A stretch of 64,000 nucleotides of DNA from positions 496,001 to 560,000 of the forward strand of contig NZ_CP061281.1 of the NCBI RefSeq assembly GCF_014621695.1, read 5' to 3'. Both the position numbers and the translations under genes were made by a program. Under the pieces are notes generated by a model, which saw only the letters and a program-made list of their open reading frames with translations, was not told the DNA's origin and made no database searches. Below are positions 1-64,000 of the stretch, one piece after another. Every line of letters starts with the position of its first letter. Within the stretch, counting starts at the first letter, position 1. This DNA is from Streptomyces xanthii (GTDB lineage Bacteria > Actinomycetota > Actinomycetes > Streptomycetales > Streptomycetaceae).

Positions 1-774
1 GGCGCAGGCCGCGAGGACCGAGACGACCGCGCCCGTGGCGACGGGTGACAGACCGTCGGCCCGGCCGGACAGCGGGAGGAAGCCGACGCCGACCGACATG
101 GCGGCGGTCGCCGCGGCCAGCGCGGCGACGGGCCGCAGGAACACCCCATCGGTGAGCCGCCGGACCAGATCCGCGAGGGTCTGCCGGCGCTTGGGCAGCG
201 GCGGCACGACGGGCACCGCGAGCAGTGCCCAGCCCGTGACCACGACCGCGAGCACCGTCAGCACGGCGAACAGGAGGGTCAGCCCGCCGAGCCACACGAG
301 CACGCCGCCGATCAGGGGGCCCGCCGTGTATCCGAGGCTCTTCCAGAAGCCGTACGAGCCGAAGGCACGCCCGTGTGCGGCCTGCGGGTTGAGCCGGGCG
401 ACCAGTGCGGACGCGGCCGGCGAGAACGCGGAGGCCGCCGCGCCCTGGCCCAGGCGGGCCGCCCACAGCCGGCCCGGGTCGCGCACGGCCACGTAGAGCG
501 CGGAGGCGAGGGCGAAGGCGATGAGGCCGCCCAGGAGGACGCGCCGGGGGCCGACGCGGTCGGCGAGGGTGCCGAAGACCGGCTTGAGGACGACCTCCGC
601 GCCGTCGTAGAGGGCGAGGAGCACACCGAGGTACAGGACGGAGGACGCCAGGTCCGTGTCCCCGGCGCCGAGGCTGGCGGCGATGCCGTGCGCCCCGAAC
701 GCGGTGATGAAGCCCGCGGCGTACAGCGGCCCCGTCCGGCGCCGCCCCGCCCCCGCACCCTTCGTTTCACTCAC
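1..774 (-). CDS. MFS transporter, 3' part missing at window edge
   Basis: The 258 codons visible here read as a major facilitator superfamily protein in the plasma membrane, probably a drug or metabolite exporter. The GTG start at 774 has GGAG 5 nt upstream. The N-terminus goes quickly into a hydrophobic helix (YAAGFITAFGAHG). The loop between helices 2 and 3 carries the MFS signature GTLADRVGPRRVLLGG at about residues 70-86, and further helices follow (LLFAVLTVLAVVVTGWALL). About eight helices are visible and the C-terminal helices lie outside the window. It is divergent from the ABC exporter at 1081. The substrate cannot be told from sequence. Longer ORFs over this stretch in other frames are arginine/proline-rich shadows. 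Confidence 0.85.
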   Translation of the reverse strand, partial: MSETKGAGAGRRRTGPLYAAGFITAFGAHGIAASLGAGDTDLASSVLYLGVLLALYDGAEVVLKPVFGTLADRVGPRRVLLGGLIAFALASALYVAVRDPGRLWAARLGQGAAASAFSPAASALVARLNPQAAHGRAFGSYGFWKSLGYTAGPLIGGVLVWLGGLTLLFAVLTVLAVVVTGWALLAVPVVPPLPKRRQTLADLVRRLTDGVFLRPVAALAAATAAMSVGVGFLPLSGRADGLSPVATGAVVSVLAACA

Positions 775-1080
775 CGGATCTCCGATCCGCCGACGCCGGG
801 ACGAACGACCCACGAGGCGGTGCCCGGCGCACCCGGCGCCTCGCGGCCCCCGGACACCACACCGCACCCGATACATCGGCAGCGTAGGGAGCCGTGTCAC
901 ACCCGGAGGACTCCGCGTGCCGCGCGCCCCCGGAATCCACCCCTCACCACCCCCCACGCACCGCATCGGGCCCACCCGTCCCAGCGTTCCCAGAGCCGCC
1001 CCACACCCACGGATCCGCGCTTTAAATAGCGCCCTCACGGTTCCTTGACCGCGGGTGCCGATGCTCTGGGAGGGCGAGAG
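775..1080. other. Divergent intergenic region, 306 nt
   Basis: There is no credible gene between the MFS start at 774 and the ABC exporter start at 1081. The stretch is C-rich (many CCCC and CACCC runs on the + strand). The only AT-rich patch is at 1021-1028, inside a short dyad listed separately. It should hold the promoters of both flanking genes. Confidence 0.6.
1017..1032 (+). promoter_or_regulatory. Putative -10/operator element before ABC exporter
   Basis: GCGCT-TTAAAT-AGCGC forms 5-bp inverted arms around TTAAAT, the only AT-rich hexamer in this divergent region. It sits about 50 nt upstream of the exporter start. It could be a -10 box embedded in an operator. No good -35 was seen, so this is tentative. 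Confidence 0.3.
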
Positions 1081-3081
1081 TTGAAGAGATTCTTCGGGAA
1101 GGTCCGGCCGGCCGAGCCGCGGGTGTCGGAGGCCGAACGGGAGCTGTTCGGCGGACCGTTGCGCTACGACATGGGCTGGTCCCGGCACGAGAACGCGACC
1201 CTGGACCTGACGATGCGCTCCGCGTTACGCCAGATGCCGGGGCTGGTCGGGGCCGCCCTGCGCATGGCGTGGAACGCGGACCGGCGGGCCCTGTTCGTCG
1301 TCGCGCTGAGCGAGATCGGGCAGGGTGTGGCCGCGGCCGTCGGGCTGCTCGCGGTCAACGCCGTGATGCACGCGCTGCTGGGCGACGGCACGGCCACCGA
1401 GCGGCTGCACGCGCTGCTGCCGGGTCTGCTCGCCGCCGCGGCGGTCGCCGTCGTCAACTCCGCGCTGGCCGGCTGGTCCACCGCGCAGGCCGGCCGGCTC
1501 GAACCGCTGGTCGAGCGGATCGCGACGACGCAGTACCTGGCGGCGGCGACGGCGGTCGAGCTGGAGGCGATCGACGACCCGGAGTTCCGCCGCCTGATCG
1601 ACATCGCGCAGTACGGGGCGGCCTCCGCGCGCCGCATGATCAGCTGCTGCGTGTCGGCGCTGAACAGCACGATCTCCCTGATCGCCACGGCCGGTGTGCT
1701 CACCGTGCTGCATCCGGCGCTGCTGCCGATGCTCCTGGTCATCGCGGCGCCGCGCGGCTGGGGCGCGATGCGGGTCGCGCAGGAGCGGTACGTGTCGATG
1801 ATGAGCTGGATCGAGCACGTCCGGGCCAGCCGGCTGATCGGCAACCTGCTCACGGAGCGGACGGCGGCGCAGGAGGTCCGCATCCACGCCGTGGGTCCGT
1901 TCCTGCTCGACCGCTACCGGGGCATGGCCCGCAGCGCGGAGGCGGAGCAGGAGCGTCTCGCGACGAGCAAGGCCGTCACGGAATGGGTCGCGTCGGCGCT
2001 GTCGGGCCTGGCGACGGCCGCCACGTACGGGGCGATGATCTGGCTCATCATGAGCGGGCGCATGGGCCTGGCGGTGGCGGGCACGGCGGTGATCGCGGTC
2101 CGTTCGGGTTCGGCCAGTCTCGGCGCGCTCGTCATGAACGTGAACCAGCTCCACGAGGAGTCCCTCTACGTGCGCGACCACTCCCGCTTCCTGACGGAGG
2201 CGGCGCAGCGTGCCATCCCGACCGGTGGGGCGCCGCTGCCCGAGCGGGTCGCGGAGATCGCGCTCGACGCGGTCACCTACCGCTATCCGGACCGCGACGC
2301 CCCTGCCCTGGACAAGGTGTCGCTCACGCTTCCCATGGGGTCGGTGACGGCGGTCGTCGGGGAGAACGGCTCCGGCAAGAGCACCCTGATGAAGATCCTC
2401 TCCGGGCTGCTGCTGCCGCAGGAGGGGACCGTGCGCTGGGGCGACGCGCACGTACGGGATCTGGACCGCGCGGAGGTCTACGGCCGGGTCTCGCTGCTGA
2501 CGCAGGACTTCCAGCGCTGGCCCGTGACGGCGGCGATGAACGTCCGGATCGGCCGCCCCGAGCACCGGGCGGAGCCGGAGGACCTGCGCCCGTCGCTCGA
2601 CTACGCGGGCGCGGGCCCGATCGTGGCGAAGCTCCCCGACGGCCTCCAGAGCCTGCTGGCCCGGATGTTCCGCGGCGCCATCGAGCTGTCGGGTGGCGAG
2701 TGGCAGAAGATGGGCCTGGCCCGTACGCACTGGCGCAGCGCGACGTCGACCGCCGACAGCATCCTCGTCGTCGACGAGCCGACCTCGGCGCTCGACCCCG
2801 AGGCCGAGATCGAGGCGTTCGACCGCATCCGCCGTCTGGCCGCCCCGCACCGGGCCGTCGTCCTGGTCACCCACCGCATGTCCGGCGTCCGCCACGCCGA
2901 CCGCATCTTCGTCCTCGACCAGGGCCGCCTGACCGAGCAGGGCACCCACGCGGAGCTCCTCGCCGCGCGGGGCCGCTACGCCGCGATGTTCACGGCCCAG
3001 GCCGACCAGTACGCGCCCGTCCCGCCCGCCGTGCCGCACCCCGCGTCACCGCCGGCCCCGGCCGTCACCGACCCCGCATGA
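1081..3081 (+). CDS. ABC transporter, fused permease and ATPase (half exporter)
   Basis: A single chain of about 666 aa with an N-terminal membrane domain (helices within roughly residues 50-330) and a C-terminal nucleotide-binding domain, the layout of homodimeric exporters. The Walker A motif GENGSGKST lies near residue 427, the signature LSGGEW near 536 and Walker B ([12 protein letters not shown]) near 561, followed by the switch His (VTHR). TTG at 1081 is chosen because GGGAGGG lies 6 nt upstream; an in-frame TTG at 1045 lacks a ribosome site. The C-terminal tail is rich in Pro and Ala. Its stop lies 20 nt before the methyltransferase-NUDIX fusion, and an upstream in-frame ATG of that gene overlaps the stop, so the two are probably co-expressed. 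The substrate is unknown; export of a small modified molecule or peptide is inferred. Confidence 0.88.
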
Positions 3082-3101
3082 CCGCGCCCTCAGGAGGTTC
3101 C

Positions 3102-4298
3102 GTGTCCCCGCACTCCCCGCAGTCTCCGAACGCCGATGCCTGGACCGCGTACGGACGTCACCAGATCGGCCGGAAGTACATGCCGCCGGTGCCGGAGCGG
3201 ATGCGCTGGGGGTTCTGGGACGGGGTGGGTCCCGGCGACGAGGTCCTCGGGCCGCTCGCCGGGCGCCGCTTCGTCGACATCGGCTCCGGGGCCGGGCACT
3301 ACGCCGTGCACCTGGCACGGACCCACGGCGCTCTGATCGACGCCGTGGAACTGTCGCCGACCCAGCACGAGCGGGCGGTCACGCACTTCGGCGAGGTCCC
3401 CGGCGTGTCCTTCGTCCACGGCGACGTCGTCGAGCACCTGCGCCGCGCCGAGCGGCCGTACGACGGGGCGTACGCGGTCTGCACGCTCGCCGGGATCGAT
3501 CCGCACCGGGTGCTGCCCGCGCTGCGCGACGCGCTCGCGCCGGGCGCCCCCTTCGTCTTCTCCGTCCTGCACACCAATGTCCACGGCGTGGGCCCGTCGG
3601 CGACCGTGGCCCCGCGCGAGGAGATGCTCGGGGTGGTCGGCATGACGCCGTTGCCGCTGGACTCCTGGGTGCTGACGGGTGAGGCATGGGCGAGCCTGCT
3701 GTCCGCGTACGGGTTCGTCGTCGAGGAGACCGGTCTTCTGAGCTCGCCCGATCCGGACCATGCCGTCGTCTGCACGCTCGTCCGGGCCCGCCGCCTGCCC
3801 GCCGGGGAGGTGCGGATCTCCAGCCGTCCGCGCAGCCGCCGCGCGCCCGTGCCGCACGCGGCGATCGGGGTGGGCACGATCGTGCTCGGCGAGGCGGGGC
3901 TGCTGCTCGGCCGGCACCGCCGCGGCACGCTCGAACTGCCCGGCGGAACCGTCGAGCCGGGCGAGTCCTTCGCCGAGACGGCGGTGCGGGAGCTGCGTGA
4001 GGAGACCGGGCTCATGGCCGAGCCGGGGGACGTCGACCTGCTGGGCACCCTCGTCGACCGGGTCGAGGACGTCGTACGGGTCACGGTCGGCGCGGTCGTG
4101 ACGTCCTGGCGGGGCTCCCCGCGGACGCGACCGGGCGAGAGCGTCGGCGACTGGTCCTGGTGGCCGCTCGACGCGCTGCCGCACGGCCTGTTCGAGTGCT
4201 CGGCGCAGATCCTCACCGCGTGGCGCCCCGACCTGCCCCTGGACCATCCGCCGGCCCACTTCACAGCCTTCGCGGGAGGGGGCCGGAACGGCAGGTGA
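3102..4298 (+). CDS. Fusion of SAM methyltransferase and NUDIX hydrolase
   Basis: About 398 aa with two enzyme domains. The N-terminal half is a class I SAM-dependent methyltransferase with motif [16 protein letters not shown] near residues 50-65. The C-terminal half carries a complete NUDIX box ([20 protein letters not shown], then TGL) near residues 285-307, with all metal-binding Glu residues present. GTG at 3102 is preferred because AGGAGG lies 4 nt upstream; ATG 3078 is an in-frame alternative overlapping the stop of the ABC exporter gene. The linker ([13 protein letters not shown]) is basic. This joins a methyl transfer step with hydrolysis of a nucleoside-diphosphate-linked compound in one cytosolic protein. 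The pairing with an exporter suggests a shared small-molecule substrate, which I cannot name. Confidence 0.85.
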
Positions 4299-4484
4299 CG
4301 GGGCGCTTACCAGCAGAGAGGGCGGGAATGTGAGGCACACGACGTCTCTCCGAGGGATCTTGACGCTTCCCTGACGCCGGGAGCGGGGACGGACCGGTCG
4401 GGGCTGCTTACGCTGACTCGACCGTCGGTGCGGGTGTGCGCGCTGCGGTCCGTCCCCCCTTTTCCCGCAGCCCCAGGAGCATCC

Positions 4485-6437
4485 ATGTCCACGACCGACT
4501 CCGCGCGCGGCGGGCGCCTGCGCGCTTGGATGCTGGAGGGCCTGTCGGACATGGGCAAGGGCCGCCCGTCCGTCCCCAAGCCCGACACCGGCACCGAACA
4601 CCAGGGCCAGCCCTGGTACCGCGTCATGTGCCTGACCGGCGTCGACTACTTCTCCACCCTCGGCTACCAGCCCGGCATCGCCGCGCTCGCCGCCGGACTC
4701 CTCTCCCCCGTCGCCACCATCGTCCTCGTCATCGTCACCCTCGCCGGCGCCCTGCCCGTCTACCGCCGCGTCGCCGAGGAGAGCCCCCACGGCGAGGGCT
4801 CGATCGCGATGCTGTCGCGACTGCTCTCCTTCTGGAAGGGCAAACTCTTCGTCCTCACCCTCCTCGGCTTCGCCGCCACCGACTTCCTCATCACCATCAC
4901 CCTCTCCGCCGCCGACGCCTCCACCCACCTCGTCGAGAACCCCCACCTCGAATCAGCCCTGCACGACAAGCAGGTCCTGATCACGATGATCCTCATCGCG
5001 CTCCTCGGCGCGGTCTTCCTCAAGGGCTTCCTCGAAGCGATCGGCGTCGCCGCCGCCCTCGTCGGCATCTACCTCGCGCTCAACGTCGTCGTGGTCGTCA
5101 CCGGCCTGTGGCACGTCGTCACCGCGGAACACGTCGTCACCGACTGGACCAGCGCCCTCACCCAGGAACACGGCAACGTCTTCGTCATGATCGGCGTCGC
5201 CCTCGTCGTCTTCCCCAAACTCGCCCTCGGCCTGTCCGGCTTCGAGACCGGCGTCGCCGTCATGCCCCACGTCAAGGGCGACGCGAGCGACACCGAGGCG
5301 AACCCCGCCGGCCGGATCCGGGACACGAAGAAGCTGCTGACCACGGCCGCGCTCATCATGAGCGTCTTCCTCATCTGCACGAGCTTCATCACGACGGTCC
5401 TGATCCCGCAGAACGAGTTCGAGGCGGGCGGCAAGGCCAACGGCCGCGCCCTCGCCTACCTCGCCCACGAGTACCTCGGCAACTCCTTCGGCACCGTCTA
5501 CGACATCTCGACGATCCTCATTTTGTGGTTCGCCGGCGCCTCCGCCATGGCAGGCCTGCTCAACCTCATGCCCCGCTACCTGCCCAAGTACGGCATGGCC
5601 CCGCACTGGGCCCGCGCGGTGCGCCCCATGGTCATCGTCTTCATCCTCGTCGCGTTCCTCGTCACCTGGCTCTTCGACGCCAACGTCGACGCCCAGGGCG
5701 GCGCCTACGCCACCGGCGTCCTCGTCCTCATCTGCTCAGCCGCCATCGCCGTCACCATCGCCGCGAACAAAGCCGGCCAACGCGGCTGGACCATCGGCTT
5801 CGGCATCATCGCCGCCGTCTTCCTCTACACCACCGTCGTCAACATCATCGAACGCCCCGACGGCGTGAAGATCGGCGCCTGCTTCATCGCCGGCATCATG
5901 CTCATCTCGCTCCTGTCCCGCCTCGGCCGCGCCTTCGAACTCCGCGTCACCCACGTCGAACTCGACGACATGGCCGAACGCTTCATCCGCGACATCTGCA
6001 AGCGCACCCCGCGCTTCATCGCCAACGAACCCGACAACCGCGACGCCGACGAATACCGCGCGAAGAAGGACCAGATCCGCGCCGACAACGACATCCCCGG
6101 CACCGAGGACTTCGTCTTCGTCGAGGTCACCATCACCGACCCCTCCGAGTTCGAAGCCGGCCTCACCGTCCGCGGCGAAGTCCTCCACGACCGCTTCCGC
6201 GTCCTCACCGTCGAAGCCTCCTCCGTCCCCAACGGCCTCGCCGCACTCCTCCTCCACGCCCGCGACCTCACCGGCGTCCGCCCCCACATCTACTTCGAAT
6301 GGACCGAAGGCAACCCCTTCGCCAACTTCCTCCGCTTCTTCCTCTTCGGCCAGGGCGAAATCGCCCCCGTCACCCGCGAGGTGCTGCGCGAGGCGGAGCC
6401 GGACCGCGAACTGCGCCCGCGCGTCCACGTCGGCTGA
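4485..6437 (+). CDS. APC-family amino acid/cation permease with long cytosolic tail
   Basis: A 650-aa membrane protein with about 12 hydrophobic helices over residues 50-480, then a hydrophilic C-terminal domain of about 165 aa. The N-terminus ([20 protein letters not shown]) matches the actinobacterial APC permease family. Start ATG 4485 has CAGGAG 5-6 nt upstream; an upstream in-frame start at 4428 has no ribosome site. Codons end in C more uniformly than in neighbouring genes. It appears monocistronic: 186 nt separate it from the NUDIX fusion, and a strong hairpin follows. The cytosolic tail suggests regulation by a ligand or partner. The substrate (amino acid or K+) is not determined. Confidence 0.85.
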
Positions 6438-6446
6438 GTGGAAGCG

Positions 6447-6484
6447 GAGTTGTCGCCGGCCGTCCGACCGGCCGGCGACAACTC
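6447..6484 (+). terminator. Strong hairpin terminator after APC permease
   Basis: A perfect 16-bp inverted repeat (GAGTTGTCGCCGGCCG, loop TCCGAC, then its complement) starts 10 nt after the permease stop. No U-tract follows, as is usual in streptomycetes. Confidence 0.8.
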
Positions 6485-6506
6485 TGCGCAAGGGCCTGGC
6501 CAATGA

Positions 6507-6512
6507 CATAAT
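6507..6512 (+). promoter_or_regulatory. Possible -10 box for DUF574-type methyltransferase
   Basis: CATAAT (4-5 of 6 match to TATAAT) stands out in a GC-rich stretch 41 nt before the ATG at 6554. No convincing -35 is seen. Confidence 0.35.
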
Positions 6513-6553
6513 CGCCGGGTCCTTCACCGTCCGAGTACACGCTGGAGTCCGAC

Positions 6554-7339
6554 ATGACGGCACCGTCTTCGCCGAGCCGTATCGACACGAGCAAGCCCCA
6601 CCCGGCCCGTGTCTACGACTGGCTCCTGGGCGGCAAGGACAACTACCCGGTCGACCAGGAAGTGGCGGAGAAGCTGCCCGCCGAGGCGCGGAACAACGCG
6701 ATGCGCAACCGCGCCTTCATGCACCGCGCCGCCGCGTGGCTCGCGCAGAGCGGCATCGACCAGTTCCTCGACATCGGCACCGGCATCCCGACGAAGCCGA
6801 ACCTGCACCAGATCGTGCAGAAGATCGTGCCGTCGGCCCGGGTCGCGTACACGGACAACGACCCGATCGTGCTGCGGCACGCGGAGGCGCTCCTCGTGAG
6901 CAGCGCGGAGGGGGCCACGGACTACATCGAGGCCGACGTCCGTGACCCGCGGGGCATCCTCGACCACGCCCGTACTTTCCTCGACTTCGAGCGGCCGATC
7001 GCCCTGTCGATGATCGCGCTGATGCACTTCATCACGGACGACGAGGACCCGTACGGCCTGACGCGCACGCTCGTCGACGCCCTCCCCTCCGGCAGCTACC
7101 TGGTCCTCTCCCACGGCACCACCGACGAGCACCCGCACCTGGCGAGTTCGGTGAAGAACACGTACCGCAAGGGCGAGATCCCACTGCGGATGCGCACCCG
7201 CGCCGAGGTCGAGCCGTTCTTCGAGGGCCTGGAGCTGGTCGAGCCCGGACTGGTGACCGCGACGAAGTGGTACCGGTCCGAGCCCGCGCCGGCCGAGGAG
7301 CTGAGCGGTTTCTACGTGGGCGTGGCGCGCGTTCCGTAG
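6554..7339 (+). CDS. SAM-dependent methyltransferase, DUF574 type
   Basis: A 261-aa cytosolic protein of the large Streptomyces DUF574 (Methyltransf_19) family. Visible hallmarks are the N-terminal RVYDWLLGGKDNYPVD, the SAM-binding motif LDIGTGIPT near residue 73, and the D-N-D-P-I acidic loop (YTDNDPIVLRHAEALL). These proteins are numerous in streptomycetes and mostly of unknown substrate; many genes lie beside regulators or sensor kinases, which is not the case here. ATG 6554 has a weak GGAG about 7 nt upstream. The 3' end overlaps the convergent acetoacetyl-CoA synthetase gene by 28 bp. Confidence 0.9.
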   Translation: MTAPSSPSRIDTSKPHPARVYDWLLGGKDNYPVDQEVAEKLPAEARNNAMRNRAFMHRAAAWLAQSGIDQFLDIGTGIPTKPNLHQIVQKIVPSARVAYTDNDPIVLRHAEALLVSSAEGATDYIEADVRDPRGILDHARTFLDFERPIALSMIALMHFITDDEDPYGLTRTLVDALPSGSYLVLSHGTTDEHPHLASSVKNTYRKGEIPLRMRTRAEVEPFFEGLELVEPGLVTATKWYRSEPAPAEELSGFYVGVARVP

Positions 7340-9279
7340 CCGGACCTCGCGGCGAACTCCGCGAACCAGGGCAGCAGGTCGGGGCGGGTCACCGTACCCT
7401 CGGCGACGACGTCGGCGGCGCGGGCGCCCTGGAGGATGCGTTTGACGGGCACCTCCAGTTTCTTGCCGGTGAGGGTGCGGGGCACGGCCTCGACGGGGAC
7501 GATCACGTCGGGGACGTGCCGCGGTGAGAGGTGTCGGCGGATCGCGGCGACGATCTCGTCGCGGAGGTCGTCGTCGAAGGACTCGCCGGGCGCGGGCACG
7601 ACGAACAGGGGCATCGCGTAGCCCCCGCCCGGGAGTTCGGCGCCGATGACGAGGCTGTCGGCGACGCGCGGCAGCCGTTCGACGACGGCGTACAGGTCGG
7701 CGGAGCCCATGCGCACGCCCATGCGGTTGAGGGTGGCGTCGGAGCGTCCGGCGACCTCGACGGACAGGTCGGGGTGCAGGGTGATCCAGTCGCCGTGCCG
7801 CCAGACGCCCGGGTACACGTCGAAGTACCCGGCCCGGTAGCGGCGGTGGTCGGTGTCGCCGAGGAAGTGGAGCGGCATCGAGGGCAGCGGGGCGGTGACG
7901 ACGAGTTCGCCCTGCTCCCCCACGACCGGCCTGCCGTCCGGGTCCCAGGCGTCGAGGGCGACGCCGAGGGCCGGTCCGGAGAGCCGCCCGGTGTGTTCGG
8001 GCAGCAGGGCCGAGTCGCCGGCGAGGACGGAGCAGATGTCGGTGCCGCCGCAGATCGACTGGAGCCGGGCGCCGGGCGCGAGCCTGTCGCGGACCCAGTG
8101 CCAGGTGCTGTCGGGCATGGCCGAGCCGGTCTGCAGGACGGTGCGCAGGGCGCCGAGGCCGAGGTCGCAGGCCGGGTGGGCGCCCGCCTTCTCGCCCGCG
8201 GTGAGATAGGCGGCCCCGACGCCGACGACGGTGGCGCCGGTGCGTTCGGCGATGCGCCAGACCCCGTCGACGTCGGGGTGGGTGGGGCTGCCGTCGTAGA
8301 GGACGATCGTGCTGCCGTGGAGGAGTCCGGCGACCATGAAGTTCCAGACCATCCAGCTGGTGGAGGTGTGGAAGAGGTAGCGGTCGTCGGGGCGCAGGCC
8401 GACGCCGAGGCCGAGCGCCTTGAGCAGTTCGACGACGATGCCGCCGTGGCCGTGGACGATGCCTTTGGGGACGCCGGTGGTGCCGGAGGACCACAGGATC
8501 CACAGCGGGTGGTCGAAGGGGACGTCGGCGAAGACGAGCGGGGCGTCGCGGCCGGCGAGGGCGGGCCAGGGGTGCTGGGTCACGTCCTTCCGGTCCGACC
8601 AGGCCGGTCCGGCCGCGGACCTGTGGAGGCGGTCGACGGCGACCAGATGGCGGACCGTGGGCAGTCCCGCGAGGAGTTCGGCGGTCTGGGGCCGCCGGTC
8701 GTACTCCTTGCCGCCGTGGCGGTAGCCGTCGGCGGAGAACAGCACCTTCGGTGCGGCCTGGCGCAATCGGTCGAGGACGCCTGCGGTGCCGAAGTCCGGG
8801 GAGCAGACGGTCCAGGTGGCGCCGACGGCGGCGGTGGCGAGGAGCGCGACGACGGCGTGCGGCACGTTCGGCAGGTAGCCGGCGACGCAATCGCCGGGTC
8901 CGACGCCGAGGTCGCGCAGTCCGGCGGCGACGCCCGCGACCTCGGCGCGCAGCCGCTCCCAGGAGAGGTGTTCGGGCGCGCCGGTCTCGGAGACGGCGAT
9001 GACGGCGGGCCGGGTGGCGTCGGAGCGGGTCAGGCACTGCCGGGCGAAGTTGAGGTGGGCGCCGGTGAACCAGGACGCGCCGGGCATCGTCGCGTCCGCG
9101 AGCACCTCCTCGTAGGGGCTGACGCGGTCCAGGCCGTAGTACTCCCACACGGCGGACCAGAAGGCGGGCAGGTCGTCGGTGCTCCAGCGCCACAGGGCGG
9201 CGTAGTCGGCGTGGGCGAGCCCGCGTTCGCGGCGCAGCCAGGCCTGGAAGTCGGCGATGTTGGAGTCCGCCGCGGTCAC
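7312..9279 (-). CDS. Acetoacetate--CoA ligase (acetoacetyl-CoA synthetase)
   Basis: A 655-aa AMP-forming acyl-CoA synthetase of the AACS subfamily, which makes acetoacetyl-CoA from acetoacetate, ATP and CoA. The P-loop WSSGTTGVPKGIVHGHGG lies near residues 265-282, a long ACS-type N-terminus is present (MPGASWFTGAHLNFARQCL), and the C-terminal LTGKKLEVPVKRIL contains the acylation Lys. GTG 9279 overlaps the stop of the upstream hydrolase gene (GTGA) and has GGGAGG 7 nt upstream, so it is translationally coupled. It is last in the operon that starts with BKACE at 14096, whose reaction yields acetoacetate, giving a direct metabolic link. The 3' end overlaps the convergent methyltransferase gene. 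Confidence 0.92.
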   Translation of the reverse strand: MTAADSNIADFQAWLRRERGLAHADYAALWRWSTDDLPAFWSAVWEYYGLDRVSPYEEVLADATMPGASWFTGAHLNFARQCLTRSDATRPAVIAVSETGAPEHLSWERLRAEVAGVAAGLRDLGVGPGDCVAGYLPNVPHAVVALLATAAVGATWTVCSPDFGTAGVLDRLRQAAPKVLFSADGYRHGGKEYDRRPQTAELLAGLPTVRHLVAVDRLHRSAAGPAWSDRKDVTQHPWPALAGRDAPLVFADVPFDHPLWILWSSGTTGVPKGIVHGHGGIVVELLKALGLGVGLRPDDRYLFHTSTSWMVWNFMVAGLLHGSTIVLYDGSPTHPDVDGVWRIAERTGATVVGVGAAYLTAGEKAGAHPACDLGLGALRTVLQTGSAMPDSTWHWVRDRLAPGARLQSICGGTDICSVLAGDSALLPEHTGRLSGPALGVALDAWDPDGRPVVGEQGELVVTAPLPSMPLHFLGDTDHRRYRAGYFDVYPGVWRHGDWITLHPDLSVEVAGRSDATLNRMGVRMGSADLYAVVERLPRVADSLVIGAELPGGGYAMPLFVVPAPGESFDDDLRDEIVAAIRRHLSPRHVPDVIVPVEAVPRTLTGKKLEVPVKRILQGARAADVVAEGTVTRPDLLPWFAEFAARSGYGTRATPT

Positions 9280-9878
9280 TTCACCGCCTCCCGTCCGGTG
9301 GGGACGGGACAGCCGAGCTCTTCGAGGAGCCGCGCGGCCTGCGGCCATTCTCCGTGGCCCGAGGCGGGGTTGAGGTGGCCGACGGGGCCGATGCCGACGA
9401 GGCGGCCGCCCCAGTCGGCGGCCAGGGCGGCGACCTTCTCGGGGCGGGCCAGGGGGTCGTTCGTGCTGGCGGCGACGATGACGGGGAAGGGCAGCCGGGC
9501 GCGGGCGACGGGCAGCCAGCCGTGGGCGCGCAGGGTCTCCGGGTCGGGGTGGCCTTCGGGCAGCGGGGTGTCGAAGTCGGGCGGGGTGGCGAGCAGGGCG
9601 CCGAGGACCGGGCGGTCGTCGTGGGTGAGGGCCCAGTGGACGGTGGTGTGGACGCCGGCGCTGTGGGCCACGAGGACGACGGGCCCGGCGACCGAGGTCA
9701 CCGCCGCGTCGAGGGCGGCGACCTGGGCGGCGCGGCTGAGCCGTGCCTCGGTGAGCGGCGGGACGGTCACCGATCCGGGGATGCGGGCGGCGAGGCGGGT
9801 CTGCCAGTGGTCGGGGACGTGGTCGCGCAGTCCGGGGACGAACACGACCGTGGGAGCGGTTGTCGGATCGGGGGTCAT
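9276..9878 (-). CDS. Alpha/beta hydrolase, RBBP9/YdeN type
   Basis: A 200-aa serine hydrolase. The N-terminal strand VVFVPGLRDHVPDHWQ and the nucleophile elbow AHSAG (Ser near residue 68) fit the small RBBP9/YdeN group. The likely acid (NDPLARPEK) and catalytic His (VGHLNPASGHGEWP) are present near the C-terminus. The start ATG at 9878 overlaps the MFS stop (ATGA), and its own stop overlaps the ligase start, so it is coupled on both sides. In this operon it could cleave an ester or CoA thioester intermediate; the substrate is unknown. Confidence 0.85.
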   Translation of the reverse strand: MTPDPTTAPTVVFVPGLRDHVPDHWQTRLAARIPGSVTVPPLTEARLSRAAQVAALDAAVTSVAGPVVLVAHSAGVHTTVHWALTHDDRPVLGALLATPPDFDTPLPEGHPDPETLRAHGWLPVARARLPFPVIVAASTNDPLARPEKVAALAADWGGRLVGIGPVGHLNPASGHGEWPQAARLLEELGCPVPTGREAVK

Positions 9879-11164
9879 GTGGGGAGCTCCGTCTTCGTAC
9901 GGGGTGCGGCCGGGGCGGCCGGGAGGAGGTCCGCGGCGTAGTGGCGGCGGCCGAGGGCGAAGGCCAGGGCGGCGCCCAGGGAGACGAACGGGATGACGCC
10001 GAGTGCGGCGTGCAGTCCGATGTGGTCGGCGAGCATGCCGGTGACGGCGGGTCCGGGCGCGAGGCCGATCAGGCTGTTGGCCAGGGTGAGGGTCGCCATC
10101 GAGGTGGCGACGACGGCCGGCGGGGTCAGGCTCACCACCATGGCGGCGGCGGGTCCGGCGGTGGCGTTGGAGAGCAGGGTCCCGCCGCCGATGAGCAGCA
10201 ACTGGCCGATCCCTGTGGGGAGTTGGAAGCCGATCCCGAGCAGGACGAGGGATCCGGTGCTGCACAGGACCGCGAGGGTCCACTTGTGCCGGCCGCCCCG
10301 GCGGCCGAGCCGGTCGCTGACCAGGCCGCCGCCGATCATGCCGATCCCGGTGATGAGGGCGAAGATTCCGGCGACGAGTCCGGCCTTGTCGGTGGACAGG
10401 CCGTAGGAGCGGTCGAGGTAGCTGGGCATCCAGGCGAGCAGGGACATGGCCAGGAACATCTGCAGTCCGCTGCCGATGTAGGCGCAGCGTACGGACACGG
10501 AGGAGAAGAGGCGGGGCAGGAGGGACCGGACGGGGCCCTGCGCGCCCGGCGGGTTGCCCTGTTCGCGGCAGGCGCGGGCGAGTCGGCGTTCGGTGACGAC
10601 CACGCTGTAGACGGCGGCGAGCACGAGGCCGAACAGACCCATGATCGCGAACGTCCAGCGCCAGCCGAGGTGTTGGGCGATGACGCCGCCGATGGAGACG
10701 CCGAGGACGGAGCCGAAGGCGCCGCCGGCGATGAAGGCGCCGGACAGCGTGGCCCGCAGGGTCGCGGGGAACACGCTGATCACGACGGCGACACCGACGC
10801 TGCCGTAGGCGGCCTCGCCGACGCCGACCATGAACCGGCCGAGGAACATCTGGCCGTAGCTCGCGGCGACGGCGCAGCCCAGGGTCGCGAGGCTCCACAC
10901 GACGGCGGCGAGGACGAGGCTGCGGACGCGGCCCCAGCGGTCGGCGAGCAGGGACAGGGGGAAGGTGAGCACGCCGACCATGAGGGCGACGATCCCGCTC
11001 AGCGAGCCCAGTTGGGCGTCGGAGAGCATCCACTCGGCCTTCAGCAGCGGGAACACCGCGTTGAGGACCTGCCGCGACATGTAGTCGGAGAGCAGCAGGC
11101 CGAAACTGAGGCCGAACACGACCCACGCGTAGCCGCGGGTCCTCCGCTCACTCGGGCCGGTCAC
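9875..11164 (-). CDS. MFS transporter of the catabolic operon
   Basis: A 429-aa, 12-helix major facilitator protein. The 2-3 loop signature LLADRWGRVRSLVLAA and the later VSDRLGRRGGRHKW loop are both present. GTG 11164 lies within the end of the dioxygenase gene (17-bp overlap); a longer frame upstream to 11257 reads into that gene and is unlikely. The gene order places it as the uptake system for the compound degraded by the operon. It resembles organic anion:proton symporters more than drug exporters, but this is inference. Confidence 0.87.
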   Translation of the reverse strand: MTGPSERRTRGYAWVVFGLSFGLLLSDYMSRQVLNAVFPLLKAEWMLSDAQLGSLSGIVALMVGVLTFPLSLLADRWGRVRSLVLAAVVWSLATLGCAVAASYGQMFLGRFMVGVGEAAYGSVGVAVVISVFPATLRATLSGAFIAGGAFGSVLGVSIGGVIAQHLGWRWTFAIMGLFGLVLAAVYSVVVTERRLARACREQGNPPGAQGPVRSLLPRLFSSVSVRCAYIGSGLQMFLAMSLLAWMPSYLDRSYGLSTDKAGLVAGIFALITGIGMIGGGLVSDRLGRRGGRHKWTLAVLCSTGSLVLLGIGFQLPTGIGQLLLIGGGTLLSNATAGPAAAMVVSLTPPAVVATSMATLTLANSLIGLAPGPAVTGMLADHIGLHAALGVIPFVSLGAALAFALGRRHYAADLLPAAPAAPRTKTELPT

Positions 11165-12029
11165 CGGCGATCCCGGCGCGCTCCATCTTGCGGACGGCGG
11201 GCCAGTAGTCCTGGACCGCGTAGTGCTGGGTGGAGCGGTTGTCCCAGATGGCGACACTGTCGGGCGTCCAGCGCCAGCGGACCTGGTACTCGGGGACGGC
11301 GGCCTGGCTGATCAGGTAGTTCATCAGGAGGTTGGCGCCGGGGGCGTGGTCCTGGCCGAAGCGCACGTTCTCGGGCGTGTGGTGGTTGACGAAGTGGGTG
11401 GTGAAGGCGTTGACGAAGAGGATCTTCTCGCCGGTCTCGGGGTGGGTGCGCACCACCGGGTGTTCGGGGTCCGGATAGCGTTCCTTGAGCCGGTGGCGTT
11501 CCTCCGGCGGCATCACGGCGCCGAAGCTGGCCTCGATGCTGTGGCGGGCGCGCAGGCCGGCGATCTGGGTGCGGATGTGCTCGGGGAGTCGGCGGTAGGC
11601 CTCGGCCATGTCGACCCAGATGGTGTCGCCGCCGACCTCGGGGGTCTCGACGCAGCGCAGGACGGCGCCCATGGGCGGGCGTTCGCGCCAGGTGGCGTCG
11701 CAGTGCAGGGCGTTCTCGTAGTGCTCGGGCTTGCTGTCGAGGTCCTTGTAGATGCGGACGAGTCCCGGGTGGTCGGGGTCGCTGCCGAGGACGGGGTGGT
11801 CCTCCAGCGGGCCGAGACGGGAGGCGAAGGCGACGTGGTCGGCGCGGCTGAGGTTCTGGTCGCGCAGGAAGAGCACCTTGTGGCGGAGCAGGAGCTGCCT
11901 GATCTCGGCGAACAGGGCGTCGTCGTGGACGGCGTCGGCGAGCTGGACGCCGTGCAGTTGGGCGCCGAGGGTGCAGGTCAGGGGCTCCGCGTCGATCCGG
12001 GTGCGGACGGCGGTGGGCGTCTGCGTCAT
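11148..12029 (-). CDS. TauD/TfdA-type Fe(II)/2-oxoglutarate dioxygenase
   Basis: A 293-aa enzyme with an intact facial triad: His109 and Asp111 in the motif LHCDATW, and the distal His269 in NRSTQHYAVQDYW. The 2-oxoglutarate-binding Arg follows near residue 280. It would hydroxylate a small carboxylate, sulfonate or quaternary amine in the cytosol using O2 and 2-oxoglutarate. It sits 11 nt downstream of the quinone oxidoreductase gene and overlaps the MFS start. In this operon it probably performs the first oxidation of the imported substrate. Confidence 0.92.
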   Translation of the reverse strand: MTQTPTAVRTRIDAEPLTCTLGAQLHGVQLADAVHDDALFAEIRQLLLRHKVLFLRDQNLSRADHVAFASRLGPLEDHPVLGSDPDHPGLVRIYKDLDSKPEHYENALHCDATWRERPPMGAVLRCVETPEVGGDTIWVDMAEAYRRLPEHIRTQIAGLRARHSIEASFGAVMPPEERHRLKERYPDPEHPVVRTHPETGEKILFVNAFTTHFVNHHTPENVRFGQDHAPGANLLMNYLISQAAVPEYQVRWRWTPDSVAIWDNRSTQHYAVQDYWPAVRKMERAGIAGDRPE

Positions 12030-12040
12030 GTGCGCGCTCC

Positions 12041-13012
12041 TCAGGGGATCAGGACGGAGGAGCCGGTGGTGAGACCGGACTCCAGGGCGCGGTGGGCGGC
12101 CACCGCGTCCGTCAGTGCGTAGCGCTGGTCGATGCGGATACGAATACGGCCTTCGGTGACGTGGTCGAAGAGTTCACCGGCGAGCGCGTCGCGTTCGGCG
12201 GGGTCCGCGATGTAGTCGGCGAGGGCCGGGCGGGTCACGAACAGGGAGCCGTGGACGGCGAGTTTCATCGCGTCGAGGGGCGGGACGCCGGAGGCGGTGC
12301 CGAAGCAGACGAGGAGTCCGCGGCGGCGCAGCGAGGCCATCGATCCCTCGACGGTGTCCTTGCCGATGCTGTCGAGGACGAGCGTGACGCCCTCGCCGCC
12401 GGTGATCTCCCGCACGCGTTCGGCGACGTCCTCCTTGCGGTACAGGACGGTGTGGTCGCAGCCGTGGGCGCGGGCGAGGGCGGCCTTCTCCTCGGTGGAG
12501 ACGGTGCCGATGACGGTGAGGCCGAGGAGCTTGGCCCACTGGCAGACGATGAGGCCGACGCCGCCGGCCGCGGCGTGCAGCAGGATCGTGTCGCCGGGCT
12601 TCAGGGGGTGGATGCGGCGCAGCAGGTAGGAGGCGGTGAGGCCGCGCATCGTCATCGCGGCGGCGGTCTCGCAGTCGATGCCGTCGGGCAGCTTGATCAG
12701 GGGTCCGGCGTCCATGACGCGGGCGGTGCTGTAGGCGCCGAGCGGGCTGCCGGTGTAGGTGACGCGGTCGCCGGGGCCGAGGTGGGTGACGCCGGGTCCG
12801 ACGGCTTCTACGACGCCGGCGGCCTCGACGCCGAGGCCCGCGGGGAGCGGGGCCGGGTACAGGCCCGTACGGAAGTAGGTGTCGGCGAAGTTGAGGCCGA
12901 CGGCCTCGTGCCGGACGCGGACCTGGCCGGGGCCGGGGTCGCCGACGGTGACGCTCTCGAGGCGCAGGACCTCGGGGCCGCCGGTCTCGTGGAAGCGGAT
13001 GGCGTGGGCCAT
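12041..13012 (-). CDS. Zinc-less NADPH:quinone oxidoreductase (MDR family)
   Basis: A 323-aa medium-chain reductase. The N-terminal GroES-like fold (HEAVGLNFADTYFRTGLYP) and the NADPH-binding Rossmann motif AAAGGVGLIVCQWAKLLG near residue 150 mark the QorA-type group, and no structural zinc cysteines are present. It lies between BKACE and the dioxygenase in a compact operon (25 nt and 11 nt gaps), so it may reduce or oxidise a carbonyl intermediate of that pathway rather than a free quinone. Confidence 0.9.
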   Translation of the reverse strand: MAHAIRFHETGGPEVLRLESVTVGDPGPGQVRVRHEAVGLNFADTYFRTGLYPAPLPAGLGVEAAGVVEAVGPGVTHLGPGDRVTYTGSPLGAYSTARVMDAGPLIKLPDGIDCETAAAMTMRGLTASYLLRRIHPLKPGDTILLHAAAGGVGLIVCQWAKLLGLTVIGTVSTEEKAALARAHGCDHTVLYRKEDVAERVREITGGEGVTLVLDSIGKDTVEGSMASLRRRGLLVCFGTASGVPPLDAMKLAVHGSLFVTRPALADYIADPAERDALAGELFDHVTEGRIRIRIDQRYALTDAVAAHRALESGLTTGSSVLIP

Positions 13013-13037
13013 GAGGGTTCTCCCTGGGTCCGGCGGG

Positions 13038-14096
13038 TCAGCGGGGGGTGTCGCGGAGCATGAAGCCGCGCTGCCCGGGGCGCCGGTTGGGGACCATGCC
13101 GAGCCGGGCGAGGGTCTCGTCGGTGTCCGTGTAGTACTCGCCGATGTGGTAGATCTCCTTGGCCTCGGCGCCGGTGGCGACGTCGCGGCCGAGGGTGTGC
13201 GCGATCTGTGTCATCTGCTCGACCTGGCGCACGGAGCTCATCCGCTCGCCCTTGCGGGCCCACAGGTTGTCCTCGTTGCCGACGCGGACGTGGACGCCGA
13301 GGGCGATCGCGATGGCGTTCATGGGGGCGACGGCGCGCATGGAGGACTCGATGGTGAGGACGGCGCCGTCGGGGACGCGGCGCACGAACTCGATGAGGTC
13401 GGCGGGGTGGCGGCCGGCGAAACCGCCGCCGATCGCCACGTAGTTGAGGACGAGCGGGCCGGTGTACTCGCCGCAGCGGATGAGGCGCTCCACGGTCTCC
13501 AGCTGGGCCAGGGTGGCGAGTTGGAAGTGCGGCTGAATGCCATTGCCCCGCAGCCGCCGCAGGTGTTCGAGGTAGAAGTCGGGGCCCGCCTCGACCACCA
13601 TGTCGCGGTAGGCCTTGTAGTAGTCGGGCTTGGCGATGGAGGTGCCGGCCAGGTCGTCGTCGGTCATGATCTCGACGATGTTCATCTGACTGGTGTTGAT
13701 GGCGATGGTCACCTGGTCGGGGCGCGGGTCGAGATCGGCGAGCAGGTGGCGGGTGTCGTAGCTGAGCCACTTGGCCTCGGAGCCCTCGTCCTCGGGGGCG
13801 AAGGAGATGGATCCGCCGATCTGCAGGACCATGTCGGGCACGGCCTCGCGCAGCCGGCCGATGAGCTCGTTGAACTTGGACATGCGCTTGGAGCCGTGTC
13901 CGTCGAGTTCGCGGACGTGGATGTGGAGCACGGTGGCGCCCGCGTTGTAGCAGTCGACGGCGGCCTGGACGTGCTCGTCCATGGTCAGGGGCAGGTCGTC
14001 GGCGTCGCCGGGCAGCCACTCGGGGCCGTAGGGAGCGGCCTGGATGACCAGCTTCTCCTGGTTCTCGGGCAGCAGGGAGTCGTCGAGGAAGTGCAT
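13038..14096 (-). CDS. BKACE-family beta-keto acid cleavage enzyme (DUF849)
   Basis: A 352-aa TIM-barrel protein of the 3-keto-5-aminohexanoate cleavage (Kce/BKACE) family. Members condense a beta-keto acid with acetyl-CoA, giving acetoacetate and a new acyl-CoA. The zinc ligands are visible: His58 and His60 in LHIHVREL, and the Glu of VRVGNEDNLW near residue 274. It is longer than Kce (about 275 aa), with an extra segment near residues 98-130. ATG 14096 has AGGAG 6 nt upstream. It is the first gene of the operon; the last gene makes acetoacetyl-CoA. The specific keto acid is not predictable, and dehydrocarnitine-like substrates are one possibility. Confidence 0.9.
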   Translation of the reverse strand: MHFLDDSLLPENQEKLVIQAAPYGPEWLPGDADDLPLTMDEHVQAAVDCYNAGATVLHIHVRELDGHGSKRMSKFNELIGRLREAVPDMVLQIGGSISFAPEDEGSEAKWLSYDTRHLLADLDPRPDQVTIAINTSQMNIVEIMTDDDLAGTSIAKPDYYKAYRDMVVEAGPDFYLEHLRRLRGNGIQPHFQLATLAQLETVERLIRCGEYTGPLVLNYVAIGGGFAGRHPADLIEFVRRVPDGAVLTIESSMRAVAPMNAIAIALGVHVRVGNEDNLWARKGERMSSVRQVEQMTQIAHTLGRDVATGAEAKEIYHIGEYYTDTDETLARLGMVPNRRPGQRGFMLRDTPR

Positions 14097-14276
14097 GGCT
14101 GTCTCCTGGAACGGGGCGGCGGGCGGTGGCGCCGGAAACGGTCGCGGCCGGGCCCGACGCGTGGTGGAGGCGGGGACACCGGGTGGTGACTGCTTCGGTG
14201 TCGCTCGCGGTACCGCCACGTTAAGAGCGGGTTACCGGCCGCGCTTCACCCATGGAGACACAAGACTTGCCCGTTC

Positions 14277-14286
14277 GGGACAGGTC
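14277..14286 (+). promoter_or_regulatory. Shared 10-mer, candidate AraC-regulator site 1
   Basis: GGGACAGGTC occurs here, 11 nt after the regulator's stop codon and about 180 nt upstream of the BKACE start. The same 10-mer occurs on the minus strand at 15383-15392 in the regulator's own leader. The sequence just upstream, TGCCCG-TT-CGGGACA, is partly palindromic. Confidence 0.35.
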
Positions 14287-14296
14287 AGGGAGAGGC

Positions 14297-15319
14297 TCAG
14301 TCGGCGGACGGGTCGGCGCCGGCCGCGTGCCGGGCGCGCCAGTCCCGGGCGCTGGTGCCGAACTGCTCGCGGAACCAGCGGGAGAAGGCGCTCGGCGCGG
14401 AGAAGCCGAGGAGGCCGGAGATCTCGGTGAGCGAGCGGCTCGGGTTGGCGACGAGCTGCTCGGCGAGCTGGGTGCGGGTGGCGTTGACGAGTCCGGAGAA
14501 GGTCTCGCCGGTCGTGGCGAGGTGCCGGTGGACGGTCCTGCGGTCGACGCCGAGGCTGCCCGCCACCTGCTCGACGGAGCAGCGCCCGGTGGGCAGCAGC
14601 ACCTCGATGAGTTCACGGACCCGGTCCAGTTCCGTCGTGTCCGTGGTGACGGCGAGGGACTCGAAGTACTGGCGGGCGTAGTCGCGCAGGAGCGGGTCGG
14701 AGAGCTTGTTCGGGGTGTCGAGCTCGGAGGCGTAGAGGACGATGCCGGTGAACTCCCGGTCGAACTCGACCACGGGGCCCAGGAGTCGGCGATGGGTGGT
14801 GAGGTCCCGGGGTGCGGCGTGGGTGAAGCACACGGAGACGGGCTGCCAGCGCGGGCCGAGGAACTCGCGCAGGAAACCGATGAACGTGCCGACGGCCAGC
14901 TCGACGGCCTGGCGCGACTCGTGGAACTCGCCGAGTTCGAGACCGACCCGCACCGTGGCGAGACCGGCGGCCTCGGTGAGGCGGCTGCGGAGCATCTCGT
15001 TGTACATGCGCTCGTGGCGCACCAGGAGGGCGAGGGCGCTGCGCACGTCGGGTTCCTCGCGCAGAACCAGGCTGATGGGGCCGAGGTTGGCGAAGCGGCG
15101 CCGCTCGGCGAGGAGCAGCCCGAAGTCCTCGCGGCGGGCGGTGGCGGCGGCGAGTTCGAGGAGTCGGGTGACGGCGTCGCCCGACACCCAGCGGTCCTGG
15201 GCGGCGAGGCCCACGGGGTCGAGGCCCACTCTTTTCATGAGGGCGCGCGGGTCGATGCCGACGGACTGGCCGAGCTCGACGTAGCTGCTCAGCGCGGCGT
15301 TGCGGACCAGGGGCTTCAT
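14297..15319 (-). CDS. AraC-family transcriptional regulator
   Basis: A 340-aa regulator with an N-terminal arabinose-binding-like ligand domain (LGQSVGIDPRALMKRVGL onward, residues 10-190) and a C-terminal double HTH. The last 80 residues show the AraC signature (GFSAPSAFSRWFREQFGTSA). It lies between the minus-strand catabolic operon and a divergent dioxygenase/ligase pair, so it probably controls both. A good promoter (15396-15424) precedes a 5' UTR of about 70 nt with a strong hairpin. No clear ribosome site is visible close to ATG 15319. Confidence 0.92.
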   Translation of the reverse strand: MKPLVRNAALSSYVELGQSVGIDPRALMKRVGLDPVGLAAQDRWVSGDAVTRLLELAAATARREDFGLLLAERRRFANLGPISLVLREEPDVRSALALLVRHERMYNEMLRSRLTEAAGLATVRVGLELGEFHESRQAVELAVGTFIGFLREFLGPRWQPVSVCFTHAAPRDLTTHRRLLGPVVEFDREFTGIVLYASELDTPNKLSDPLLRDYARQYFESLAVTTDTTELDRVRELIEVLLPTGRCSVEQVAGSLGVDRRTVHRHLATTGETFSGLVNATRTQLAEQLVANPSRSLTEISGLLGFSAPSAFSRWFREQFGTSARDWRARHAAGADPSAD

Positions 15320-15356
15320 CGGGCGCTCCGGGGCTCGGTCCTGGATCTCGGTCCTG

Positions 15357-15382
15357 CCGCACGGAGCGGACGCTCCGTGCGG
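15357..15382 (-). promoter_or_regulatory. Hairpin in the 5' UTR of the AraC-type gene
   Basis: A perfect 11-bp stem (CCGCACGGAGC / GCTCCGTGCGG) closes a GGAC tetraloop. It falls between the predicted transcription start near 15389 and ATG 15319. It could act as an attenuator, an mRNA-stability element or an operator. Confidence 0.6.
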
Positions 15383-15392
15383 GACCTGTCCC
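15383..15392 (-). promoter_or_regulatory. Shared 10-mer, candidate AraC-regulator site 2
   Basis: GGGACAGGTC on the minus strand, just downstream of the -10 box of the regulator's promoter. Binding here would block initiation. It is identical to the 10-mer at 14277-14286. Confidence 0.35.
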
Positions 15393-15395
15393 CAA

Positions 15396-15424
15396 CTGAT
15401 AAGTCATCTGCCCCGTGAGGTCAA
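15396..15424 (-). promoter_or_regulatory. Sigma-70-like promoter of the AraC-type gene
   Basis: The minus strand reads TTGACC (15419-15424), a 17-nt spacer, then TATCAG (15396-15401). Transcription would start near 15389. Confidence 0.6.
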
Positions 15425-15486
15425 GCGATGCGACAGACCGTGACCTAGCGTGGCACCACCCCGACGCCCCTCGAAAGGAGCCGGCC

Positions 15487-16509
15487 GTGGGCCCCTCGTC
15501 AGCCGCCGCCCGCGCACTTCCCTGCCACGGCCCCGCAGTGTGGACAGGGTCGGATCTCGCCGCATCCGGAGCCTGGCTGCGCCGCCCGACCCCCGGGCAG
15601 CTCGCCGAGCTCGCCACCGCCGTGCGCACGGTCCGCACCCGGGGCACACCGATGCTCCGGGTGACCGCCGCACAGTTCCCTGCACCTGCCTGGCACACCG
15701 AACTCCAGGCGACAGCCCATGAGTTGACACACAGGTGCGGGGTGGCGGTCGTACGGCGCATCCCCGTGGAGGGCTTCCGTCCGGCCGAGCGGGAGCAGCT
15801 GCTGTGGGGGCTCGGCCGGCATCTCGGCACACCGGTCTCGCAGGACGTGACGGGCCACATGCTGGGCCGCCTGCCCGCGGCCGGTCCGCCCGCCGCCTCC
15901 CCCGGAGCGTTCCGCACCGACGACGCGGACACGACGGCCCTGCTGTGCCTGCGTCCCGCGCGGGCGTCCCTGGTCAGCTCGGCGGCGCTGCACAACGCCG
16001 TGCTCGACCGCGGGCCCGAACTGCTCGACCGTCTCTACCGCACCCATCACCTGGATCGCGGCCCGCGGCTGCCCGCCCTGGCCACGCCCCTCGCCCACCG
16101 CACGGAGCGGCACTTCAGCCTCCGCTACGACCGTCACCGGATCGAGGCGGCGCAGGCCCGGCCCGATGTGCCGCGCCTGACCCACGAGGACATCGCGCTG
16201 TTCGACCTCCTCGACGCGGCCGCCGCGTCCCCGGTCCTCCGCCTGGACCTCGACCTCTCCCCCGGCGACCTCCTCCTGCTCGACAACCACGCGGTGCTGC
16301 ACACGCTCGCCTTCACGCCACCCCGCGCGACCGCGCCCGAGGCCACCGCCGACGCCCTGCGCCTGTGGCTGACGCCACATCAGCCCCGGGACCTGCCCGC
16401 AGAGTTCTGGGGCGACACGGCCCGGGGCCCGCACGGGACGCGCGGCGGCGTCCCGCCCCGTGACGTGATCACCCACCGCTCCCCCTTCCACGCAAAGGAA
16501 CCCGCATGA
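15487..16509 (+). CDS. TauD-like dioxygenase homologue with altered metal site
   Basis: About 340 aa. The segment FRTDDADTTALLCLRPARAS (residues 142-161) aligns with the HxD region of TauD/TfdA-like dioxygenases, but Arg143 (CGC at 15913) replaces the first iron-binding His, while Asp145 is kept. The distal motif NHAVLHTLAF keeps His272 but has Leu where an Arg is usual. So this homologue may have lost Fe(II)/2-oxoglutarate chemistry or changed its role. GTG 15487 is supported by AAAGGAG 6 nt upstream; the in-frame ATG further upstream (15427 region) is not. It is divergent from the AraC-type regulator and overlaps the ligase start by 4 bp. Confidence 0.8.
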   Translation: MGPSSAAARALPCHGPAVWTGSDLAASGAWLRRPTPGQLAELATAVRTVRTRGTPMLRVTAAQFPAPAWHTELQATAHELTHRCGVAVVRRIPVEGFRPAEREQLLWGLGRHLGTPVSQDVTGHMLGRLPAAGPPAASPGAFRTDDADTTALLCLRPARASLVSSAALHNAVLDRGPELLDRLYRTHHLDRGPRLPALATPLAHRTERHFSLRYDRHRIEAAQARPDVPRLTHEDIALFDLLDAAAASPVLRLDLDLSPGDLLLLDNHAVLHTLAFTPPRATAPEATADALRLWLTPHQPRDLPAEFWGDTARGPHGTRGGVPPRDVITHRSPFHAKEPA

Positions 16510-18083
16510 CCGCCCCTGGCCCCTCCGTGCCGAAGCCTCCGAACGTGTCCGCCCTGCCCGCGCTGCTCACCCGGTCCGCCCGCGCGCACGGCGACCGTAC
16601 GGCGGTCCGCGAAGGCACGGCCTCGCTCACGTACGCGCAGCTCGACGACCGGGCGGCACGGTTCGCGGCGCTGCTGCGGTCGCGCGGGCTGCGCCCCGGC
16701 GACCGGGTGGCGGTGGCGCTGCCGAACGTCCTGCGCTTCCCGGTCGTCTACTACGGCACCCTGTACGCCGGGGCCGTGGTGGTGCCGCTGAACCCGCTGC
16801 TCAAGGCGGGCGAGCTGGAGTTCGCGCTGCGGGACAGCGGGGCGCGGCTCCTGGTGGCCGCGCCGGCCGGAGCGGACGAGGCCTCCGCCGCGGCCGCACG
16901 GACCGGCGCCGAGTGCCTGGTCGCGCATCCGCCCGCCTGGGACGGACTGCTGCGCGCGCAGGACCCGTCGGCAGGCGCTGCGGCGGGCGCGGCCGCCGAC
17001 GACACCGCGGTCATCCTCTACACCTCGGGCACCACGGGCACCCCCAAGGGCGCCGAACTGACCCACCGCAATCTGGTCACCAACGCCCTGACGACCGCCC
17101 GCACCCTGCTCCGGCTCACCCCGGACGACGTCCTCTTCGGCGGTCTGCCCCTCTTCCACGCGTTCGGCCAGACCTGCGCCCTGAACGCGGCGACCGCGGC
17201 GGGGGCCGCGCTCTCCCTGCTCCCCCGCTTCCAGCCGGACCGGGCCCTGGAGACGCTGCGGCGCGACGACGTCACCGTCTTCCTCGGCGTCCCCACCATG
17301 TACACGGCGCTGCTGCGCGCGGGGGTCGGCCCGGCCCTGCCCCGGCTGCGGCTCGGCGTCTCGGGCGGCGCCTCGCTCCCCGTGGAGCTGCTGCACGCCG
17401 CCGAGCGCGAGCTCGGGGTCACGGTCCTGGAGGGCTACGGACTGTCGGAGACGTCGCCGGTGGCCTGCTTCAACCCGCCGGACCGGCCGCGCAAGCCGGG
17501 TTCGATCGGCCTGCCGGTCGAGGGCGTCGAGCTGTGTCTGTTCGGCCCCGACGGGCGGCCGACCGGGCCGGGTGAAGTCGGTGAGCTGGCGGTCCGGGGC
17601 GAGAACGTCATGAAGGGGTACTGGCGGCGCCCGGATGCGACCGCCGCCGCGTTCCGGGACGGCTGGTTCCTCACCGGCGACCTGGCCCGCGTCGACGAGG
17701 ACGGCTACCACTTCGTCGTGGACCGCAAGAAGGACCTGATCATCCGCGGCGGCTACAACGTCTACCCGCGCGAGATCGAGGAGGTCCTGTACACCCATCC
17801 CGAGGTGGTGGAGGCCGCTGTCGTGGGGGTGCCGCATCCGGAGCTGGGCGAGGAGGTCGCGGCCGTGGTGACCCTGCGGACGGACTCGGGCCCGGCACCC
17901 GAGGCGCTCGTCTCCTACGTGAAGGAACGGGTCGCCGCGTACAAGTACCCGCGGATCGTGCGCATCGCCGCGACCCTTCCGAAGGGACCGACGGGCAAGA
18001 TCCTCCGGCGGGAGATCGTCGTACAGGACGACGTCTCCCGGACCGGCGCGCCGGTCACCACCCCGTCAGGAGCAGGTGGTTGA
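16506..18083 (+). CDS. Long-chain-type acyl-CoA ligase (AMP-forming)
   Basis: A 525-aa ANL-superfamily enzyme. The P-loop YTSGTTGTPKGAELTH lies near residue 173, the adenine motif GYGLSETSP near 310, the hinge GWFLTGDLARVDEDGY near 385, and the C-terminal PKGPTGKILRRE carries the catalytic Lys. It activates a carboxylic acid as an adenylate and transfers it to CoA. The start overlaps the previous stop (ATGA), so it is coupled to the dioxygenase-like gene. With the AraC-type regulator it probably belongs to the same catabolic programme as the minus-strand operon. Its 3' end overlaps the convergent membrane protein gene by 29 bp. Confidence 0.92.
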   Translation: MTAPGPSVPKPPNVSALPALLTRSARAHGDRTAVREGTASLTYAQLDDRAARFAALLRSRGLRPGDRVAVALPNVLRFPVVYYGTLYAGAVVVPLNPLLKAGELEFALRDSGARLLVAAPAGADEASAAAARTGAECLVAHPPAWDGLLRAQDPSAGAAAGAAADDTAVILYTSGTTGTPKGAELTHRNLVTNALTTARTLLRLTPDDVLFGGLPLFHAFGQTCALNAATAAGAALSLLPRFQPDRALETLRRDDVTVFLGVPTMYTALLRAGVGPALPRLRLGVSGGASLPVELLHAAERELGVTVLEGYGLSETSPVACFNPPDRPRKPGSIGLPVEGVELCLFGPDGRPTGPGEVGELAVRGENVMKGYWRRPDATAAAFRDGWFLTGDLARVDEDGYHFVVDRKKDLIIRGGYNVYPREIEEVLYTHPEVVEAAVVGVPHPELGEEVAAVVTLRTDSGPAPEALVSYVKERVAAYKYPRIVRIAATLPKGPTGKILRREIVVQDDVSRTGAPVTTPSGAGG

Positions 18084-19428
18084 CGAGCAGCGGCAGGGTC
18101 ACCTGGGCGGCGAGCCAGGCGCGCGGGCGCGGGAGCAGGGCGCAGGCGGGGAGCAGCCAGAGGGAGAACGGGAGCCAGATGCGTTCCGTCTCCGCCTTGC
18201 TCATGCCGGACAGGTCGGCGATCAGCAGGGCCAGCAGCCCGGCCGAGGCGAGCAGGGCCAGACGGCGGGTCGCCGGTGGTCCGGTGCGGTCGGTCAGCGC
18301 GGTCACGGCGCGGCGCAGGCCCGCGACCGCGGCCAGGCCGACGATGAGGACCGTGCAGGCGAGGTTGGCCCACACCCAGTAGCCGTACGGGCGGATGCCG
18401 CCCGCGCCCTGGTAGTAGCGGGTCACGAGCAGCCGGTACGCCTCCCACCAGTCGAAGCCGGCGAGGGTGAACGCCAGCGGCACGACCGCGCATCCGGCGA
18501 GCAGCAGGAGGAGCAGCGCGGGGCGCCGTCGGATCTCGTGGCGGCCGAGCACCAGGACGGCCGCGCCGATGACGGCGACGAGGGTGAGTCCGTAGGAGAG
18601 GTAGCAGGTGAGGCCGTAGAGGAGACCGGCGCCGGCGGCCCAGGCGATGCCGCGGCCGGTGACCGCGAGGGCGAGGAGGGCGACGGACCAGGCGGCGACG
18701 GCCGCGAAGTACGCGTCGGCGGACGCGCCCATCCACACGGCGCCGGGGGCGGCGACGAGGAACGGGGCCGCGCGGCGGGCCAGGGCCTCTCCGGCCAGGG
18801 CGCGGACCGCGACGAGGACGGCGACGCAGGCGGTGGCGCCGACGACGACGCACCACAGGCCGGCCCAGCCGCCGCCGCGCAGTCCGATCCGGTCGAGCAG
18901 CACGAACGTGAGCGTGGCGCCCGGCGGGTGGCCCGCGGTGTGGGCGGGCCAGTGGTCGGGCGAGTCGAGCAGGATGTGGTGCGTGAAGTCCCGCAGGGTG
19001 GCCGGGATGTCGTGGAAGCGGTCGATGGACTGGAGATATTCGTACCGAGTGGTGAGCCGTACGGCGATGCCGCGGTGCCGGCCGTCGACGAGGGCGAGGG
19101 ACAGGATCCAGGCGGTGGCCGCCGCCCACGCGCCGGGCAGCAGGATCCGCCAGGGCAGGCGGGCGGCGACGGCGGGGCCGTAGGCCACGAGGAGGCCCGC
19201 GAGCACCAGGGCGGGGACGGTTCCGGGGCCGGTGTGGGGCAGCCAGTTCGCGTACAGCGGCGGCCAGCCGACGTGCAGCGTGCCGTACGTCCCCTCGATG
19301 TGCCGGCCCACGAGCACGGCCGCGACCACGAGCAGGGCCGCGGCCGTCGCGGCGGCGAGGTCGAGCAGGTCGCGGCGGGGGTCGGTGGCGAACTCGGTAC
19401 GGGAGCCGGAGGGTTCGGTGCGGGTCAC
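18055..19428 (-). CDS. Polytopic membrane protein, GT-C glycosyltransferase-like
   Basis: A 457-aa protein with about ten to twelve hydrophobic helices and a large extracytoplasmic first half holding conserved-looking RYEYLQSIDRFHD and HTAGHPPGATLTF segments. The layout resembles GT-C (polyprenyl-phosphate-sugar dependent) transferases, but no definite catalytic DxD is clear, so the function is tentative. GTG 19428 is preceded at 6 nt by TAGCGT, suggesting a leaderless mRNA. It is divergent from the molybdopterin oxidoreductase. With the GT2, DUF2064, methyltransferase and epimerase genes downstream it may take part in making an envelope glycan. Confidence 0.7.
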   Translation of the reverse strand: MTRTEPSGSRTEFATDPRRDLLDLAAATAAALLVVAAVLVGRHIEGTYGTLHVGWPPLYANWLPHTGPGTVPALVLAGLLVAYGPAVAARLPWRILLPGAWAAATAWILSLALVDGRHRGIAVRLTTRYEYLQSIDRFHDIPATLRDFTHHILLDSPDHWPAHTAGHPPGATLTFVLLDRIGLRGGGWAGLWCVVVGATACVAVLVAVRALAGEALARRAAPFLVAAPGAVWMGASADAYFAAVAAWSVALLALAVTGRGIAWAAGAGLLYGLTCYLSYGLTLVAVIGAAVLVLGRHEIRRRPALLLLLLAGCAVVPLAFTLAGFDWWEAYRLLVTRYYQGAGGIRPYGYWVWANLACTVLIVGLAAVAGLRRAVTALTDRTGPPATRRLALLASAGLLALLIADLSGMSKAETERIWLPFSLWLLPACALLPRPRAWLAAQVTLPLLVNHLLLTGW

Positions 19429-19434
19429 ACCGGC

Positions 19435-19440
19435 ACGCTA
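19435..19440 (-). promoter_or_regulatory. -10 box of a probably leaderless gene
   Basis: TAGCGT lies 6 nt before the GTG at 19428. There is no Shine-Dalgarno sequence and no clear -35. Confidence 0.4.
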
Positions 19441-19529
19441 GGCCGTGCGGCGGTGCGCCGGACGTCTCCCGGGCCGGACGTCAGCGTTTCGTCATGGGTC
19501 GCAGCCGCCTCAGGGGGTGGGTCCCGGCC

Positions 19530-19535
19530 TACGGT
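19530..19535 (+). promoter_or_regulatory. -10 box of a probably leaderless gene
   Basis: TACGGT lies 6 nt before ATG 19542, supporting that start over the in-frame ATG at 19494. No Shine-Dalgarno sequence is visible. Confidence 0.4.
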
Positions 19536-19541
19536 CGGGGC

Positions 19542-20786
19542 ATGCGCGACAGTTCTCCCTCGTCCCCCGCGTTCTGGCGCAGCCCCCTGCGCGGCCCCCG
19601 GTTCACCTCGGTGCTCGGTCTCGTCCTGCTCCTCGGCGTGACCGTGCTGTTCGTGACCGGGCTCGTGTCGTACGCGGCGTACAACCCGGACCTGGCTCCG
19701 GTGAACGACAAGACCCCCGACAAGGGGATCCTCGGCTTCTACCTGTTCGACTGGCCGACCGACCCGCACTGGCTGTACCGGCTGACGCAGGGCGTGCACG
19801 TCACGCTCGGCGTCACGCTGATCCCCGTCCTGCTGGCGAAGCTGTGGTCGGTGGTGCCGCGGCTCTTCACGCTGCCTCCCGTCCGGTCCGTCACGCACGG
19901 CCTCGAGCGGCTGTCGCTGCTGCTCCTGGTCGGCGGCGGGCTGTTCGAGTTCGCGACGGGTGTCCTGAACGTGCAGCTCGACTACGCGTTCCCCGGCTCG
20001 TTCTATCCGCTGCACTTCTACGGGGCCTGGGTGTTCTTCTCCGCCTTCGTGGTGCACGCCGTGCTGAAGGTGCCGGCGGCCGTGCGGAACGTACGGCGGA
20101 TGCGGGCCGGAGAGGAGACGGTCGAGGATCCTGCCGGGCTCGTGGCGCCGTCGCCGGACGCGCCGACGATGTCCCGGCGCGGGGCGCTCTGGTTCGTCGG
20201 GGGCGGCTCGGCGCTGCTCTTCGGCACGACCGTCGGACAGAACTTCGACGGGCCGCTGCGCCGCGCGGCGCTGCTCGCCCCGCACGGGGGCGCCGATCCC
20301 GGGACGGGGCCGAACGGGTTCCAGATCAACAAGACGGCCGCACTCGCCGGGATCGACGCGGTGGAGGCGGGCGATCCGGCGTGGCGGCTCACGGTGGTCG
20401 GGCGGGGCGGCACCGTGCGGCTCGACCGGGCGGCGCTCGCCCGGCTCGCGCAGCACAGTGCCGCGCTGCCCATCGCGTGCGTGGAGGGCTGGTCGACGTC
20501 CGATCAGTGGTGGCGGGGTGTCCGGCTGCGGGACCTCGCGGCGCTCGTCGGCCACGAGGACGATCCGCCGGGTGTCTTCGTCGAATCGCTCCAGCGCCAC
20601 GGGGCGTTCCGGCACGCCGCGTTGAGCGCCTCCCAGGTCGCCGACCCGCGCTCGCTGCTCGCGCTCCAGGTGAACGGCGAGCCGCTGTCCGCCGACCACG
20701 GCGCTCCGGCCCGGGTCATCGTTCCCGCCGCGCCCGGTGTGCTCAACACCAAATGGGTGGCCCGGCTGACCTTCGGAAGGCTGTGA
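19542..20786 (+). CDS. Molybdopterin oxidoreductase fused to a cytochrome b-like membrane domain
   Basis: About 414 aa. Residues 20-180 hold four hydrophobic helices with His residues suited to heme b (GVHVTLG near 86; LHFYG and VVHAVLK near 158 and 172). A fifth hydrophobic segment near 217-232 is preceded by a twin-arginine motif (MSRRGALWF). The C-terminal domain is of the sulfite-oxidase (SUOX/YedY-like) fold, with the Mo-binding Cys313 in IACVEGWS and the following W-R-G-V-R-L. This implies an outward-facing Moco enzyme passing electrons to membrane heme. The substrate is unknown. The small membrane protein at 20793 follows after 6 nt. Confidence 0.85.
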   Translation: MRDSSPSSPAFWRSPLRGPRFTSVLGLVLLLGVTVLFVTGLVSYAAYNPDLAPVNDKTPDKGILGFYLFDWPTDPHWLYRLTQGVHVTLGVTLIPVLLAKLWSVVPRLFTLPPVRSVTHGLERLSLLLLVGGGLFEFATGVLNVQLDYAFPGSFYPLHFYGAWVFFSAFVVHAVLKVPAAVRNVRRMRAGEETVEDPAGLVAPSPDAPTMSRRGALWFVGGGSALLFGTTVGQNFDGPLRRAALLAPHGGADPGTGPNGFQINKTAALAGIDAVEAGDPAWRLTVVGRGGTVRLDRAALARLAQHSAALPIACVEGWSTSDQWWRGVRLRDLAALVGHEDDPPGVFVESLQRHGAFRHAALSASQVADPRSLLALQVNGEPLSADHGAPARVIVPAAPGVLNTKWVARLTFGRL

Positions 20787-20792
20787 CGCCCG

Positions 20793-21272
20793 ATGACCGC
20801 GAGGAAATGGATCCCGGCTCGGCGGATCCCGCTGGGCAGCCCGCTCACCCTGCTGCTCCTGCTGTGTTCGTTCGCGCTGGCCGGATACGCCGGGGTGCGG
20901 CTGTTCGCCGGCGACTGGTTCGGCGTCGCCCTGTGGATCGTGGGCGCGGCCCTGCTGCACGATCTCGTGCTGCTTCCGCTGTACGCGGGCGCCGACCGGG
21001 CGCTCGTCCGGGCCTTCGGTGCGGCGGGCCGGCGCACGTGGGTCGGCTATGTGCGGGTGCCGGCCGCGCTGTCGTGCCTGCTGCTGCTCGTGTGGTTCCC
21101 GCTCGTCACCGGGATGACGGCCCGGCGTTACGCGCTGACGACGGGCCGCTCGGCGGACGTGTTCCTGGGCCGCTGGCTGCTGATCACCGCGGCACTGTTC
21201 GCGGCGTCCGCGCTGGTGTGGGCGGTCCGCACGCGCAGGGCGACGAAACTGCGGCCGCCCGCCTCCCACTGA
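20793..21272 (+). CDS. Small polytopic membrane protein
   Basis: 159 aa with about four hydrophobic helices (LTLLLLLCSFALAGYAG; VALWIVGAALLHDLVLLPL; LSCLLLLVWFPLVTGM; WLLITAALFAASALVWA). No enzyme motif is seen. It begins 6 nt after the oxidoreductase stop, so it is probably co-transcribed and may be a membrane partner. Its last 145 nt are antisense to the end of the methyltransferase gene at 21128. Confidence 0.75.
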   Translation: MTARKWIPARRIPLGSPLTLLLLLCSFALAGYAGVRLFAGDWFGVALWIVGAALLHDLVLLPLYAGADRALVRAFGAAGRRTWVGYVRVPAALSCLLLLVWFPLVTGMTARRYALTTGRSADVFLGRWLLITAALFAASALVWAVRTRRATKLRPPASH

Positions 21273-21886
21273 GCGGTGGAGCGCAGACCCGCCTCTTTCG
21301 CGTGACGCAGCAGGGCGGGGGTGCCGAGGCGCGCCCAGGGGAAGGGGCGGCCCGAGGCACGGACGGGCGTGTCGGTGACCTCGACCTCGGCACGTTCGTC
21401 CACGTCCACGGGTGCCGTCTCGGCGATCAGCAGGCCGTCCGGGGCGAGGAGTCGGGCCGTGCGGCGCAGCAGGGCGTGCGGGTCGCCGCCGATGCCGACG
21501 TTGCCGTCCATCAGGAGGACCGTGCGCCAGCGGCCCTCGCCGGGCAGCGGGTCGAAAACGGAGCGGTGCAGGGCGGGGCCGCCGAGCCGTGTCGTGCGTT
21601 CGACGGCGGTGGCGCTCACGTCGATACCGAGGACGGTGCGGCCGCGCGCGGCGAGTTCGGCGACGAGCCGGCCGGGGCCGCAGCCCACGTCGAGGACGGG
21701 GCCCTCGCAGCGGTCCAGGACGTCCCGGTCGACGGCGTCGGCGCGGGCGCACCAGCGTTCGACGTCGAGGGGCAGCAGCCAGCCGTCGGTACGGCGCAGG
21801 AACAGCGGGCCCGTGCCGGTGCGCAGCGCGGCGGTGTAGGGGTCGGCCGCGGCCCAGGGTGCCGCGTCGGCGGGCGGGGCGCTCAT
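21128..21886 (-). CDS. Class I SAM-dependent methyltransferase
   Basis: 252 aa. Motif I VLDVGCGPGRLVAELAARG lies near residue 65, with the acidic loop LGIDVSATAVE following. The start ATG 21886 overlaps the stop of the DUF2064 gene (ATGA). The domain appears complete by GGRSFVALRVR. The last 30 residues or so (TAHTSADAANSAAV...) are compositionally unlike it and are encoded antisense to the small membrane protein gene, so they look like a readthrough extension. Substrate unknown; it belongs to the minus-strand glycan gene group. Confidence 0.85.
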   Translation of the reverse strand: MSAPPADAAPWAAADPYTAALRTGTGPLFLRRTDGWLLPLDVERWCARADAVDRDVLDRCEGPVLDVGCGPGRLVAELAARGRTVLGIDVSATAVERTTRLGGPALHRSVFDPLPGEGRWRTVLLMDGNVGIGGDPHALLRRTARLLAPDGLLIAETAPVDVDERAEVEVTDTPVRASGRPFPWARLGTPALLRHAKEAGLRSTAQWEAGGRSFVALRVRTAHTSADAANSAAVISSQRPRNTSAERPVVSA

Positions 21887-22500
21887 CCGCGGGCCCGCGT
21901 CGTGCACCGGGCGAGACAGGCGGCGAACCGGCTGTCGGGGGCGAGGGCGGCCACCGCGGCGGCGTCGGCGGCGGTGTCGACGTCGCGCAGGGTCGGCAGG
22001 TCGCGGACGCGGAGTCCGGCGGCGTGCAGCCTTTCGCGCTGCACGGCTCCCGTACGGGCCGTGGACATGGGCACGCCGCGCAGGAGCCCGGGGTCGGGGG
22101 CGGCGAGGCCGAGGGCCCAGAATCCGCCGTCGAGCGCGGGGCCGAACCAGGCGTCGCAGTCCGTGAAGTCGACGGTGAGCTGGGCGGGACTGAGCTGCGG
22201 GGTGTCCATGCCGACGAGCAGGGCGGGCCCCTCGCACCCGGCGAAGGCGTCGGCCAGACGTTCGTCGAGGCCGCCGCCGCTCTGCGGCACGACGTCGAAC
22301 CCGGCGGGCAGCCAGGGCCCCGGTTCCCCGTCGAGCACGAGGACGCGCCGCTCGGCGGGCGCGGCGGCCACCGCGTGCAGGGTGTCGCACAGGGCGGCCT
22401 CGGCGAGGGCGGCCGCGTCCTCGGGCGTGAACGGCGGCGTGAGCCGCGTCTTGACCCGGCCGGGGCGGGGTTCCTTGGCGATGACGAGAAGGGTGGTCAC
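21883..22500 (-). CDS. DUF2064 / TIGR04282-type glycosyltransferase-like protein
   Basis: 205 aa, with a GT-A-like nucleotidyl/glycosyl transferase fold. VIAKEPRPGRVKTRLTPP at the N-terminus and LLVGMDTPQLSP near residue 110 are typical of the family, which was named for arsenosugar biosynthesis in some bacteria but is widespread with unknown acceptors. GTG 22500 overlaps the stop of the repeat ORF upstream (GTGA), and an AAGG motif lies about 9 nt before it. Its stop overlaps the methyltransferase start. Confidence 0.85.
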   Translation of the reverse strand: MTTLLVIAKEPRPGRVKTRLTPPFTPEDAAALAEAALCDTLHAVAAAPAERRVLVLDGEPGPWLPAGFDVVPQSGGGLDERLADAFAGCEGPALLVGMDTPQLSPAQLTVDFTDCDAWFGPALDGGFWALGLAAPDPGLLRGVPMSTARTGAVQRERLHAAGLRVRDLPTLRDVDTAADAAAVAALAPDSRFAACLARCTTRARG

Positions 22501-22814
22501 GGGGTACGGCCTTCCGGGGCGGGGGTGGTGGTCGGGGCGGGGACGGGGTGCTCGGCCCGGCCGGCCTCGCACGCGGGGCCGCGCGGGGCCGGGGGCGGGT
22601 ACTCGGCCGGGAAGACGGGGCCGCGCAGGCTGAGGCGCGGCTGCTGGGCCGGGAAAGCGGGGCCGCTCGGGCCGAGGCGCGGCTGCTGGGCCGGGAAAGC
22701 GGGGCCGCTCGGGCCGAGGCGCGGCTGCTGGGCCAGGGCCACCCCTGAGCCTGCGCGGCCAGGGGCTCCCGTCACCGGGTCCCGCTGCGGCAGGGCGGCG
22801 GCGCCGGGGGTCAC
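22497..22814 (-). CDS. Proline-rich ORF with tandem 14-residue repeats
   Basis: A possible 105-aa protein. GTG 22814 overlaps the GT2 stop and its own stop overlaps the DUF2064 start, both as GTGA, so it would be coupled on both sides. Its middle has two exact copies of a 14-residue unit (AQQPRLGPSGPAFP) plus diverged flanking copies; the rest is Pro/Ala/Gly rich with no known domain. It may be a disordered linker protein. It may equally be a non-coding minisatellite inserted between two genes, in which case the frame is accidental. Confidence 0.4.
   Translation of the reverse strand: MTPGAAALPQRDPVTGAPGRAGSGVALAQQPRLGPSGPAFPAQQPRLGPSGPAFPAQQPRLSLRGPVFPAEYPPPAPRGPACEAGRAEHPVPAPTTTPAPEGRTP
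22632..22738. repeat. 42-bp tandem repeat (2 perfect copies plus a partial)
   Basis: Units at 22632-22673 and 22674-22715 are identical, each beginning GAGGCGCGGCTGCTGGGCC. A third begins at 22716 and breaks off after about 20 nt. A diverged copy can be traced upstream (about 22605-22631). The length is a multiple of three, so the minus-strand frame stays open. Confidence 0.9.
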
Positions 22815-23518
22815 CGGGAGCGCCCTTCCGCAGCGGGCGGTGCCGTCTCCGCGAGGACGCGGCTCATGTCGCGGACCGCCTGCCACGTGCCCCGCCAGGT
22901 GCCCGTCACCTTGGAGGCGCCGCTGCGGGGGCGGTACGGCACGTCGTGCTCCGTGACGCGCCAGCCCGCGTCGGCGGCGCGGACGACCATCTGGAGCGGG
23001 TAGCCGCTGCGCCGGTCGGTGAGGTCGAGGGCCAGGAGCTCGGTGCGGCGGGCGGCGCGCAGGGGGCCGAGGTCGTGCAGGCGCAGGCCGGTGCGACGGC
23101 GCAGGAGGCGGGCGAGGGCGAGGTTGCCGGCGCGGGCGTGCGGGGGCCAGGCGCCCCGGCGCGTGGGGCGGCGCCGGCCGAGGACGAGGTCGGCGCGTCC
23201 GGTGCTCACCTCGTCGACGAACGGCACGAGCAGCCCGGGGTCGAGGGAGGCGTCGCAGTCGCAGAAGCAGACGATGTCGGCGTCGGCGGCGAGCAGCCCG
23301 GCGTGGCAGGCCGCGCCGAAGCCCCGTACCGGTTCGGGCACGACGGTCGCGCCGAGGGAGCGGGCGAGGTCCGCGGAGCCGTCGGTGGAGCCGTTGTCGA
23401 CGACGAGGGCGCGCCAGCCGGGCGGGATGCGTTCGAGCACCCAGGGCAGCGCCTCGGCCTCGTCCAGGCAGGGCAGGACCACGTCGACGGACGGGGAGGG
23501 GTGGGGTGGGGTCGTCAC
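22811..23518 (-). CDS. Family 2 glycosyltransferase
   Basis: 235 aa, cytosolic. The N-terminal VDVVLPCLDEAEALPWVLER and VVDNGSTDGSADLARSLGA are the GT2 nucleotide-sugar binding strands, and FCDCDASLDPGLL supplies the metal-binding acidic motif near residue 100. No C-terminal membrane helix is present, unlike dolichyl-phosphate mannose synthases. GTG 23518 is the likely start; the longer frame runs back into the divergent response regulator gene. It is the first gene of a coupled minus-strand set (GT2, repeat ORF, DUF2064, methyltransferase). Confidence 0.88.
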   Translation of the reverse strand: MTTPPHPSPSVDVVLPCLDEAEALPWVLERIPPGWRALVVDNGSTDGSADLARSLGATVVPEPVRGFGAACHAGLLAADADIVCFCDCDASLDPGLLVPFVDEVSTGRADLVLGRRRPTRRGAWPPHARAGNLALARLLRRRTGLRLHDLGPLRAARRTELLALDLTDRRSGYPLQMVVRAADAGWRVTEHDVPYRPRSGASKVTGTWRGTWQAVRDMSRVLAETAPPAAEGRSR

Positions 23519-23642
23519 GGATTTCACCCTACGAGCGCGATCCGGGCATTTCGGATGCGCGCTCCTTACGAAACACGGACGTCCGCCGGTGCGGGCCCGT
23601 CCGGGGTCGTCGTGCGCGCGGGCGCGGTGCGAGGCTGGCCCC

Positions 23643-24386
23643 ATGCAGCAGTCACACGAGCTCACGGGCCACGCGGCGCCCACCGACCCGGCGCGGGTCC
23701 TGGTCGTCGACGACGATCCGACGGTCGCCGAGGTGGTGGCCGGATACCTGGACCGCGCGGGTTTCCTGGTGGAGCGCGCCGCCGACGGTCCGACGGCGCT
23801 GGCCCGGGCCACGGCCCGGCGCCCGGATCTGGTCGTGCTCGATCTGATGCTGCCGGGCATGGACGGCCTGGAGGTCTGCCGGCGGATCCGGGAGAGCGGG
23901 CCCGTGCCGGTGGTGATGCTCACGGCGCGCGGTGACGAGGACGACCGCATCCTGGGCCTGGAGATCGGCGCCGACGACTACGTGACCAAGCCGTTCAGCC
24001 CGCGCGAACTGGTGCTGCGCGTCGAGTCGGTGCTGCGCCGGGCCCGCCCGCGCACGGGGCTGCGGCCGCTGCGGGCGGCGGGTCTCGCGGTGGATCCGGC
24101 GGCCCGCCGCGCCACCCGGGACGGCGCCGAACTGGCCCTGACCCTGCGCGAGTTCGACCTCCTCGCCTTCTTCCTGCGGCATCCGGGGCGGGCGTTCAGC
24201 CGGGAGGACCTGATGCGTGAGGTGTGGGGCTGGGAGTTCGGCGACCTGTCGACGGTGACCGTGCACATCCGGCGCCTGCGCGGCAAGGTCGAGGACGATC
24301 CGGCCCGCCCGCGCCTCATCCAGACGGTGTGGGGCGTCGGCTACCGCTTCGAGCCGGACGGCACGCCCGGCTCCCAGGAGGCCTGA
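23643..24386 (+). CDS. OmpR/PhoB-type response regulator
   Basis: 247 aa. The receiver domain has the acidic pocket VVDDD (22-25), phospho-acceptor Asp67 in [12 protein letters not shown], Thr in VVMLTARGD and Lys in DYVTKPFSP. The C-terminal winged helix ends with [11 protein letters not shown]. It is followed after 3 nt by its histidine kinase. It is divergent from the GT2 gene, suggesting it controls the surrounding glycan genes; this is an inference from position. Confidence 0.93.
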
Positions 24387-24389
24387 GCG

Positions 24390-25499
24390 ATGCGCGACCT
24401 CCTTCTCATCGCGCTGTACGCCTTCGCGGGCGCGGCGGCGACCGGTCTGGCCGGCGCAGCGCTGCTGCGGTGGACCCGGCGCCGGTCGCTGACCGCGTCG
24501 CTGGCCGTGGTCGCGGCCGTCGGGGTGGTCGCGATGCTGGCGGGCACGCTGGCCGTGGCGTGGGCGATGTTCCTGTCGCCGCACGACCTCACCGTCGTGA
24601 CGACGGTGGTGGCGATGGCAGCCGTCGTGTCGCTCGCGACGGCGCTGCTGCTCGGCCGCTGGGTCGTCGCCCGCAGCCGTGAACTGGCCGTCGCCGCCCG
24701 CTCGTTCGGCGACGGCGGGGACTTCGCCGCCCCGGACCATCCGGCGACGGCCGAACTGGAGGCGGTGAGCCGGGAGCTGGCGGCGACCAGTGCGCGGCTC
24801 GCGGCGTCGCGGGAGCGCGAGCGTGCCCTGGAGACGTCGCGGCGCGAACTGGTGGCGTGGATCTCGCACGATCTGCGCACCCCGCTGGCCGGCCTTCGGG
24901 CCATGTCAGAGGCGCTGGAGGACGGCGTCGCGGAGGACCCGGACCGCTATCTGCGGCAGATGCGCGCCGAGGTGGAGCGGCTCAACGACATGGTCGGCGA
25001 CCTCTTCGAGCTGTCCCGCATCCACGCCGGCGCCCTGCCGCTCGCCCCGGCCCGCATGTCGCTGTACGACCTGGTGGGCGACGCGCTCGCCGGCGCGGAT
25101 CCGCTCGCTCGGGAGCACGGGGTGCGGCTGGTCGGCGACGGGGTCGAGGCGGTGCCGGTGGAGGTCGACGGCAAGGAGATGAGCCGGGTGCTCGGCAATC
25201 TCCTGGTGAACGCGATCCGCCGCACCCCGGCGGACGGCACCGTCGCGGTCGCCACGGAGCGCTCCGCGGAGGGGGTCGTGCTCTCGGTCACGGACGGGTG
25301 CGGCGGCATTCCCGAGGACGACCTCGACCGCGTCTTCGACACCGGCTGGCGCGGCACCCACGCCCGGACGCCCCCCGCGGGCGCGGGCCTCGGCCTCGCG
25401 ATCGTGCGCGGCATCGTGGAGGCCCACCGCGGCCGGGCCACGGTCCGCAACATCCCGGGCGGCTGCTGCTTCGAGGTGACCCTGCCGACGGCGTCGTAG
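24390..25499 (+). CDS. Sensor histidine kinase
   Basis: 369 aa. Three hydrophobic segments near residues 5-27, 38-62 and 68-89 are followed by a HAMP-like linker, the dimerisation box with phospho-acceptor His160 ([15 protein letters not shown]), an N box ([13 protein letters not shown]) and ATP-lid glycines ([27 protein letters not shown]). There is almost no extracytoplasmic sensor loop, so it probably senses within the membrane. AGGAGG precedes ATG 24390. It forms a two-gene operon with the response regulator. Confidence 0.93.
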
Positions 25500-25508
25500 G
25501 CGCTGCGG

Positions 25509-26510
25509 TCAGGGGGCGCGCAGCTCGTCCCGGGCGAAGGAGCGCATGCCCGCCTCGAAGTCGACCGTCGGCTTCCAGCCCAGGTCGGCGCGGAGTCGCG
25601 CCGAGTCGGCGGTGATGTGGCGGACGTCGCCGAGCCGGTACTCCCCCGTGACGACGGGCTCAGGGCCACCGTGCGCGGCGGCCAGCGCCCGCGCCATCTC
25701 GCCGACGGTGTGCGGGTCGCCGCTGCCGGTGTTGTACGCGGTCAGGGCGCCCGGGGCGGTGTCGGCCTCCAGGGCGGCCAGGTTGGCGGCGGCGACATCG
25801 CGGACGTGGACGAAGTCGCGGCGCTGCCGGCCGTCCTCGTAGACCCGCGGGGCCTCGCCGCGCGCGAGCGCCGAGCGGAAGAAGGAGGCGACGCCCGCGT
25901 ACGGGGTGTCGCGGGGCATCCGGGGGCCGTAGACGTTGTGGTAGCGCAGGGAGACGGCCGTGCCGCCGGTGGAGCGGGCCCAGGCGGCGGCGAGGTGCTC
26001 CTGGGCGAGCTTGGTGGTGGCGTAGACGTTGCGCGGGTCGGCGGGGGCGTCCTCGCCGATCAGGGCCGGTTCGAGGGCGGCGGCGCAGTGCGGGCAGCGG
26101 GGTTCGAAGCGGCCCGCGTCGAGGTCGGCGACGGTGCGGGGGCCGGGGCGGACGTCGCCGTGGCGCGGGCATGTGTAGCGGCCTTCCCCGTACACGACCA
26201 TCGACCCGGCGAGGACGAGGTGCCGGATTCCGTGGTCGGCCATGGCGGCGAGGAGGACGGCGGTGCCGAGGTCGTTGCGGGACACGTACGCGGCCGCGTC
26301 CCGGACGCCGTCGCCGAGCCCGACCTTCGCCGCCTGGTGGCAGACGGCGTCGACGCCGGTCAGGGCGCGGGCCACCGCGTCGGGGTCGCGCACGTCGGCG
26401 CCGGGGTCGTCCCGCACGTCGTACACGAGCGGTTCGTGGCCGTGCGCGGCGAGCGCCTCGACGACATGGGACCCGATGAACCCGGCACCGCCGGTGACCA
26501 GTACACGCAT
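25509..26510 (-). CDS. NAD-dependent epimerase with zinc-knuckle insertion (extended SDR)
   Basis: 333 aa. The Rossmann motif GGAGFIG (7-13), Ser103 (AGSMVVYG) and Tyr163-x3-Lys167 (YATTK) give the full SDR catalytic set. Between them is an insertion with CPRH (Cys114, His117) and CPHC (Cys139, Cys142), arranged like a zinc knuckle. Similar insertions occur in dTDP-L-rhamnose 4-epimerase-like proteins, so a nucleotide-sugar substrate is likely. It is convergent with the sensor kinase gene. TAGCGT 6 nt before ATG 26510 suggests a leaderless mRNA. Confidence 0.87.
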   Translation of the reverse strand: MRVLVTGGAGFIGSHVVEALAAHGHEPLVYDVRDDPGADVRDPDAVARALTGVDAVCHQAAKVGLGDGVRDAAAYVSRNDLGTAVLLAAMADHGIRHLVLAGSMVVYGEGRYTCPRHGDVRPGPRTVADLDAGRFEPRCPHCAAALEPALIGEDAPADPRNVYATTKLAQEHLAAAWARSTGGTAVSLRYHNVYGPRMPRDTPYAGVASFFRSALARGEAPRVYEDGRQRRDFVHVRDVAAANLAALEADTAPGALTAYNTGSGDPHTVGEMARALAAAHGGPEPVVTGEYRLGDVRHITADSARLRADLGWKPTVDFEAGMRSFARDELRAP

Positions 26511-26516
26511 GGCGCC

Positions 26517-26522
26517 ACGCTA
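26517..26522 (-). promoter_or_regulatory. -10 box of a probably leaderless gene
   Basis: TAGCGT lies 6 nt upstream of ATG 26510 with no Shine-Dalgarno sequence. The -35 is unclear. Confidence 0.4.
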
Positions 26523-26579
26523 GGCGCGGGGGCGGCGCGGGGCACGGGACGCGGCCCGCACGTCACGACTCCGTAAGAC

Positions 26580-27005
26580 TCATCCGGTCACGAGGGAGAC
26601 CTCGGTCGACTTCATCAGGGCGACGACGGGCGTGCCGGTGGTGAGGGCGAGGTCGGTGACGGCGTCGGAGGTCACGGCGGCGGTCAGCTCGACGGACCCG
26701 GCGGCGATCTTGACGGTGGCCATGGCCGGTCCCAGGGTGACGGCGCTGACGGTTCCGGCGAGCCGGTTGCGGATGGAGAGTCCTTCGACGGGGCCGATGG
26801 CGAGGGCGACCTCGGTGGACTTCACGAGCGCGGTGATCCGGGAGCCGGCGGCGATGCCCAGCTCGGCGACGGCCTCGGCGGTGACGGCCGAGGTCAGCTC
26901 CTGCCCGCCGTCGAGCCGGATCCGGACGGTGGCCATGGCGGCGCCGGAGGTGACGGCGGCGACGGTGCCGGGCAGCTGGTTGCGGATGCTCGTGCTCAGG
27001 GTCAT
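26580..27005 (-). CDS. Di-Mop (molbindin-like) molybdate-binding protein
   Basis: 141 aa made of two tandem Mop/TOBE domains (about residues 1-70 and 71-141), each with the pattern SIRNxLxGTV...VTxxxAMATVxI and ending in a LVKSTEV or LMKSTEV strand. Such proteins assemble into hexamers or trimers that bind several molybdate or tungstate ions in the cytosol for storage or buffering. ATG 27005 is preferred over an in-frame start at 27068. It lies near modCBA on the same strand but is separated by a 487-nt repeat-bearing gap, so it is probably a separate transcript. Confidence 0.9.
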   Translation of the reverse strand: MTLSTSIRNQLPGTVAAVTSGAAMATVRIRLDGGQELTSAVTAEAVAELGIAAGSRITALVKSTEVALAIGPVEGLSIRNRLAGTVSAVTLGPAMATVKIAAGSVELTAAVTSDAVTDLALTTGTPVVALMKSTEVSLVTG

Positions 27006-27160
27006 GACGGCGCGCCTCACGGGTGACGGGGTGTCGGACCTGGCCAAGGTAGCCGCGCGGCGGGACATAGCCGGTCAAGCGGGACAGACGTGTGTCGACG
27101 CCGCACCACGTCACCGGACGCTGTGGTCCGCCGGCCCCGGGCACGCCTCTCGCCGGACCC

Positions 27161-27228
27161 GCCCGGCCGGGCAGCCCGAACCGGCGAAGTCCAGCACGCG
27201 TGTGCCGCGTCAGCGCACCGGACGCTGC
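27161..27228. repeat. Direct repeat copy 1 in Mop-modC gap
   Basis: A 68-nt unit starting with the palindrome GCCCGGCCGGGC. It matches copy 2 (27350-27417) at 59 of 68 positions, and the first 23 nt are identical. The copies are offset by 189 bp. Confidence 0.85.
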
Positions 27229-27349
27229 ACCCCCGACCAGGCACGCGTCACGCCGTCACCGCCTGGCCAGTCGACACCCTGACCGGGCCCACCCGCCACG
27301 CACGGGGCCCAGCCGCCCGCCGCCCCGCCGCCTCGGTCACATCGGCGCT

Positions 27350-27417
27350 GCCCGGCCGGGCAGCCCGAACCGTCGAAGCCCGGCGCGCACGTGCCCCGTC
27401 AGCGCACCGGATGCCGC
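27350..27417. repeat. Direct repeat copy 2 in Mop-modC gap
   Basis: Second copy of the 68-nt unit, again beginning with GCCCGGCCGGGC and containing GTCAGCGCACCGGA in common with copy 1. Confidence 0.85.
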
Positions 27418-27492
27418 GCGGCGCACCGGCCGCCGCAGCGCCGCCCCGCCACATCGGCCGAAACGCCCCGGGACCGCAGCCCCCGCCCCCCG

Positions 27493-28596
27493 TCACGCCG
27501 GATACGCATGCGTCTGTGTGGCCTTCACCGTCGCCCAGGCCGTCGCCCCGGGGTGCAGTCCCAGTTCCGCCGCGGCCACCGTCGTGAGGTCGGCGGCCAG
27601 GGACAGGCCGCCGGTGAGGGCGACGCGGATCTGGTCGGCGTGCGTCTCCATGCCGGTGACCTCGCACTCCCACAGGTTGCGGGCGCTGGAGCCGCTGGGG
27701 CGTTCGCGGTGGAGGGTGACCGCGCCGGGCGGGAAGGCGACGAAGACGGGGCCGTGCAGATCCTCGGTCGTGGTGATCTCCTGGCCTTCGTCGAGCCGGA
27801 CCGCGTGTCCGTCCGCCTGTCCCCGGTAGAGGTTGAGGCCGACGAGCTGGGCGATGTAGTCGGTGCGGGGGCGGCGCGCGACGGCCGACGGGGTGCCCTC
27901 CTGGACGACGCGGCCGTGCTCGACGACGACGAGCCGGTCGGCGAGCACCATCGCGTCGAGCGGGTCGTGCGTGACGAGCACGGCGACGGCCTCGAACTCG
28001 GCGAGGTGGCGGCGCAGCTGGGCGCGTACGTCGAGCCGGGTGCGGGCGTCGAGCGCGGCGAGCGGTTCGTCGAGGAGCAGCAGCCGGGGCCGGGTGGCGA
28101 GCGCGCGGGCGAGGGCGACGCGCTGGGCCTGGCCGCCGGAGAGGCGGCGGGGCTTGGCGCCGGCGTGGTCGGCGAGGCCCATCCGGTCGAGCCAGGCGTG
28201 GGCCTGCGCGCGGGCCTCGGCCTTGCTCACGCCCTGGCAGCGCGGCCCGAACGCGACGTTGTCGAGCGCGCTGAGGTGCGGGAAGAGCAGGTAGTCCTGG
28301 AAGACGACGCCGACGGGGCGGGACTCGGGCGGGGTGGCGTCGAGCGGGACGCCGTCGAGCCGGAGGTGGCCGGCGTCGAGCGGGGCGAGGCCGGCGAGGG
28401 CGCGCAGGGCGGTGCTCTTGCCGGCGCCGTTCGGGCCGAGGAGGGCGACGACGTCGCCGGGCGCGGCGCTGAGGGCGACGTCGAGGTGGAAGTCGCCGCG
28501 GTCGACGACGAGCCGGGCGTCGAGCCCCTCGCTCCCGGTCTCTTCCTTGAGCGCGAGGGTCTCGGCGGCGCCGGGGGATTTCTCGGTGCGGGTCAT
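27493..28596 (-). CDS. modC: Molybdate ABC transporter ATP-binding protein
   Basis: 367 aa. Walker A GPNGAGKST lies near residue 55, the signature LSGGQAQR near 153, Walker B LLLLDEPLAALD near 174 and the H-loop VTHD near 208. A C-terminal TOBE-like domain (residues 290-367) fits ModC. It couples ATP hydrolysis to import through ModB. The start ATG 28596 overlaps the modB stop by 4 bp (ATGA). Confidence 0.93.
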   Translation of the reverse strand: MTRTEKSPGAAETLALKEETGSEGLDARLVVDRGDFHLDVALSAAPGDVVALLGPNGAGKSTALRALAGLAPLDAGHLRLDGVPLDATPPESRPVGVVFQDYLLFPHLSALDNVAFGPRCQGVSKAEARAQAHAWLDRMGLADHAGAKPRRLSGGQAQRVALARALATRPRLLLLDEPLAALDARTRLDVRAQLRRHLAEFEAVAVLVTHDPLDAMVLADRLVVVEHGRVVQEGTPSAVARRPRTDYIAQLVGLNLYRGQADGHAVRLDEGQEITTTEDLHGPVFVAFPPGAVTLHRERPSGSSARNLWECEVTGMETHADQIRVALTGGLSLAADLTTVAAAELGLHPGATAWATVKATQTHAYPA

Positions 28597-29444
28597 GAGG
28601 CGGTCATCCAGCGGTCGCGCAGGCCCGCGAGGACCGCGATGGACACGGCGAGCAGGACCAGGCTGAGGGCGATCGCCGCGGCCGGGTCGCTCTGCAGGGC
28701 GAGGTAGACGGCGAGCGGCATGGTCTGGGTGCGGCCGGGGAAGTTGCCGGCGAAGGTGATCGTGGCGCCGAACTCGCCGAGCGCGCGGGCCCAGGCGAGG
28801 ACGGATCCGGCGGCGATGCCGGGGGCGATGAGCGGCAGCGTGACGCGCCGGAACGCGGTGAACCGGGAGGCGCCGAGCGTCGTGGCGGCTTCTTCGTAGC
28901 GGGGGTCGGCGGCGCGCAGGGTGCCCTCGACGCTGATGACGAGGAAGGGCATCGCGACGAAGGCCTCGGCGACGATCACGCCGGTGGTGGTGAAGGGCAG
29001 GGTGACGCCGAACCAGGAGTCGAGGTACTGCCCGACGAGTCCGTTGCGCCCGAGCGCGGACAGCAGGGCGACACCGCCGACGACGGGCGGCAGCACGAGC
29101 GGCAGCGTGACGAGGGCCCGGACGAGGCCGCGTCCGGGGAACTCGGTGCGGGCGAGCAGCCAGGCCAGCGGCACGCCGAGCACGAGGCTGACGAGCGTCG
29201 CGGCGGTCGCGCAGACGAGGGACAGTTGGAGGGCCTGCCAGACCTCGGGGCTGGTGAGCTGGTCCGGCAGATCGCGCCAGGGTGCCCGGACGAGGAGGGC
29301 GACGAGCGGCACGATCAGGAAGGCGAGGCCGACGAGCGCGGGCAGCAGGAGGGGCAGGGGCGCGGTGCGGGTACGACGGCGGCGCCGCGGGCCGCCCCGG
29401 GTGAGGGTGTCGGCCGCGGCGCCGGGCGTGCGGGGCTCGGTCAC
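28593..29444 (-). CDS. modB: Molybdate ABC transporter permease
   Basis: 283 aa with about six hydrophobic helices. The EAA loop EAATTLGASRFTAFRRVTLPL lies near residue 185 (here EEAATTLGAS), the contact site for ModC. GALGEFGATITF and PGRTQTMPLAVYL are typical of ModB. GTG 29444 overlaps the modA stop (GTGA). The N-terminal 25 residues are basic and cytosolic. Confidence 0.93.
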   Translation of the reverse strand: MTEPRTPGAAADTLTRGGPRRRRRTRTAPLPLLLPALVGLAFLIVPLVALLVRAPWRDLPDQLTSPEVWQALQLSLVCATAATLVSLVLGVPLAWLLARTEFPGRGLVRALVTLPLVLPPVVGGVALLSALGRNGLVGQYLDSWFGVTLPFTTTGVIVAEAFVAMPFLVISVEGTLRAADPRYEEAATTLGASRFTAFRRVTLPLIAPGIAAGSVLAWARALGEFGATITFAGNFPGRTQTMPLAVYLALQSDPAAAIALSLVLLAVSIAVLAGLRDRWMTAS

Positions 29445-30268
29445 GGTGCGAGGAATCCGGCGGAGGTCAGCACCTTCTGCCCCCGGGAAGACCGCACGAG
29501 GTCGATGAAGGCCTGGGCGGCCTTGGCGTTGGGCGCCTTCTCGAGGAGGGCGATCGGGTAGTCGTTGACGGCGTCGGCCGACTCGGGGAACTCCACGCCT
29601 TCCACCTTGTCACCCGCGGCCTTGACGTCGGTCTTGTAGACGACGGCCGCGTCGGCCTCCTTGAGCTCGACCTTGGTGAGGGCGCTCTTGACGTCCTGCT
29701 CGTAGGAGACGGGGGTGAGCTTCAGCTTGCTCGCGTCGAGGGCCTTCTGCGCGGCGGCGCCGCAGGGCACGGCCTTGTCGCACAGGACGACCTTCAGGCC
29801 GTCGCCGGTGAGGTCCTTGAGGGAGGACACCTTGTGGGGGTTGCCCGGCAGGGTGGCGATCTCCAGCTGGTTGCGCACGAAAGTCTCGGGGGCGGCCGCG
29901 GTCCCCTCGGCATCCGTGACGATCTTCATCGTCTTGGGGCTGGCGGCGGCGAACACGTCGGCCGGCGCTCCGCTGTTGATGCCCGCGGCGAGGCTGTCGC
30001 TGCCGCCGAAGTTGAAGGTGACGTGGGTGCCGGGGTGCTCCTTCTCGAACTGCTTGCCGAGCGTCGTGAAGCTCTCCTTGAGGGAGGCGGCGGCGAACAC
30101 GTTCACGGTGCCGGACACCTTGCCCCCGGACGACGCGGAGGCGTTGCCCTCGTCCGACGCTCCGGACGGTTCGGCGGAGCCGCACGCGCTGAGCGTCAGC
30201 AGTGCGGCGGCGCCGAGGCCGGCGAGGGTCAGCGTGCGACGGGTCCGGCGCGCGGAACGAGCTATCAC
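29441..30268 (-). CDS. modA: Molybdate-binding lipoprotein
   Basis: 275 aa. The signal peptide ends in the lipobox LSAC (Cys29), so it is anchored outside the membrane. NVFAAASLKESF, GSDSLAAGI and APADVFAAAS are ModA oxyanion-binding signatures, and AAVVYKTDV lies near the C-terminal lobe. GTG 30268 has GGGAG about 8 nt upstream. It is the first gene of modABC, with its own promoter (TATGAT at 30301-30306) and an upstream inverted repeat. A Ser/Gly-rich linker separates the lipid anchor from the binding domain. Confidence 0.94.
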   Translation of the reverse strand: MIARSARRTRRTLTLAGLGAAALLTLSACGSAEPSGASDEGNASASSGGKVSGTVNVFAAASLKESFTTLGKQFEKEHPGTHVTFNFGGSDSLAAGINSGAPADVFAAASPKTMKIVTDAEGTAAAPETFVRNQLEIATLPGNPHKVSSLKDLTGDGLKVVLCDKAVPCGAAAQKALDASKLKLTPVSYEQDVKSALTKVELKEADAAVVYKTDVKAAGDKVEGVEFPESADAVNDYPIALLEKAPNAKAAQAFIDLVRSSRGQKVLTSAGFLAP

Positions 30269-30300
30269 AGGTCCACTCCCTTGGTTCCTGGCTTGCGGGG

Positions 30301-30306
30301 ATCATA
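30301..30306 (-). promoter_or_regulatory. -10 box of the modABC promoter
   Basis: TATGAT on the minus strand (5 of 6 to consensus), 32 nt before the modA GTG. The -35 is weak, which fits an activated or specially regulated promoter. Confidence 0.5.
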
Positions 30307-30343
30307 CTGCCGCAGGTGCAAGGGGGAAGTCTGCTGTGGCATC

Positions 30344-30377
30344 GCATGAGCTGGCCTGCAGATCGGACCAGCCATGC
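30344..30377. promoter_or_regulatory. Imperfect inverted repeat upstream of modA
   Basis: The left arm GCATGAGCTGG (30344-30354) and right arm CCAGCCATGC (30368-30377) pair except for one extra base. The dyad lies about 40-75 nt upstream of the -10 box. It is a candidate operator for the HTH-Mop regulator encoded next door. Confidence 0.4.
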
Positions 30378-30414
30378 ATGTGCGTTTATACGGAGCGGGC
30401 GCCACCCGAGGGGA

Positions 30415-30813
30415 TCAGGTCCGGTCGATATGGACATTCGTCGACTTGACCCGGGCCGTGGCCTCCATGCCGACCTCCAGCCCGAGCTCCTCGACGGCCT
30501 CGCGGGTGAGCAGGGAGACGAGCCGGTGCGGTCCGGCCTGGATCTCGACCTGGGCGGCGATGTCGCCGAGCTTGACCGCGGTGACGATGCCGGGGAACGC
30601 GTTGCGGACCGAGGTGGAGGAGATCTCGTCCTCGCCGGAGCCGCCGCTCCTGGCGAGTTCCACGGAGAACGCGGCGAGATCCCTGCCGTCGACGAGCCGC
30701 CGTCCGGCCTCGTCGCGATGGGTGGCGACGCGGCCGGCGTCGGCCCAGCGGCGTGCGGTGTCGGGGCTGACGCCGAGCAGCCGAGCTGCCTGGCCGATGG
30801 TGTAGGACTGCAT
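30415..30813 (-). CDS. HTH-Mop regulator of molybdate genes
   Basis: 132 aa. The N-terminal MerR/excisionase-like helix-turn-helix (YTIGQAARLLGVSPDTARRW, residues 4-23) is followed by a single Mop/TOBE domain (SVRNAFPGIVTAVKLGDIAAQVEI to VKSTNVHI). This combination is a one-Mop counterpart of ModE and should sense molybdate and bind DNA. It lies upstream of modABC on the same strand with 146 nt between. TATGTT 7 nt before ATG 30813 suggests a leaderless or very short leader. Confidence 0.9.
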   Translation of the reverse strand: MQSYTIGQAARLLGVSPDTARRWADAGRVATHRDEAGRRLVDGRDLAAFSVELARSGGSGEDEISSTSVRNAFPGIVTAVKLGDIAAQVEIQAGPHRLVSLLTREAVEELGLEVGMEATARVKSTNVHIDRT

Positions 30814-30820
30814 GGCCCTC

Positions 30821-30826
30821 AACATA
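30821..30826 (-). promoter_or_regulatory. -10 box close to start of HTH-Mop gene
   Basis: TATGTT lies 7 nt before ATG 30813. GAGGG also lies in between, so leaderless translation is not certain. Confidence 0.35.
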
Positions 30827-30944
30827 GCGACCGCGCCCGGACGCGCGGCGCGGTGTGGATCATCGCGACCCTGCCGCATCCACCCGTACCACTTAGGCTA
30901 CGAATATCCGGTTTCATCCAGTTCTCCCGGTCCGAGGAGTCGGC

Positions 30945-31403
30945 ATGTCGAGCCAGCCCGAACCGATCAGCGCCACCGGCCGCGAGGCCCTCGAGCGTCA
31001 GCGCGCCGATCTCGCCGCCGAGCGCGCGACGGTGGCCGCCACCCTGAGCGATCCCGACCAGGTGGGCGACATGGCCGACTCGGCCGACGAGATCCAGCGC
31101 GCCGAGGAGCTGCGGCGCCTCGACGCCCGGATCGAGGAGGTCGAGCTGCGGCTGCGCGAAGGCGCGGCGGAGGGAGCGCCCGACACCGCGGAGGTCGGCG
31201 TGGGCAGCACGGTCACCGTGCGCTTCGACGACGGCACCGAGCAGACCGTGGAGATCAGCGAACTGCCCGACGCGTCGACGCCTTCGCTGGTCACGTCCGA
31301 CAGTCCGCTGGGGCTCGCCCTGATGGGCCGGCGCCCCGGGGACACGGTCGATTACCGCACGCCCGCTGGGCCGACGTCGGCCCGCATCGTCTCGCTCGGC
31401 TGA
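30945..31403 (+). CDS. GreA/GreB-family transcription factor
   Basis: 152 aa. An N-terminal coiled coil (residues 10-75) is followed by an FKBP-like C-terminal domain with SPLGLALMGRRPGDTVDY, the GreA/Rnk signature. At the coiled-coil tip GDMADSADE keeps two acidic residues (Asp42, Asp45) where GreA has Asp and Glu, so RNA-polymerase secondary-channel activity is plausible. GAGGAG precedes ATG 30945. It is divergent from the HTH-Mop regulator and is probably an additional GreA-like paralogue rather than housekeeping GreA. Confidence 0.88.
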   Translation: MSSQPEPISATGREALERQRADLAAERATVAATLSDPDQVGDMADSADEIQRAEELRRLDARIEEVELRLREGAAEGAPDTAEVGVGSTVTVRFDDGTEQTVEISELPDASTPSLVTSDSPLGLALMGRRPGDTVDYRTPAGPTSARIVSLG

Positions 31404-31432
31404 CGACGCCGGGCCCGTGGCGGGGGACGCGA

Positions 31433-31462
31433 TTGGCGCTTCGTGCGCTGCTCGGGTAGACC
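31433..31462 (+). promoter_or_regulatory. Promoter of a leaderless LysR gene
   Basis: TTGGCG (31433-31438), an 18-nt spacer, then TAGACC (31457-31462), which ends 6 nt before GTG 31469. No Shine-Dalgarno sequence is present. Confidence 0.5.
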
Positions 31463-31468
31463 CGTCAC

Positions 31469-32389
31469 GTGCTGTTCCGTCAACTCGAGTACCTGGTCGC
31501 GCTCGCCCGTGAGCGCCATTTCGCCCGCGCCGCACAGAGCTGCCACGTCTCCCAGCCGGCGCTGTCCGAGGCGATCCGCAAGCTGGAGGACGAGCTGGAC
31601 GTGCCGCTGGTGCGGCGCGGCCGCAAGTACGAGGGGCTCACCCCGGAGGGCGAGCGCATCGTCGTGTGGGCGCAGCGCATCATCGCGGACCGGGACGCGC
31701 TCCGGGACGAGGTCGGCGCGCTGCGCAGCGGCCTGAACGGGCGGCTGCGGATCGGCTCGATCCCGACGGCCTCCGGCGCGGTGTCCCTGCTGACGGGCCC
31801 GTTCTGCACCGCGCACCCGCTCGTCACCGTGGACGTCCTGACGGACCTTCAGTCGGTGGACGTCTTCCGGCTGCTGCAGAACTTCGAGATCGACGCCGGC
31901 ATCACGTATCTGCACAAGGAACTGCCCGAGGGCGTCCAGACTCTCCCCCTGTACGAGGAGCGGTACGTGCTCCTGACGACGGTGGCCGAAGGCCTGACGC
32001 ACCGGCGCTCGGCCACCTGGGCCGATGCGAGCCGGTTGCCGCTGTGTCTGCTGACCGGGTCGATGCAGGGCCGCCGGGTCCTCGACGAGGTGTTCGCGTC
32101 GGTGGGTCTCACGCCGTCGCCCCGGATCGAGACGGACTCGGTGGGCGCGCTGTTCGCGCACGTCAGGACGGGCCAGTGGGCGAGTGTCGTGCCGCAGGCC
32201 TGGCTCCACGTGTTCGGCGTGCCGCACGGGATGCAGGCGCTGCCGCTGGTCGACCCGAGCGCGGCGGTCCCGGTCGGTCTGGTCTGGTCCGCGAGGGAGC
32301 CCGGCTCGGTGATGGCGCGCGCCCTGGTCGAGGTGGCGCGGCACGAGGACCTGGCGACGACGCTCGACCGGCTGCCGGACGCCCGCTGA
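31469..32389 (+). CDS. LysR-family transcriptional regulator
   Basis: 306 aa. The N-terminal winged HTH (residues 1-62: FRQLEYLVALARERHFARAA, SQPALSEAIRKLEDELDVPL) is followed by a periplasmic-binding-like effector domain. GTG 31469 is the likely start. It is convergent with fdhD/YdeP, with 25 nt between stops, and probably regulates that pair; similar LysR genes lie beside formate-dehydrogenase-like genes in other actinomycetes. Confidence 0.9.
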   Translation: MLFRQLEYLVALARERHFARAAQSCHVSQPALSEAIRKLEDELDVPLVRRGRKYEGLTPEGERIVVWAQRIIADRDALRDEVGALRSGLNGRLRIGSIPTASGAVSLLTGPFCTAHPLVTVDVLTDLQSVDVFRLLQNFEIDAGITYLHKELPEGVQTLPLYEERYVLLTTVAEGLTHRRSATWADASRLPLCLLTGSMQGRRVLDEVFASVGLTPSPRIETDSVGALFAHVRTGQWASVVPQAWLHVFGVPHGMQALPLVDPSAAVPVGLVWSAREPGSVMARALVEVARHEDLATTLDRLPDAR

Positions 32390-32414
32390 GCGGACGCCCG
32401 GCCCGCGGGCTCGG

Positions 32415-33251
32415 TCAGCCGGCCGGGACGGCGGCCAGCCGCTCGGCGCCCGTGTAGACGTTCATCGACGTGCCGCGCAGGAAGCCGACCAGGGTCAGCC
32501 CGGTCTCGTCGGCCAGGTCGACGGCGAGCGAGGACGGCGCGGACACGGCCGCGAGCACCGGGATGCCCGCCATGACCGCCTTCTGCACGAGCTCGAAGGA
32601 GGCGCGGCCGCTCACCATGAGGACCGTGCCGCGCAGCGGCAGCAGGCCCTCGCGCAGGGCGTGCCCGACGACCTTGTCGACCGCGTTGTGCCGGCCGACG
32701 TCCTCGCGCAGGCAGAGCATCTCGCCGTCGGCGGAGAACAGTCCGGCGGCGTGCAGTCCCCCGGTGCTGTCGAACACCTTCTGCGCCGCGCGCAGCCGGT
32801 CCGGGAACTCGGTGAGCCGCTCGATGCCGAGCCGCACCAGGTCGTCCTCGACCGTCCAGGCGGCCGTGGTCCGCACGGCGTCGAGGCTCGCCTTGCCGCA
32901 CAGGCCGCACGAGGAGGTGGTGTAGAAGTTCCGCTCCAGGGAGGCGTCGGGCGGGGTGACGCCGGCGCCCAGGACGACGTCCACCACGTTGTACGTGTTC
33001 CCGCCGTCGGACGTGGCGCCCGCGCAGTAGCGGATCCCGGCGACGTCGGCGGCCCGGTGGACGACGCCCTCGCTGACCAGGAACCCGGCCGCGAGGTCGA
33101 AGTCGTCGCCCGGGGTGCGCATCGTGACGGTCAGCGGGCGCCCGTCGACCCGTATCTCCATCGGCTCCTCGGCCGCGAGGGTGTCCGGCCGGTGGGAGAC
33201 CACCCCGTCGCGGACCCGCATCACGCGCCTGCGCGCGGTCACTCGCCCCAT
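32415..33251 (-). CDS. fdhD: FdhD sulfurtransferase for Moco enzymes
   Basis: 278 aa. FdhD carries sulfur from a cysteine desulfurase to the molybdenum cofactor of formate-dehydrogenase-like enzymes. The CxxC motif is at Cys115/Cys118 ([10 protein letters not shown]), and [27 protein letters not shown] and [13 protein letters not shown] are family signatures. ATG 33251 with AGGAGG 6-7 nt upstream is chosen over an in-frame ATG at 33296. It begins 16 nt after the YdeP-type gene, so the enzyme and its maturation factor are co-transcribed. Confidence 0.94.
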
Positions 33252-33267
33252 GTCGATCCTCCTCCGT

Positions 33268-35583
<2,316 letters not shown>

Positions 35584-35801
35584 GTTCCGTTCTGCCTCTT
35601 TCCTCGTCCTCATTCGGTTTCCCCGGCATCGCCGGGCGCCCAGCGAATTCACTTTCCGGTACACCGGGGAATTCGTCAAAGAGGCGGTGCCGATCACGTG
35701 ATAGGCGGCGCCGATCACGCCTTCATAAGCGCGGGCTATCAGCCGATCGAAAATACCAGTTTGACCGCACGAGAAGAGCCGTCGGAAAATTGACCGGGCG
35801 G
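35584..35801. promoter_or_regulatory. AT-richer control region upstream of YdeP-type gene
   Basis: 218 nt, clearly less GC-rich than its surroundings. It holds an inverted repeat (CGAATTC..CCGG / CCGG..GAATTCG, 35644-35675), the palindrome ATCACGTGAT (35693-35702), and two direct copies of GCCGATCACG (35689-35698 and 35710-35719) spaced 21 bp apart. TGACC-GGGC-GGTCA lies at about 35790-35803 near the DUF1345 stop. The region probably controls the YdeP-fdhD operon. Confidence 0.55.
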
Positions 35802-36434
35802 TCAGCCCGTGACGATTCCGGTGACGAGGTTGATGGCCGTGGCGAGAATGCTGGTGCCGAAGACGTACGACAGGAGGCAATGCCGCAGAACGATCGCGCG
35901 CACCGTCGGACTGGACACGTTCGTGTCGGACACCTGATACGTCATGCCGAGGTTGTAACTGAAATAGAAGAAATCCCGGTAGGCGGGTTTTTCTTTTCCG
36001 TTGAAATCGATTCCGCCGCCCGCCGTGTGATAGACGAACGCATATCGGGTCGCGTACATCAGATGCAGGGCGGCCCAGGCCATGAACACTCCGCCGAGCG
36101 CGGTCGCCGCGGCGGCCTGCGCATGCTCCGACCTGCCGCGCAGGAGCAGCAGCACGATGGCGACGAGCCCGCACAGGGAAACGCCCACCACGGCGAGCTC
36201 CTCGGTGACGGGGCGGAAATCCTCCCGGCGGACGTTGCGGTGGGTGGCCTCGGCGTCGAGCGGCCACAGCACCAGCCAGCCGGACAGCACGAACAGCCCC
36301 TCCGTGGCCGCGATGCCGGCGAGCACACCGAGTCCGGCGTCCACGGTCAGGGCGACGGCCACTCCGATCAGCGCGCCGAGCACGACGGCGCCGACGAGCC
36401 GGGGAACGGCCGAGAGCGGCCTTCGGGTGTTCAT
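35802..36434 (-). CDS. DUF1345 membrane protein
   Basis: 210 aa with about five hydrophobic helices. The C-terminal part ([20 protein letters not shown] followed by [20 protein letters not shown]) is the DUF1345 hallmark. Function unknown. The part encoded at 35900-36030 uses more A/T-ending codons than the neighbours. TAGCGT lies 8 nt before ATG 36434, so the leader is very short or absent. It is divergent from the FUSC gene. Confidence 0.87.
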
Positions 36435-36442
36435 GAGCGACC

Positions 36443-36448
36443 ACGCTA
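36443..36448 (-). promoter_or_regulatory. -10 box close to start of DUF1345 gene
   Basis: TAGCGT lies 8 nt before ATG 36434. No -35 or Shine-Dalgarno sequence is clear. Confidence 0.35.
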
Positions 36449-36549
36449 GCCGCGCCCGCGCGGGGCGGCCCGCCGAATTCCGTTCTCGCGGGGAGCCCCG
36501 GCTCCGGGCAGACTTGAAACGCAGACCTGACAAGGGGAACACACCGCAC

Positions 36550-38295
36550 ATGCCGAACTTCCGGCGTTTCGCTCCGCCCGAGCCGCGGCACGGGTGGCGG
36601 CATTCGGCCCGGGGCGCCGGGCGTGCCCTCTCCCCGCGCGGGGCGTTCGCCCTGCACGAGGTCGACGGGGCGGTCGTGTTCGCCCTGCGGGCCGCGCTCG
36701 CGACGGGGGTCGTGGCGGTGCCGCTGAGCGTGGCCGGCCGGCCCGACCTCGCGGTGTACGCGACGCTCGGCTCGCTCACCACGACGTTCGGACGCAATCT
36801 GCCCTACGCGCGCCGCGTCCGGGTCCTCTCGGTGGCCGCGCTCGCGATGACCGCCGCCGTGGCCACGGGGTCGGCGCTCGCCGTCGCGGCGGATCCGCAC
36901 GCGGGCGGGGCGGGGGCGCTGGCGGTGGTCGCGGCGACGGCCGTGGTGGCCGGGATCGCGAAGTTCGTCTGCGACGTCACGCGGGTCGGCGGACTCGGCG
37001 CGGTCCTGCTGCTCTTCGCTTTCGCGGTCGCGGCGAACGGGGCACCGGCCGCCGGCGACGTCCTCCCCCGCACCGGGCTCGCGGCGGCCGGCGCGGGCTG
37101 CGCCTGGCTGCTCGGGGTCGCGGGCGTGCTCCTGCACCCGGACCGGCCGCAGCGGCTCGCGGTGGCCATGGCGCTGCGCCGCGTGGCGGACCTGCTGGAC
37201 GTCACCGGGGGCGCGGCCGGCCCGGCGACCCGGTCCGTACGGCATCGCGCGACGGTCGCCGTGCTGCACGCCTACCACTGCCTCGGCGTCCCTCCGCCGA
37301 CGCGCACCCCCCGCGCCGTGCCCGGCGGTCAGGCCGATTTCGTCCGGCTCACCGATCTGGCCTGGTCCCTGCTGACCGGCCCCGGAGGCGCACCGGCAGC
37401 GGCGGCGGGCCCGGTCGCACGCGGGCTGCGCGCCCAGGCCCGGCTGCTCACGGGCCGCAGGCGCCGGGTGCCGCCGATCGTGGATCCCCTGCGGTCCCGG
37501 TCGGGCGCGCCGGAGCCGCATCCGCCGGAGGACCCGGGCGCGATGCGCGCCACCGAGCTGCTGCTGGGGCGCCCCGGCGGGCGGGAGCGGCTCGCGGCGG
37601 CGGCCGTTCCGGCATGGCGGATGGCGATCGGCACGGGCGCGGCGGGCGCGGTCGCCGCGCTGCTCGGTCTGGAGCACGGCTACTGGGCGGCGATCTCGGC
37701 GGCCGCCGTGCTGCACTCGGTGAACGTCCGCACCACCGCCCAGCGCGCCGTCCAGCGGACCCTGGGCACCGGGGTCGGTCTGCTCCTCGCGCTCGCCGTA
37801 CTCGGCCTGCACCTGGCGCCGGTGACGCTGACCGTGGTGATCGTGGTGCTGGAGTTCCTGCTGGAGTACGTCGCGGCCCGCAACTACGCGCTGGCCGTCG
37901 TCTTCCTCACCCCGATCGCCCTGCTCCTCACGGAGCTGGCGGTCCCGGCCCCCGCGGGCGAACTGGTCCTGGACCGCGTCCTCGGCAGTGTCGTGGGCAT
38001 CGCGGTGGGCCTGCTGTGCGCCCTGCTGATCGTCCACGACCGCGCCGCCGTACGGGTCGAGCGGGCGCTGGCGGAGTGCCGGAGCGTGGCGGCGGACGCG
38101 GAGCAGGCCCTGACCGGCCCGCCGAGTCCCCTGCTTCCCGTCGTCCAGGTCCGCCTCGCGCTGGCCGTCGTGGAACTGCGGGAGGCCGACGACACGGCGG
38201 CCGGCGAACTGTGGCCGGCCGGCATCGACCCCACGGAGCTGGCCGCGGCCGAGGGCCGCGCGTACGCGTTGCTCGGCCGCCTGCGCCGTCCCTGA
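36550..38295 (+). CDS. FUSC-family membrane protein
   Basis: 581 aa with two sets of hydrophobic helices (about residues 35-200 and 355-500), the duplicated layout of FUSC/aromatic-acid-exporter-like proteins. [27 protein letters not shown] text and [16 protein letters not shown] near residue 400 are family signatures. It may export aromatic acids or similar compounds; the substrate is unknown. ATG 36550 has AAGGGG about 11 nt upstream. The soluble middle (200-340) is Arg/Pro rich. Confidence 0.85.
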
Positions 38296-38310
38296 CGGTC
38301 GGCCCCCCGC

Positions 38311-38949
38311 TCAGTAGCGCTGCGCCTTGGCGATCTTCGCGGTGAGGTGCGGCTCGGGCGGCTTGGTGCTGATGGCCAGAGGCTGCGCGCGCTCGCCCGG
38401 GTCCAGGTCCCGGGCCCCGACGACGGTGGATTCCACGACCTTGCCGTCGGCGTCGCTGAAGTCGACCTGGACCGCGTACGAAGCCTTCTGGTCCGTGCTG
38501 TTGGTGATGTGGACGACGAGGGCGCGGACGTTGTCCGTCTGGGCGAGCGGCTTGCCGGTGAGGGAGACGTCCTTCATCGCGTTGCCCTGGCCGTCCGCGG
38601 AGTCGAGCGCCTTGCGGTACTCCTGGCGGTTGCGTTCGACGTCGGCGGAGACGGAGGCCTCGAAGTCGTGGGCGCGCCGGGAGGCCGACGCCTCGGCGGA
38701 CGCGGCGGCCTCCGATGCCGCGGACTCGGCCTCCGAGGCCTTCGAGGCGAGCGGGGACGGCGGTTCGCCCGAGAAGTTGGAGCGTTCGGGGGCGGTGGGA
38801 CGCGGGCTGGCGCTCGGGCCTGACTCGTCCCCGCCGTCGTCACCGCACGCGGTGAGTCCCGCGGCCCCGGCGAGCACGGTGCAGACGGCCAGGGCGACCG
38901 GCCCGCGCAGGGTCCGGCGGGAGCGTCCGCGCGGCAGGTCTGACCTCAT
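38311..38949 (-). CDS. Secreted lipoprotein with FxLYD-like domain
   Basis: 212 aa. The signal peptide ends at LTAC (Cys35), a lipobox. A disordered Ser/Ala/Glu-rich segment follows (residues 40-95, repeated SEAESAASEAAAS). The C-terminal 90 residues (VRALVVHITNSTDQKASYAV) resemble FxLYD-type beta-sandwich domains. It is exported and lipid-anchored; function unknown. It lies 48 nt after the eRF1-like gene on the same strand. Confidence 0.8.
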   Translation of the reverse strand: MRSDLPRGRSRRTLRGPVALAVCTVLAGAAGLTACGDDGGDESGPSASPRPTAPERSNFSGEPPSPLASKASEAESAASEAAASAEASASRRAHDFEASVSADVERNRQEYRKALDSADGQGNAMKDVSLTGKPLAQTDNVRALVVHITNSTDQKASYAVQVDFSDADGKVVESTVVGARDLDPGERAQPLAISTKPPEPHLTAKIAKAQRY

Positions 38950-38997
38950 CAGCGATCCTCTTTCGGTTTCACGGGGGCGGCGTCCGTTCGCGGGCCG

Positions 38998-40092
38998 TCA
39001 GAAGCGCAGGGCCGCGGCGATGTGCCCGGCCTCCGCGAGCGTGCCGTCGGCCACGAACACGACCTGGGCACCGGTCTCCAGGGCGGACTCCACGATCTCG
39101 TCGACGATGTCGTGCACGGCGTCGAGGTCGCCGTCGGCCGCCGGGGCGAGATGGCCCTCGCCCGCACGCACCGTGACCCGGAAGTTCTCCTCCACGACGA
39201 GCCGCCGGATGCGCCCGTCGGCCGCCTCCTGCCACACCTCGTCGACGCCTGCGGCGTAGGTGTTGGCGCCGCGGGCCCGGTCGAGGTCGGCGAGCGCCTC
39301 GGCCGTCTCGCGCTCGGCGTCGGCCGTGCGCGCGGGTGCGACGGCCCGGGCGACCGCGTCGGCCCTGCCGTGGGAGAGGCCGCCGAAGGGCACCTGGGCC
39401 GAGCCGTGGGCGGCGGTGCCGCTCTCGGTGAGCAGGGACAGTGCGGCGGGTTCGCCCGTCACGTAGAGGGGGCGCGGCTCGGCGCGCAGCAGTTCGGCGA
39501 GGATGCCGTCCGCCTCGCGGAAGAACTGCCGTGTGGCCTCGTCGCGGTAGGTGCTCGGCACGTCGCCGACACGCTCCTTGCGTTCGACGTCGTCGTCCTC
39601 GAGGCTCCGGCTCCGCGGGAAGCCGTGCCCGGTGTCCTCCACGACGCGGTTGCCCCGCCCGTCCCAGAGCGTGATGCGGTCGGCGGCGACGGAGAGCACC
39701 CAGTACGGATGGGCCGCGGCGTCGGCCGCGACCAGGTTGCGGGTCAGGAACGTGTCGGCGACGACGACCCGGGCGGGCACCTCCCGGTCGATGGCCCAGA
39801 CCTGGTGCTCGCCGGGGGCGGCGAACAGGACGAGCCCGTCCTTGGCGTGCACGAGGTCGGCCTCCTGCACGGCCGCGCGCAGATGCTTCAGGACGTCCTC
39901 GCGCCGCTCCTTGGTGACGCCGGGGTCGGCGTCCAACTGCCGGACCGCGTCGTCGACGAGGTTGCCCAGCCGGACGGGGTCCTGGGCGTCGTCCGGCGGG
40001 CGCCGGTGGGTGGTCATCGCCAGCGAGACGGCGGGGTACGAGCGCGGCCGGCGCAGCTCGCGGAGGATCTCCGGGTTGAGCGAGGAGTACAT
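38998..40092 (-). CDS. Bacterial eRF1-like protein (baeRF, family 3 type)
   Basis: 364 aa. The N-terminus (ILRELRRPRSYPAVSLAMTT) and the order of domains match bacterial/archaeal eRF1-related proteins (baeRF), sometimes labelled chemotaxis protein. A central YVTGEPAALSLLTE strand and a C-terminal domain (GAQVVFVADGTLAEAGHIAAAL) recall the eRF1/Pelota domain 3. No GGQ motif is seen. baeRF proteins are proposed to act at ribosomes under stress, but the role is not established. It is divergent from arcD-arcA. Confidence 0.8.
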   Translation of the reverse strand: MYSSLNPEILRELRRPRSYPAVSLAMTTHRRPPDDAQDPVRLGNLVDDAVRQLDADPGVTKERREDVLKHLRAAVQEADLVHAKDGLVLFAAPGEHQVWAIDREVPARVVVADTFLTRNLVAADAAAHPYWVLSVAADRITLWDGRGNRVVEDTGHGFPRSRSLEDDDVERKERVGDVPSTYRDEATRQFFREADGILAELLRAEPRPLYVTGEPAALSLLTESGTAAHGSAQVPFGGLSHGRADAVARAVAPARTADAERETAEALADLDRARGANTYAAGVDEVWQEAADGRIRRLVVEENFRVTVRAGEGHLAPAADGDLDAVHDIVDEIVESALETGAQVVFVADGTLAEAGHIAAALRF

Positions 40093-40223
40093 GCCTGGAT
40101 GCCCCTTCCAAAGGCCAGATCACCCCATCCTGCCTATACAACGAAGATCCGGCAAAAGGTGCATAACGACACGAAACGGTACAAGAATGTGACCGAGCAT
40201 CACCCGGCGAGGAGAGGCACGGC

Positions 40224-41702
40224 ATGGAGCAGGCTTCCTCCGGCAGCACCGAGCAGGCCTCCCCCGGCAACGCGGGCACGTCGTCCCCGCCCGCCGCCCG
40301 GCTGACGCTCTTCACCCTCACCACCCTGGTCATCGGCTCCATGGTCGGCGCCGGCGTCTTCTCGCTGCCGAGCCGCTTCGCCGAGGAGACCGGGGTCGCC
40401 GGCGCGCTCATCGCGTGGGCGATCGCCGGCACCGGCATGCTCATGCTCGCCTTCGTCTTCCAGTCGCTCGCCGTACGCAGACCCGACCTCGACGCGGGCG
40501 TCTACGCCTACGCCAAGGCGGGGTTCGGCGAGTACGTGGGCTTCTTCTCCGCGTTCGGCTACTGGGCGAGCTCCTGCGTCGGCAACGTGACGTACTGGGT
40601 CCTGATCATGTCGACGGTCGGCGCGATCTGGCCCGCGCTCGGCGACGGCGACACCGCTCTCGCCGTGGTGCTGTCCTCCGCCGGCCTGTGGGCGTTCTTC
40701 CTGATGATCCGGCGCGGCGTGAAGGAGGCCACGGCCATCAACCGGATCGTCACGGTCGCCAAGGTCGTGCCCATCCTCGTCTTCGTCGTCCTCGCCCTGG
40801 TCTACTTCGACCCGGGCGTCTTCGCCGACAACTGGGGCGGCGCCGACTACGCCGGTTCCCTCTTCAGCCAGGTTCGCGGCACCATGCTCGCCACCGTCTT
40901 CGTGTTCCTCGGCGTCGAGGGCGCCAGCGTCTACTCCCGGCACGCGAAACGCCGCGAGGACGTCGGCCGGGCGACCCTGCTGGGCTTCGTCAGCGTCTTC
41001 GCGATCTTCGCGTCCGTGGTCATCGTCTCGTACGGGATCCTGCCGATGGACCGGATCGCCGGGCTGCGCCAGCCGTCCATGGCCGGGGTCCTGGAGGAGG
41101 CGGTCGGCACCTGGGGCAAGGTCTTCATCAGCGTCGGGCTGATCGTGTCCGTGCTCGGCGCCTACCTGGCCTGGACGCTGATGGCGGCCGAGGTGCTGTT
41201 CGTCGCCGCCAAGGACGACGACATGCCCCGCTTCCTGCGCCGCGCCAACCGAGCCGACGTCCCCGTCCCCGCGCTGCTCCTGACGACGCTCCTCACCCAG
41301 GTGGTGCTCGTCGTCACCGCGTTCTCCAGCGACGCCTTCAACTTCGCGCTCGACCTGACCAGTGCGCTGTCCCTCATCCCGTACCTGCTCGCCGCCGCCT
41401 TCGCCGCGAAGACCGGACTGCGCCCCGACCCCCGTACGACCGGCGGCCGGACCTCGGGGCGCGAGACGACCATCGCGCTCGTGGCGACGCTCTACACCGC
41501 ATTCCTGCTCTACGCGGCCGGGCTGAGATTCGTCCTCATCTCGTTCGTCCTCTACGCACCGGCCACGATCCTGTTCGTGATGGCGCGGCGGGAACAGGGC
41601 AGGCGCCTGTTCTCCCCGCGCGAGCTCCTCGTCCTCGCGGTCTCCGTGGCCGGCGCCGTCCTCGGCGTCGTGGCCCTGGCCGCCGGCTGGATCAGCCTCT
41701 GA
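40224..41702 (+). CDS. arcD: APC-family arginine/ornithine antiporter
   Basis: 492 aa with 12 hydrophobic helices. The N-terminal GSMVGAGVFSLPSRF (residues 38-52) is the substrate-binding TM1 of basic amino-acid antiporters, and the C-terminal half fits the ArcD/LysI type. GAGGAGAG lies about 8 nt before ATG 40224. It is followed after 18 nt by arginine deiminase, supporting arginine:ornithine (or citrulline) exchange. Confidence 0.88.
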   Translation: MEQASSGSTEQASPGNAGTSSPPAARLTLFTLTTLVIGSMVGAGVFSLPSRFAEETGVAGALIAWAIAGTGMLMLAFVFQSLAVRRPDLDAGVYAYAKAGFGEYVGFFSAFGYWASSCVGNVTYWVLIMSTVGAIWPALGDGDTALAVVLSSAGLWAFFLMIRRGVKEATAINRIVTVAKVVPILVFVVLALVYFDPGVFADNWGGADYAGSLFSQVRGTMLATVFVFLGVEGASVYSRHAKRREDVGRATLLGFVSVFAIFASVVIVSYGILPMDRIAGLRQPSMAGVLEEAVGTWGKVFISVGLIVSVLGAYLAWTLMAAEVLFVAAKDDDMPRFLRRANRADVPVPALLLTTLLTQVVLVVTAFSSDAFNFALDLTSALSLIPYLLAAAFAAKTGLRPDPRTTGGRTSGRETTIALVATLYTAFLLYAAGLRFVLISFVLYAPATILFVMARREQGRRLFSPRELLVLAVSVAGAVLGVVALAAGWISL

Positions 41703-41720
41703 CCCCCGGGAAGGCACACC

Positions 41721-42983
41721 GTGAACGACCGCTCCCCCCTGCCCTCCGCCGCGTACGGCGTCCACTCCGAGGTCGGCCGGCTGCGCAAGGTCCTGGTCTG
41801 CGCCCCGGGACTCGCCCACCGCAGACTCACCCCGACCAACTCGGACGACCTCCTCTTCGACGACGTCATGTGGGTGGAGAACGCCCAGCGCGACCACGCC
41901 GCCTTCGTGGCCGAGCTGCGCGGGCGCGGCGTCGACGTCGTGGAGCTGCACGAGGTGCTGGCCCGCACCATGGCGATCCCCGAGGCCAGGTCCTGGCTGC
42001 TCGACCGGAAGATCACCGCGAACCAGGTCGGGATCGGACTCATCGACGACACCCGCGCGTTCCTCGACACTCTGGAGCCGCACCTGCTCGCCGAGTACCT
42101 GATCGGCGGCCTCGCCACGGCCGACCTCCCCGACGCCTACCGTTCGCCGTACGTCGGCCTGGCGCGCGAGTCCACGGGCGCGCGCGAGTACCTGATGCCG
42201 CCGTTGCCCAACACCCTCTACACCCGCGACACCACGTGCTGGCTGTACGGCGGCCTCACGCTCAACCCCCTCTACTGGCCGGCCCGGCACGACGAGACGC
42301 TGCTCATGAAGGCCGTCTACCTCTTCCACCCCGACTTCACCGGCTCACGGGTGTGGTGGGGAGATCCCGAACGCGACTGGGGTCAGGCCACGTTCGAGGG
42401 CGGCGACATCATGCCCGTCGGCAACGGTGTCGTCCTGATGGGCATGAGCGAACGCACGTCACGACAGGCCGTCACCCAGGTCGCACGGGCCCTGTTCGAG
42501 AACGGCGCCGCCGAGCAGGTGATCGTCGCGGGCATGCCCAGGCTGCGCTCGGCGATGCACCTGGACACCGTCTTCACGTTCGCGGACCGCGACATCGTCA
42601 CCCTCTACCCGCGGATCATGGAGTCGGTGCACACGTTCACGCTGCGCCCCAGCGACCGGGCCCCGGGTCTCGACCTCACCGACGAGGGCTCGACCCCGTT
42701 CGTCGATGTCGTCGCGAAGGCGCTCGGCCTGCCCGGCCTGCAGGTCATCGAGACCGGCGGCGACGTGTACGCGTCCGAGCGCCAGCAGTGGGACAGCGGC
42801 AACAACGCCGTGGCCCTCGAACCCGGCGTCGTCTTCACGTACGACCGCAACACCCAGACGAACGCCCTGCTGCGCAAGGCCGGCGTCGAGGTCATCACCA
42901 TCGTCGGGGCCGAGCTGGGCCGGGGCCGCGGCGGCGGGCACTGCATGACGTGCCCGATCGTCCGCGACCCGGTCGACTACTGA
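41721..42983 (+). CDS. arcA: Arginine deiminase
   Basis: 420 aa. It converts L-arginine to L-citrulline and ammonia. The nucleophile is Cys408 in GGGHCMTCP, and the acidic and His catalytic residues fall in FEGGDIM and the MHLDTVFTF segment. The N-terminal [15 protein letters not shown] is typical. GTG 41721 is preceded by GGGAAGG. It is co-transcribed with arcD. Ornithine carbamoyltransferase and carbamate kinase are not in this window, so only the first step and the exchanger are local. Confidence 0.95.
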
Positions 42984-42994
42984 CGCCTCTGCGT

Positions 42995-43375
42995 TCAGCG
43001 GGGACCGCCGGCACCGCGCGCGAGCGCCAGCACGCTCAGCCCGAACATGAGCACGCCCAGCGGCAGATGGACCGACGGCACGTGCGCGACACCGAGCACG
43101 ACCTGCGCCGAGGCCAGCAGCAGGAAGCCGGTGGCGTGCCACACGGGCCGGACCGGACCGCCGCCCGGCTTCCACGCCAGCACGGCCGCGAGCAGGTACA
43201 GCATCGACGCCGCGTACATCACGCGGGCCCCGGCGCTGTGCAGCGCCTCCCCGTAGGAGGCGGTGAGCAGCAGTCCCGCCGAGACGGCCTGGAGGAAGAT
43301 CGTCGCGGTCTGCACCGCGATCGCGACGCGCAGGAACGAGACGGTGCGCCGGGTGGTCGTCACGTGGGTGGTCAT
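42995..43375 (-). CDS. Four-helix membrane protein next to ECF41 sigma gene
   Basis: 126 aa with four hydrophobic helices, resembling small DUF6220-type proteins. No catalytic motif. AGAGGA lies about 8 nt before ATG 43375. It is divergent from the ECF41 sigma gene (98 nt between), which makes it a likely target of that factor. The function is unknown. Confidence 0.75.
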   Translation of the reverse strand: MTTHVTTTRRTVSFLRVAIAVQTATIFLQAVSAGLLLTASYGEALHSAGARVMYAASMLYLLAAVLAWKPGGGPVRPVWHATGFLLLASAQVVLGVAHVPSVHLPLGVLMFGLSVLALARGAGGPR

Positions 43376-43473
43376 GGCCTGGTCCTCTTTCCCGCCCGGG
43401 GGCAGTCGGTCGATAAGGTCTCGACAGGCCGACGACGCAGGCCGGCGAAAGGTAAGGCGAGGGGGCGGTCGGT

Positions 43474-44394
43474 GTGGGGACGGCGGGAGCGGACACGGAC
43501 GCGGTCGCGGGTGAGCGGCGCCAACTGCTCAATGTGGCCTACCGGTTGCTCGGTTCGCTGGCCGAGGCGGAGGACGCGGTGCAGGAGGCGTACGCCCGCT
43601 GGTACGCGCTGCCCGGGGACCGCAGGGACGCGATCGCGGCGCCGGGCGCCTGGCTGACGACGGTGACCGGCCGGATCTGCCTGGACGTGCTCGGCTCGGC
43701 GCGCGCCCGGCGCGAGCGTTACGTCGGCGCGTGGCTGCCGGAGCCGCTCCCGGACCGGTCCGAGTGGGCGCACGGCCAGGGCGGCGACCCCGCCGAGCAG
43801 ATGGTTCTCGACGAGTCCGTGAGCATGGCGTTCCTCGTCGTCCTGGAGTCGATGACGCCGGCGGAGCGGGTGGCGTTCGTACTGCACGACGTGTTCCGGT
43901 ATCCGTTCGCGGAGATCGCGGAGGTCCTCGGCCGGTCGCCGGCGGCCTGCAAGCAGCTGGCCGCCTCGGCGCGGCGCCGGGCGGGCGCCGCGCGCTCCGA
44001 GGGCGTCGCCGCCGGGCAGGCGGACGCGGTGCGGCAGGTCAGGCGGGCCTGGGAGGCGAAGGACATCGCCGCGCTCGTCGGTCTGCTCGCCCCGTCCGCC
44101 GTGATGACCGCGGACGGCGGCGGTCTGGCGGGGGCCGCGCTGCGCCCGGTCGAGGGGGCGGCGCGCATCGCCTCGTACATGGTGGCGATCGCCGACAAGG
44201 CGCCGGGCCTGGAACTCCTGGAGCGCACGGTCAACGGCGCGCCGGGCCTCGTCGCGCTCCGGGACGGCGTGGTGCTGACGGTGGCCGCGTTCGATCTCGC
44301 CGGGGGACGGGTCGCGCGGATCTGGGTGGTGCGCAATCCGGAGAAGCTGCGGGCCTGGTCGGGCGAGGACCGAGGCGCTCTGCCGGGGTGGTGA
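43474..44394 (+). CDS. ECF41-type RNA polymerase sigma factor (SigJ-like)
   Basis: 306 aa. Region 2 (LLNVAYRLLGSLAEAEDAVQ, residues 18-37) and region 4 (ESMTPAERVAFVLHDVFRYP, then FAEIAEVLGRSPAACKQLA) are followed by a SnoaL-like C-terminal domain of about 110 aa. The ECF41 hallmarks DGGG (TADGGGLAG) and NPEKL (VVRNPEKLRAW) are present; this domain tunes activity in place of an anti-sigma factor. GTG 43474 has GAGGGGG upstream. The usual COE-type partner gene is absent next to it. Confidence 0.92.
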   Translation: MGTAGADTDAVAGERRQLLNVAYRLLGSLAEAEDAVQEAYARWYALPGDRRDAIAAPGAWLTTVTGRICLDVLGSARARRERYVGAWLPEPLPDRSEWAHGQGGDPAEQMVLDESVSMAFLVVLESMTPAERVAFVLHDVFRYPFAEIAEVLGRSPAACKQLAASARRRAGAARSEGVAAGQADAVRQVRRAWEAKDIAALVGLLAPSAVMTADGGGLAGAALRPVEGAARIASYMVAIADKAPGLELLERTVNGAPGLVALRDGVVLTVAAFDLAGGRVARIWVVRNPEKLRAWSGEDRGALPGW

Positions 44395-44434
44395 CGCCCT
44401 GTGATAGCTTCCCCAAGCCAGTCGTACCTTTGTG

Positions 44435-44446
44435 CGTACTTGTACG
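44435..44446. promoter_or_regulatory. CGTAC-TT-GTACG palindrome before riboswitch
   Basis: Perfect 5-bp arms around TT, in a GTAC-rich stretch 40-50 nt after the sigma gene stop. It could be an operator of the B12 transport operon or part of the riboswitch's first stem. Confidence 0.3.
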
Positions 44447-44447
44447 T

Positions 44448-44605
44448 ACTCGGGTCAGGGAATCCGGTGCAAGACCGGAACTGACGCGCAGCGGTGAGGG
44501 CGACGGGCGGGGCAACTGCCACTGGGCCGGGGGGGAACCGGGCCCGGGAAGGCGCTCCGTCCGGACGACCCCGAGTCCGAAGACCTGCTGGCGGCCCCGC
44601 CCGTC
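44448..44605 (+). promoter_or_regulatory. Cobalamin riboswitch
   Basis: The conserved blocks of a B12 riboswitch occur in order: GGGAATCCGGTGCAAGACCG with GAACTGACGCGCAGCGGTGAG after it, GCCACTGG, GGGAAGGCG, then the B12 box GAGTCCGAAGACCTGC. It lies in the leader of the ABC importer genes at 44669-47483 and should lower their expression when adenosylcobalamin is plentiful. The exact ends are approximate. Confidence 0.93.
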
Positions 44606-44632
44606 CACCGGCCGGGGCGGACCGTTGGCCGG
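44594..44632 (+). promoter_or_regulatory. Competing hairpins after the riboswitch
   Basis: GCCCCG (44594-44599) pairs with CGGGGC (44613-44618), while CCGGCC (44608-44613) pairs with GGCCGG (44627-44632). The two share bases and are mutually exclusive, as expected of an expression platform. No U-tract follows, so control may act on translation or Rho-dependent termination. Confidence 0.45.
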
Positions 44633-44668
44633 CTCCGCGTTTGAGCCCTGGACGCTAAAGGATCTCCC

Positions 44669-45700
44669 GTGCCCTTCGCACGTCTCGCCCGCTTCTGTGC
44701 CCTCGTGCCGATCACCGCGCTGCTGCTCACGGCGTGCGGCTCCGGCGCCCCGTCGGACCGCGCCGGCGACGCGGCCGGAGCCGGTGTCACGCTCACCAAC
44801 TGCGGGCAGCGCGTGCACGTCCCGCACCCGCCGCGCCGCGCCGTCGCCCTCGACCAGGGTTCCGCCGAGATCATGCTGTCCCTCGGCCTCGCCGACCGGA
44901 TGGCGGGCACCGGCACCTGGACCGACCCGGTGCGCCCGAACCTTGCGAAGGCGAACGCGAAGGTGCCGCGCCTCGCGGAGCGCTACCCGTCGTTCGAGAA
45001 GGTCCTCGACACGGAACCCGACTTCGCCGCCGCCTCGTTCGGCTACACCCTCGGCAAGGGCGGCGTGGCACCGCGCGCCTCGTTCGAGAAGCTCGGCGTG
45101 CCGACGTACCTCTCCCCCACCGACTGCGCGGACAAGGACAACAGCGGTGACGGCGACGGCGTCCGCACCGAGGCGCTGACGATGGACACGGTCTACGGCG
45201 AGATCCGGGACCTGGCGCGGATCTTCGACGTGCGCGAGCGCGGCGAGAAGCTGGTGGCGCGGCTCAAGTCGCGGGTGCGGAAGGCCGCTTCGGGCGCGGA
45301 CGCCGAGGGCGTGAGCGTCCTGTACTGGTTCTCCGACTCCAAGTCGCCGTACATGGCGGGCTGTTGCGGCGCGCCCGGCGTCATCACGAACGCGCTCGGG
45401 GTGCGCAACGTCTTCGACGACACCCACGAGGAGTGGCCGCAGATCAACTGGGAGACGGTCGTGGACCGCGATCCGGACGTCCTGGTGATCGGCGATCTGA
45501 CCCGGCGCTCGCAGTCGGCCGAGTCGGCGGCGCAGAAGATCAGGTTCCTGGAGTCCGACCCCGCGACCCGGAACATGAAGGCGGTCCGCGAGAAGCGGTA
45601 CGTGCTGCTCAAGGGGCAGGACCTCAACCCGACGATCCGCACCGTGGACGGCGTGGAGAAGGTGGCGGCGGCGCTGCGCGCGTTCGGCCTCACCAAGTGA
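44669..45700 (+). CDS. Cobalamin-type ABC importer, substrate-binding lipoprotein
   Basis: 343 aa. The signal peptide ends in the lipobox LTAC (Cys22). Two Rossmann-like lobes joined by a long helix (BtuF/FhuD class III fold) are suggested by VALDQGSAEIMLSLGLADRM, SFEKVLDTEPDF and VVDRDPDVLVIGDL. GTG 44669 has AAAGGA about 7 nt upstream. The riboswitch in its leader points to cobalamin or cobamide capture outside the membrane. Its stop overlaps the permease start (GTGA). Confidence 0.9.
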   Translation: MPFARLARFCALVPITALLLTACGSGAPSDRAGDAAGAGVTLTNCGQRVHVPHPPRRAVALDQGSAEIMLSLGLADRMAGTGTWTDPVRPNLAKANAKVPRLAERYPSFEKVLDTEPDFAAASFGYTLGKGGVAPRASFEKLGVPTYLSPTDCADKDNSGDGDGVRTEALTMDTVYGEIRDLARIFDVRERGEKLVARLKSRVRKAASGADAEGVSVLYWFSDSKSPYMAGCCGAPGVITNALGVRNVFDDTHEEWPQINWETVVDRDPDVLVIGDLTRRSQSAESAAQKIRFLESDPATRNMKAVREKRYVLLKGQDLNPTIRTVDGVEKVAAALRAFGLTK

Positions 45701-46713
45701 CCCGTCCGCGCGCGGCGTCGTACGCGGCGGCGGGCCTCGCCGCCCTGTGCGTCTCGGTCGCCGTGGCCATCACGATCGGGCCCGCGCACATCGGGGTCGG
45801 CGACGTGTGGGCTTCGGTGGCGGCCCGGCTCGGCTGGGGCAGCTCGGACCTGTCGCCGATCCGCGACGGGATCGTGTGGAACCTGCGGCTGCCGCGCACC
45901 CTGCTGGCCGCCGTGTGCGGGGCGGGCCTCGCGGTCTGCGGCACGGTCCTGCAGGCCCTGCTGCGCAATCCGCTCGCCGACCCGTTCGTGCTCGGCGTCT
46001 CCTCCGGGGCCTCGACCGGCGCGGTCCTGGTCGTCGTGCTGGGGATCGGCGGGGGCGCCCTGTCGGTGTCCGGCGGCGCGTTCCTGGGCGCCGTCTGTTC
46101 GTTCGGCCTGGTGCTGGTGCTCAGTCACGCGCTGGGCGGAACCACGGACCGGGTGGTGCTGTGCGGCGTCGCGGCGATGCAGCTCTTCTCGGCGCTGACC
46201 TCGTTCGTCGTCCTGACGGCGGCCGACGCGGAGACCACGCGCGGCGTCCTGTTCTGGCTGCTCGGCTCGCTCGGCGGCGTCGGCTGGACCGAGGTGTGGC
46301 TGTGTCTGGCGGTCCTCGTGGTCACGCTCGCGGTGTGTCTCGGACACGGGCGGACCCTCGACGCGTTCGCGTTCGGCCCCGAGGCGGCGGCCGCGCTCGG
46401 CGTGCGGGTGGCCCGCACCCGGCTCGTCCTGCTGTGCGTGACGGCGCTCCTGACGGCGGCGCTGGTCAGCGCGGCGGGCGCGATCGGCTTCGTCGGACTG
46501 GTGCTGCCGCACGCGGCCCGCGCCCTGGTGGGTCCCGGACACACCCGGCTGCTCCCGGCCACCGCGCTCACCGGTGCCGTGTTCCTGGTGTGGGTCGACA
46601 CGCTCGCCCGCACCGTCCTCGAACCGCAGGAGGTCCCCGTGGGGGTGGTGACGTCACTGATCGGCGTGCCCGCGTTCGTGTACGTGCTGTGGCGCGGCCG
46701 GAGCACCCGATGA
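45697..46713 (+). CDS. Cobalamin-type ABC importer, FecCD/BtuC permease
   Basis: 338 aa with about ten hydrophobic helices. The FecCD signatures LRLPRTLLAAVCGAGLAVCG, LRNPLADPFVLGVSSGAS and GAIGFVGLVLPHAARAL are present. GTG 45697 overlaps the previous stop. It forms the translocation pore with the ATPase encoded next; the ATPase start overlaps its stop. Confidence 0.93.
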   Translation: MTRPRAASYAAAGLAALCVSVAVAITIGPAHIGVGDVWASVAARLGWGSSDLSPIRDGIVWNLRLPRTLLAAVCGAGLAVCGTVLQALLRNPLADPFVLGVSSGASTGAVLVVVLGIGGGALSVSGGAFLGAVCSFGLVLVLSHALGGTTDRVVLCGVAAMQLFSALTSFVVLTAADAETTRGVLFWLLGSLGGVGWTEVWLCLAVLVVTLAVCLGHGRTLDAFAFGPEAAAALGVRVARTRLVLLCVTALLTAALVSAAGAIGFVGLVLPHAARALVGPGHTRLLPATALTGAVFLVWVDTLARTVLEPQEVPVGVVTSLIGVPAFVYVLWRGRSTR

Positions 46714-47483
46714 CGGCGGGGCTCGGCGCCGAGCGCGTGGCCCGCACGGCGGGCGGGACGCTGATCCTGGACGGGGTCTGTCTCGCGCCGAAGCCCGGAT
46801 CGGTGACGGGGGTGCTGGGGCCGAACGGGTCGGGCAAGTCGACGCTGTTGCGGCTGCTCGCCGGGGTGCTCGCGCCGACGGCCGGTGTCGTCACGCTCGA
46901 CGGCGAGCCGCTCGCCGGGGTGGGGCGCAGAGAGGCGGCGCGCCGGATCGCGCTGGTGCAGCAGCAGTCCGACACACAAGTGGAGCTGACGGTCGCCGAC
47001 GTGGTGCGGCTCGGCCGGATCCCGCACCGCAGGGCGTGGTCGCCGGCCTCGGCCGCCGACGAGCGGGCGGTGCGCTCCGCGCTGGAGCGCAGCGGCCTCG
47101 CCGACCGCGCGGACCGGCCGTGGCACACCCTGTCGGGCGGTGAGCGGCAGCGGGTGCAGATCGCGCGGGCGCTGGCCCAGGAGCCGCGCGAGCTGCTCCT
47201 GGACGAGCCGACCAACCACCTCGACATCCAGCACCAGCTGGAGCTCCTCGACCTGGTCCGCTCCCTCGACCTGACGTGTGTGGTCGCCCTGCACGACCTG
47301 AACCTCGCGGCCACGTACTGCGACGAGGTCGTCGTGCTGCGCGCGGGCCGGGTCGTGACCGCCGGCACCCCGGGCGCGGTGCTGACGGAGGAACTGGTCG
47401 CCGACGTCTACGGCGTACGGGCCCGGATCACGCACCCGGACCCGGACTGCGGACCGCACATCCGTTTCCTGGGTACGGTCTGA
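46710..47483 (+). CDS. Cobalamin-type ABC importer, ATP-binding protein
   Basis: 257 aa. Walker A GPNGSGKST lies near residue 36, the signature LSGGERQR near 139, Walker B LLLDEPTNHLD near 161 and the H-loop ALHDLN near 193, all in BtuD/FecE form. The start ATG overlaps the permease stop. The operon ends here and the convergent YciO/Sua5-type gene ends 18 nt further on. Confidence 0.93.
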   Translation: MTAGLGAERVARTAGGTLILDGVCLAPKPGSVTGVLGPNGSGKSTLLRLLAGVLAPTAGVVTLDGEPLAGVGRREAARRIALVQQQSDTQVELTVADVVRLGRIPHRRAWSPASAADERAVRSALERSGLADRADRPWHTLSGGERQRVQIARALAQEPRELLLDEPTNHLDIQHQLELLDLVRSLDLTCVVALHDLNLAATYCDEVVVLRAGRVVTAGTPGAVLTEELVADVYGVRARITHPDPDCGPHIRFLGTV

Positions 47484-47501
47484 GCCCGCGGGGCTCCGCG
47501 G

Positions 47502-48122
47502 TCACTCGAAGCGGTCGGTGTCGCCCGCGCCGTACCGGACGATCTCGGCCTCGCCGTCGGAGAAGTCGATGACGGTGGTCGGCTCGGTGCCGCAGTCGCC
47601 GGAGTCGAGCACCGCGTCGACGGAGTGGTCGAGCCGTTCCTTGATCTCCCAGCCCTGGGTGAGCGGTTCGTCCTCGCCGGGCAGCAGCAGCGTGCTCGAC
47701 AGGAGCGGTTCGCCGAGCTCGGCGAGCAGGGCCTGGGTGACGACGTGGTCGGGGATGCGGACGCCGACGGTCTTCTTCTTCGGGTGCTGGAGCTGGCGCG
47801 GCACCTCGCGGCTCGCCGGCAGGATGAAGGTGTACTTGCCGGGCGTGGCCGCCTTGATGGCGCGGAACACGTCGTTGTCGATGTGCACGAACCGGCCGAG
47901 CTGCGCGAAGTCCTGGCACACCAGCGTGAAGTGGTGCTTGTCGTCGAGCTGGCGGATCGCGCGGATCCGGTCGACGCCCTCGCGGTTGCCGAGCCGCGCG
48001 CCCAGCGCGTAGCAGGAGTCCGTCGGATAGGCGACGAGCGCCCCGTCGCGGATGCTGTCGGCGACGGCCGTGATCAGGCGCGCCTGCGGGTTCTCGGGAT
48101 GCACGTCGAAGTACCTGGCCAT
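47502..48122 (-). CDS. YciO/Sua5-type threonylcarbamoyl-AMP synthase family protein
   Basis: 206 aa, a single YrdC-like domain without the extra Sua5 domain. The N-terminal PTDSCYALGARLGNREGVDR and the binding-site segment KHHFTLVCQDF, with KYTFILPASREVP and TVGVRIPDH, match the YciO subgroup. It may make threonylcarbamoyl-AMP for tRNA t6A or have a related RNA role; the housekeeping TsaC is probably elsewhere. TACGCT 6 nt before ATG 48122 suggests a leaderless mRNA. Confidence 0.88.
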   Translation of the reverse strand: MARYFDVHPENPQARLITAVADSIRDGALVAYPTDSCYALGARLGNREGVDRIRAIRQLDDKHHFTLVCQDFAQLGRFVHIDNDVFRAIKAATPGKYTFILPASREVPRQLQHPKKKTVGVRIPDHVVTQALLAELGEPLLSSTLLLPGEDEPLTQGWEIKERLDHSVDAVLDSGDCGTEPTTVIDFSDGEAEIVRYGAGDTDRFE

Positions 48123-48128
48123 GCGGCG

Positions 48129-48134
48129 AGCGTA
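48129..48134 (-). promoter_or_regulatory. -10 box of a probably leaderless gene
   Basis: TACGCT lies 6 nt before ATG 48122 and there is no Shine-Dalgarno sequence. Confidence 0.4.
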
Positions 48135-48292
48135 CGGGATCGGGCGGGCGCCTCCGGGGTACACGGCCGGGAATCGCGGGCACGTGCGACAATCCCGGCG
48201 CGACAATCCCGACACCCGCACCCCCTGGTCCCCCGCGCGCACAGGTCGACGGACCATACTGGTCGGGCCCCGTCCGCTCACAGATCGACTCC

Positions 48293-49438
48293 ATGGCCAA
48301 GAAGAAACCTTCCTCGAACCCCGCCCCCTCGACCGTCTGGCCGGCCCGCGGCCGCCACACCGGTCCCGAGCCCGAGCAGGACGTCCGGCGCAACCTGATC
48401 GCTCTCGAGGCGGCCGGGGTGCTGGACGGCTTCGTCGACCTCGATCCGGCCGACGCCGCGCGCTCCACGGCCCTGCACCCCCGCGACGAGGACGCCGACC
48501 CGGGCCCCGGTGCCCGGCGCGTCTTCGAGGCCCGCTGGCGGGTGGACGGCGACGTCACCGTGCGGGCGCAGCTGACGACGTACGAGCCGGAGGCCCGGCG
48601 CCGTGAGACCGACGGCGGCGTGCCCTGGGTCCTGGCGGCGGAGGCCGAGGCCGAGTGGCGGCCGCACTGGCCCTCGCCCGCGACGATGTTCTGGCCGGAC
48701 AGCGAGCGGGTGCCGTGGGACCACGAGACGGTGGCCGGGCTGCGCATCCGCGCGACGAACCCGCTGCCCAAGGACGACGACGAGGTGCGCCGCCTGCTGC
48801 GCGAGTGCTCGCGCGACAGCTGGTACACGCACGTCGTGGTGCACGAGGCGATGACCCCGGACCTGCGCGGGCAGCTCCCGGTCGTCTCCGCGCTGCCGCC
48901 GAGCCTGCGCCACCGGGTGATCGAGCACCGGGCGGCGCCCGAACTGGCGCAGATCGTGGACTTCGCGCTGCGCAAGGAGCTGGACGTGCGGCTGCCGCGC
49001 GGCGGCGCCGTCGTGCTGCCCGCGACGCCGCGCGAGCCGGGGTACGAGCCGGAGGCCTTCACGGTCCGCAGCGTGTTCCTGGACGGGTCGGAGCAGCCGG
49101 AGCTGCTGGACCGGATCGTGGCCGCGACGGCGCTGCCGAGGCCGCTGTCCGCCGAGGCGGAGCGGGTGGTGAACCGGCTGCGCAAGGGCTGGCACCTGCT
49201 GACGCCCGAGGAGGAGCTGGCGCACGCGCAGGACATGGTCGGCCGGTACGCGGAGGCGCTGGACGCCATGACCAAGTCCCGTGACCTGTACAAGGAGGCG
49301 GCCGAGGCGGCGCAGGCCGCGCTGGCGGAGGCCGGCTCGGCGGCGCCGCGTCCGGCCGCGCCCGTGGCCCGGCCGGACGGTTCACCGCTCGGCGCCCTGT
49401 CGAAGGCGTTCGGCCGCTTCCGGGATCCGAACCGCTAG
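48293..49438 (+). CDS. Conserved-looking hypothetical protein
   Basis: 381 aa, soluble, with no recognised domain. The N-terminus is basic (MAKKKPSSNPAPS) and may be disordered. The middle is acidic and mixed, and the C-terminal 60 residues are an Ala/Glu-rich helix (DLYKEAAEAAQAALAEAG) ending in a Pro/Ala-rich tail. Codon use is normal for the window and no frameshift is seen. It is flanked by the divergent YciO/Sua5-type gene and a convergent hypothetical gene. No function is assigned. Confidence 0.75.
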   Translation: MAKKKPSSNPAPSTVWPARGRHTGPEPEQDVRRNLIALEAAGVLDGFVDLDPADAARSTALHPRDEDADPGPGARRVFEARWRVDGDVTVRAQLTTYEPEARRRETDGGVPWVLAAEAEAEWRPHWPSPATMFWPDSERVPWDHETVAGLRIRATNPLPKDDDEVRRLLRECSRDSWYTHVVVHEAMTPDLRGQLPVVSALPPSLRHRVIEHRAAPELAQIVDFALRKELDVRLPRGGAVVLPATPREPGYEPEAFTVRSVFLDGSEQPELLDRIVAATALPRPLSAEAERVVNRLRKGWHLLTPEEELAHAQDMVGRYAEALDAMTKSRDLYKEAAEAAQAALAEAGSAAPRPAAPVARPDGSPLGALSKAFGRFRDPNR

Positions 49439-49458
49439 CGGGTCCGGTGCTTGCGGCC

Positions 49459-49833
49459 TCAGTCCGCGTCGGGCGTGTCCGGGCTCTCCGGTGAGTCCGG
49501 CGCGGACATCCGCAGGGCGATCTCCTGAAGCAGTTCGGTGGAGCTGACGTCTCTGCGGCCCTCGTCGTGCACCAGGGCGAGCTGGGTGAACAGGAAGGCG
49601 AAGGCCTCCACGAGCGAGACGCTGGCCGGCATCAGCGCGGAGATGGTGATCTCGGCCGCCTGCTCGGCGGTCGCGCCCGCCGGGATCTCGACGGTGGGGA
49701 ACACCTCCGAGACCAGCCGCCCCAGTTGGGTGACGTCGGTGTCGAGCTGCTCGCCGTCGGTGAGTCTGCGCACCATCTCCTGCGTCTCGGTCAGCACGCC
49801 GATCGCCCGCAGGATGATCTCCCTCTGTTCCAT
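49459..49833 (-). CDS. Small hypothetical protein
   Basis: 124 aa, acidic, predicted mainly helical (MEQREIILRAIGVLTETQEM at the N-terminus), with a disordered Ser/Pro/Asp tail. No domain is recognised. TAGGCT (49840-49845) lies 6 nt before ATG 49833, suggesting leaderless transcription. It is convergent with the 381-aa hypothetical gene and divergent from the DUF779 gene. Confidence 0.7.
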   Translation of the reverse strand: MEQREIILRAIGVLTETQEMVRRLTDGEQLDTDVTQLGRLVSEVFPTVEIPAGATAEQAAEITISALMPASVSLVEAFAFLFTQLALVHDEGRRDVSSTELLQEIALRMSAPDSPESPDTPDAD

Positions 49834-49839
49834 GGTCCG

Positions 49840-49845
49840 AGCCTA
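49840..49845 (-). promoter_or_regulatory. -10 box of a probably leaderless gene
   Basis: TAGGCT lies 6 nt before ATG 49833 and there is no Shine-Dalgarno sequence. Confidence 0.4.
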
Positions 49846-49908
49846 TGCGGCGCGGGGCTCCGGACGTGCAACGTGCTCGCAACGTCCTCGTGGCTTGACT
49901 GACCCGTC

Positions 49909-50265
49909 ATGAGCGACGAACCCCGCGTGGAGCTGACTCCCGAGGCCGCCGCGCTGCTGCGGCGGCTGCGGGAGTCCCACGGCCCGCTGATGTTCCACCA
50001 GTCCGGCGGCTGCTGCGACGGCAGCGCCCCGATGTGCTACCCGGACGGCGAGTTCCGCACCGGCGCGGCGGACGTCCTGCTGGCCGAGCTGGCGGTGCCG
50101 GGGGTGGCCGAGCCGGTGCCGTTCTGGATGTCGCGGAGCCAGTACGAGGTGTGGAGCCACACCCGGCTCATCGTGGACGTGGTCGAGGGGCGCGGCAGCG
50201 GCTTCTCGCTGGAGGCCCCCGAGGGAGTCCGCTTCCTGATCCGGTCCCGGCTGCTCGGCACCTGA
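49909..50265 (+). CDS. DUF779 family protein
   Basis: 118 aa. The motif MFHQSGGCCDGSAPMCYPDGEF (here residues 34-55, with the Cys pair and a third Cys) defines DUF779, and the C-terminal GSGFSLEAPEGVRFLIRSRL is also typical. Family members often lie beside aldehyde dehydrogenase genes, but none is adjacent here. The Cys/His residues suggest metal binding; the function is unknown. Confidence 0.88.
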   Translation: MSDEPRVELTPEAAALLRRLRESHGPLMFHQSGGCCDGSAPMCYPDGEFRTGAADVLLAELAVPGVAEPVPFWMSRSQYEVWSHTRLIVDVVEGRGSGFSLEAPEGVRFLIRSRLLGT

Positions 50266-50275
50266 CCGCGCCGCG

Positions 50276-51853
50276 TCACTCGTCGCGCACGGCCGTGAGC
50301 CCGTTGAAGACACCGACGTATGCCGTGCCGTCGGGTCCGAGGGTGACCGGCGCCCAGTTGTTGTCGTAGGCGATCCCGGTGCCCACGAGCCGCTTCCACC
50401 GCGTCTGGCCGGTGTGGAAGTCGACGGCGGTCAGGTACCAGGCGTCGATGCCGAGCTTGTCGGGCCTCTTCGTGTACAGGTACAGCAGTCCGTCCGCGGT
50501 GGACAGCTTCGGCACGGTGGACGGGGAGCGTTCCTGGCTCTCCCAGACGGTGTCGCAGCCGCTGCCGTCGGGGCGTACGTCGATGCGGGTGACGCCGCCG
50601 ACGACGCTGCGGCCGAAGGTGAGCGAGGTGATGTTCTCGTAGCCGTAGTTGTTCTCGACGACGAGGCTGTTCCCGTACGAGATGAGGGAGTTGTCGGTGG
50701 TGGAGGCGCCGGAGCCGAAGACGGGGATCTTGCAGACGAGGCGCTGTGCGTCGGGGACGTCGGCGTCGCGGCGGTAGACGAGGACGTTCATGCGGTCGTC
50801 GGCGTTGTCGGTGATCGCGACGTAGTTCTCGTGTTCGCCGAAGAGGTCGGGGGTGGTGCCGGAACCCTGGTTCACGGAGCCCGGTTTGGTGCCGGTGCCC
50901 CGGTCGTAGGTCTGGCGCCAGACGACGTCGGGGGTGCCGTCGGCGGTGGCCTCGAAGCTGTAGAGGGCGTGGTCGGTGACGATGGAGACGCCGTCGCGGG
51001 CCACGGAGAAGGAGTTCTGGATCTCCTCGCCGTCCAGCCGGATCGAGCGGATCCCGCCGGTGCCGGGGTCCACGGTGCCGACGCGGCCCTGCCGGGTCAC
51101 CCACCAGATGCGGCCGTCCCAGTCGGGCATGACGGAGGTGACGGGGTCGCACGTGCCGCTGGGGTAGAGGTTGGTCCAGCTGACGCAGTCGTGCGGGACC
51201 TGTCCGGTGAGATCCCAGTCGTCGGTCACGCGGAAGCTCCAGGTGCCGTCCGCGGCCTGTTCGTGGGCGAGGCGGACGATGTGCTGGCGGGAGTCGGCGA
51301 GGACGAGCCGGTCCTGCTCGTCGAGGTAGGAGTAGGCGCCGCCGGACGTGTCCTTGAAGATCTTCGAGAAGTCGAGGCGGGTGATGGCCTCGACGGTGGA
51401 GGGCCGCTGCGGCAGCTGGTACTCGGCGAGCGTCGCGAGGCTCTTCGGGTCGAGGAGCTTGACGAGGAAGCCGGTGAAGGTGCCGCAGACGGTGACGATG
51501 CGGCCGGCCCGGTCGAAGGTGACGGTGGCGCACTCGCCGCCGAGCGCGGCCATCTTCTCGCTGCTCGCACTCGGGCTCACGCCGCGCGGTCCGCTCCACG
51601 GGTAGGTGCCGCTGCCCCAGGCGTCGGCGTGCATCCCGCTGCGTCCGTTGGCGGCGAGGTGGGGGTGCTGGTCGGGGGCCCGGCCCGTGACGGGGCGCGG
51701 GTCGGCGGGCGCGCCCTCGTACTGCGGGACGAGTCGGTGGCCCGGCGCCTTGGGGATGTCGTCGGCCGAGGCCACGGTCGGGCCGACGACTCCTGCGCCC
51801 GCGACGACGAGGGTCAGGGCGAGGGCACGGGCGAGGCTTCTTCGCTGCGGCAT
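50276..51853 (-). CDS. Secreted PQQ-like beta-propeller protein
   Basis: 525 aa. A Sec signal peptide (LARALALTLVVAGAGVVG, predicted cleavage after ASA near residue 30) is followed by repeated blades of the pyrrolo-quinoline-quinone-like type (e.g. GRIWWVTRQGRVGTVDPGTG, DGLLYLYTKRP, DGTAYVGVFNGLTAV). Two or three Cys pairs could form disulfides. No lipobox or cell-wall anchor is present. The role is unknown; propellers of this kind bind ligands or scaffolds. A good promoter with the start 6 nt after its -10 box marks a leaderless gene. Confidence 0.82.
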   Translation of the reverse strand: MPQRRSLARALALTLVVAGAGVVGPTVASADDIPKAPGHRLVPQYEGAPADPRPVTGRAPDQHPHLAANGRSGMHADAWGSGTYPWSGPRGVSPSASSEKMAALGGECATVTFDRAGRIVTVCGTFTGFLVKLLDPKSLATLAEYQLPQRPSTVEAITRLDFSKIFKDTSGGAYSYLDEQDRLVLADSRQHIVRLAHEQAADGTWSFRVTDDWDLTGQVPHDCVSWTNLYPSGTCDPVTSVMPDWDGRIWWVTRQGRVGTVDPGTGGIRSIRLDGEEIQNSFSVARDGVSIVTDHALYSFEATADGTPDVVWRQTYDRGTGTKPGSVNQGSGTTPDLFGEHENYVAITDNADDRMNVLVYRRDADVPDAQRLVCKIPVFGSGASTTDNSLISYGNSLVVENNYGYENITSLTFGRSVVGGVTRIDVRPDGSGCDTVWESQERSPSTVPKLSTADGLLYLYTKRPDKLGIDAWYLTAVDFHTGQTRWKRLVGTGIAYDNNWAPVTLGPDGTAYVGVFNGLTAVRDE

Positions 51854-51859
51854 GCGCCG

Positions 51860-51888
51860 AAGCTAGGCCGACCGCCTTGAAGTGTCCA
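51860..51888 (-). promoter_or_regulatory. Strong promoter of a leaderless secreted-protein gene
   Basis: The minus strand reads TGGACA (51883-51888; 5 of 6 to TTGACA), a 17-nt spacer, TAGCTT (51860-51865), then 6 nt to ATG 51853. Confidence 0.65.
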
Positions 51889-51942
51889 TGTACGTACGGG
51901 AGTTGTTCACGAACCCGAAACGATCACCGGGGCCGTCCGGGG

Positions 51943-52137
51943 TCACGGGTTGAGGCCGCTGACCAGGCTCGCGGTGGCGTTGATGCCGTCGTGGATGGTC
52001 GGGGCGGCGCTGGTGCCGGCGAGCAGGAAGCCGAGCAGCACGCACACGAGGGCGTGCGAGAGCTTGAGCGCCCCGTTGCGCAGGAAGATCACCGCGACGA
52101 TCAGGAGCAGCAGCACGATGGAAATGGACAGAGACAT
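51943..52137 (-). CDS. Two-helix membrane protein, 64 aa
   Basis: Two hydrophobic segments (ISIVLLLLIVAVIFL, residues 5-19, and ALVCVLLGFLLAGTSAAP, residues 29-46), then a short outside tail (TIHDGINATASLVSGLNP). GGAGG lies about 8 nt before ATG 52137, so it is a real small gene. Similar tiny proteins are common in streptomycetes; the function is unknown. Confidence 0.75.
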   Translation of the reverse strand: MSLSISIVLLLLIVAVIFLRNGALKLSHALVCVLLGFLLAGTSAAPTIHDGINATASLVSGLNP

Positions 52138-52248
52138 CGCCGAACCTCCTCCGCCACGCCCACGCCGTGGCTGTCGGCCGCAAGTGTGGCGCAGCGGAGG
52201 GTCCGTTCCGGGGCACGACCTGTCCCCCGAAAGAGTGTTAACGGGCGG

Positions 52249-53109
52249 TCACCGGTCGTACGTCTCCAGGAAGGCCTGGAGTCCGGCGAGGTCGTCGGTG
52301 TTCAGGTGGTCGACGTCGGCGGCGGTCAACTCGGCCCAGACAGCGTCCCGTTGGGGCCCCGCGAGGTCCGGGGTGGCCCAGAACCTGACCCGCTGCCCGG
52401 CCGCGTGCGCGGCGCCGACGATCTGGCGCAGCTTGTCGCGTTCGGCGGCGGGCATCGGGCCGACGCCCTGCCAGGTGAAGTTGTTCGCCCAGTTGTCGCT
52501 GATCAGCGGGACGAAGGAGGCGGGTGCGGTGGTGCCGAGATCGGCGAGCCGGCCGTCGTAGAAGGCGCTGCGCGCGGTCTGGGACTCCATGGGGACTCGG
52601 GCGGCCCGGTCGCCGGAGACGACCGCGGTGACGGGTCCGGGGTGTACGCGGCCGTGGGCGTAGGTGGTGAACAGGTGGCGGTGCCGGCTCAGTTGGCGGT
52701 CGAGTTCGAGGTAGGTGGCCGCTCCGTCGGTCTTGATGTCGACGAGCAGCTGGAGCGGGACGCGGCGTCCTCGGTACACCGACCCGTGGTTGGCCCGGAC
52801 GCGGGCGGCGAGCGGGGCGAGGTAGAGGGATTCGAGGGTGCGGCTCGGGTCGAGGTCGACGGGGTCGTGGGCGACGAGGAGTTCTCCGTCGACGAGGTAG
52901 ATGTCGGCCTCGACGCTGTTGAAGCGGTGGTCCAGCGCGTCGAAGAGGGGCCGGGGGTGCTCGTAGTCGTTGTGGGCGTGGGCGCGAAGCAGGGGCCGGG
53001 GCCCGTGCCGCCCTTGTCCGTCCGCCCGGGCGAGCTGGGGCGCGGCGAGTCCGGTGGCCAGGGCGGCGGCGAAAGCGCCGAGGGCTCTGCGGCGGGTGGT
53101 CGGGGCCAT
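52249..53109 (-). CDS. Tat-exported GDPD/PI-PLC-like phosphodiesterase
   Basis: 286 aa. The N-terminus TTRRRALGAFAAALATGLAA is a twin-arginine signal. The mature part has HAHNDYEHPRPLFDALDH (residues 44-61), Glu67/Asp69 in SVEADIYL and His81 in LLVAHDPVDLD, the catalytic set of the glycerophosphodiester phosphodiesterase/PI-PLC superfamily. It would hydrolyse phosphodiesters outside the cell. GGGAGG lies 5 nt before ATG 53109; an in-frame ATG at 53169 is less likely. Confidence 0.88.
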   Translation of the reverse strand: MAPTTRRRALGAFAAALATGLAAPQLARADGQGRHGPRPLLRAHAHNDYEHPRPLFDALDHRFNSVEADIYLVDGELLVAHDPVDLDPSRTLESLYLAPLAARVRANHGSVYRGRRVPLQLLVDIKTDGAATYLELDRQLSRHRHLFTTYAHGRVHPGPVTAVVSGDRAARVPMESQTARSAFYDGRLADLGTTAPASFVPLISDNWANNFTWQGVGPMPAAERDKLRQIVGAAHAAGQRVRFWATPDLAGPQRDAVWAELTAADVDHLNTDDLAGLQAFLETYDR

Positions 53110-53213
53110 GGTGCCTCCCGTGGTGGGCCGTTGGGAACACCGGTGAGTATGCGCGGCGCGGAGCGGCAAAGGGCAGGCCCGGGACGGGAGTTGGCCGGAC
53201 CGTCACCGCTGGT

Positions 53214-53870
53214 TCAACCGCGTCCCGCTCCCGCCTCCCACTCCACGATCCGGTCGCACCAGCGCTCCAGGAGGACCCGGTCGTGCCCGACGGCGAGCAG
53301 GCCCGCACCGGTCTCGGCGCGGTAGGCCTCCACCGCGGCGACCAGCGCCGCCGTCGTGGACGCGTCGAGCATCGCCGTCATCTCGTCGCAGATCAGCCAT
53401 CGGGGGCGCAGGGTCAGGGCGCGGGCGAGGCAGGCGCGCTGGAGCTGGCCGTCGCTGACCTCGTGCGGGCGGCGGGCGAGCAGGTCCTGGCCGAGGCCGA
53501 CCCGTTCGGCGAGTTCCGCGACCCGGGCGGCGTGGTCGAGCCCGTTGGCGCGCAGGGGTTCCGCGACGAGGTCGGCGAGACGGAGGCGCGGGTCGGCCGA
53601 GAGGCGGGGCTGCTGGAAGACGACGCCGAACGCGGTGCGCTGTGCGCGGGGCGCCCGGTGCCGCCAGCCGCGGACGGGCTCGCCGTCGAGGACCACCTCA
53701 CCGGCGTACGGCTCGTGCAGCAGGGCCGCTACCCGGGCGAGGGTGGACTTGCCGCAGCCGCTGGGGCCGAGCAGGCCGACGCTCTCGCCGGGTTCGAGGG
53801 TGAGGGTGAGGTCCCGCAGGACGGGCTCGCGGGGGTCGTAGCCCGCGGTGACGCGGCGCAGCTCAAGCAT
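53214..53870 (-). CDS. Dipeptide/nickel-type ABC importer, second ATP-binding protein
   Basis: 218 aa, short for the family. Walker A GPSGCGKST lies near residue 36, the Q-loop at FQQPRLS and Walker B ICDEMTAMLD near 160. The signature is VSDGQLQRA, with Asp where most have Gly (LSGGQ). It lacks the C-terminal oligopeptide-binding zinc-ribbon-like extension. The start overlaps the first ATPase gene by 8 bp and it is last in the five-gene operon. Confidence 0.88.
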   Translation of the reverse strand: MLELRRVTAGYDPREPVLRDLTLTLEPGESVGLLGPSGCGKSTLARVAALLHEPYAGEVVLDGEPVRGWRHRAPRAQRTAFGVVFQQPRLSADPRLRLADLVAEPLRANGLDHAARVAELAERVGLGQDLLARRPHEVSDGQLQRACLARALTLRPRWLICDEMTAMLDASTTAALVAAVEAYRAETGAGLLAVGHDRVLLERWCDRIVEWEAGAGRG

Positions 53871-54819
53871 GGACGGACTCCCGTACGGGGTGGTGGCAGG
53901 CCGTGCCGTCGAGCAGGGCGGGCAGCCGGTCGCAGGCGGCGTCGGCGCGGTCGCAGCGCTCGGCGAAGGCGCAGCCCGGGGGCAGGGCGCCGAGTTCGGG
54001 CGGCATGCCGGGGATCGGGGTGAAGTCCCGGTCGGGGAGGGCGTTCAGGAGGCCGCGGGCGTACGGGTGCCGGGGGCCCGGGGCGCCGAAGAACGTGGCG
54101 GCGTCGGTGAGTTCGACGATGCGGCTCGCGTACATCACGGCGACCCGGTCGGCGATGCGTTCGGCGGCGGCGAGGTCGTGGGTGATGAGCAACAGGGCAC
54201 GCTCGTCGCCGATGTGGCGGCGCAGTTCGTCGACGGTGCGGTCGACGAGGTCGCGGTCGAGTCCGGTCGTGGGTTCGTCGGCGAGCAGCAGCGGGGCGTC
54301 GCCGACGAGGGCGAGCGCGGTGGCGGCGCGCTGGGCGAGGCCGCCGGAGAGTTCGTGGGGGTAGTGGTCGAGGCGGTCGGCGGGGAAGGCGGCGCGGGCG
54401 GCGGCCGCCTCGACGGCGGCGCCGAGCTTCGGGTCGCGGCGCCGCAGGCCGGTCAGTTCCCGTACGGTCTCGGCGAGTTGGGCGCGGACGGTGCGGACGG
54501 GAGTGAGGTGGGCGGCTGGGCTCTGCGGGACGAGGCCGACGCGCCGGCCGCGCACGGTGCGGGCGAGGGTCGCCTCGTCGGTGCCGAGCAGGTCGAGGCC
54601 GTCGACGTGTGCGGTGCCGGCGGTCTCGGCGTTGGCGGGGAGGAGGCCGAGCAGGGCGGAGGCGAGCACGGACTTGCCGCAGCCGCTCTCGCCGACGAGG
54701 GCCAGGCACTCCCCCGCCGCGAGGTCGAAGGAGGCGTCGCTGACGGCGTGCACGTACGCACCGTCGCGCATCCGGAAGCGGACGGAGAGGCCGTCCACCG
54801 AGAGCACCGGGGTGGTCAC
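53863..54819 (-). CDS. Dipeptide/nickel-type ABC importer, first ATP-binding protein
   Basis: 318 aa. Walker A GESGCGKS lies near residue 41, the signature LSGGLAQR near 155 and Walker B LLLADEPTTGLD near 175. The C-terminal extension with GCAFAERCDRADAACD and CHHP is the Cys-rich tail typical of DppD/OppD. GTG 54819 overlaps the permease stop (GTGA). It pairs with the second ATPase as a heterodimer. Confidence 0.92.
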   Translation of the reverse strand: MTTPVLSVDGLSVRFRMRDGAYVHAVSDASFDLAAGECLALVGESGCGKSVLASALLGLLPANAETAGTAHVDGLDLLGTDEATLARTVRGRRVGLVPQSPAAHLTPVRTVRAQLAETVRELTGLRRRDPKLGAAVEAAAARAAFPADRLDHYPHELSGGLAQRAATALALVGDAPLLLADEPTTGLDRDLVDRTVDELRRHIGDERALLLITHDLAAAERIADRVAVMYASRIVELTDAATFFGAPGPRHPYARGLLNALPDRDFTPIPGMPPELGALPPGCAFAERCDRADAACDRLPALLDGTACHHPVRESVHA

Positions 54820-55688
54820 AGGGTCAGCTCCGATCGGCGGCGCGGGTTGAGGCGTTCGCGCCAGGCTCCGGCGAGGCCCGCGATGGCGAGGGTCGGCACG
54901 ATGATGAACAGTCCGGGGAAGAGGGTGGGCCACCAGTCGCCGGCCAGCAGCGAGCCGCGCGCCGACTGCACGAGGGTGCCGAGGCTCGCCTGGTGGGCGG
55001 GGAGTCCGAGGCCGAGGAAGGACAGGGCGGACTCGTGCCAGACGGCGTGCGGCACCATGAGGACGGCGGCGAGCGCGGCCTGGGGCAGTACGCCGGGCAG
55101 CAGGTGCCGGAGGGTGACCCGCCATCGGGAGGCACCGCCGGAGATCGCCGCGTCGATGTACGGGCGCGAGCGCAGGGAGAGCACTTCGGCGCGCACGATC
55201 CGGGCCGTGGACAGCCAGTGGGTGAGGCCCACGGAGACGACCACGGGCCAGACGCCGGGCCGGAACATGGCGACGATGAAGATGCCGAGCAGCAGGTGCG
55301 GCACGGAGGAGAAGGCGTCGACGACGCGCATCAGGGCCCGGTCGGTCCAGCCGCCGAGGGCGCCGGCGAGCGCGCCGACGGCCGTTCCGACGACGGTCGC
55401 GACGACGGCGGCGACGACCCCGACGAGCAGGGAGACGCGCAGCCCGTAGACGCAGCGCAGCAGCAGGTCGCGGCCGACGTCGTCGGTGCCGAACGGGTGG
55501 GCCCAGGTGGGCGGTCGCAGTTTCGCGGCGAGGTCGACGGCCTGCTGGTCGAGCTGGGTCAGGGGCGGGACGAGCAGCACGGCGAGCAGGACGGCGGCCA
55601 CGATCACGGCGGAGGAGCGCACCCGCCACGCGCGCGTGGAGCGGCGCCGGGTGCCGTGCGTGCGCCAGGCGAGGGTCTGGTCAGCCAT
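54816..55688 (-). CDS. Dipeptide/nickel-type ABC importer, DppC-like permease
   Basis: 290 aa with about six hydrophobic helices. HPFGTDDVGRDLLLRCVYGL near residue 64 and the EAA loop YIDAAISGGASRWRVTLRHL near 178 are DppC/OppC signatures. The start overlaps the DppB-like stop by 8 bp, so it is translationally coupled. Together with the DppB-like subunit it forms the pore. Confidence 0.93.
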   Translation of the reverse strand: MADQTLAWRTHGTRRRSTRAWRVRSSAVIVAAVLLAVLLVPPLTQLDQQAVDLAAKLRPPTWAHPFGTDDVGRDLLLRCVYGLRVSLLVGVVAAVVATVVGTAVGALAGALGGWTDRALMRVVDAFSSVPHLLLGIFIVAMFRPGVWPVVVSVGLTHWLSTARIVRAEVLSLRSRPYIDAAISGGASRWRVTLRHLLPGVLPQAALAAVLMVPHAVWHESALSFLGLGLPAHQASLGTLVQSARGSLLAGDWWPTLFPGLFIIVPTLAIAGLAGAWRERLNPRRRSELTL

Positions 55689-56673
55689 CGAAGCCCACCC
55701 TCGGGTCGGCGAGGCCGTACAGCAGGTCGGCGGCCCAGTTCCCGGCGAGGACGGCGCACGTGGCGAGGACCGTGAGCGCGGCGAGCAGGGAGAAGTCGAC
55801 GGAGGTGGCGGCCTGGACGGTCGCGGCGGCGATGCCGGGCCAGCTGAAGACGGTCTCCACGAGGAGGGCTCCGGTGATGAGTTCGGGCACGCGCGAGCCG
55901 ATCAGGGTGAGGACGGGCAGGGTGCCGGAGCGCAGGGCGTGGCCGAACAGGACGGTGCGCTGGGCGAGTCCACGGGCCTTGGCGCCGCGTACGGGGTCCT
56001 CGTCGAGGGCTTCGCCGACGCCTTGCCGCACATAGAGGACGAACCAGGGAAGTTGCGAGACGGCGAGGACGCCGGCGGGCAGGACGAGGTGGGACAGGAC
56101 CTGGCCCGCGCCGACCGTGGTGGAGCCGGTGTCGGTGAGGCCGCCGGCGGGCAGCACGCCGAGTTTGAGGGCGAACAGCCAGACGGCGAGGAGCCCTAGC
56201 CAGAACGGCGGGGCGGCTTCCAGGGTGTACGCGAGGGAGGTGACGGCGCGGTCGAGCGGGCTGCCTCGGCGGCGCGCGGCGAGCACGCCGAGGAGGGTGC
56301 CGACGACGATCGCGGCGAGGAACGCGGTGGCGGCGAGCAGCACGGACCAGCCGAGGCGTTCGCCGATGACCTGGGCGACAGGCTGGCGCATGACGGCGGA
56401 GTCGCCGAGGTCGCCGTGGAGGGCGGAGGTGAGCCAGTCCCACCAGCGGCCGGTCAGCGGGCGGTCGACACCGAGGTTCTCGCGGAGCTGGTCGAGGTTC
56501 TCCTGGGACGCGGTGAGTCCGGCGGTGCCCGCGTAGGCCCTGACCGGGTCGAAGGGGGAGGCGGCGGCGACCGCGAAGACGCCGAAGGTGACGACGGCCA
56601 GGACGGGCACGGCGAAGAGGATCCGCCGGCCCGTCAGGCGTGCCATCGGCCCCCAGGGGAGCCGCCTGCTCAT
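55681..56673 (-). CDS. Dipeptide/nickel-type ABC importer, DppB-like permease
   Basis: 330 aa with six hydrophobic helices. The large extracytoplasmic loop after TM1 (FDPVRAYAGTAGLTASQ) and the EAA-like loop DPVRGAKARGLAQRTVLFGH mark it as DppB/OppB. ATG 56673 overlaps the binding-protein stop (ATGA). Confidence 0.93.
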   Translation of the reverse strand: MSRRLPWGPMARLTGRRILFAVPVLAVVTFGVFAVAAASPFDPVRAYAGTAGLTASQENLDQLRENLGVDRPLTGRWWDWLTSALHGDLGDSAVMRQPVAQVIGERLGWSVLLAATAFLAAIVVGTLLGVLAARRRGSPLDRAVTSLAYTLEAAPPFWLGLLAVWLFALKLGVLPAGGLTDTGSTTVGAGQVLSHLVLPAGVLAVSQLPWFVLYVRQGVGEALDEDPVRGAKARGLAQRTVLFGHALRSGTLPVLTLIGSRVPELITGALLVETVFSWPGIAAATVQAATSVDFSLLAALTVLATCAVLAGNWAADLLYGLADPRVGFDG

Positions 56674-58262
56674 GCGCGCCAGTCCTCGACGTTCCACCAG
56701 GGGCCGGAGGCCAGGCCGTGGTCGTGCGGTTCGACCTGGGTGGTGAGGTCGCCGAAGCGCTCGTCGACGACGTAGAGGTGGTCGATGTGGGTGAGGAAGG
56801 TGTAGCCGGGGTCCTTCACCAGGGCGCGCTGGACGGTGTCGTACGCCTTCTGCCGCTCGGCGCGGTCGTCGGTCCTGCGGGCCGCTTCGAGGGCCCGGTC
56901 GACGCTCTTGTCGTCGTACCAGGCCATGTTGTTGAAGCCGTCACCCGCGAGCGTGGACCTGAGCAGACCGTACTGGTCGAAGTCGGGGTCGGCGGGGGCG
57001 CCGCCGCCGGCGAGGACGGCGTCCTCGGGCATGCGGGGCATGATGACCTCCCACGTGCCGGACTCGACCTTGATGTCGATGCCGAGCTTCTTGGCGTCGG
57101 AGGCGTAGGCGAGGGCGTGGTCCTGGCGGAGCTTGTCGCCGGTCAGGTACCAGAGCGGAAAGGCGGCGCGGACGCCGTCCCTGGTCCGGACGCCGTCGGC
57201 GCCCTTCTTCCAGCCGGCCTCGTCGAGCAGCTTGTTCGCCTGGTCGACGTCGTACGCGCGCTCGGTGCCCCGGGTGAACCAGGGGCTGTCGGTCGGGACG
57301 GGCCCGTAGGCCTCCTTGCCGGCGCCTTCGAGGATCCGGTCGACCATGGCCTTGCGGTCGACGCCGGTGTCGAGGGCGCGGCGGATCGCGGTGTCGCCGG
57401 TGACCTTGTTGCCGGTGGGCAGGGTGACGAGGCGGTAGTCGAAACTCTTGGCCGCGTACGTCTTCTTGCCGCCGTCCTTCGCGAAGGTCCTGGCGAGGTT
57501 CGGCGGGAGGATGGCGCCGTCGAGGTCGCCGGAGCGCAGCCGGGTGGCGCGCACGTCGTCGTCCTTGATGACGGCCATGGTGAAGTGCTCGATCTCCGGC
57601 TTGCCGCCCCAGTAGTCGGGGTTCGCCTTGAAGACGAGCTGCTCGCCCTTGGACCACTTGACGAGTTCGTAGGGGCCGGTGCCGACGGGCTTCGTGGTGA
57701 AGGTGCCGCTGTTGACGTCCTGCTTCGCCGCGATGTGCTCGGGGGCTATGGGCAGGACGGTGCGCTCGGCGAACGGCGCGTAGGGGTACTTGAGGTGGAA
57801 GACGACGGTGTCGTCGCCCTTCGCCTCGACGTCCTCGACGGCGTCCAGCTCGGTCTTCGAGGCGTTGTTCGTCTTCTTGTCGAGGATCGTCTCGTAGGTG
57901 AAGACGACGTCCTCGGACGTGAACGGCTCGCCGTCGCTGAACTTCACGCCCTCGCGCAGCTTGTACGTGTAGGTGCGGCCGTCGTCGGTGACCTTCGGCA
58001 GGGCGGCGGCGAGGGCGGGCTTCAGCTTCATGCCGGCGTCGTGGGTGAGCAGCCCGTCGAAGATCTTCGAGTTGCCGTCCTTGCCGTAGCCGAGCAGGGG
58101 GCTGAGGCTGTCGGGTTCGTAGGCGATGCCGACGACCGCGCTGTCGGAGCCGCCCTTGTCGCCGCCCGCGGTGCCGTCGTCCGGCGCCGCGCAGGCCGCG
58201 GCGGTCAGCGCGAGTGCGGTGACCGCCGCTCCTGATATGACGCTCCGTGCCGGACGTGCCAC
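56670..58262 (-). CDS. Dipeptide/nickel-type ABC importer, binding lipoprotein
   Basis: About 530 aa, the SBP_bac_5 fold. The signal peptide (AVTALALTAAAC) ends in a slightly atypical lipobox with Ala at -3. YKLREGVKFSDGEPFTSEDV and GTGPYELVKWSKGEQLVFKA are family signatures. GTG 58262 is preferred because AGGGG lies 8 nt upstream; GTG 58271 is an in-frame alternative with poor spacing. The ligand could be a peptide, metallophore or nickel complex. First gene of the operon, with a palindromic operator candidate upstream. Confidence 0.9.
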   Translation of the reverse strand: MARPARSVISGAAVTALALTAAACAAPDDGTAGGDKGGSDSAVVGIAYEPDSLSPLLGYGKDGNSKIFDGLLTHDAGMKLKPALAAALPKVTDDGRTYTYKLREGVKFSDGEPFTSEDVVFTYETILDKKTNNASKTELDAVEDVEAKGDDTVVFHLKYPYAPFAERTVLPIAPEHIAAKQDVNSGTFTTKPVGTGPYELVKWSKGEQLVFKANPDYWGGKPEIEHFTMAVIKDDDVRATRLRSGDLDGAILPPNLARTFAKDGGKKTYAAKSFDYRLVTLPTGNKVTGDTAIRRALDTGVDRKAMVDRILEGAGKEAYGPVPTDSPWFTRGTERAYDVDQANKLLDEAGWKKGADGVRTRDGVRAAFPLWYLTGDKLRQDHALAYASDAKKLGIDIKVESGTWEVIMPRMPEDAVLAGGGAPADPDFDQYGLLRSTLAGDGFNNMAWYDDKSVDRALEAARRTDDRAERQKAYDTVQRALVKDPGYTFLTHIDHLYVVDERFGDLTTQVEPHDHGLASGPWWNVEDWRA

Positions 58263-58309
58263 TCCACCCACCCCTGTTCAAGATCGACCGTTGTTGCATA
58301 AAGCTGTTG

Positions 58310-58326
58310 TTGCGAACAGCTCGCAA
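58310..58326. promoter_or_regulatory. TTGCGA-ACAGC-TCGCAA operator candidate
   Basis: A perfect 6-bp dyad in an AT-richer patch 50-65 nt upstream of the binding-protein gene. TTGTTGC-type repeats surround it (58291-58297 and 58307-58313). It probably overlaps the importer operon promoter. Confidence 0.5.
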
Positions 58327-58390
58327 TAATGCCATCTCGTCAAGGTTGGGCAAAGGCGGGGTCAAGCCAAGTGGCTCCCGGCGGGTTCGG

Positions 58391-59491
58391 TCAGGGCGCC
58401 CAGAGCTCCACCAGCTCGGCCAGCTCCTCGCGGTGCCGGCCCGCGGTGCCCAGTGCGATCGAGTCGGCCTTGGCCCGCTTCAGATAGAGGTGGATGGGGT
58501 GTTCCCAGGTCATGCCGATGCCGCCGTGCAGCTGGAGGGCCTCCTCTGCGGCGTGCACCGCGACCGGCGCCGCGTAGGCCTGGGCGACGGCCACCGCGAT
58601 GTCGGCGTCTTCGCTGCCGGCGGCGAGTGCGTCCGCCGCGCCCCGCGCCGCGGCCTTCAGGTTGACCGTCTCCAGCCAGAGCTGGGCGAGGCGGTGCTTG
58701 AGCGCCTGGAAGGAGCCGACGGGGCGGTTGAACTGGTTCCGCTCGCGTGTGTAGCGCACGGTCTCGGTCAACAGCCATTCGGACAGGCCCAGTTGCTCGG
58801 ACACGAGCAGGCCGGCTCCGGCGCGCAGGGCGCGGCGGACGGCGGGTGCGGCGGTGGGCGCGAGGAGGCGTCCGGCCGCGCCGTCGAACGCGACCGCGGC
58901 GAGCGGGCGGGTGCGGTCGAGGGAGGTCTGCGGGGTGACCGTGACCCCGGGGGCCCCGGCGTCGACCGCGAACAGGCCGTCGGCGGTGGGCACGAGGAAC
59001 ACGTCCGCGGCGGCCGCGTCCGCGACCCCGGTGACGGCGCCGGTCAGTGCCGCCGCGTCCGCGCGCACGCCCCACTCGTCGCGCGGCGCCCGGTCCGACA
59101 GCGGCACGGCGAGCGCGCCGACCGTGCGGCCGGAGGCGAGTGCGGCGAGCAGGGTCGCGGCCTCCTCACCCTCGCAGGCGAGCAGCGCCTCGGTCGCGAC
59201 GACGGCGCTCGTCAGGTACGGGACGGGAGCGACGGCCCGGCCCAACTCCTCCAGCACGACGGCGGCTTCGCGGTGCGTGGCGCCCTGACCGCCCCGCTCC
59301 TCGGGCACGAGGAGTCCGGCCAGGCCCATGCTCTCCGCGAGGTTCTTCCACAGGGCGCGGTCGTGCGGCTCGTCCGATTCGGCGCGGGTCTGGACGGTCG
59401 CGGCGTCGCAGTGGTCGGCGAGCAGATCACGGACCGCCGAGCGCAGGGCTTCCTCTTCCTCCGTGTAGAGGAGGTCGGGCTGGTGGCTCAT
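58391..59491 (-). CDS. Acyl-CoA dehydrogenase, small subunit type
   Basis: 366 aa of ACAD fold. The N-terminal helical domain starts EEEEALRSAVRDLLADHCD, and near the C-terminus LQLHGGIGMTWEHPIHLYLK is the family signature in the form seen in heteromeric actinobacterial ACADs. Middle segments are Ala-rich and weakly conserved, suggesting a structural partner for the ACAD encoded upstream, whose stop overlaps this start (ATGA). It oxidises acyl-CoA together with that partner; the chain or ring substrate is unknown. Confidence 0.9.
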   Translation of the reverse strand: MSHQPDLLYTEEEEALRSAVRDLLADHCDAATVQTRAESDEPHDRALWKNLAESMGLAGLLVPEERGGQGATHREAAVVLEELGRAVAPVPYLTSAVVATEALLACEGEEAATLLAALASGRTVGALAVPLSDRAPRDEWGVRADAAALTGAVTGVADAAAADVFLVPTADGLFAVDAGAPGVTVTPQTSLDRTRPLAAVAFDGAAGRLLAPTAAPAVRRALRAGAGLLVSEQLGLSEWLLTETVRYTRERNQFNRPVGSFQALKHRLAQLWLETVNLKAAARGAADALAAGSEDADIAVAVAQAYAAPVAVHAAEEALQLHGGIGMTWEHPIHLYLKRAKADSIALGTAGRHREELAELVELWAP

Positions 59492-60672
59492 CGGGACAGG
59501 TCCTTCCAGGCGACGTCCTTGTCGGTGCGCGGCTCGGGCGGCAGGCCCAGGACGCGCTCGGCGACGATGTTCAGCAGGATCTCGCTCGTCCCGCCCTCGA
59601 TGCTGTTGCCCTTGGCGCGCAGGTAGCGGTAACCGGCCTCGCGCCCCTCGAAGTCGACGAGCTCGGGGCGGCGCAGCGTCCAGTCGTCGTACAGCAGGCC
59701 TTCCTCGCCGAGGAGTTCGACCTCCAGTCCGCTGATCTCCTGGTTGAGCCGGGCGAAGCCGAGCTTCATGCCCGCGCCCTCGGGGCCGGGCTGTCCGGCG
59801 ACGAGCTGCTGGCGCGTTCGCTCCCCGGTGAGCCGGGCGACCTCGGCCTCGACCCAGAGCTTGACCAGGCGCTGGTGCAGGTCCTGGGTGCGCAGCTCGG
59901 GACGCTCGCGCCAGGTCTTCGCGGCGAGACCGATGAGGCCGCCTTCACGGGGGATGCGGGCGCCGCCGATCGCGACGCGTTCGTTGTTGAGCGTGGTCTG
60001 GGCGACCTTCCAGCCGTCGCCGATCTCGCCGAGCCGGTGGGCGTCGGGGATCTTCACGCCGGTGAGGAACACCTCGTTGAACTCGGCCTCGCCGGTGATC
60101 TGGCGCAGCGGCCGCACGTCGACCCCGGGGTCGGTCATGTCACAGACGAAGTACGTGATGCCCTTGTGCTTGGGCACGTCCGGTTCGGTGCGGGCGATGA
60201 GGATGGCGAAGCGCGCGTTGTGCGCGCCGGACGTCCACACCTTCTGGCCGTCGACGGTCCAGGTGCCGCCGTCGAGGACGGCGCGGGTGCCGAGCGCGGC
60301 GAGGTCGGATCCGGCGCCGGGCTCGCTGAAGAGCTGGCACCACACCTCCTCGCCGGTCCACAGCGGCTTCAGGAAGCGCTTCTTCTGCTCCTCGGTGCCG
60401 TAGCGCAGGATGGTGGGGGCGGCCATGCCGAGCCCGATCCCGTTGCGCCGCGGGTCGTTGTCGGGGGCGCCCGCGGCCGTCAGCTCGGCGTCGACGACGG
60501 CCTGGAGAGAGCGCGGCGCGTCGAGACCGCCGAGGCCCTGCGGATAGTGCACCCAGGCGAGTCCGGCGTCGAAGCGGGCCCGCAGGAACTCCTCGCGGGG
60601 TGTGGAGGCGGGCGGGTGCGCGGCCAGGAACTCCTGGGTCAGCGCACGCAGTTCGGCGGCGTCGGCGCTCAT
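59488..60672 (-). CDS. Acyl-CoA dehydrogenase, large subunit type
   Basis: 394 aa. FAD- and substrate-binding signatures are clear: CQLFSEPGAGSDLAALGTRA near residue 115, DGQKVWTSGAHNARFAILIA near 145 and GNSIEGGTSEILLNIVAERV near the C-terminus. The ATG 60672 overlaps the oxidoreductase stop and its own stop overlaps the small ACAD start, so a 1:1 complex (alpha2-beta2, as known for steroid side-chain ACADs) is likely. Confidence 0.93.
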   Translation of the reverse strand: MSADAAELRALTQEFLAAHPPASTPREEFLRARFDAGLAWVHYPQGLGGLDAPRSLQAVVDAELTAAGAPDNDPRRNGIGLGMAAPTILRYGTEEQKKRFLKPLWTGEEVWCQLFSEPGAGSDLAALGTRAVLDGGTWTVDGQKVWTSGAHNARFAILIARTEPDVPKHKGITYFVCDMTDPGVDVRPLRQITGEAEFNEVFLTGVKIPDAHRLGEIGDGWKVAQTTLNNERVAIGGARIPREGGLIGLAAKTWRERPELRTQDLHQRLVKLWVEAEVARLTGERTRQQLVAGQPGPEGAGMKLGFARLNQEISGLEVELLGEEGLLYDDWTLRRPELVDFEGREAGYRYLRAKGNSIEGGTSEILLNIVAERVLGLPPEPRTDKDVAWKDLSR

Positions 60673-61655
60673 GCGCGGGCTCCTTCCGTACGGGCGTCCA
60701 GGCCGGGCACGACGACGACGCGGCCCGTGGTGACGCCGTCGGCGACGCGCTGCACGGCGGCCGGCGCGTCCGCGAGGCCCACGCGCTCGCTGACGAGGGG
60801 CTTGATGGCGCCGCGCGCGGCGAGCTCGGTCAGCTTCTCGTGGCAGTGCGGGATGAGCTTCGGGTTCTTGCTCGCGTACAGGCCCCAGTGGAGGCCGAGG
60901 ATCGAGTAGTTCTTGACCAGCGCGTGGTTGAGGGCGGGGCTCGGGATGGTGCCCGAGGCGAAGCCGACGACGACGATGCGGCCCTCGAAGGCGACGGTCT
61001 TGGCGGACTGGGTGTACGCCTCGCCGCCGACCGGGTCGTAGATCACGTCGGCGCCGCGGCCGCCGGTGGCCTCCTTGACGGCGGCGATGACGTCCTCGGA
61101 GCGGCGGTCGACGACGACGTCGCAGCCGAGCTCGGCGGCGACCTTCGCCTTCTCGGGGCCGCCGACGACGCCGATGACGCGGGCGCCGGCGGCCTTGCCG
61201 AGCTGGACGGCGGCGCTGCCGACGCCGCCCGCGGCGGCGTGCACGAGCAGCGTCTCGCCGTCCTGGAGGCGGGCGCGCTGGTGCAGGCCGAACCAGCCGG
61301 TCTGGTAGCCGATGTGCAGAGCGGCCGTCTCGGCGTCGTCGAGCGCGTCGGGCGCGGGCAGCAGGGCGCGCGCGTCGGCGACGGCGTACTCGGCGAAGCC
61401 GCCGTGGGGCAGCACGGGATTGGCGATGACGCGGCGGCCGTCCTCGGTCTCGCCGCAGATCTCGACGCCCGGGGTGAACGGGAGCGGGGGCCTGACCTGG
61501 TACTGGCCGCGGCAGAGCAGGGCGTCCGGGAAGTTGATGTTGGAGGCGCGCACCTTGAGCAGGACCTGCCCGTCGCCGGGCACGGGGCGCTCGACCTCTT
61601 CGAGGCGCATCACCTCGCTCGGCTCGCCGTTCTCGTGCACTTGCCATGCCTGCAT
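60669..61655 (-). CDS. Zinc-less NADPH:quinone oxidoreductase (MDR family)
   Basis: 328 aa. RASNINFPDALLCRGQYQVR and the Rossmann motif AAAGGVGSAAVQLGKAAGAR near residue 143 give the quinone reductase/enoyl reductase group. No zinc ligands. GGAGG lies 7 nt before ATG 61655. First gene of a three-gene overlapping operon with two ACADs, so it may act on an enoyl- or keto-acyl intermediate there. It is related to, but distinct from, the oxidoreductase at 12041. Confidence 0.9.
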   Translation of the reverse strand: MQAWQVHENGEPSEVMRLEEVERPVPGDGQVLLKVRASNINFPDALLCRGQYQVRPPLPFTPGVEICGETEDGRRVIANPVLPHGGFAEYAVADARALLPAPDALDDAETAALHIGYQTGWFGLHQRARLQDGETLLVHAAAGGVGSAAVQLGKAAGARVIGVVGGPEKAKVAAELGCDVVVDRRSEDVIAAVKEATGGRGADVIYDPVGGEAYTQSAKTVAFEGRIVVVGFASGTIPSPALNHALVKNYSILGLHWGLYASKNPKLIPHCHEKLTELAARGAIKPLVSERVGLADAPAAVQRVADGVTTGRVVVVPGLDARTEGARA

Positions 61656-61778
61656 GCGGGGCCTCCACGGGACTGCGTCGTCACACCGGGTTCCACGGCC
61701 GGTCGCTGACCGGCCCAGTCGCATACTAAGCGGTCGCTTGCCGTCCTGTGAATGCCTCTCGGCGAATGCGCCGCGAGG

Positions 61779-62414
61779 TCATTCCTGGGGGCCGCGCGCG
61801 GGTCTGGCCCGGACGTGCATCCGCTCGCCCTGCGGCCCGAAGAGACTCAGGAACTCGGCGGGCCCCTCCCCCGTCGATCCGAACCAGTGCGGCACGCGCG
61901 TGTCGAACTCGGCGGCCTCACCGGGGCCGAGCACCACATCGTGCTCGCCGAGCACGAGGCGCAGCTTGCCCGAGAGCATGTAGATCCACTCGTAGCCCTC
62001 GTGCGTCTGCGGGTCGGGCTCCTGCAGTCGCTGCGGCTCGATCACCTTGTACGCCTGCAGGCCGCCCGGTTGCCGGGTCAGCGGGAACATGGTGCGCCCG
62101 CCGTGCACGATCGGCTTGGCCCGCACGCGCGGATCGCCCACGGGCGGCGCGCCGACCAGTTCGTCGAGCGCGACCTGGTGGGCGCGGGCGATCGGGAGCA
62201 GCAGCTCCAGGCTGGGCTTGCGCAGGCCGGACTCCAGCCGGGACAGCGTGCTCACCGAGATGCCCGTGGCCTCCGAGAGCCCGGTCAGCGTGGCGCCGCG
62301 CTCCTTGCGCAGGGCGCGCAGGCGCGGGCCGACGCCCGTGAGCACGGCCTCCATGCTCTCGGCGGGCTGCTCGGCCACGGACTCGGCCGCGTGGGTGTGC
62401 GGGTGCGACTTCAT
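61779..62414 (-). CDS. XRE-family regulator with cupin domain
   Basis: 211 aa. The HTH (residues 27-80: GPRLRALRKERGATLTGLSE, then ISVSTLSRLESGLRKPSLEL) is joined to a C-terminal cupin (HEGYEWIYMLSGKLRLVLG) that would bind a small ligand. It is divergent from the FAD oxidoreductase and a likely regulator of it. The promoter is strong and the start lies 6 nt after the -10, so the mRNA is probably leaderless. Confidence 0.92.
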   Translation of the reverse strand: MKSHPHTHAAESVAEQPAESMEAVLTGVGPRLRALRKERGATLTGLSEATGISVSTLSRLESGLRKPSLELLLPIARAHQVALDELVGAPPVGDPRVRAKPIVHGGRTMFPLTRQPGGLQAYKVIEPQRLQEPDPQTHEGYEWIYMLSGKLRLVLGEHDVVLGPGEAAEFDTRVPHWFGSTGEGPAEFLSLFGPQGERMHVRARPARGPQE

Positions 62415-62420
62415 GCTTCC

Positions 62421-62449
62421 ATTGCAGTTTCGGCAAAGCGGTTTGTCAA
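62421..62449 (-). promoter_or_regulatory. Promoter of a leaderless XRE-cupin gene
   Basis: The minus strand reads a consensus TTGACA (62444-62449), a 17-nt spacer, TGCAAT (62421-62426), then 6 nt to ATG 62414. TTGC (62422-62425) and GCAA (62433-62436) form a dyad overlapping the -10, a possible autoregulatory site. Confidence 0.7.
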
Positions 62450-62526
62450 TACGCACGATCCGGTGCATCTTCGAGAACGGGAGACGGCAGGAGATTCCGC
62501 CGTTCCGGTGCAGCGAGGTGACCGTG

Positions 62527-63489
62527 ATGAGCAACGCAGACTCCGAGCAGAGGGTGTACGACGTCGTGGTGATCGGCGGTGGCACGGCGGGCCTGTCGGC
62601 GGCCCTGATCCTCGGCCGCGCGCGCCGCTCCGTGCTCGTCGTCGACGCGGGCGAGCCGCGCAACGCCCCGGCCGCGCACATGCAGGGCTACCCGTCCCGC
62701 GACGGCATGCCGCCCGCCGAGTTCCTGGCCGTGGTCCGCGAGGAGGTGGCCGGGTACGGGGTCGAGCTCGTCCGGGACCGGGTGACGAAGGCGGTGCCGG
62801 ACGGCTCCGGCGAGTTCGACGTGGTCCTCGCGGAGGGCGGCGGCGTCCACGGGCGCCGCCTGGTCGTCGCGACCGGCCTGACGGACGAGCTGCCGGACGT
62901 TCCCGGGGTCGCCGAGCGCTGGGGCCGCGACGTGATCCACTGCCCGTACTGCCACGGCTACGAGGTACGGGACGAGCCGGTCGGGGTGCTGTACGCGCCC
63001 GCCGCCGGCATCCATCAGGCCCTGCTGTTCAGCCAGTTGTCGCACGACGTGACCCTGTTCCTCGGCGCCCACGGCGAGGACGCGCTCACGGACGCCGAGT
63101 GGCGGCTGCTGGCGGCGGCCGAGGTCGCTGTGGTGACGGGTGAGGTGGCGGATCTGGTCGTGACGGACGACCGCCTCACCGGGGTCCGCCTCGCCGACGG
63201 CCGGGTGATCCCGCGCACGGTCACCGTGGTGGCGCCCCGCATGACCCCGAACGACTCCCTGCTGACCGGCCTCGGCGCCGACACCCGGGACACCCCGGCC
63301 GGCCGTTTCCCGGCCGTGGACCCCACGGGCCTGACGAGCGTCCCGGGTGTCTGGGCGGTCGGGAACGCGACGGGGCCGGCGGAGCAGGTGGTGAACGCGG
63401 CGAGCGGCGGCTACCGGGCGGGCACGGCGATCAACATGGACCTGCTCCTGACGGACCTGGAGGACCGGGCCGCGGCCGCCACGACCTGA
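62527..63489 (+). CDS. Thioredoxin-reductase-like FAD oxidoreductase
   Basis: 320 aa. The FAD motif VVIGGGTAGLSAALILGRA (residues 14-32) and the redox-active CPYC (Cys139, Cys142) followed by HGYE are present. GVWAVGNATGPAEQVVNAAS closes the C-terminal FAD site. The NADPH motif (GxGxxA) is not clear (VLYAPAAGIHQALLF), so it may not use NADPH normally. Members include enzymes that make disulfides in natural products as well as reductases. GAGGTG lies upstream; GTG 62524 is an adjacent alternative start. Divergent from the XRE-cupin regulator. Confidence 0.88.
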   Translation: MSNADSEQRVYDVVVIGGGTAGLSAALILGRARRSVLVVDAGEPRNAPAAHMQGYPSRDGMPPAEFLAVVREEVAGYGVELVRDRVTKAVPDGSGEFDVVLAEGGGVHGRRLVVATGLTDELPDVPGVAERWGRDVIHCPYCHGYEVRDEPVGVLYAPAAGIHQALLFSQLSHDVTLFLGAHGEDALTDAEWRLLAAAEVAVVTGEVADLVVTDDRLTGVRLADGRVIPRTVTVVAPRMTPNDSLLTGLGADTRDTPAGRFPAVDPTGLTSVPGVWAVGNATGPAEQVVNAASGGYRAGTAINMDLLLTDLEDRAAAATT

Positions 63490-63494
63490 GGCAG

Positions 63495-63520
63495 GCCCCG
63501 GGCCCACAGGGGCCCGGGGC
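63495..63520 (+). terminator. Hairpin terminator after the FAD oxidoreductase
   Basis: A perfect 11-bp stem (GCCCCGGGCCC / GGGCCCGGGGC) with an ACAG loop, 6 nt after the stop. No U-tract follows. Confidence 0.75.
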
Positions 63521-63600
63521 ACCGAGCCCGCACGGACGCGGGAAGGCCGCGCCCCGCACGGGCATGGAAAGGTCACGCCCCGCGCGGTATCCATGCGCGC

Positions 63601-64000
63601 ATGGACTCCACGACGCCGCTGCCCGGACTCTCCGCCCCTCCCCCGCCCGGCGCCCACGCCCTGTCCCCGGGGTCCTATGACGGGCGGCTCGTGCTGGTGA
63701 CGGGAGGCGGCACCGGCCTGGGCCGGGCGGTCGCCGCCGAGTTCGCCCGGCTCGGCGCGTCCCTGCTCCTCGTCAGCCGCCGCGAGGAGCATCTGGCGCC
63801 CGCCCGCGCCGAGTTGGCGAAGGTTCCCGGGGCGGGCCCGGTGACCTCGCAGCTGTGCGACATCCGCGACGCGGACCGCATCGCCGAGGTCTTCGACGCC
63901 GCCGTCGCCGCGCACGGCCGCCTCCCGGATGTCCTGGTCAACAACGCGGCGGCCAACTTCCCCGTCCCCTCGGAGGACATGACACCGAACGGCTGGCGCG
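63601..64000 (+). CDS. SDR family oxidoreductase, 5' part
   Basis: 133 codons are visible before the window ends. VLVTGGGTGLGRAVAAEFARLG near residues 31-52 is the classical SDR cofactor site, and VLVNNAAANF near 114 is the NNAA stabilising motif. The closest recognised group is 2,4-dienoyl-CoA reductase-like. ATG 63601 is the likely start; an out-of-frame ATG lies just upstream. The catalytic Tyr is beyond the edge. Confidence 0.88.
   Translation, partial: MDSTTPLPGLSAPPPPGAHALSPGSYDGRLVLVTGGGTGLGRAVAAEFARLGASLLLVSRREEHLAPARAELAKVPGAGPVTSQLCDIRDADRIAEVFDAAVAAHGRLPDVLVNNAAANFPVPSEDMTPNGWR

Follow-up and report, generated by a model that had tools for sequence, protein, structure and literature searches.

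A sporadically distributed, AraC-linked operon of Streptomyces xanthii that joins a TauD-type dioxygenase to a glutamine-variant DUF849 protein, with acetoacetate or another 3-oxoacid as probable product

BBOX belongs to the TauD superfamily. A precedent for clustering a BKACE with a dioxygenase of this superfamily is found in an island of SAR11, as far as the accessible part of PMC12421898 describes it, and the phloroglucinol cluster of Clostridium scatologenes provides one for a BKACE together with acetoacetate activation (accessible part of PMC10470551). Since the latter cluster combines both activities, the principle of pairing BKACE with acetoacetate capture has been seen before, and both precedents favour the reading proposed below. 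Full-text searches of the open-access literature gave no description, in the titles and abstracts among the matches listed, of the six-gene operon presented here, and no reported activity was found for the DUF849 subfamily to which its first gene product belongs.

The operon lies in a stretch of 64,000 nucleotides (hereafter the window) with the following features:

13038..14096, minus strand: DUF849/BKACE-family (PF05853) TIM-barrel protein, 352 aa, Q192 variant
12041..13012, minus strand: MDR oxidoreductase, NADPH:quinone oxidoreductase subfamily (NF008024, 361.5 bits, cut-off 348)
11148..12029, minus strand: TauD1, TauD-type Fe(II)/2-oxoglutarate dioxygenase (PF02668, 215.2 bits)
9875..11164, minus strand: MFS transporter, probable substrate importer (PF07690, 146.3 bits)
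9276..9878, minus strand: PF06821 serine hydrolase, candidate esterase, thioesterase or C-C hydrolase (128.9 bits)
7312..9279, minus strand: acetoacetate--CoA ligase, AACS (TIGR01217, 744.9 bits, cut-off 520.9)
14297..15319, minus strand: AraC-family regulator (profile matches to PF12625 and HTH_18)
14205..14270, minus strand: conserved non-coding block 5' of the DUF849 gene, candidate operator/promoter (alignment)
15415..16509, plus strand: TauD2, second TauD/TfdA-family protein, divergent (PF02668, 59.9 bits)
16506..18083, plus strand: acyl-CoA ligase, FadD type, divergent, likely accessory (PF00501, 336.1 bits)

A sequence-only reading had described the first six as one minus-strand operon, with gaps of at most 25 nt or overlaps and a neighbouring AraC regulator. 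All its coordinates and families were borne out: 5' to 3' along the operon, gaps of 25 and 11 nt are followed by three overlaps, and the AraC gene lies upstream of the DUF849 gene on the same strand. The TauD1 and MFS genes overlap by about 17 nt when GTG 11164 is taken as the MFS start, which is the likely one as judged from its overlap with the TauD1 stop, the open frame extending to 11257. The MFS/hydrolase and hydrolase/AACS overlaps are 4 nt each (ATGA and GTGA, respectively). For AACS, GTG 9279 is more likely to be the start than ATG 9348, which falls inside the hydrolase gene; the AACS profile scan used the longer frame, to 9348. The 14205..14270 block was better conserved than the remaining spacer when seven streptomycete upstream regions were aligned, window included, and its role as operator or promoter is suggested by this alignment.

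The gene content of the operon, its conservation and its recruited partner genes are direct observations. The explanation we favour, tentatively and with a little less than even confidence, is an AraC-linked catabolic operon in which a small organic acid would be oxidised by TauD1 and cleaved by the DUF849 protein, the acetoacetate so formed being captured.

The core was defined as AraC, the quinone-oxidoreductase-type MDR, the TauD-type dioxygenase, the DUF849/BKACE-family protein, MFS and the PF06821 hydrolase. It was complete in 75 of the 80 nearest loci (54 streptomycete and 26 non-streptomycete), which speaks for the favoured explanation; these loci are the best 80 out of 239 relatives, a selection weighted towards close ones. 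Since MDR, TauD1, MFS and hydrolase join the DUF849 gene in 76 of the 80, the co-occurrence is not due to chance. Streptomycete loci had an AraC relative in 53 of 54 cases, and the other loci in all 26. Among the five loci without the complete core, L057 and L066 lacked two partners at the thresholds used, and L009, L012 and L022 end at contig ends. In 295 evenly drawn Streptomyces genomes, the DUF849 protein of the cassette was found in 28; the four partners accompanied it in 25 of these loci, 24 of them also with AraC, the exceptions being L143, which ends at a contig end, and L161 and L162, which lack most of the core. One locus counted in this draw, L148, has an in-frame TGA within the DUF849 match.

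The plasmid sample comprised 14 of 24 records with a DUF849 match, plus four further stretches of 31 with a TauD1 match. The same four partners (AraC not counted) accompanied the DUF849 gene in 9 of the 14 loci, including plasmids of Azoarcus, Novosphingobium, Caballeronia and Tsukamurella. The other five count against the favoured explanation: at L083 TauD1 is the sole partner next to the DUF849 gene, MFS is missing from L090, and L086, L087 and L093 lack both TauD1 and MDR. Two TauD1 relatives adjoin a cupin resembling 2,4'-dihydroxyacetophenone dioxygenase, in favour of this explanation, and a DUF849 gene was absent from the sequence stretches around them; cupins of this type form another C-C cleaving family. 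Near the TauD1 relative of Rhodococcus opacus (L164) neither a DUF849 gene nor a cupin was found, which counts against it. The operon is sporadically distributed and AraC-linked, and its gene set occurs on chromosomes and plasmids and crosses phyla. With regard to the divergent genes, TauD2 was present in 29 of 50 streptomycete loci; its first iron-ligand His is Arg in the window's strain (His in 26 and Arg in 3 of 29 aligned relatives). A FadD-type ligase lay near the operon in 40/50 streptomycete and 9/21 other loci.

Against solved structures, TauD1 scored 457.6 bits with 5vn6 and 180.5 bits with E. coli TauD (1gqw), and taurine dioxygenase is its best-scoring characterised solved relative, which supports the favoured explanation. 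The HxD...H triad (H109, D111, H269) and a 2OG-type Arg (R280) are present, as is Arg284; by TauD/TfdA residue roles we take the triad to bind iron and R280 to bind 2OG. In TauD, His and Arg of the His70/Arg270 type bind sulfonate. These ligands were rejected as proof of a sulfonate substrate for TauD1, because PlaO1, which to our knowledge is not a sulfonate enzyme, aligns with both. The MDR is probably zinc-less; its only Cys residues are at 114, 157, 185 and 236, and its near solved relatives are 9kuj, 1qor and 1wly (2-haloacrylate reductase). As it is not of the alcohol-dehydrogenase type, the MDR step is left unexplained, a point against the favoured explanation. The hydrolase carries a VAHSAG motif and matches 3bdv distantly.

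The DUF849 protein matched the PF05853 profile, has the TIM-barrel fold, and is nearest in fold to Kce. Its Zn ligands H58, H60 and E275 were kept in 96 of 96 members, the window's copy included, and Arg271 and Asp276 were likewise invariant. The catalytic Glu (E171 of BKACE15, E143 of Kce) corresponds to Q192 in the window according to two HMMER alignments and one MAFFT alignment, and this position is Gln in 95 members and Val in one, which counts against the favoured explanation. According to the accessible text on BKACE15, E171 is essential, Glu-to-Leu abolishing activity and Glu-to-Asp retaining 5%, and Gln is not among the substitutions reported there. The family literature, as far as accessible, gives no active member among those tested from group G7, which holds 139 of 725 DUF849 proteins. 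The sequence-only reading had assumed BKACE chemistry, which cannot be assigned from the family name: since the BKACE-essential Glu is missing, the chemistry of this protein is not established.

These data bear on an alternative in which the 3-oxoacid is made by TauD1 alone (a 3-substituted butyrate, for instance, would give acetoacetate) and is then captured by AACS or a transferase, and an upstream lyase, hydrolase or isomerase step falls to the DUF849 protein. The Glu-to-Gln replacement and the lack of activity in the tested G7 members favour it, as do cis-epoxysuccinate hydrolase, a non-BKACE member of the same fold, and Diaphorobacter, where one gene run holds a Gln-type protein and a separate canonical DUF849 protein matching the 3,5-dioxohexanoate model. 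The invariant Zn ligands, Arg271 and Asp276, the proximity to Kce and the missing report on Gln in BKACE15 argue against it, and we regard this alternative as unlikely, if the least so of those considered. Malonate semialdehyde, a substrate idea from the BKACE15 work, was dropped, no link to the Gln-type subfamily having been found.

Acetoacetate capture was assessed in loci with room for both activating enzymes (50 streptomycete, 21 other). AACS was present in 30 of the former and 1 of the latter, 9 of the 21 had a 3-oxoacid CoA-transferase instead, and neither enzyme was present in 19/50 and 11/21, respectively, which weighs against the favoured explanation. Of the 25 four-partner operons of the even Streptomyces draw, 18 had AACS, one had a transferase and six had neither. 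Streptomycete operon AACS proteins are 67-100% identical to that of the window, and a second AACS elsewhere in the window's genome is 53-55% identical. The AACS of Rhodococcus tukisamuensis is 45-50% identical to those of streptomycetes and has a separate origin. A Nocardia-group CoA-transferase was found in 8 of 20 loci against 0.135 expected (TIGR02428 whole-genome counts, Poisson; 41 genes with E <= 1e-50, counted by hand). Because the activating enzyme attached differs between streptomycetes, R. tukisamuensis and the Nocardia group, acetoacetate or another 3-oxoacid is the probable product of the pathway. The transferase of Streptomyces sp. B-S-A6 (L044) was counted as such; as a recruited partner it is doubtful and may be an ordinary neighbour, being 79% identical to a chromosomal copy in the window's genome. 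A transferase match in Rhodococcus gordoniae (L088) spans only 127 residues and does not enter the counts for the 80 loci. Propionyl-CoA as product, suggested by prpBC-acnD-prpF beside the Caballeronia grimmiae operon, was seen in one locus and not used.

Lack of AACS or the dioxygenase in orthologous operons of most genomes had been named beforehand as evidence against the pathway. Outside streptomycetes AACS was missing from 25 of 26 loci, so that it is facultative rather than an integral step of the core, whereas the dioxygenase was present in all 26. The exact pathway of the sequence-only reading, with AACS integral and a carnitine-like substrate, agrees with the gene content and with the AACS frequency in the even draw, but the near absence of AACS outside streptomycetes (1/26) and a distinct carnitine-type cluster within the window's genome make it very improbable. 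That cluster combines DUF849 with a carnitine-dehydrogenase-like protein (384.4 bits, cut-off 414) and a 4HBT_2 thioesterase (PF13279). Because of it carnitine is unlikely; a profile scan found neither carnitine dehydrogenase nor a hot-dog thioesterase in the six-gene operon, and carnitine was given up as leading substrate idea.

A broader non-sulfur route would follow gamma-butyrobetaine/carnitine-cluster logic: TauD1 hydroxylates C3, an unlinked or MDR-type dehydrogenase yields the beta-keto acid, DUF849 cleaves it with acetyl-CoA, the hydrolase is a thioesterase, and PF03601, a putative sulfate exporter of sister operons, exports something else or is incidental. The SAR11 island, where the accessible text of PMC12421898 places BBOX and carnitine dehydrogenase together with BKACE and an acyl-CoA thioesterase, fits this route, as does Glu26 of the DUF849 protein, which aligns with the amine-binding Glu14 of Kce and is kept in 23 of 23 alignment rows; three relatives at a greater distance (L086, L087, L089) do not keep it. 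The core lacks an alcohol-dehydrogenase-type gene, and both the relationship of TauD1 to taurine dioxygenase and the exporter counts given next oppose this route, which we consider rather doubtful.

PF03601 occurred in 14 of the 26 loci from other genera and in 5 of the 54 from streptomycetes, a link that lay beyond the view of the earlier reader. Whole-genome counts gave 13 of 20 non-streptomycete loci against 0.108 expected, in favour of the proposed operon function; for this figure and the transferase figure above, the 20 loci were chosen from the 26 after the gene maps had been seen, and the Poisson treatment takes loci of related genomes as independent. The six left out (L060, L062, L064, L065, L072, L073) contain PF03601 in one and a transferase in two. 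On the PF03601 tree, operon membership must have been gained or lost six times or more, likewise in favour. Against it, the window's operon has no PF03601 neighbour, the single copy of this genome lying about 3.8 Mb away, only 5 of the 54 streptomycete loci have one, and the one PF03601 protein compared with the YeiH exporter model scored 151.1 (cut-off 232.6). The link in sister operons points to a sulfur-containing substrate, and the small acid is perhaps of this kind. A specific aerobic organosulfur pathway, in which TauD1 would release sulfite or sulfate by oxygenolysis at the position beta to the carboxylate, giving a 1,3-dicarbonyl directly, and the Gln-type DUF849 protein would cleave this to acetoacetate for capture in the operon, is an improbable refinement.

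In the favoured explanation, MFS would import the small organic acid and TauD1 would oxidise it, perhaps with desulfonation, to a 1,3-dicarbonyl, for example a beta-keto acid; in several lineages this step may release a sulfur oxyanion, which the PF03601 exporter would remove. The Q192-type enzyme would then cleave a C-C bond of the 1,3-dicarbonyl to give acetoacetate or another short 3-oxoacid, converted to its CoA ester by AACS in streptomycetes or the 3-oxoacid CoA-transferase in the Nocardia group, and the hydrolase, MDR and FadD could handle the remaining fragment. Of the complete uptake, oxidation, cleavage and salvage pathway claimed earlier, there stands a conserved catabolic unit with candidates for uptake, oxidation and C-C cleavage and a 3-oxoacid such as acetoacetate as probable product; BKACE chemistry as read from the family name, an integral AACS and a carnitine-like substrate were not supported. 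The operon gives access to a branch of DUF849 proteins in which the metal site is kept and the catalytic glutamate lost. It connects this subfamily with acetoacetate and also, against expectation, with putative sulfate exporters, and it narrows the choice of substrates to acids from which TauD chemistry yields 1,3-dicarbonyls.

Compared with known systems, each taken as far as its accessible text goes, the operon resembles the SAR11 carnitine/gamma-butyrobetaine cluster (PMC12421898) in clustering a dioxygenase with DUF849/BKACE and in the acetoacetate expected. It differs in lacking carnitine dehydrogenase and a hot-dog thioesterase, in its taurine-dioxygenase-like TauD1, in a DUF849 protein without the catalytic Glu, and in a genome with its own separate carnitine-type cluster. 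With the anaerobic phloroglucinol cluster of C. scatologenes (PMC10470551) it shares DUF849-family C-C cleavage beside acetoacetate activation, there by a CoA-transferase instead of AACS; that pathway is reductive, uses a canonical triacetate acetoacetate-lyase and has no dioxygenase among the steps described. The deoxyribonate pathway (PMC6365646) likewise has an operon of MFS, oxidoreductase and BKACE and yields acetoacetate that needs activating, but the genes for activation are located elsewhere, with redundancy in P. simiae according to that paper, and an SDR dehydrogenase takes the place of TauD. Taurine dioxygenase TauD and the alkylsulfatases AtsK/Rv3406 are among the best-scoring characterised relatives of TauD1, which keeps the iron ligands; it scores 235.2 bits, below the cut-off of 313 of the taurine dioxygenase equivalog (NCBIfam, PRK09553), and its operon's transporter is an MFS. 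Finally, many sister operons resemble sulfonate metabolism with TauZ/Pse sulfate exporters (PMC5320631, PMC5373536) in pairing an oxygenase-type gene with a putative sulfate exporter, in contrast to the window's operon, which has no exporter beside it.

All six genes recognised in the sequence-only reading were found at the positions given there, and their tight packing (the first two junctions are gaps of 25 nt and 11 nt, the next three are overlaps of about 17, 4 and 4 nt) makes it likely that they form one transcription unit. The features of the region are as follows.

7312-14096, minus strand: the operon, with genes for a DUF849/BKACE-family protein (PF05853), an MDR protein, a TauD-type dioxygenase (TauD1), an MFS transporter, a hydrolase (PF06821) and an acetoacetate--CoA ligase (AACS)
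Upstream of the operon, same strand: AraC-family gene, separated from it by a 200-nt spacer
14205-14270, in this spacer: non-coding block, candidate site for the AraC regulator
15415-18083, divergent from the operon: TauD/TfdA-like gene (15415-16509, plus strand) and acyl-CoA ligase gene

The spacer block (about 65 nt) was more conserved than the remainder among the seven streptomycetes compared, the window included. The second TauD/TfdA-like protein carries Arg at the first iron-ligand position, where the streptomycete relatives aligned there have His (26/29) or Arg (3/29), and because the ligand His is replaced, iron binding may have been lost in this strain.

When genome contigs were scanned for the DUF849 protein, 239 relatives came up, the best 80 of which (L003-L082) were used; the window's genes were located on these loci by tblastn and counted under fixed thresholds. 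Among these best 80 of 239, the DUF849 gene was accompanied by AraC, MDR, TauD1, MFS and hydrolase genes at 51 of the 54 streptomycete loci, the remaining three being interrupted by contig ends, and at 24 of the 26 others, whose carriers include Nocardia, Rhodococcus, Catellatospora, Nocardioides, Geodermatophilus and a betaproteobacterial MAG. Plasmids were sampled as 14 of the 24 records with a DUF849 match, and 9 of the 14 loci combined MDR, TauD1, MFS and hydrolase genes with the DUF849 gene, including those of Azoarcus (LuxR-type gene present, AraC match absent), Novosphingobium, Caballeronia and Tsukamurella. The other five were without the full set: TauD1 was the sole partner found at L083, MFS was not found at L090, and neither TauD1 nor MDR was found at L086, L087 and L093. 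The DUF849 gene comes first in streptomycetes; elsewhere the order is MDR-TauD-DUF849 with AraC mostly divergent, so that the gene set, not its order, is what is kept. Within Streptomyces the operon is a sporadic, accessory trait, the DUF849 protein being found at E <= 1e-100 in 28 of 295 genomes of an even draw (the window's genome counted).

AACS was present at 30 of 50 streptomycete loci with room for it versus 1 of 21 others, and at 18 of 25 even-draw Streptomyces loci holding MDR, TauD1, MFS and hydrolase genes; it thus does not belong to the core. At 9 of the 21 non-streptomycete loci with room, the hydrolase is followed by a 3-oxoacid CoA-transferase with both its subunits (the pair of L076 matches TIGR02429/TIGR02428), as it is at L163, a Streptomyces locus with the Nocardia-type order. 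The transferase occurred in 8 loci versus 0.135 expected by chance, for 20 of the 26 non-streptomycete loci, picked once gene maps were known and treated as independent. In Rhodococcus tukisamuensis (L070), the AACS copies share 45-50% identity with 50 streptomycete-type AACS and 49-51% with the other AACS of the window's genome; being no closer to the former, they were attached separately. This locus also carries an extra hydrolase-AACS-ligase set upstream of its complete operon. The strongest sign that the operon yields acetoacetate or a close 3-oxoacid is this convergent attachment of AACS or transferase; it counts against an acetoacetate product that, of the loci with room, 19 of the 50 in streptomycetes and 11 of the 21 others have neither. 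Since a second AACS and CoA-transferase-family genes lie elsewhere in the genome, the AACS of the operon seems to be an additional, dedicated copy.

The DUF849 protein is predicted to form an eight-stranded barrel nearest to Kce (mean pLDDT 71.9, fold alone relied on). Its Zn ligands H58, H60 and E275, together with R271 and D276, are unchanged in all 96 family proteins compared, the window's included. The position matching the catalytic Glu, E171 of BKACE15 and E143 of Kce, is Gln192; 95 of the 96 proteins have Gln here, and the remaining one has Val. The BKACE chemistry proposed earlier is thus plausible by gene context, but the sequence does not establish it, the catalytic Glu being replaced by Gln. 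In BKACE15, no activity remained when this Glu was changed to Leu, and 5% when it was changed to Asp (PMC11961710); within the DUF849 family, group G7 (139/725 proteins) is reported to be inactive with the substrates tested and group G6 to show decarboxylation (PMC4922564).

Both DUF849 types occur in a single run of genes on the Diaphorobacter sp. HDW4B plasmid (L087 and L167), the Glu-type gene lying near the Gln-type one with three genes between.

L087, 9001-13446: Gln-type DUF849, tripartite-transporter binding protein, carboxymuconolactone-decarboxylase-like protein, SDR, canonical 3,5-dioxohexanoate-type DUF849

This Glu-type protein scored 547.4 bits to the 3,5-dioxohexanoate cleavage model (cut-off 430), and MDR, TauD1, hydrolase, DsbA-like, Rieske and ligase genes lie about 4-13 kb from the run. 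Carboxymuconolactone-decarboxylase-like genes recur near Gln-type DUF849 genes (L070, L079, L087, L088, L091, L161, L163) and one lies near the Val-type gene (L086).

TauD1 is close to the solved 5vn6 (457.6 bits), deposited as taurine dioxygenase, of which we know of no assay; its next relatives are E. coli taurine dioxygenase (180.5 bits), PlaO1 and alkylsulfatases, and it scored below the cut-off of the taurine dioxygenase model. On two plasmids, relatives sharing 56-63% identity with TauD1 occur together with a cupin resembling 2,4'-dihydroxyacetophenone dioxygenase, with no DUF849 gene in the stretch examined, which hints weakly at C-C cleavage as a step that the product of TauD1 requires; the stretch examined around a third such relative, in Rhodococcus opacus, held neither DUF849 gene nor cupin.

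PF03601, a putative sulfate exporter family to which we take TauZ and Pse to belong, was found at 14 of the 26 loci outside streptomycetes and at 5 of the 54 within them, and is absent from the window's own operon. In the same 20 non-streptomycete loci, 13 were found versus a chance expectation of 0.108, their whole genomes holding 36 such genes. In a tree with 16 copies from operons and 19 from elsewhere, operon membership has to change seven times, and well supported branches force six of these changes; the link has therefore been gained or lost several times and does not go back to a single inheritance. The single operon copy scored against the YeiH exporter model fell below its cut-off. 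TauZ and Pse are described as exporting sulfate in taurine and other organic-sulfur metabolism (PMC5320631, PMC5373536). The link is suggestive: it fits a TauD1 reaction that sets sulfite or sulfate free, without proving it.

The earlier interpretation is therefore partly supported, the observation behind it being confirmed. What was observed is the gene content, its conservation, the recruitment of partners and the residue change; the mechanism is inferred, including uptake, oxidation product, cleavage and substrate. Most likely an acid would be taken up and oxidised by TauD1 to a 1,3-dicarbonyl, the DUF849 enzyme would cleave a C-C bond, and acetoacetate would be captured. Carnitine itself is an unlikely substrate, since the 8.35 Mb genome has its own carnitine-type cluster about 230 kb from the operon (about 741 kb on the contig), in which a Glu-type DUF849 gene is followed by genes for a carnitine-dehydrogenase-like protein, scoring below its model cut-off, and a 4HBT_2 thioesterase. 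BBOX, carnitine dehydrogenase, BKACE and a thioesterase occur together on a SAR11 island (PMC12421898), and in a phloroglucinol cluster a lyase of the BKACE family is accompanied by an acetoacetate CoA-transferase (PMC10470551); in view of these parallels, the operon's combination is a variant of known logic rather than a new principle.
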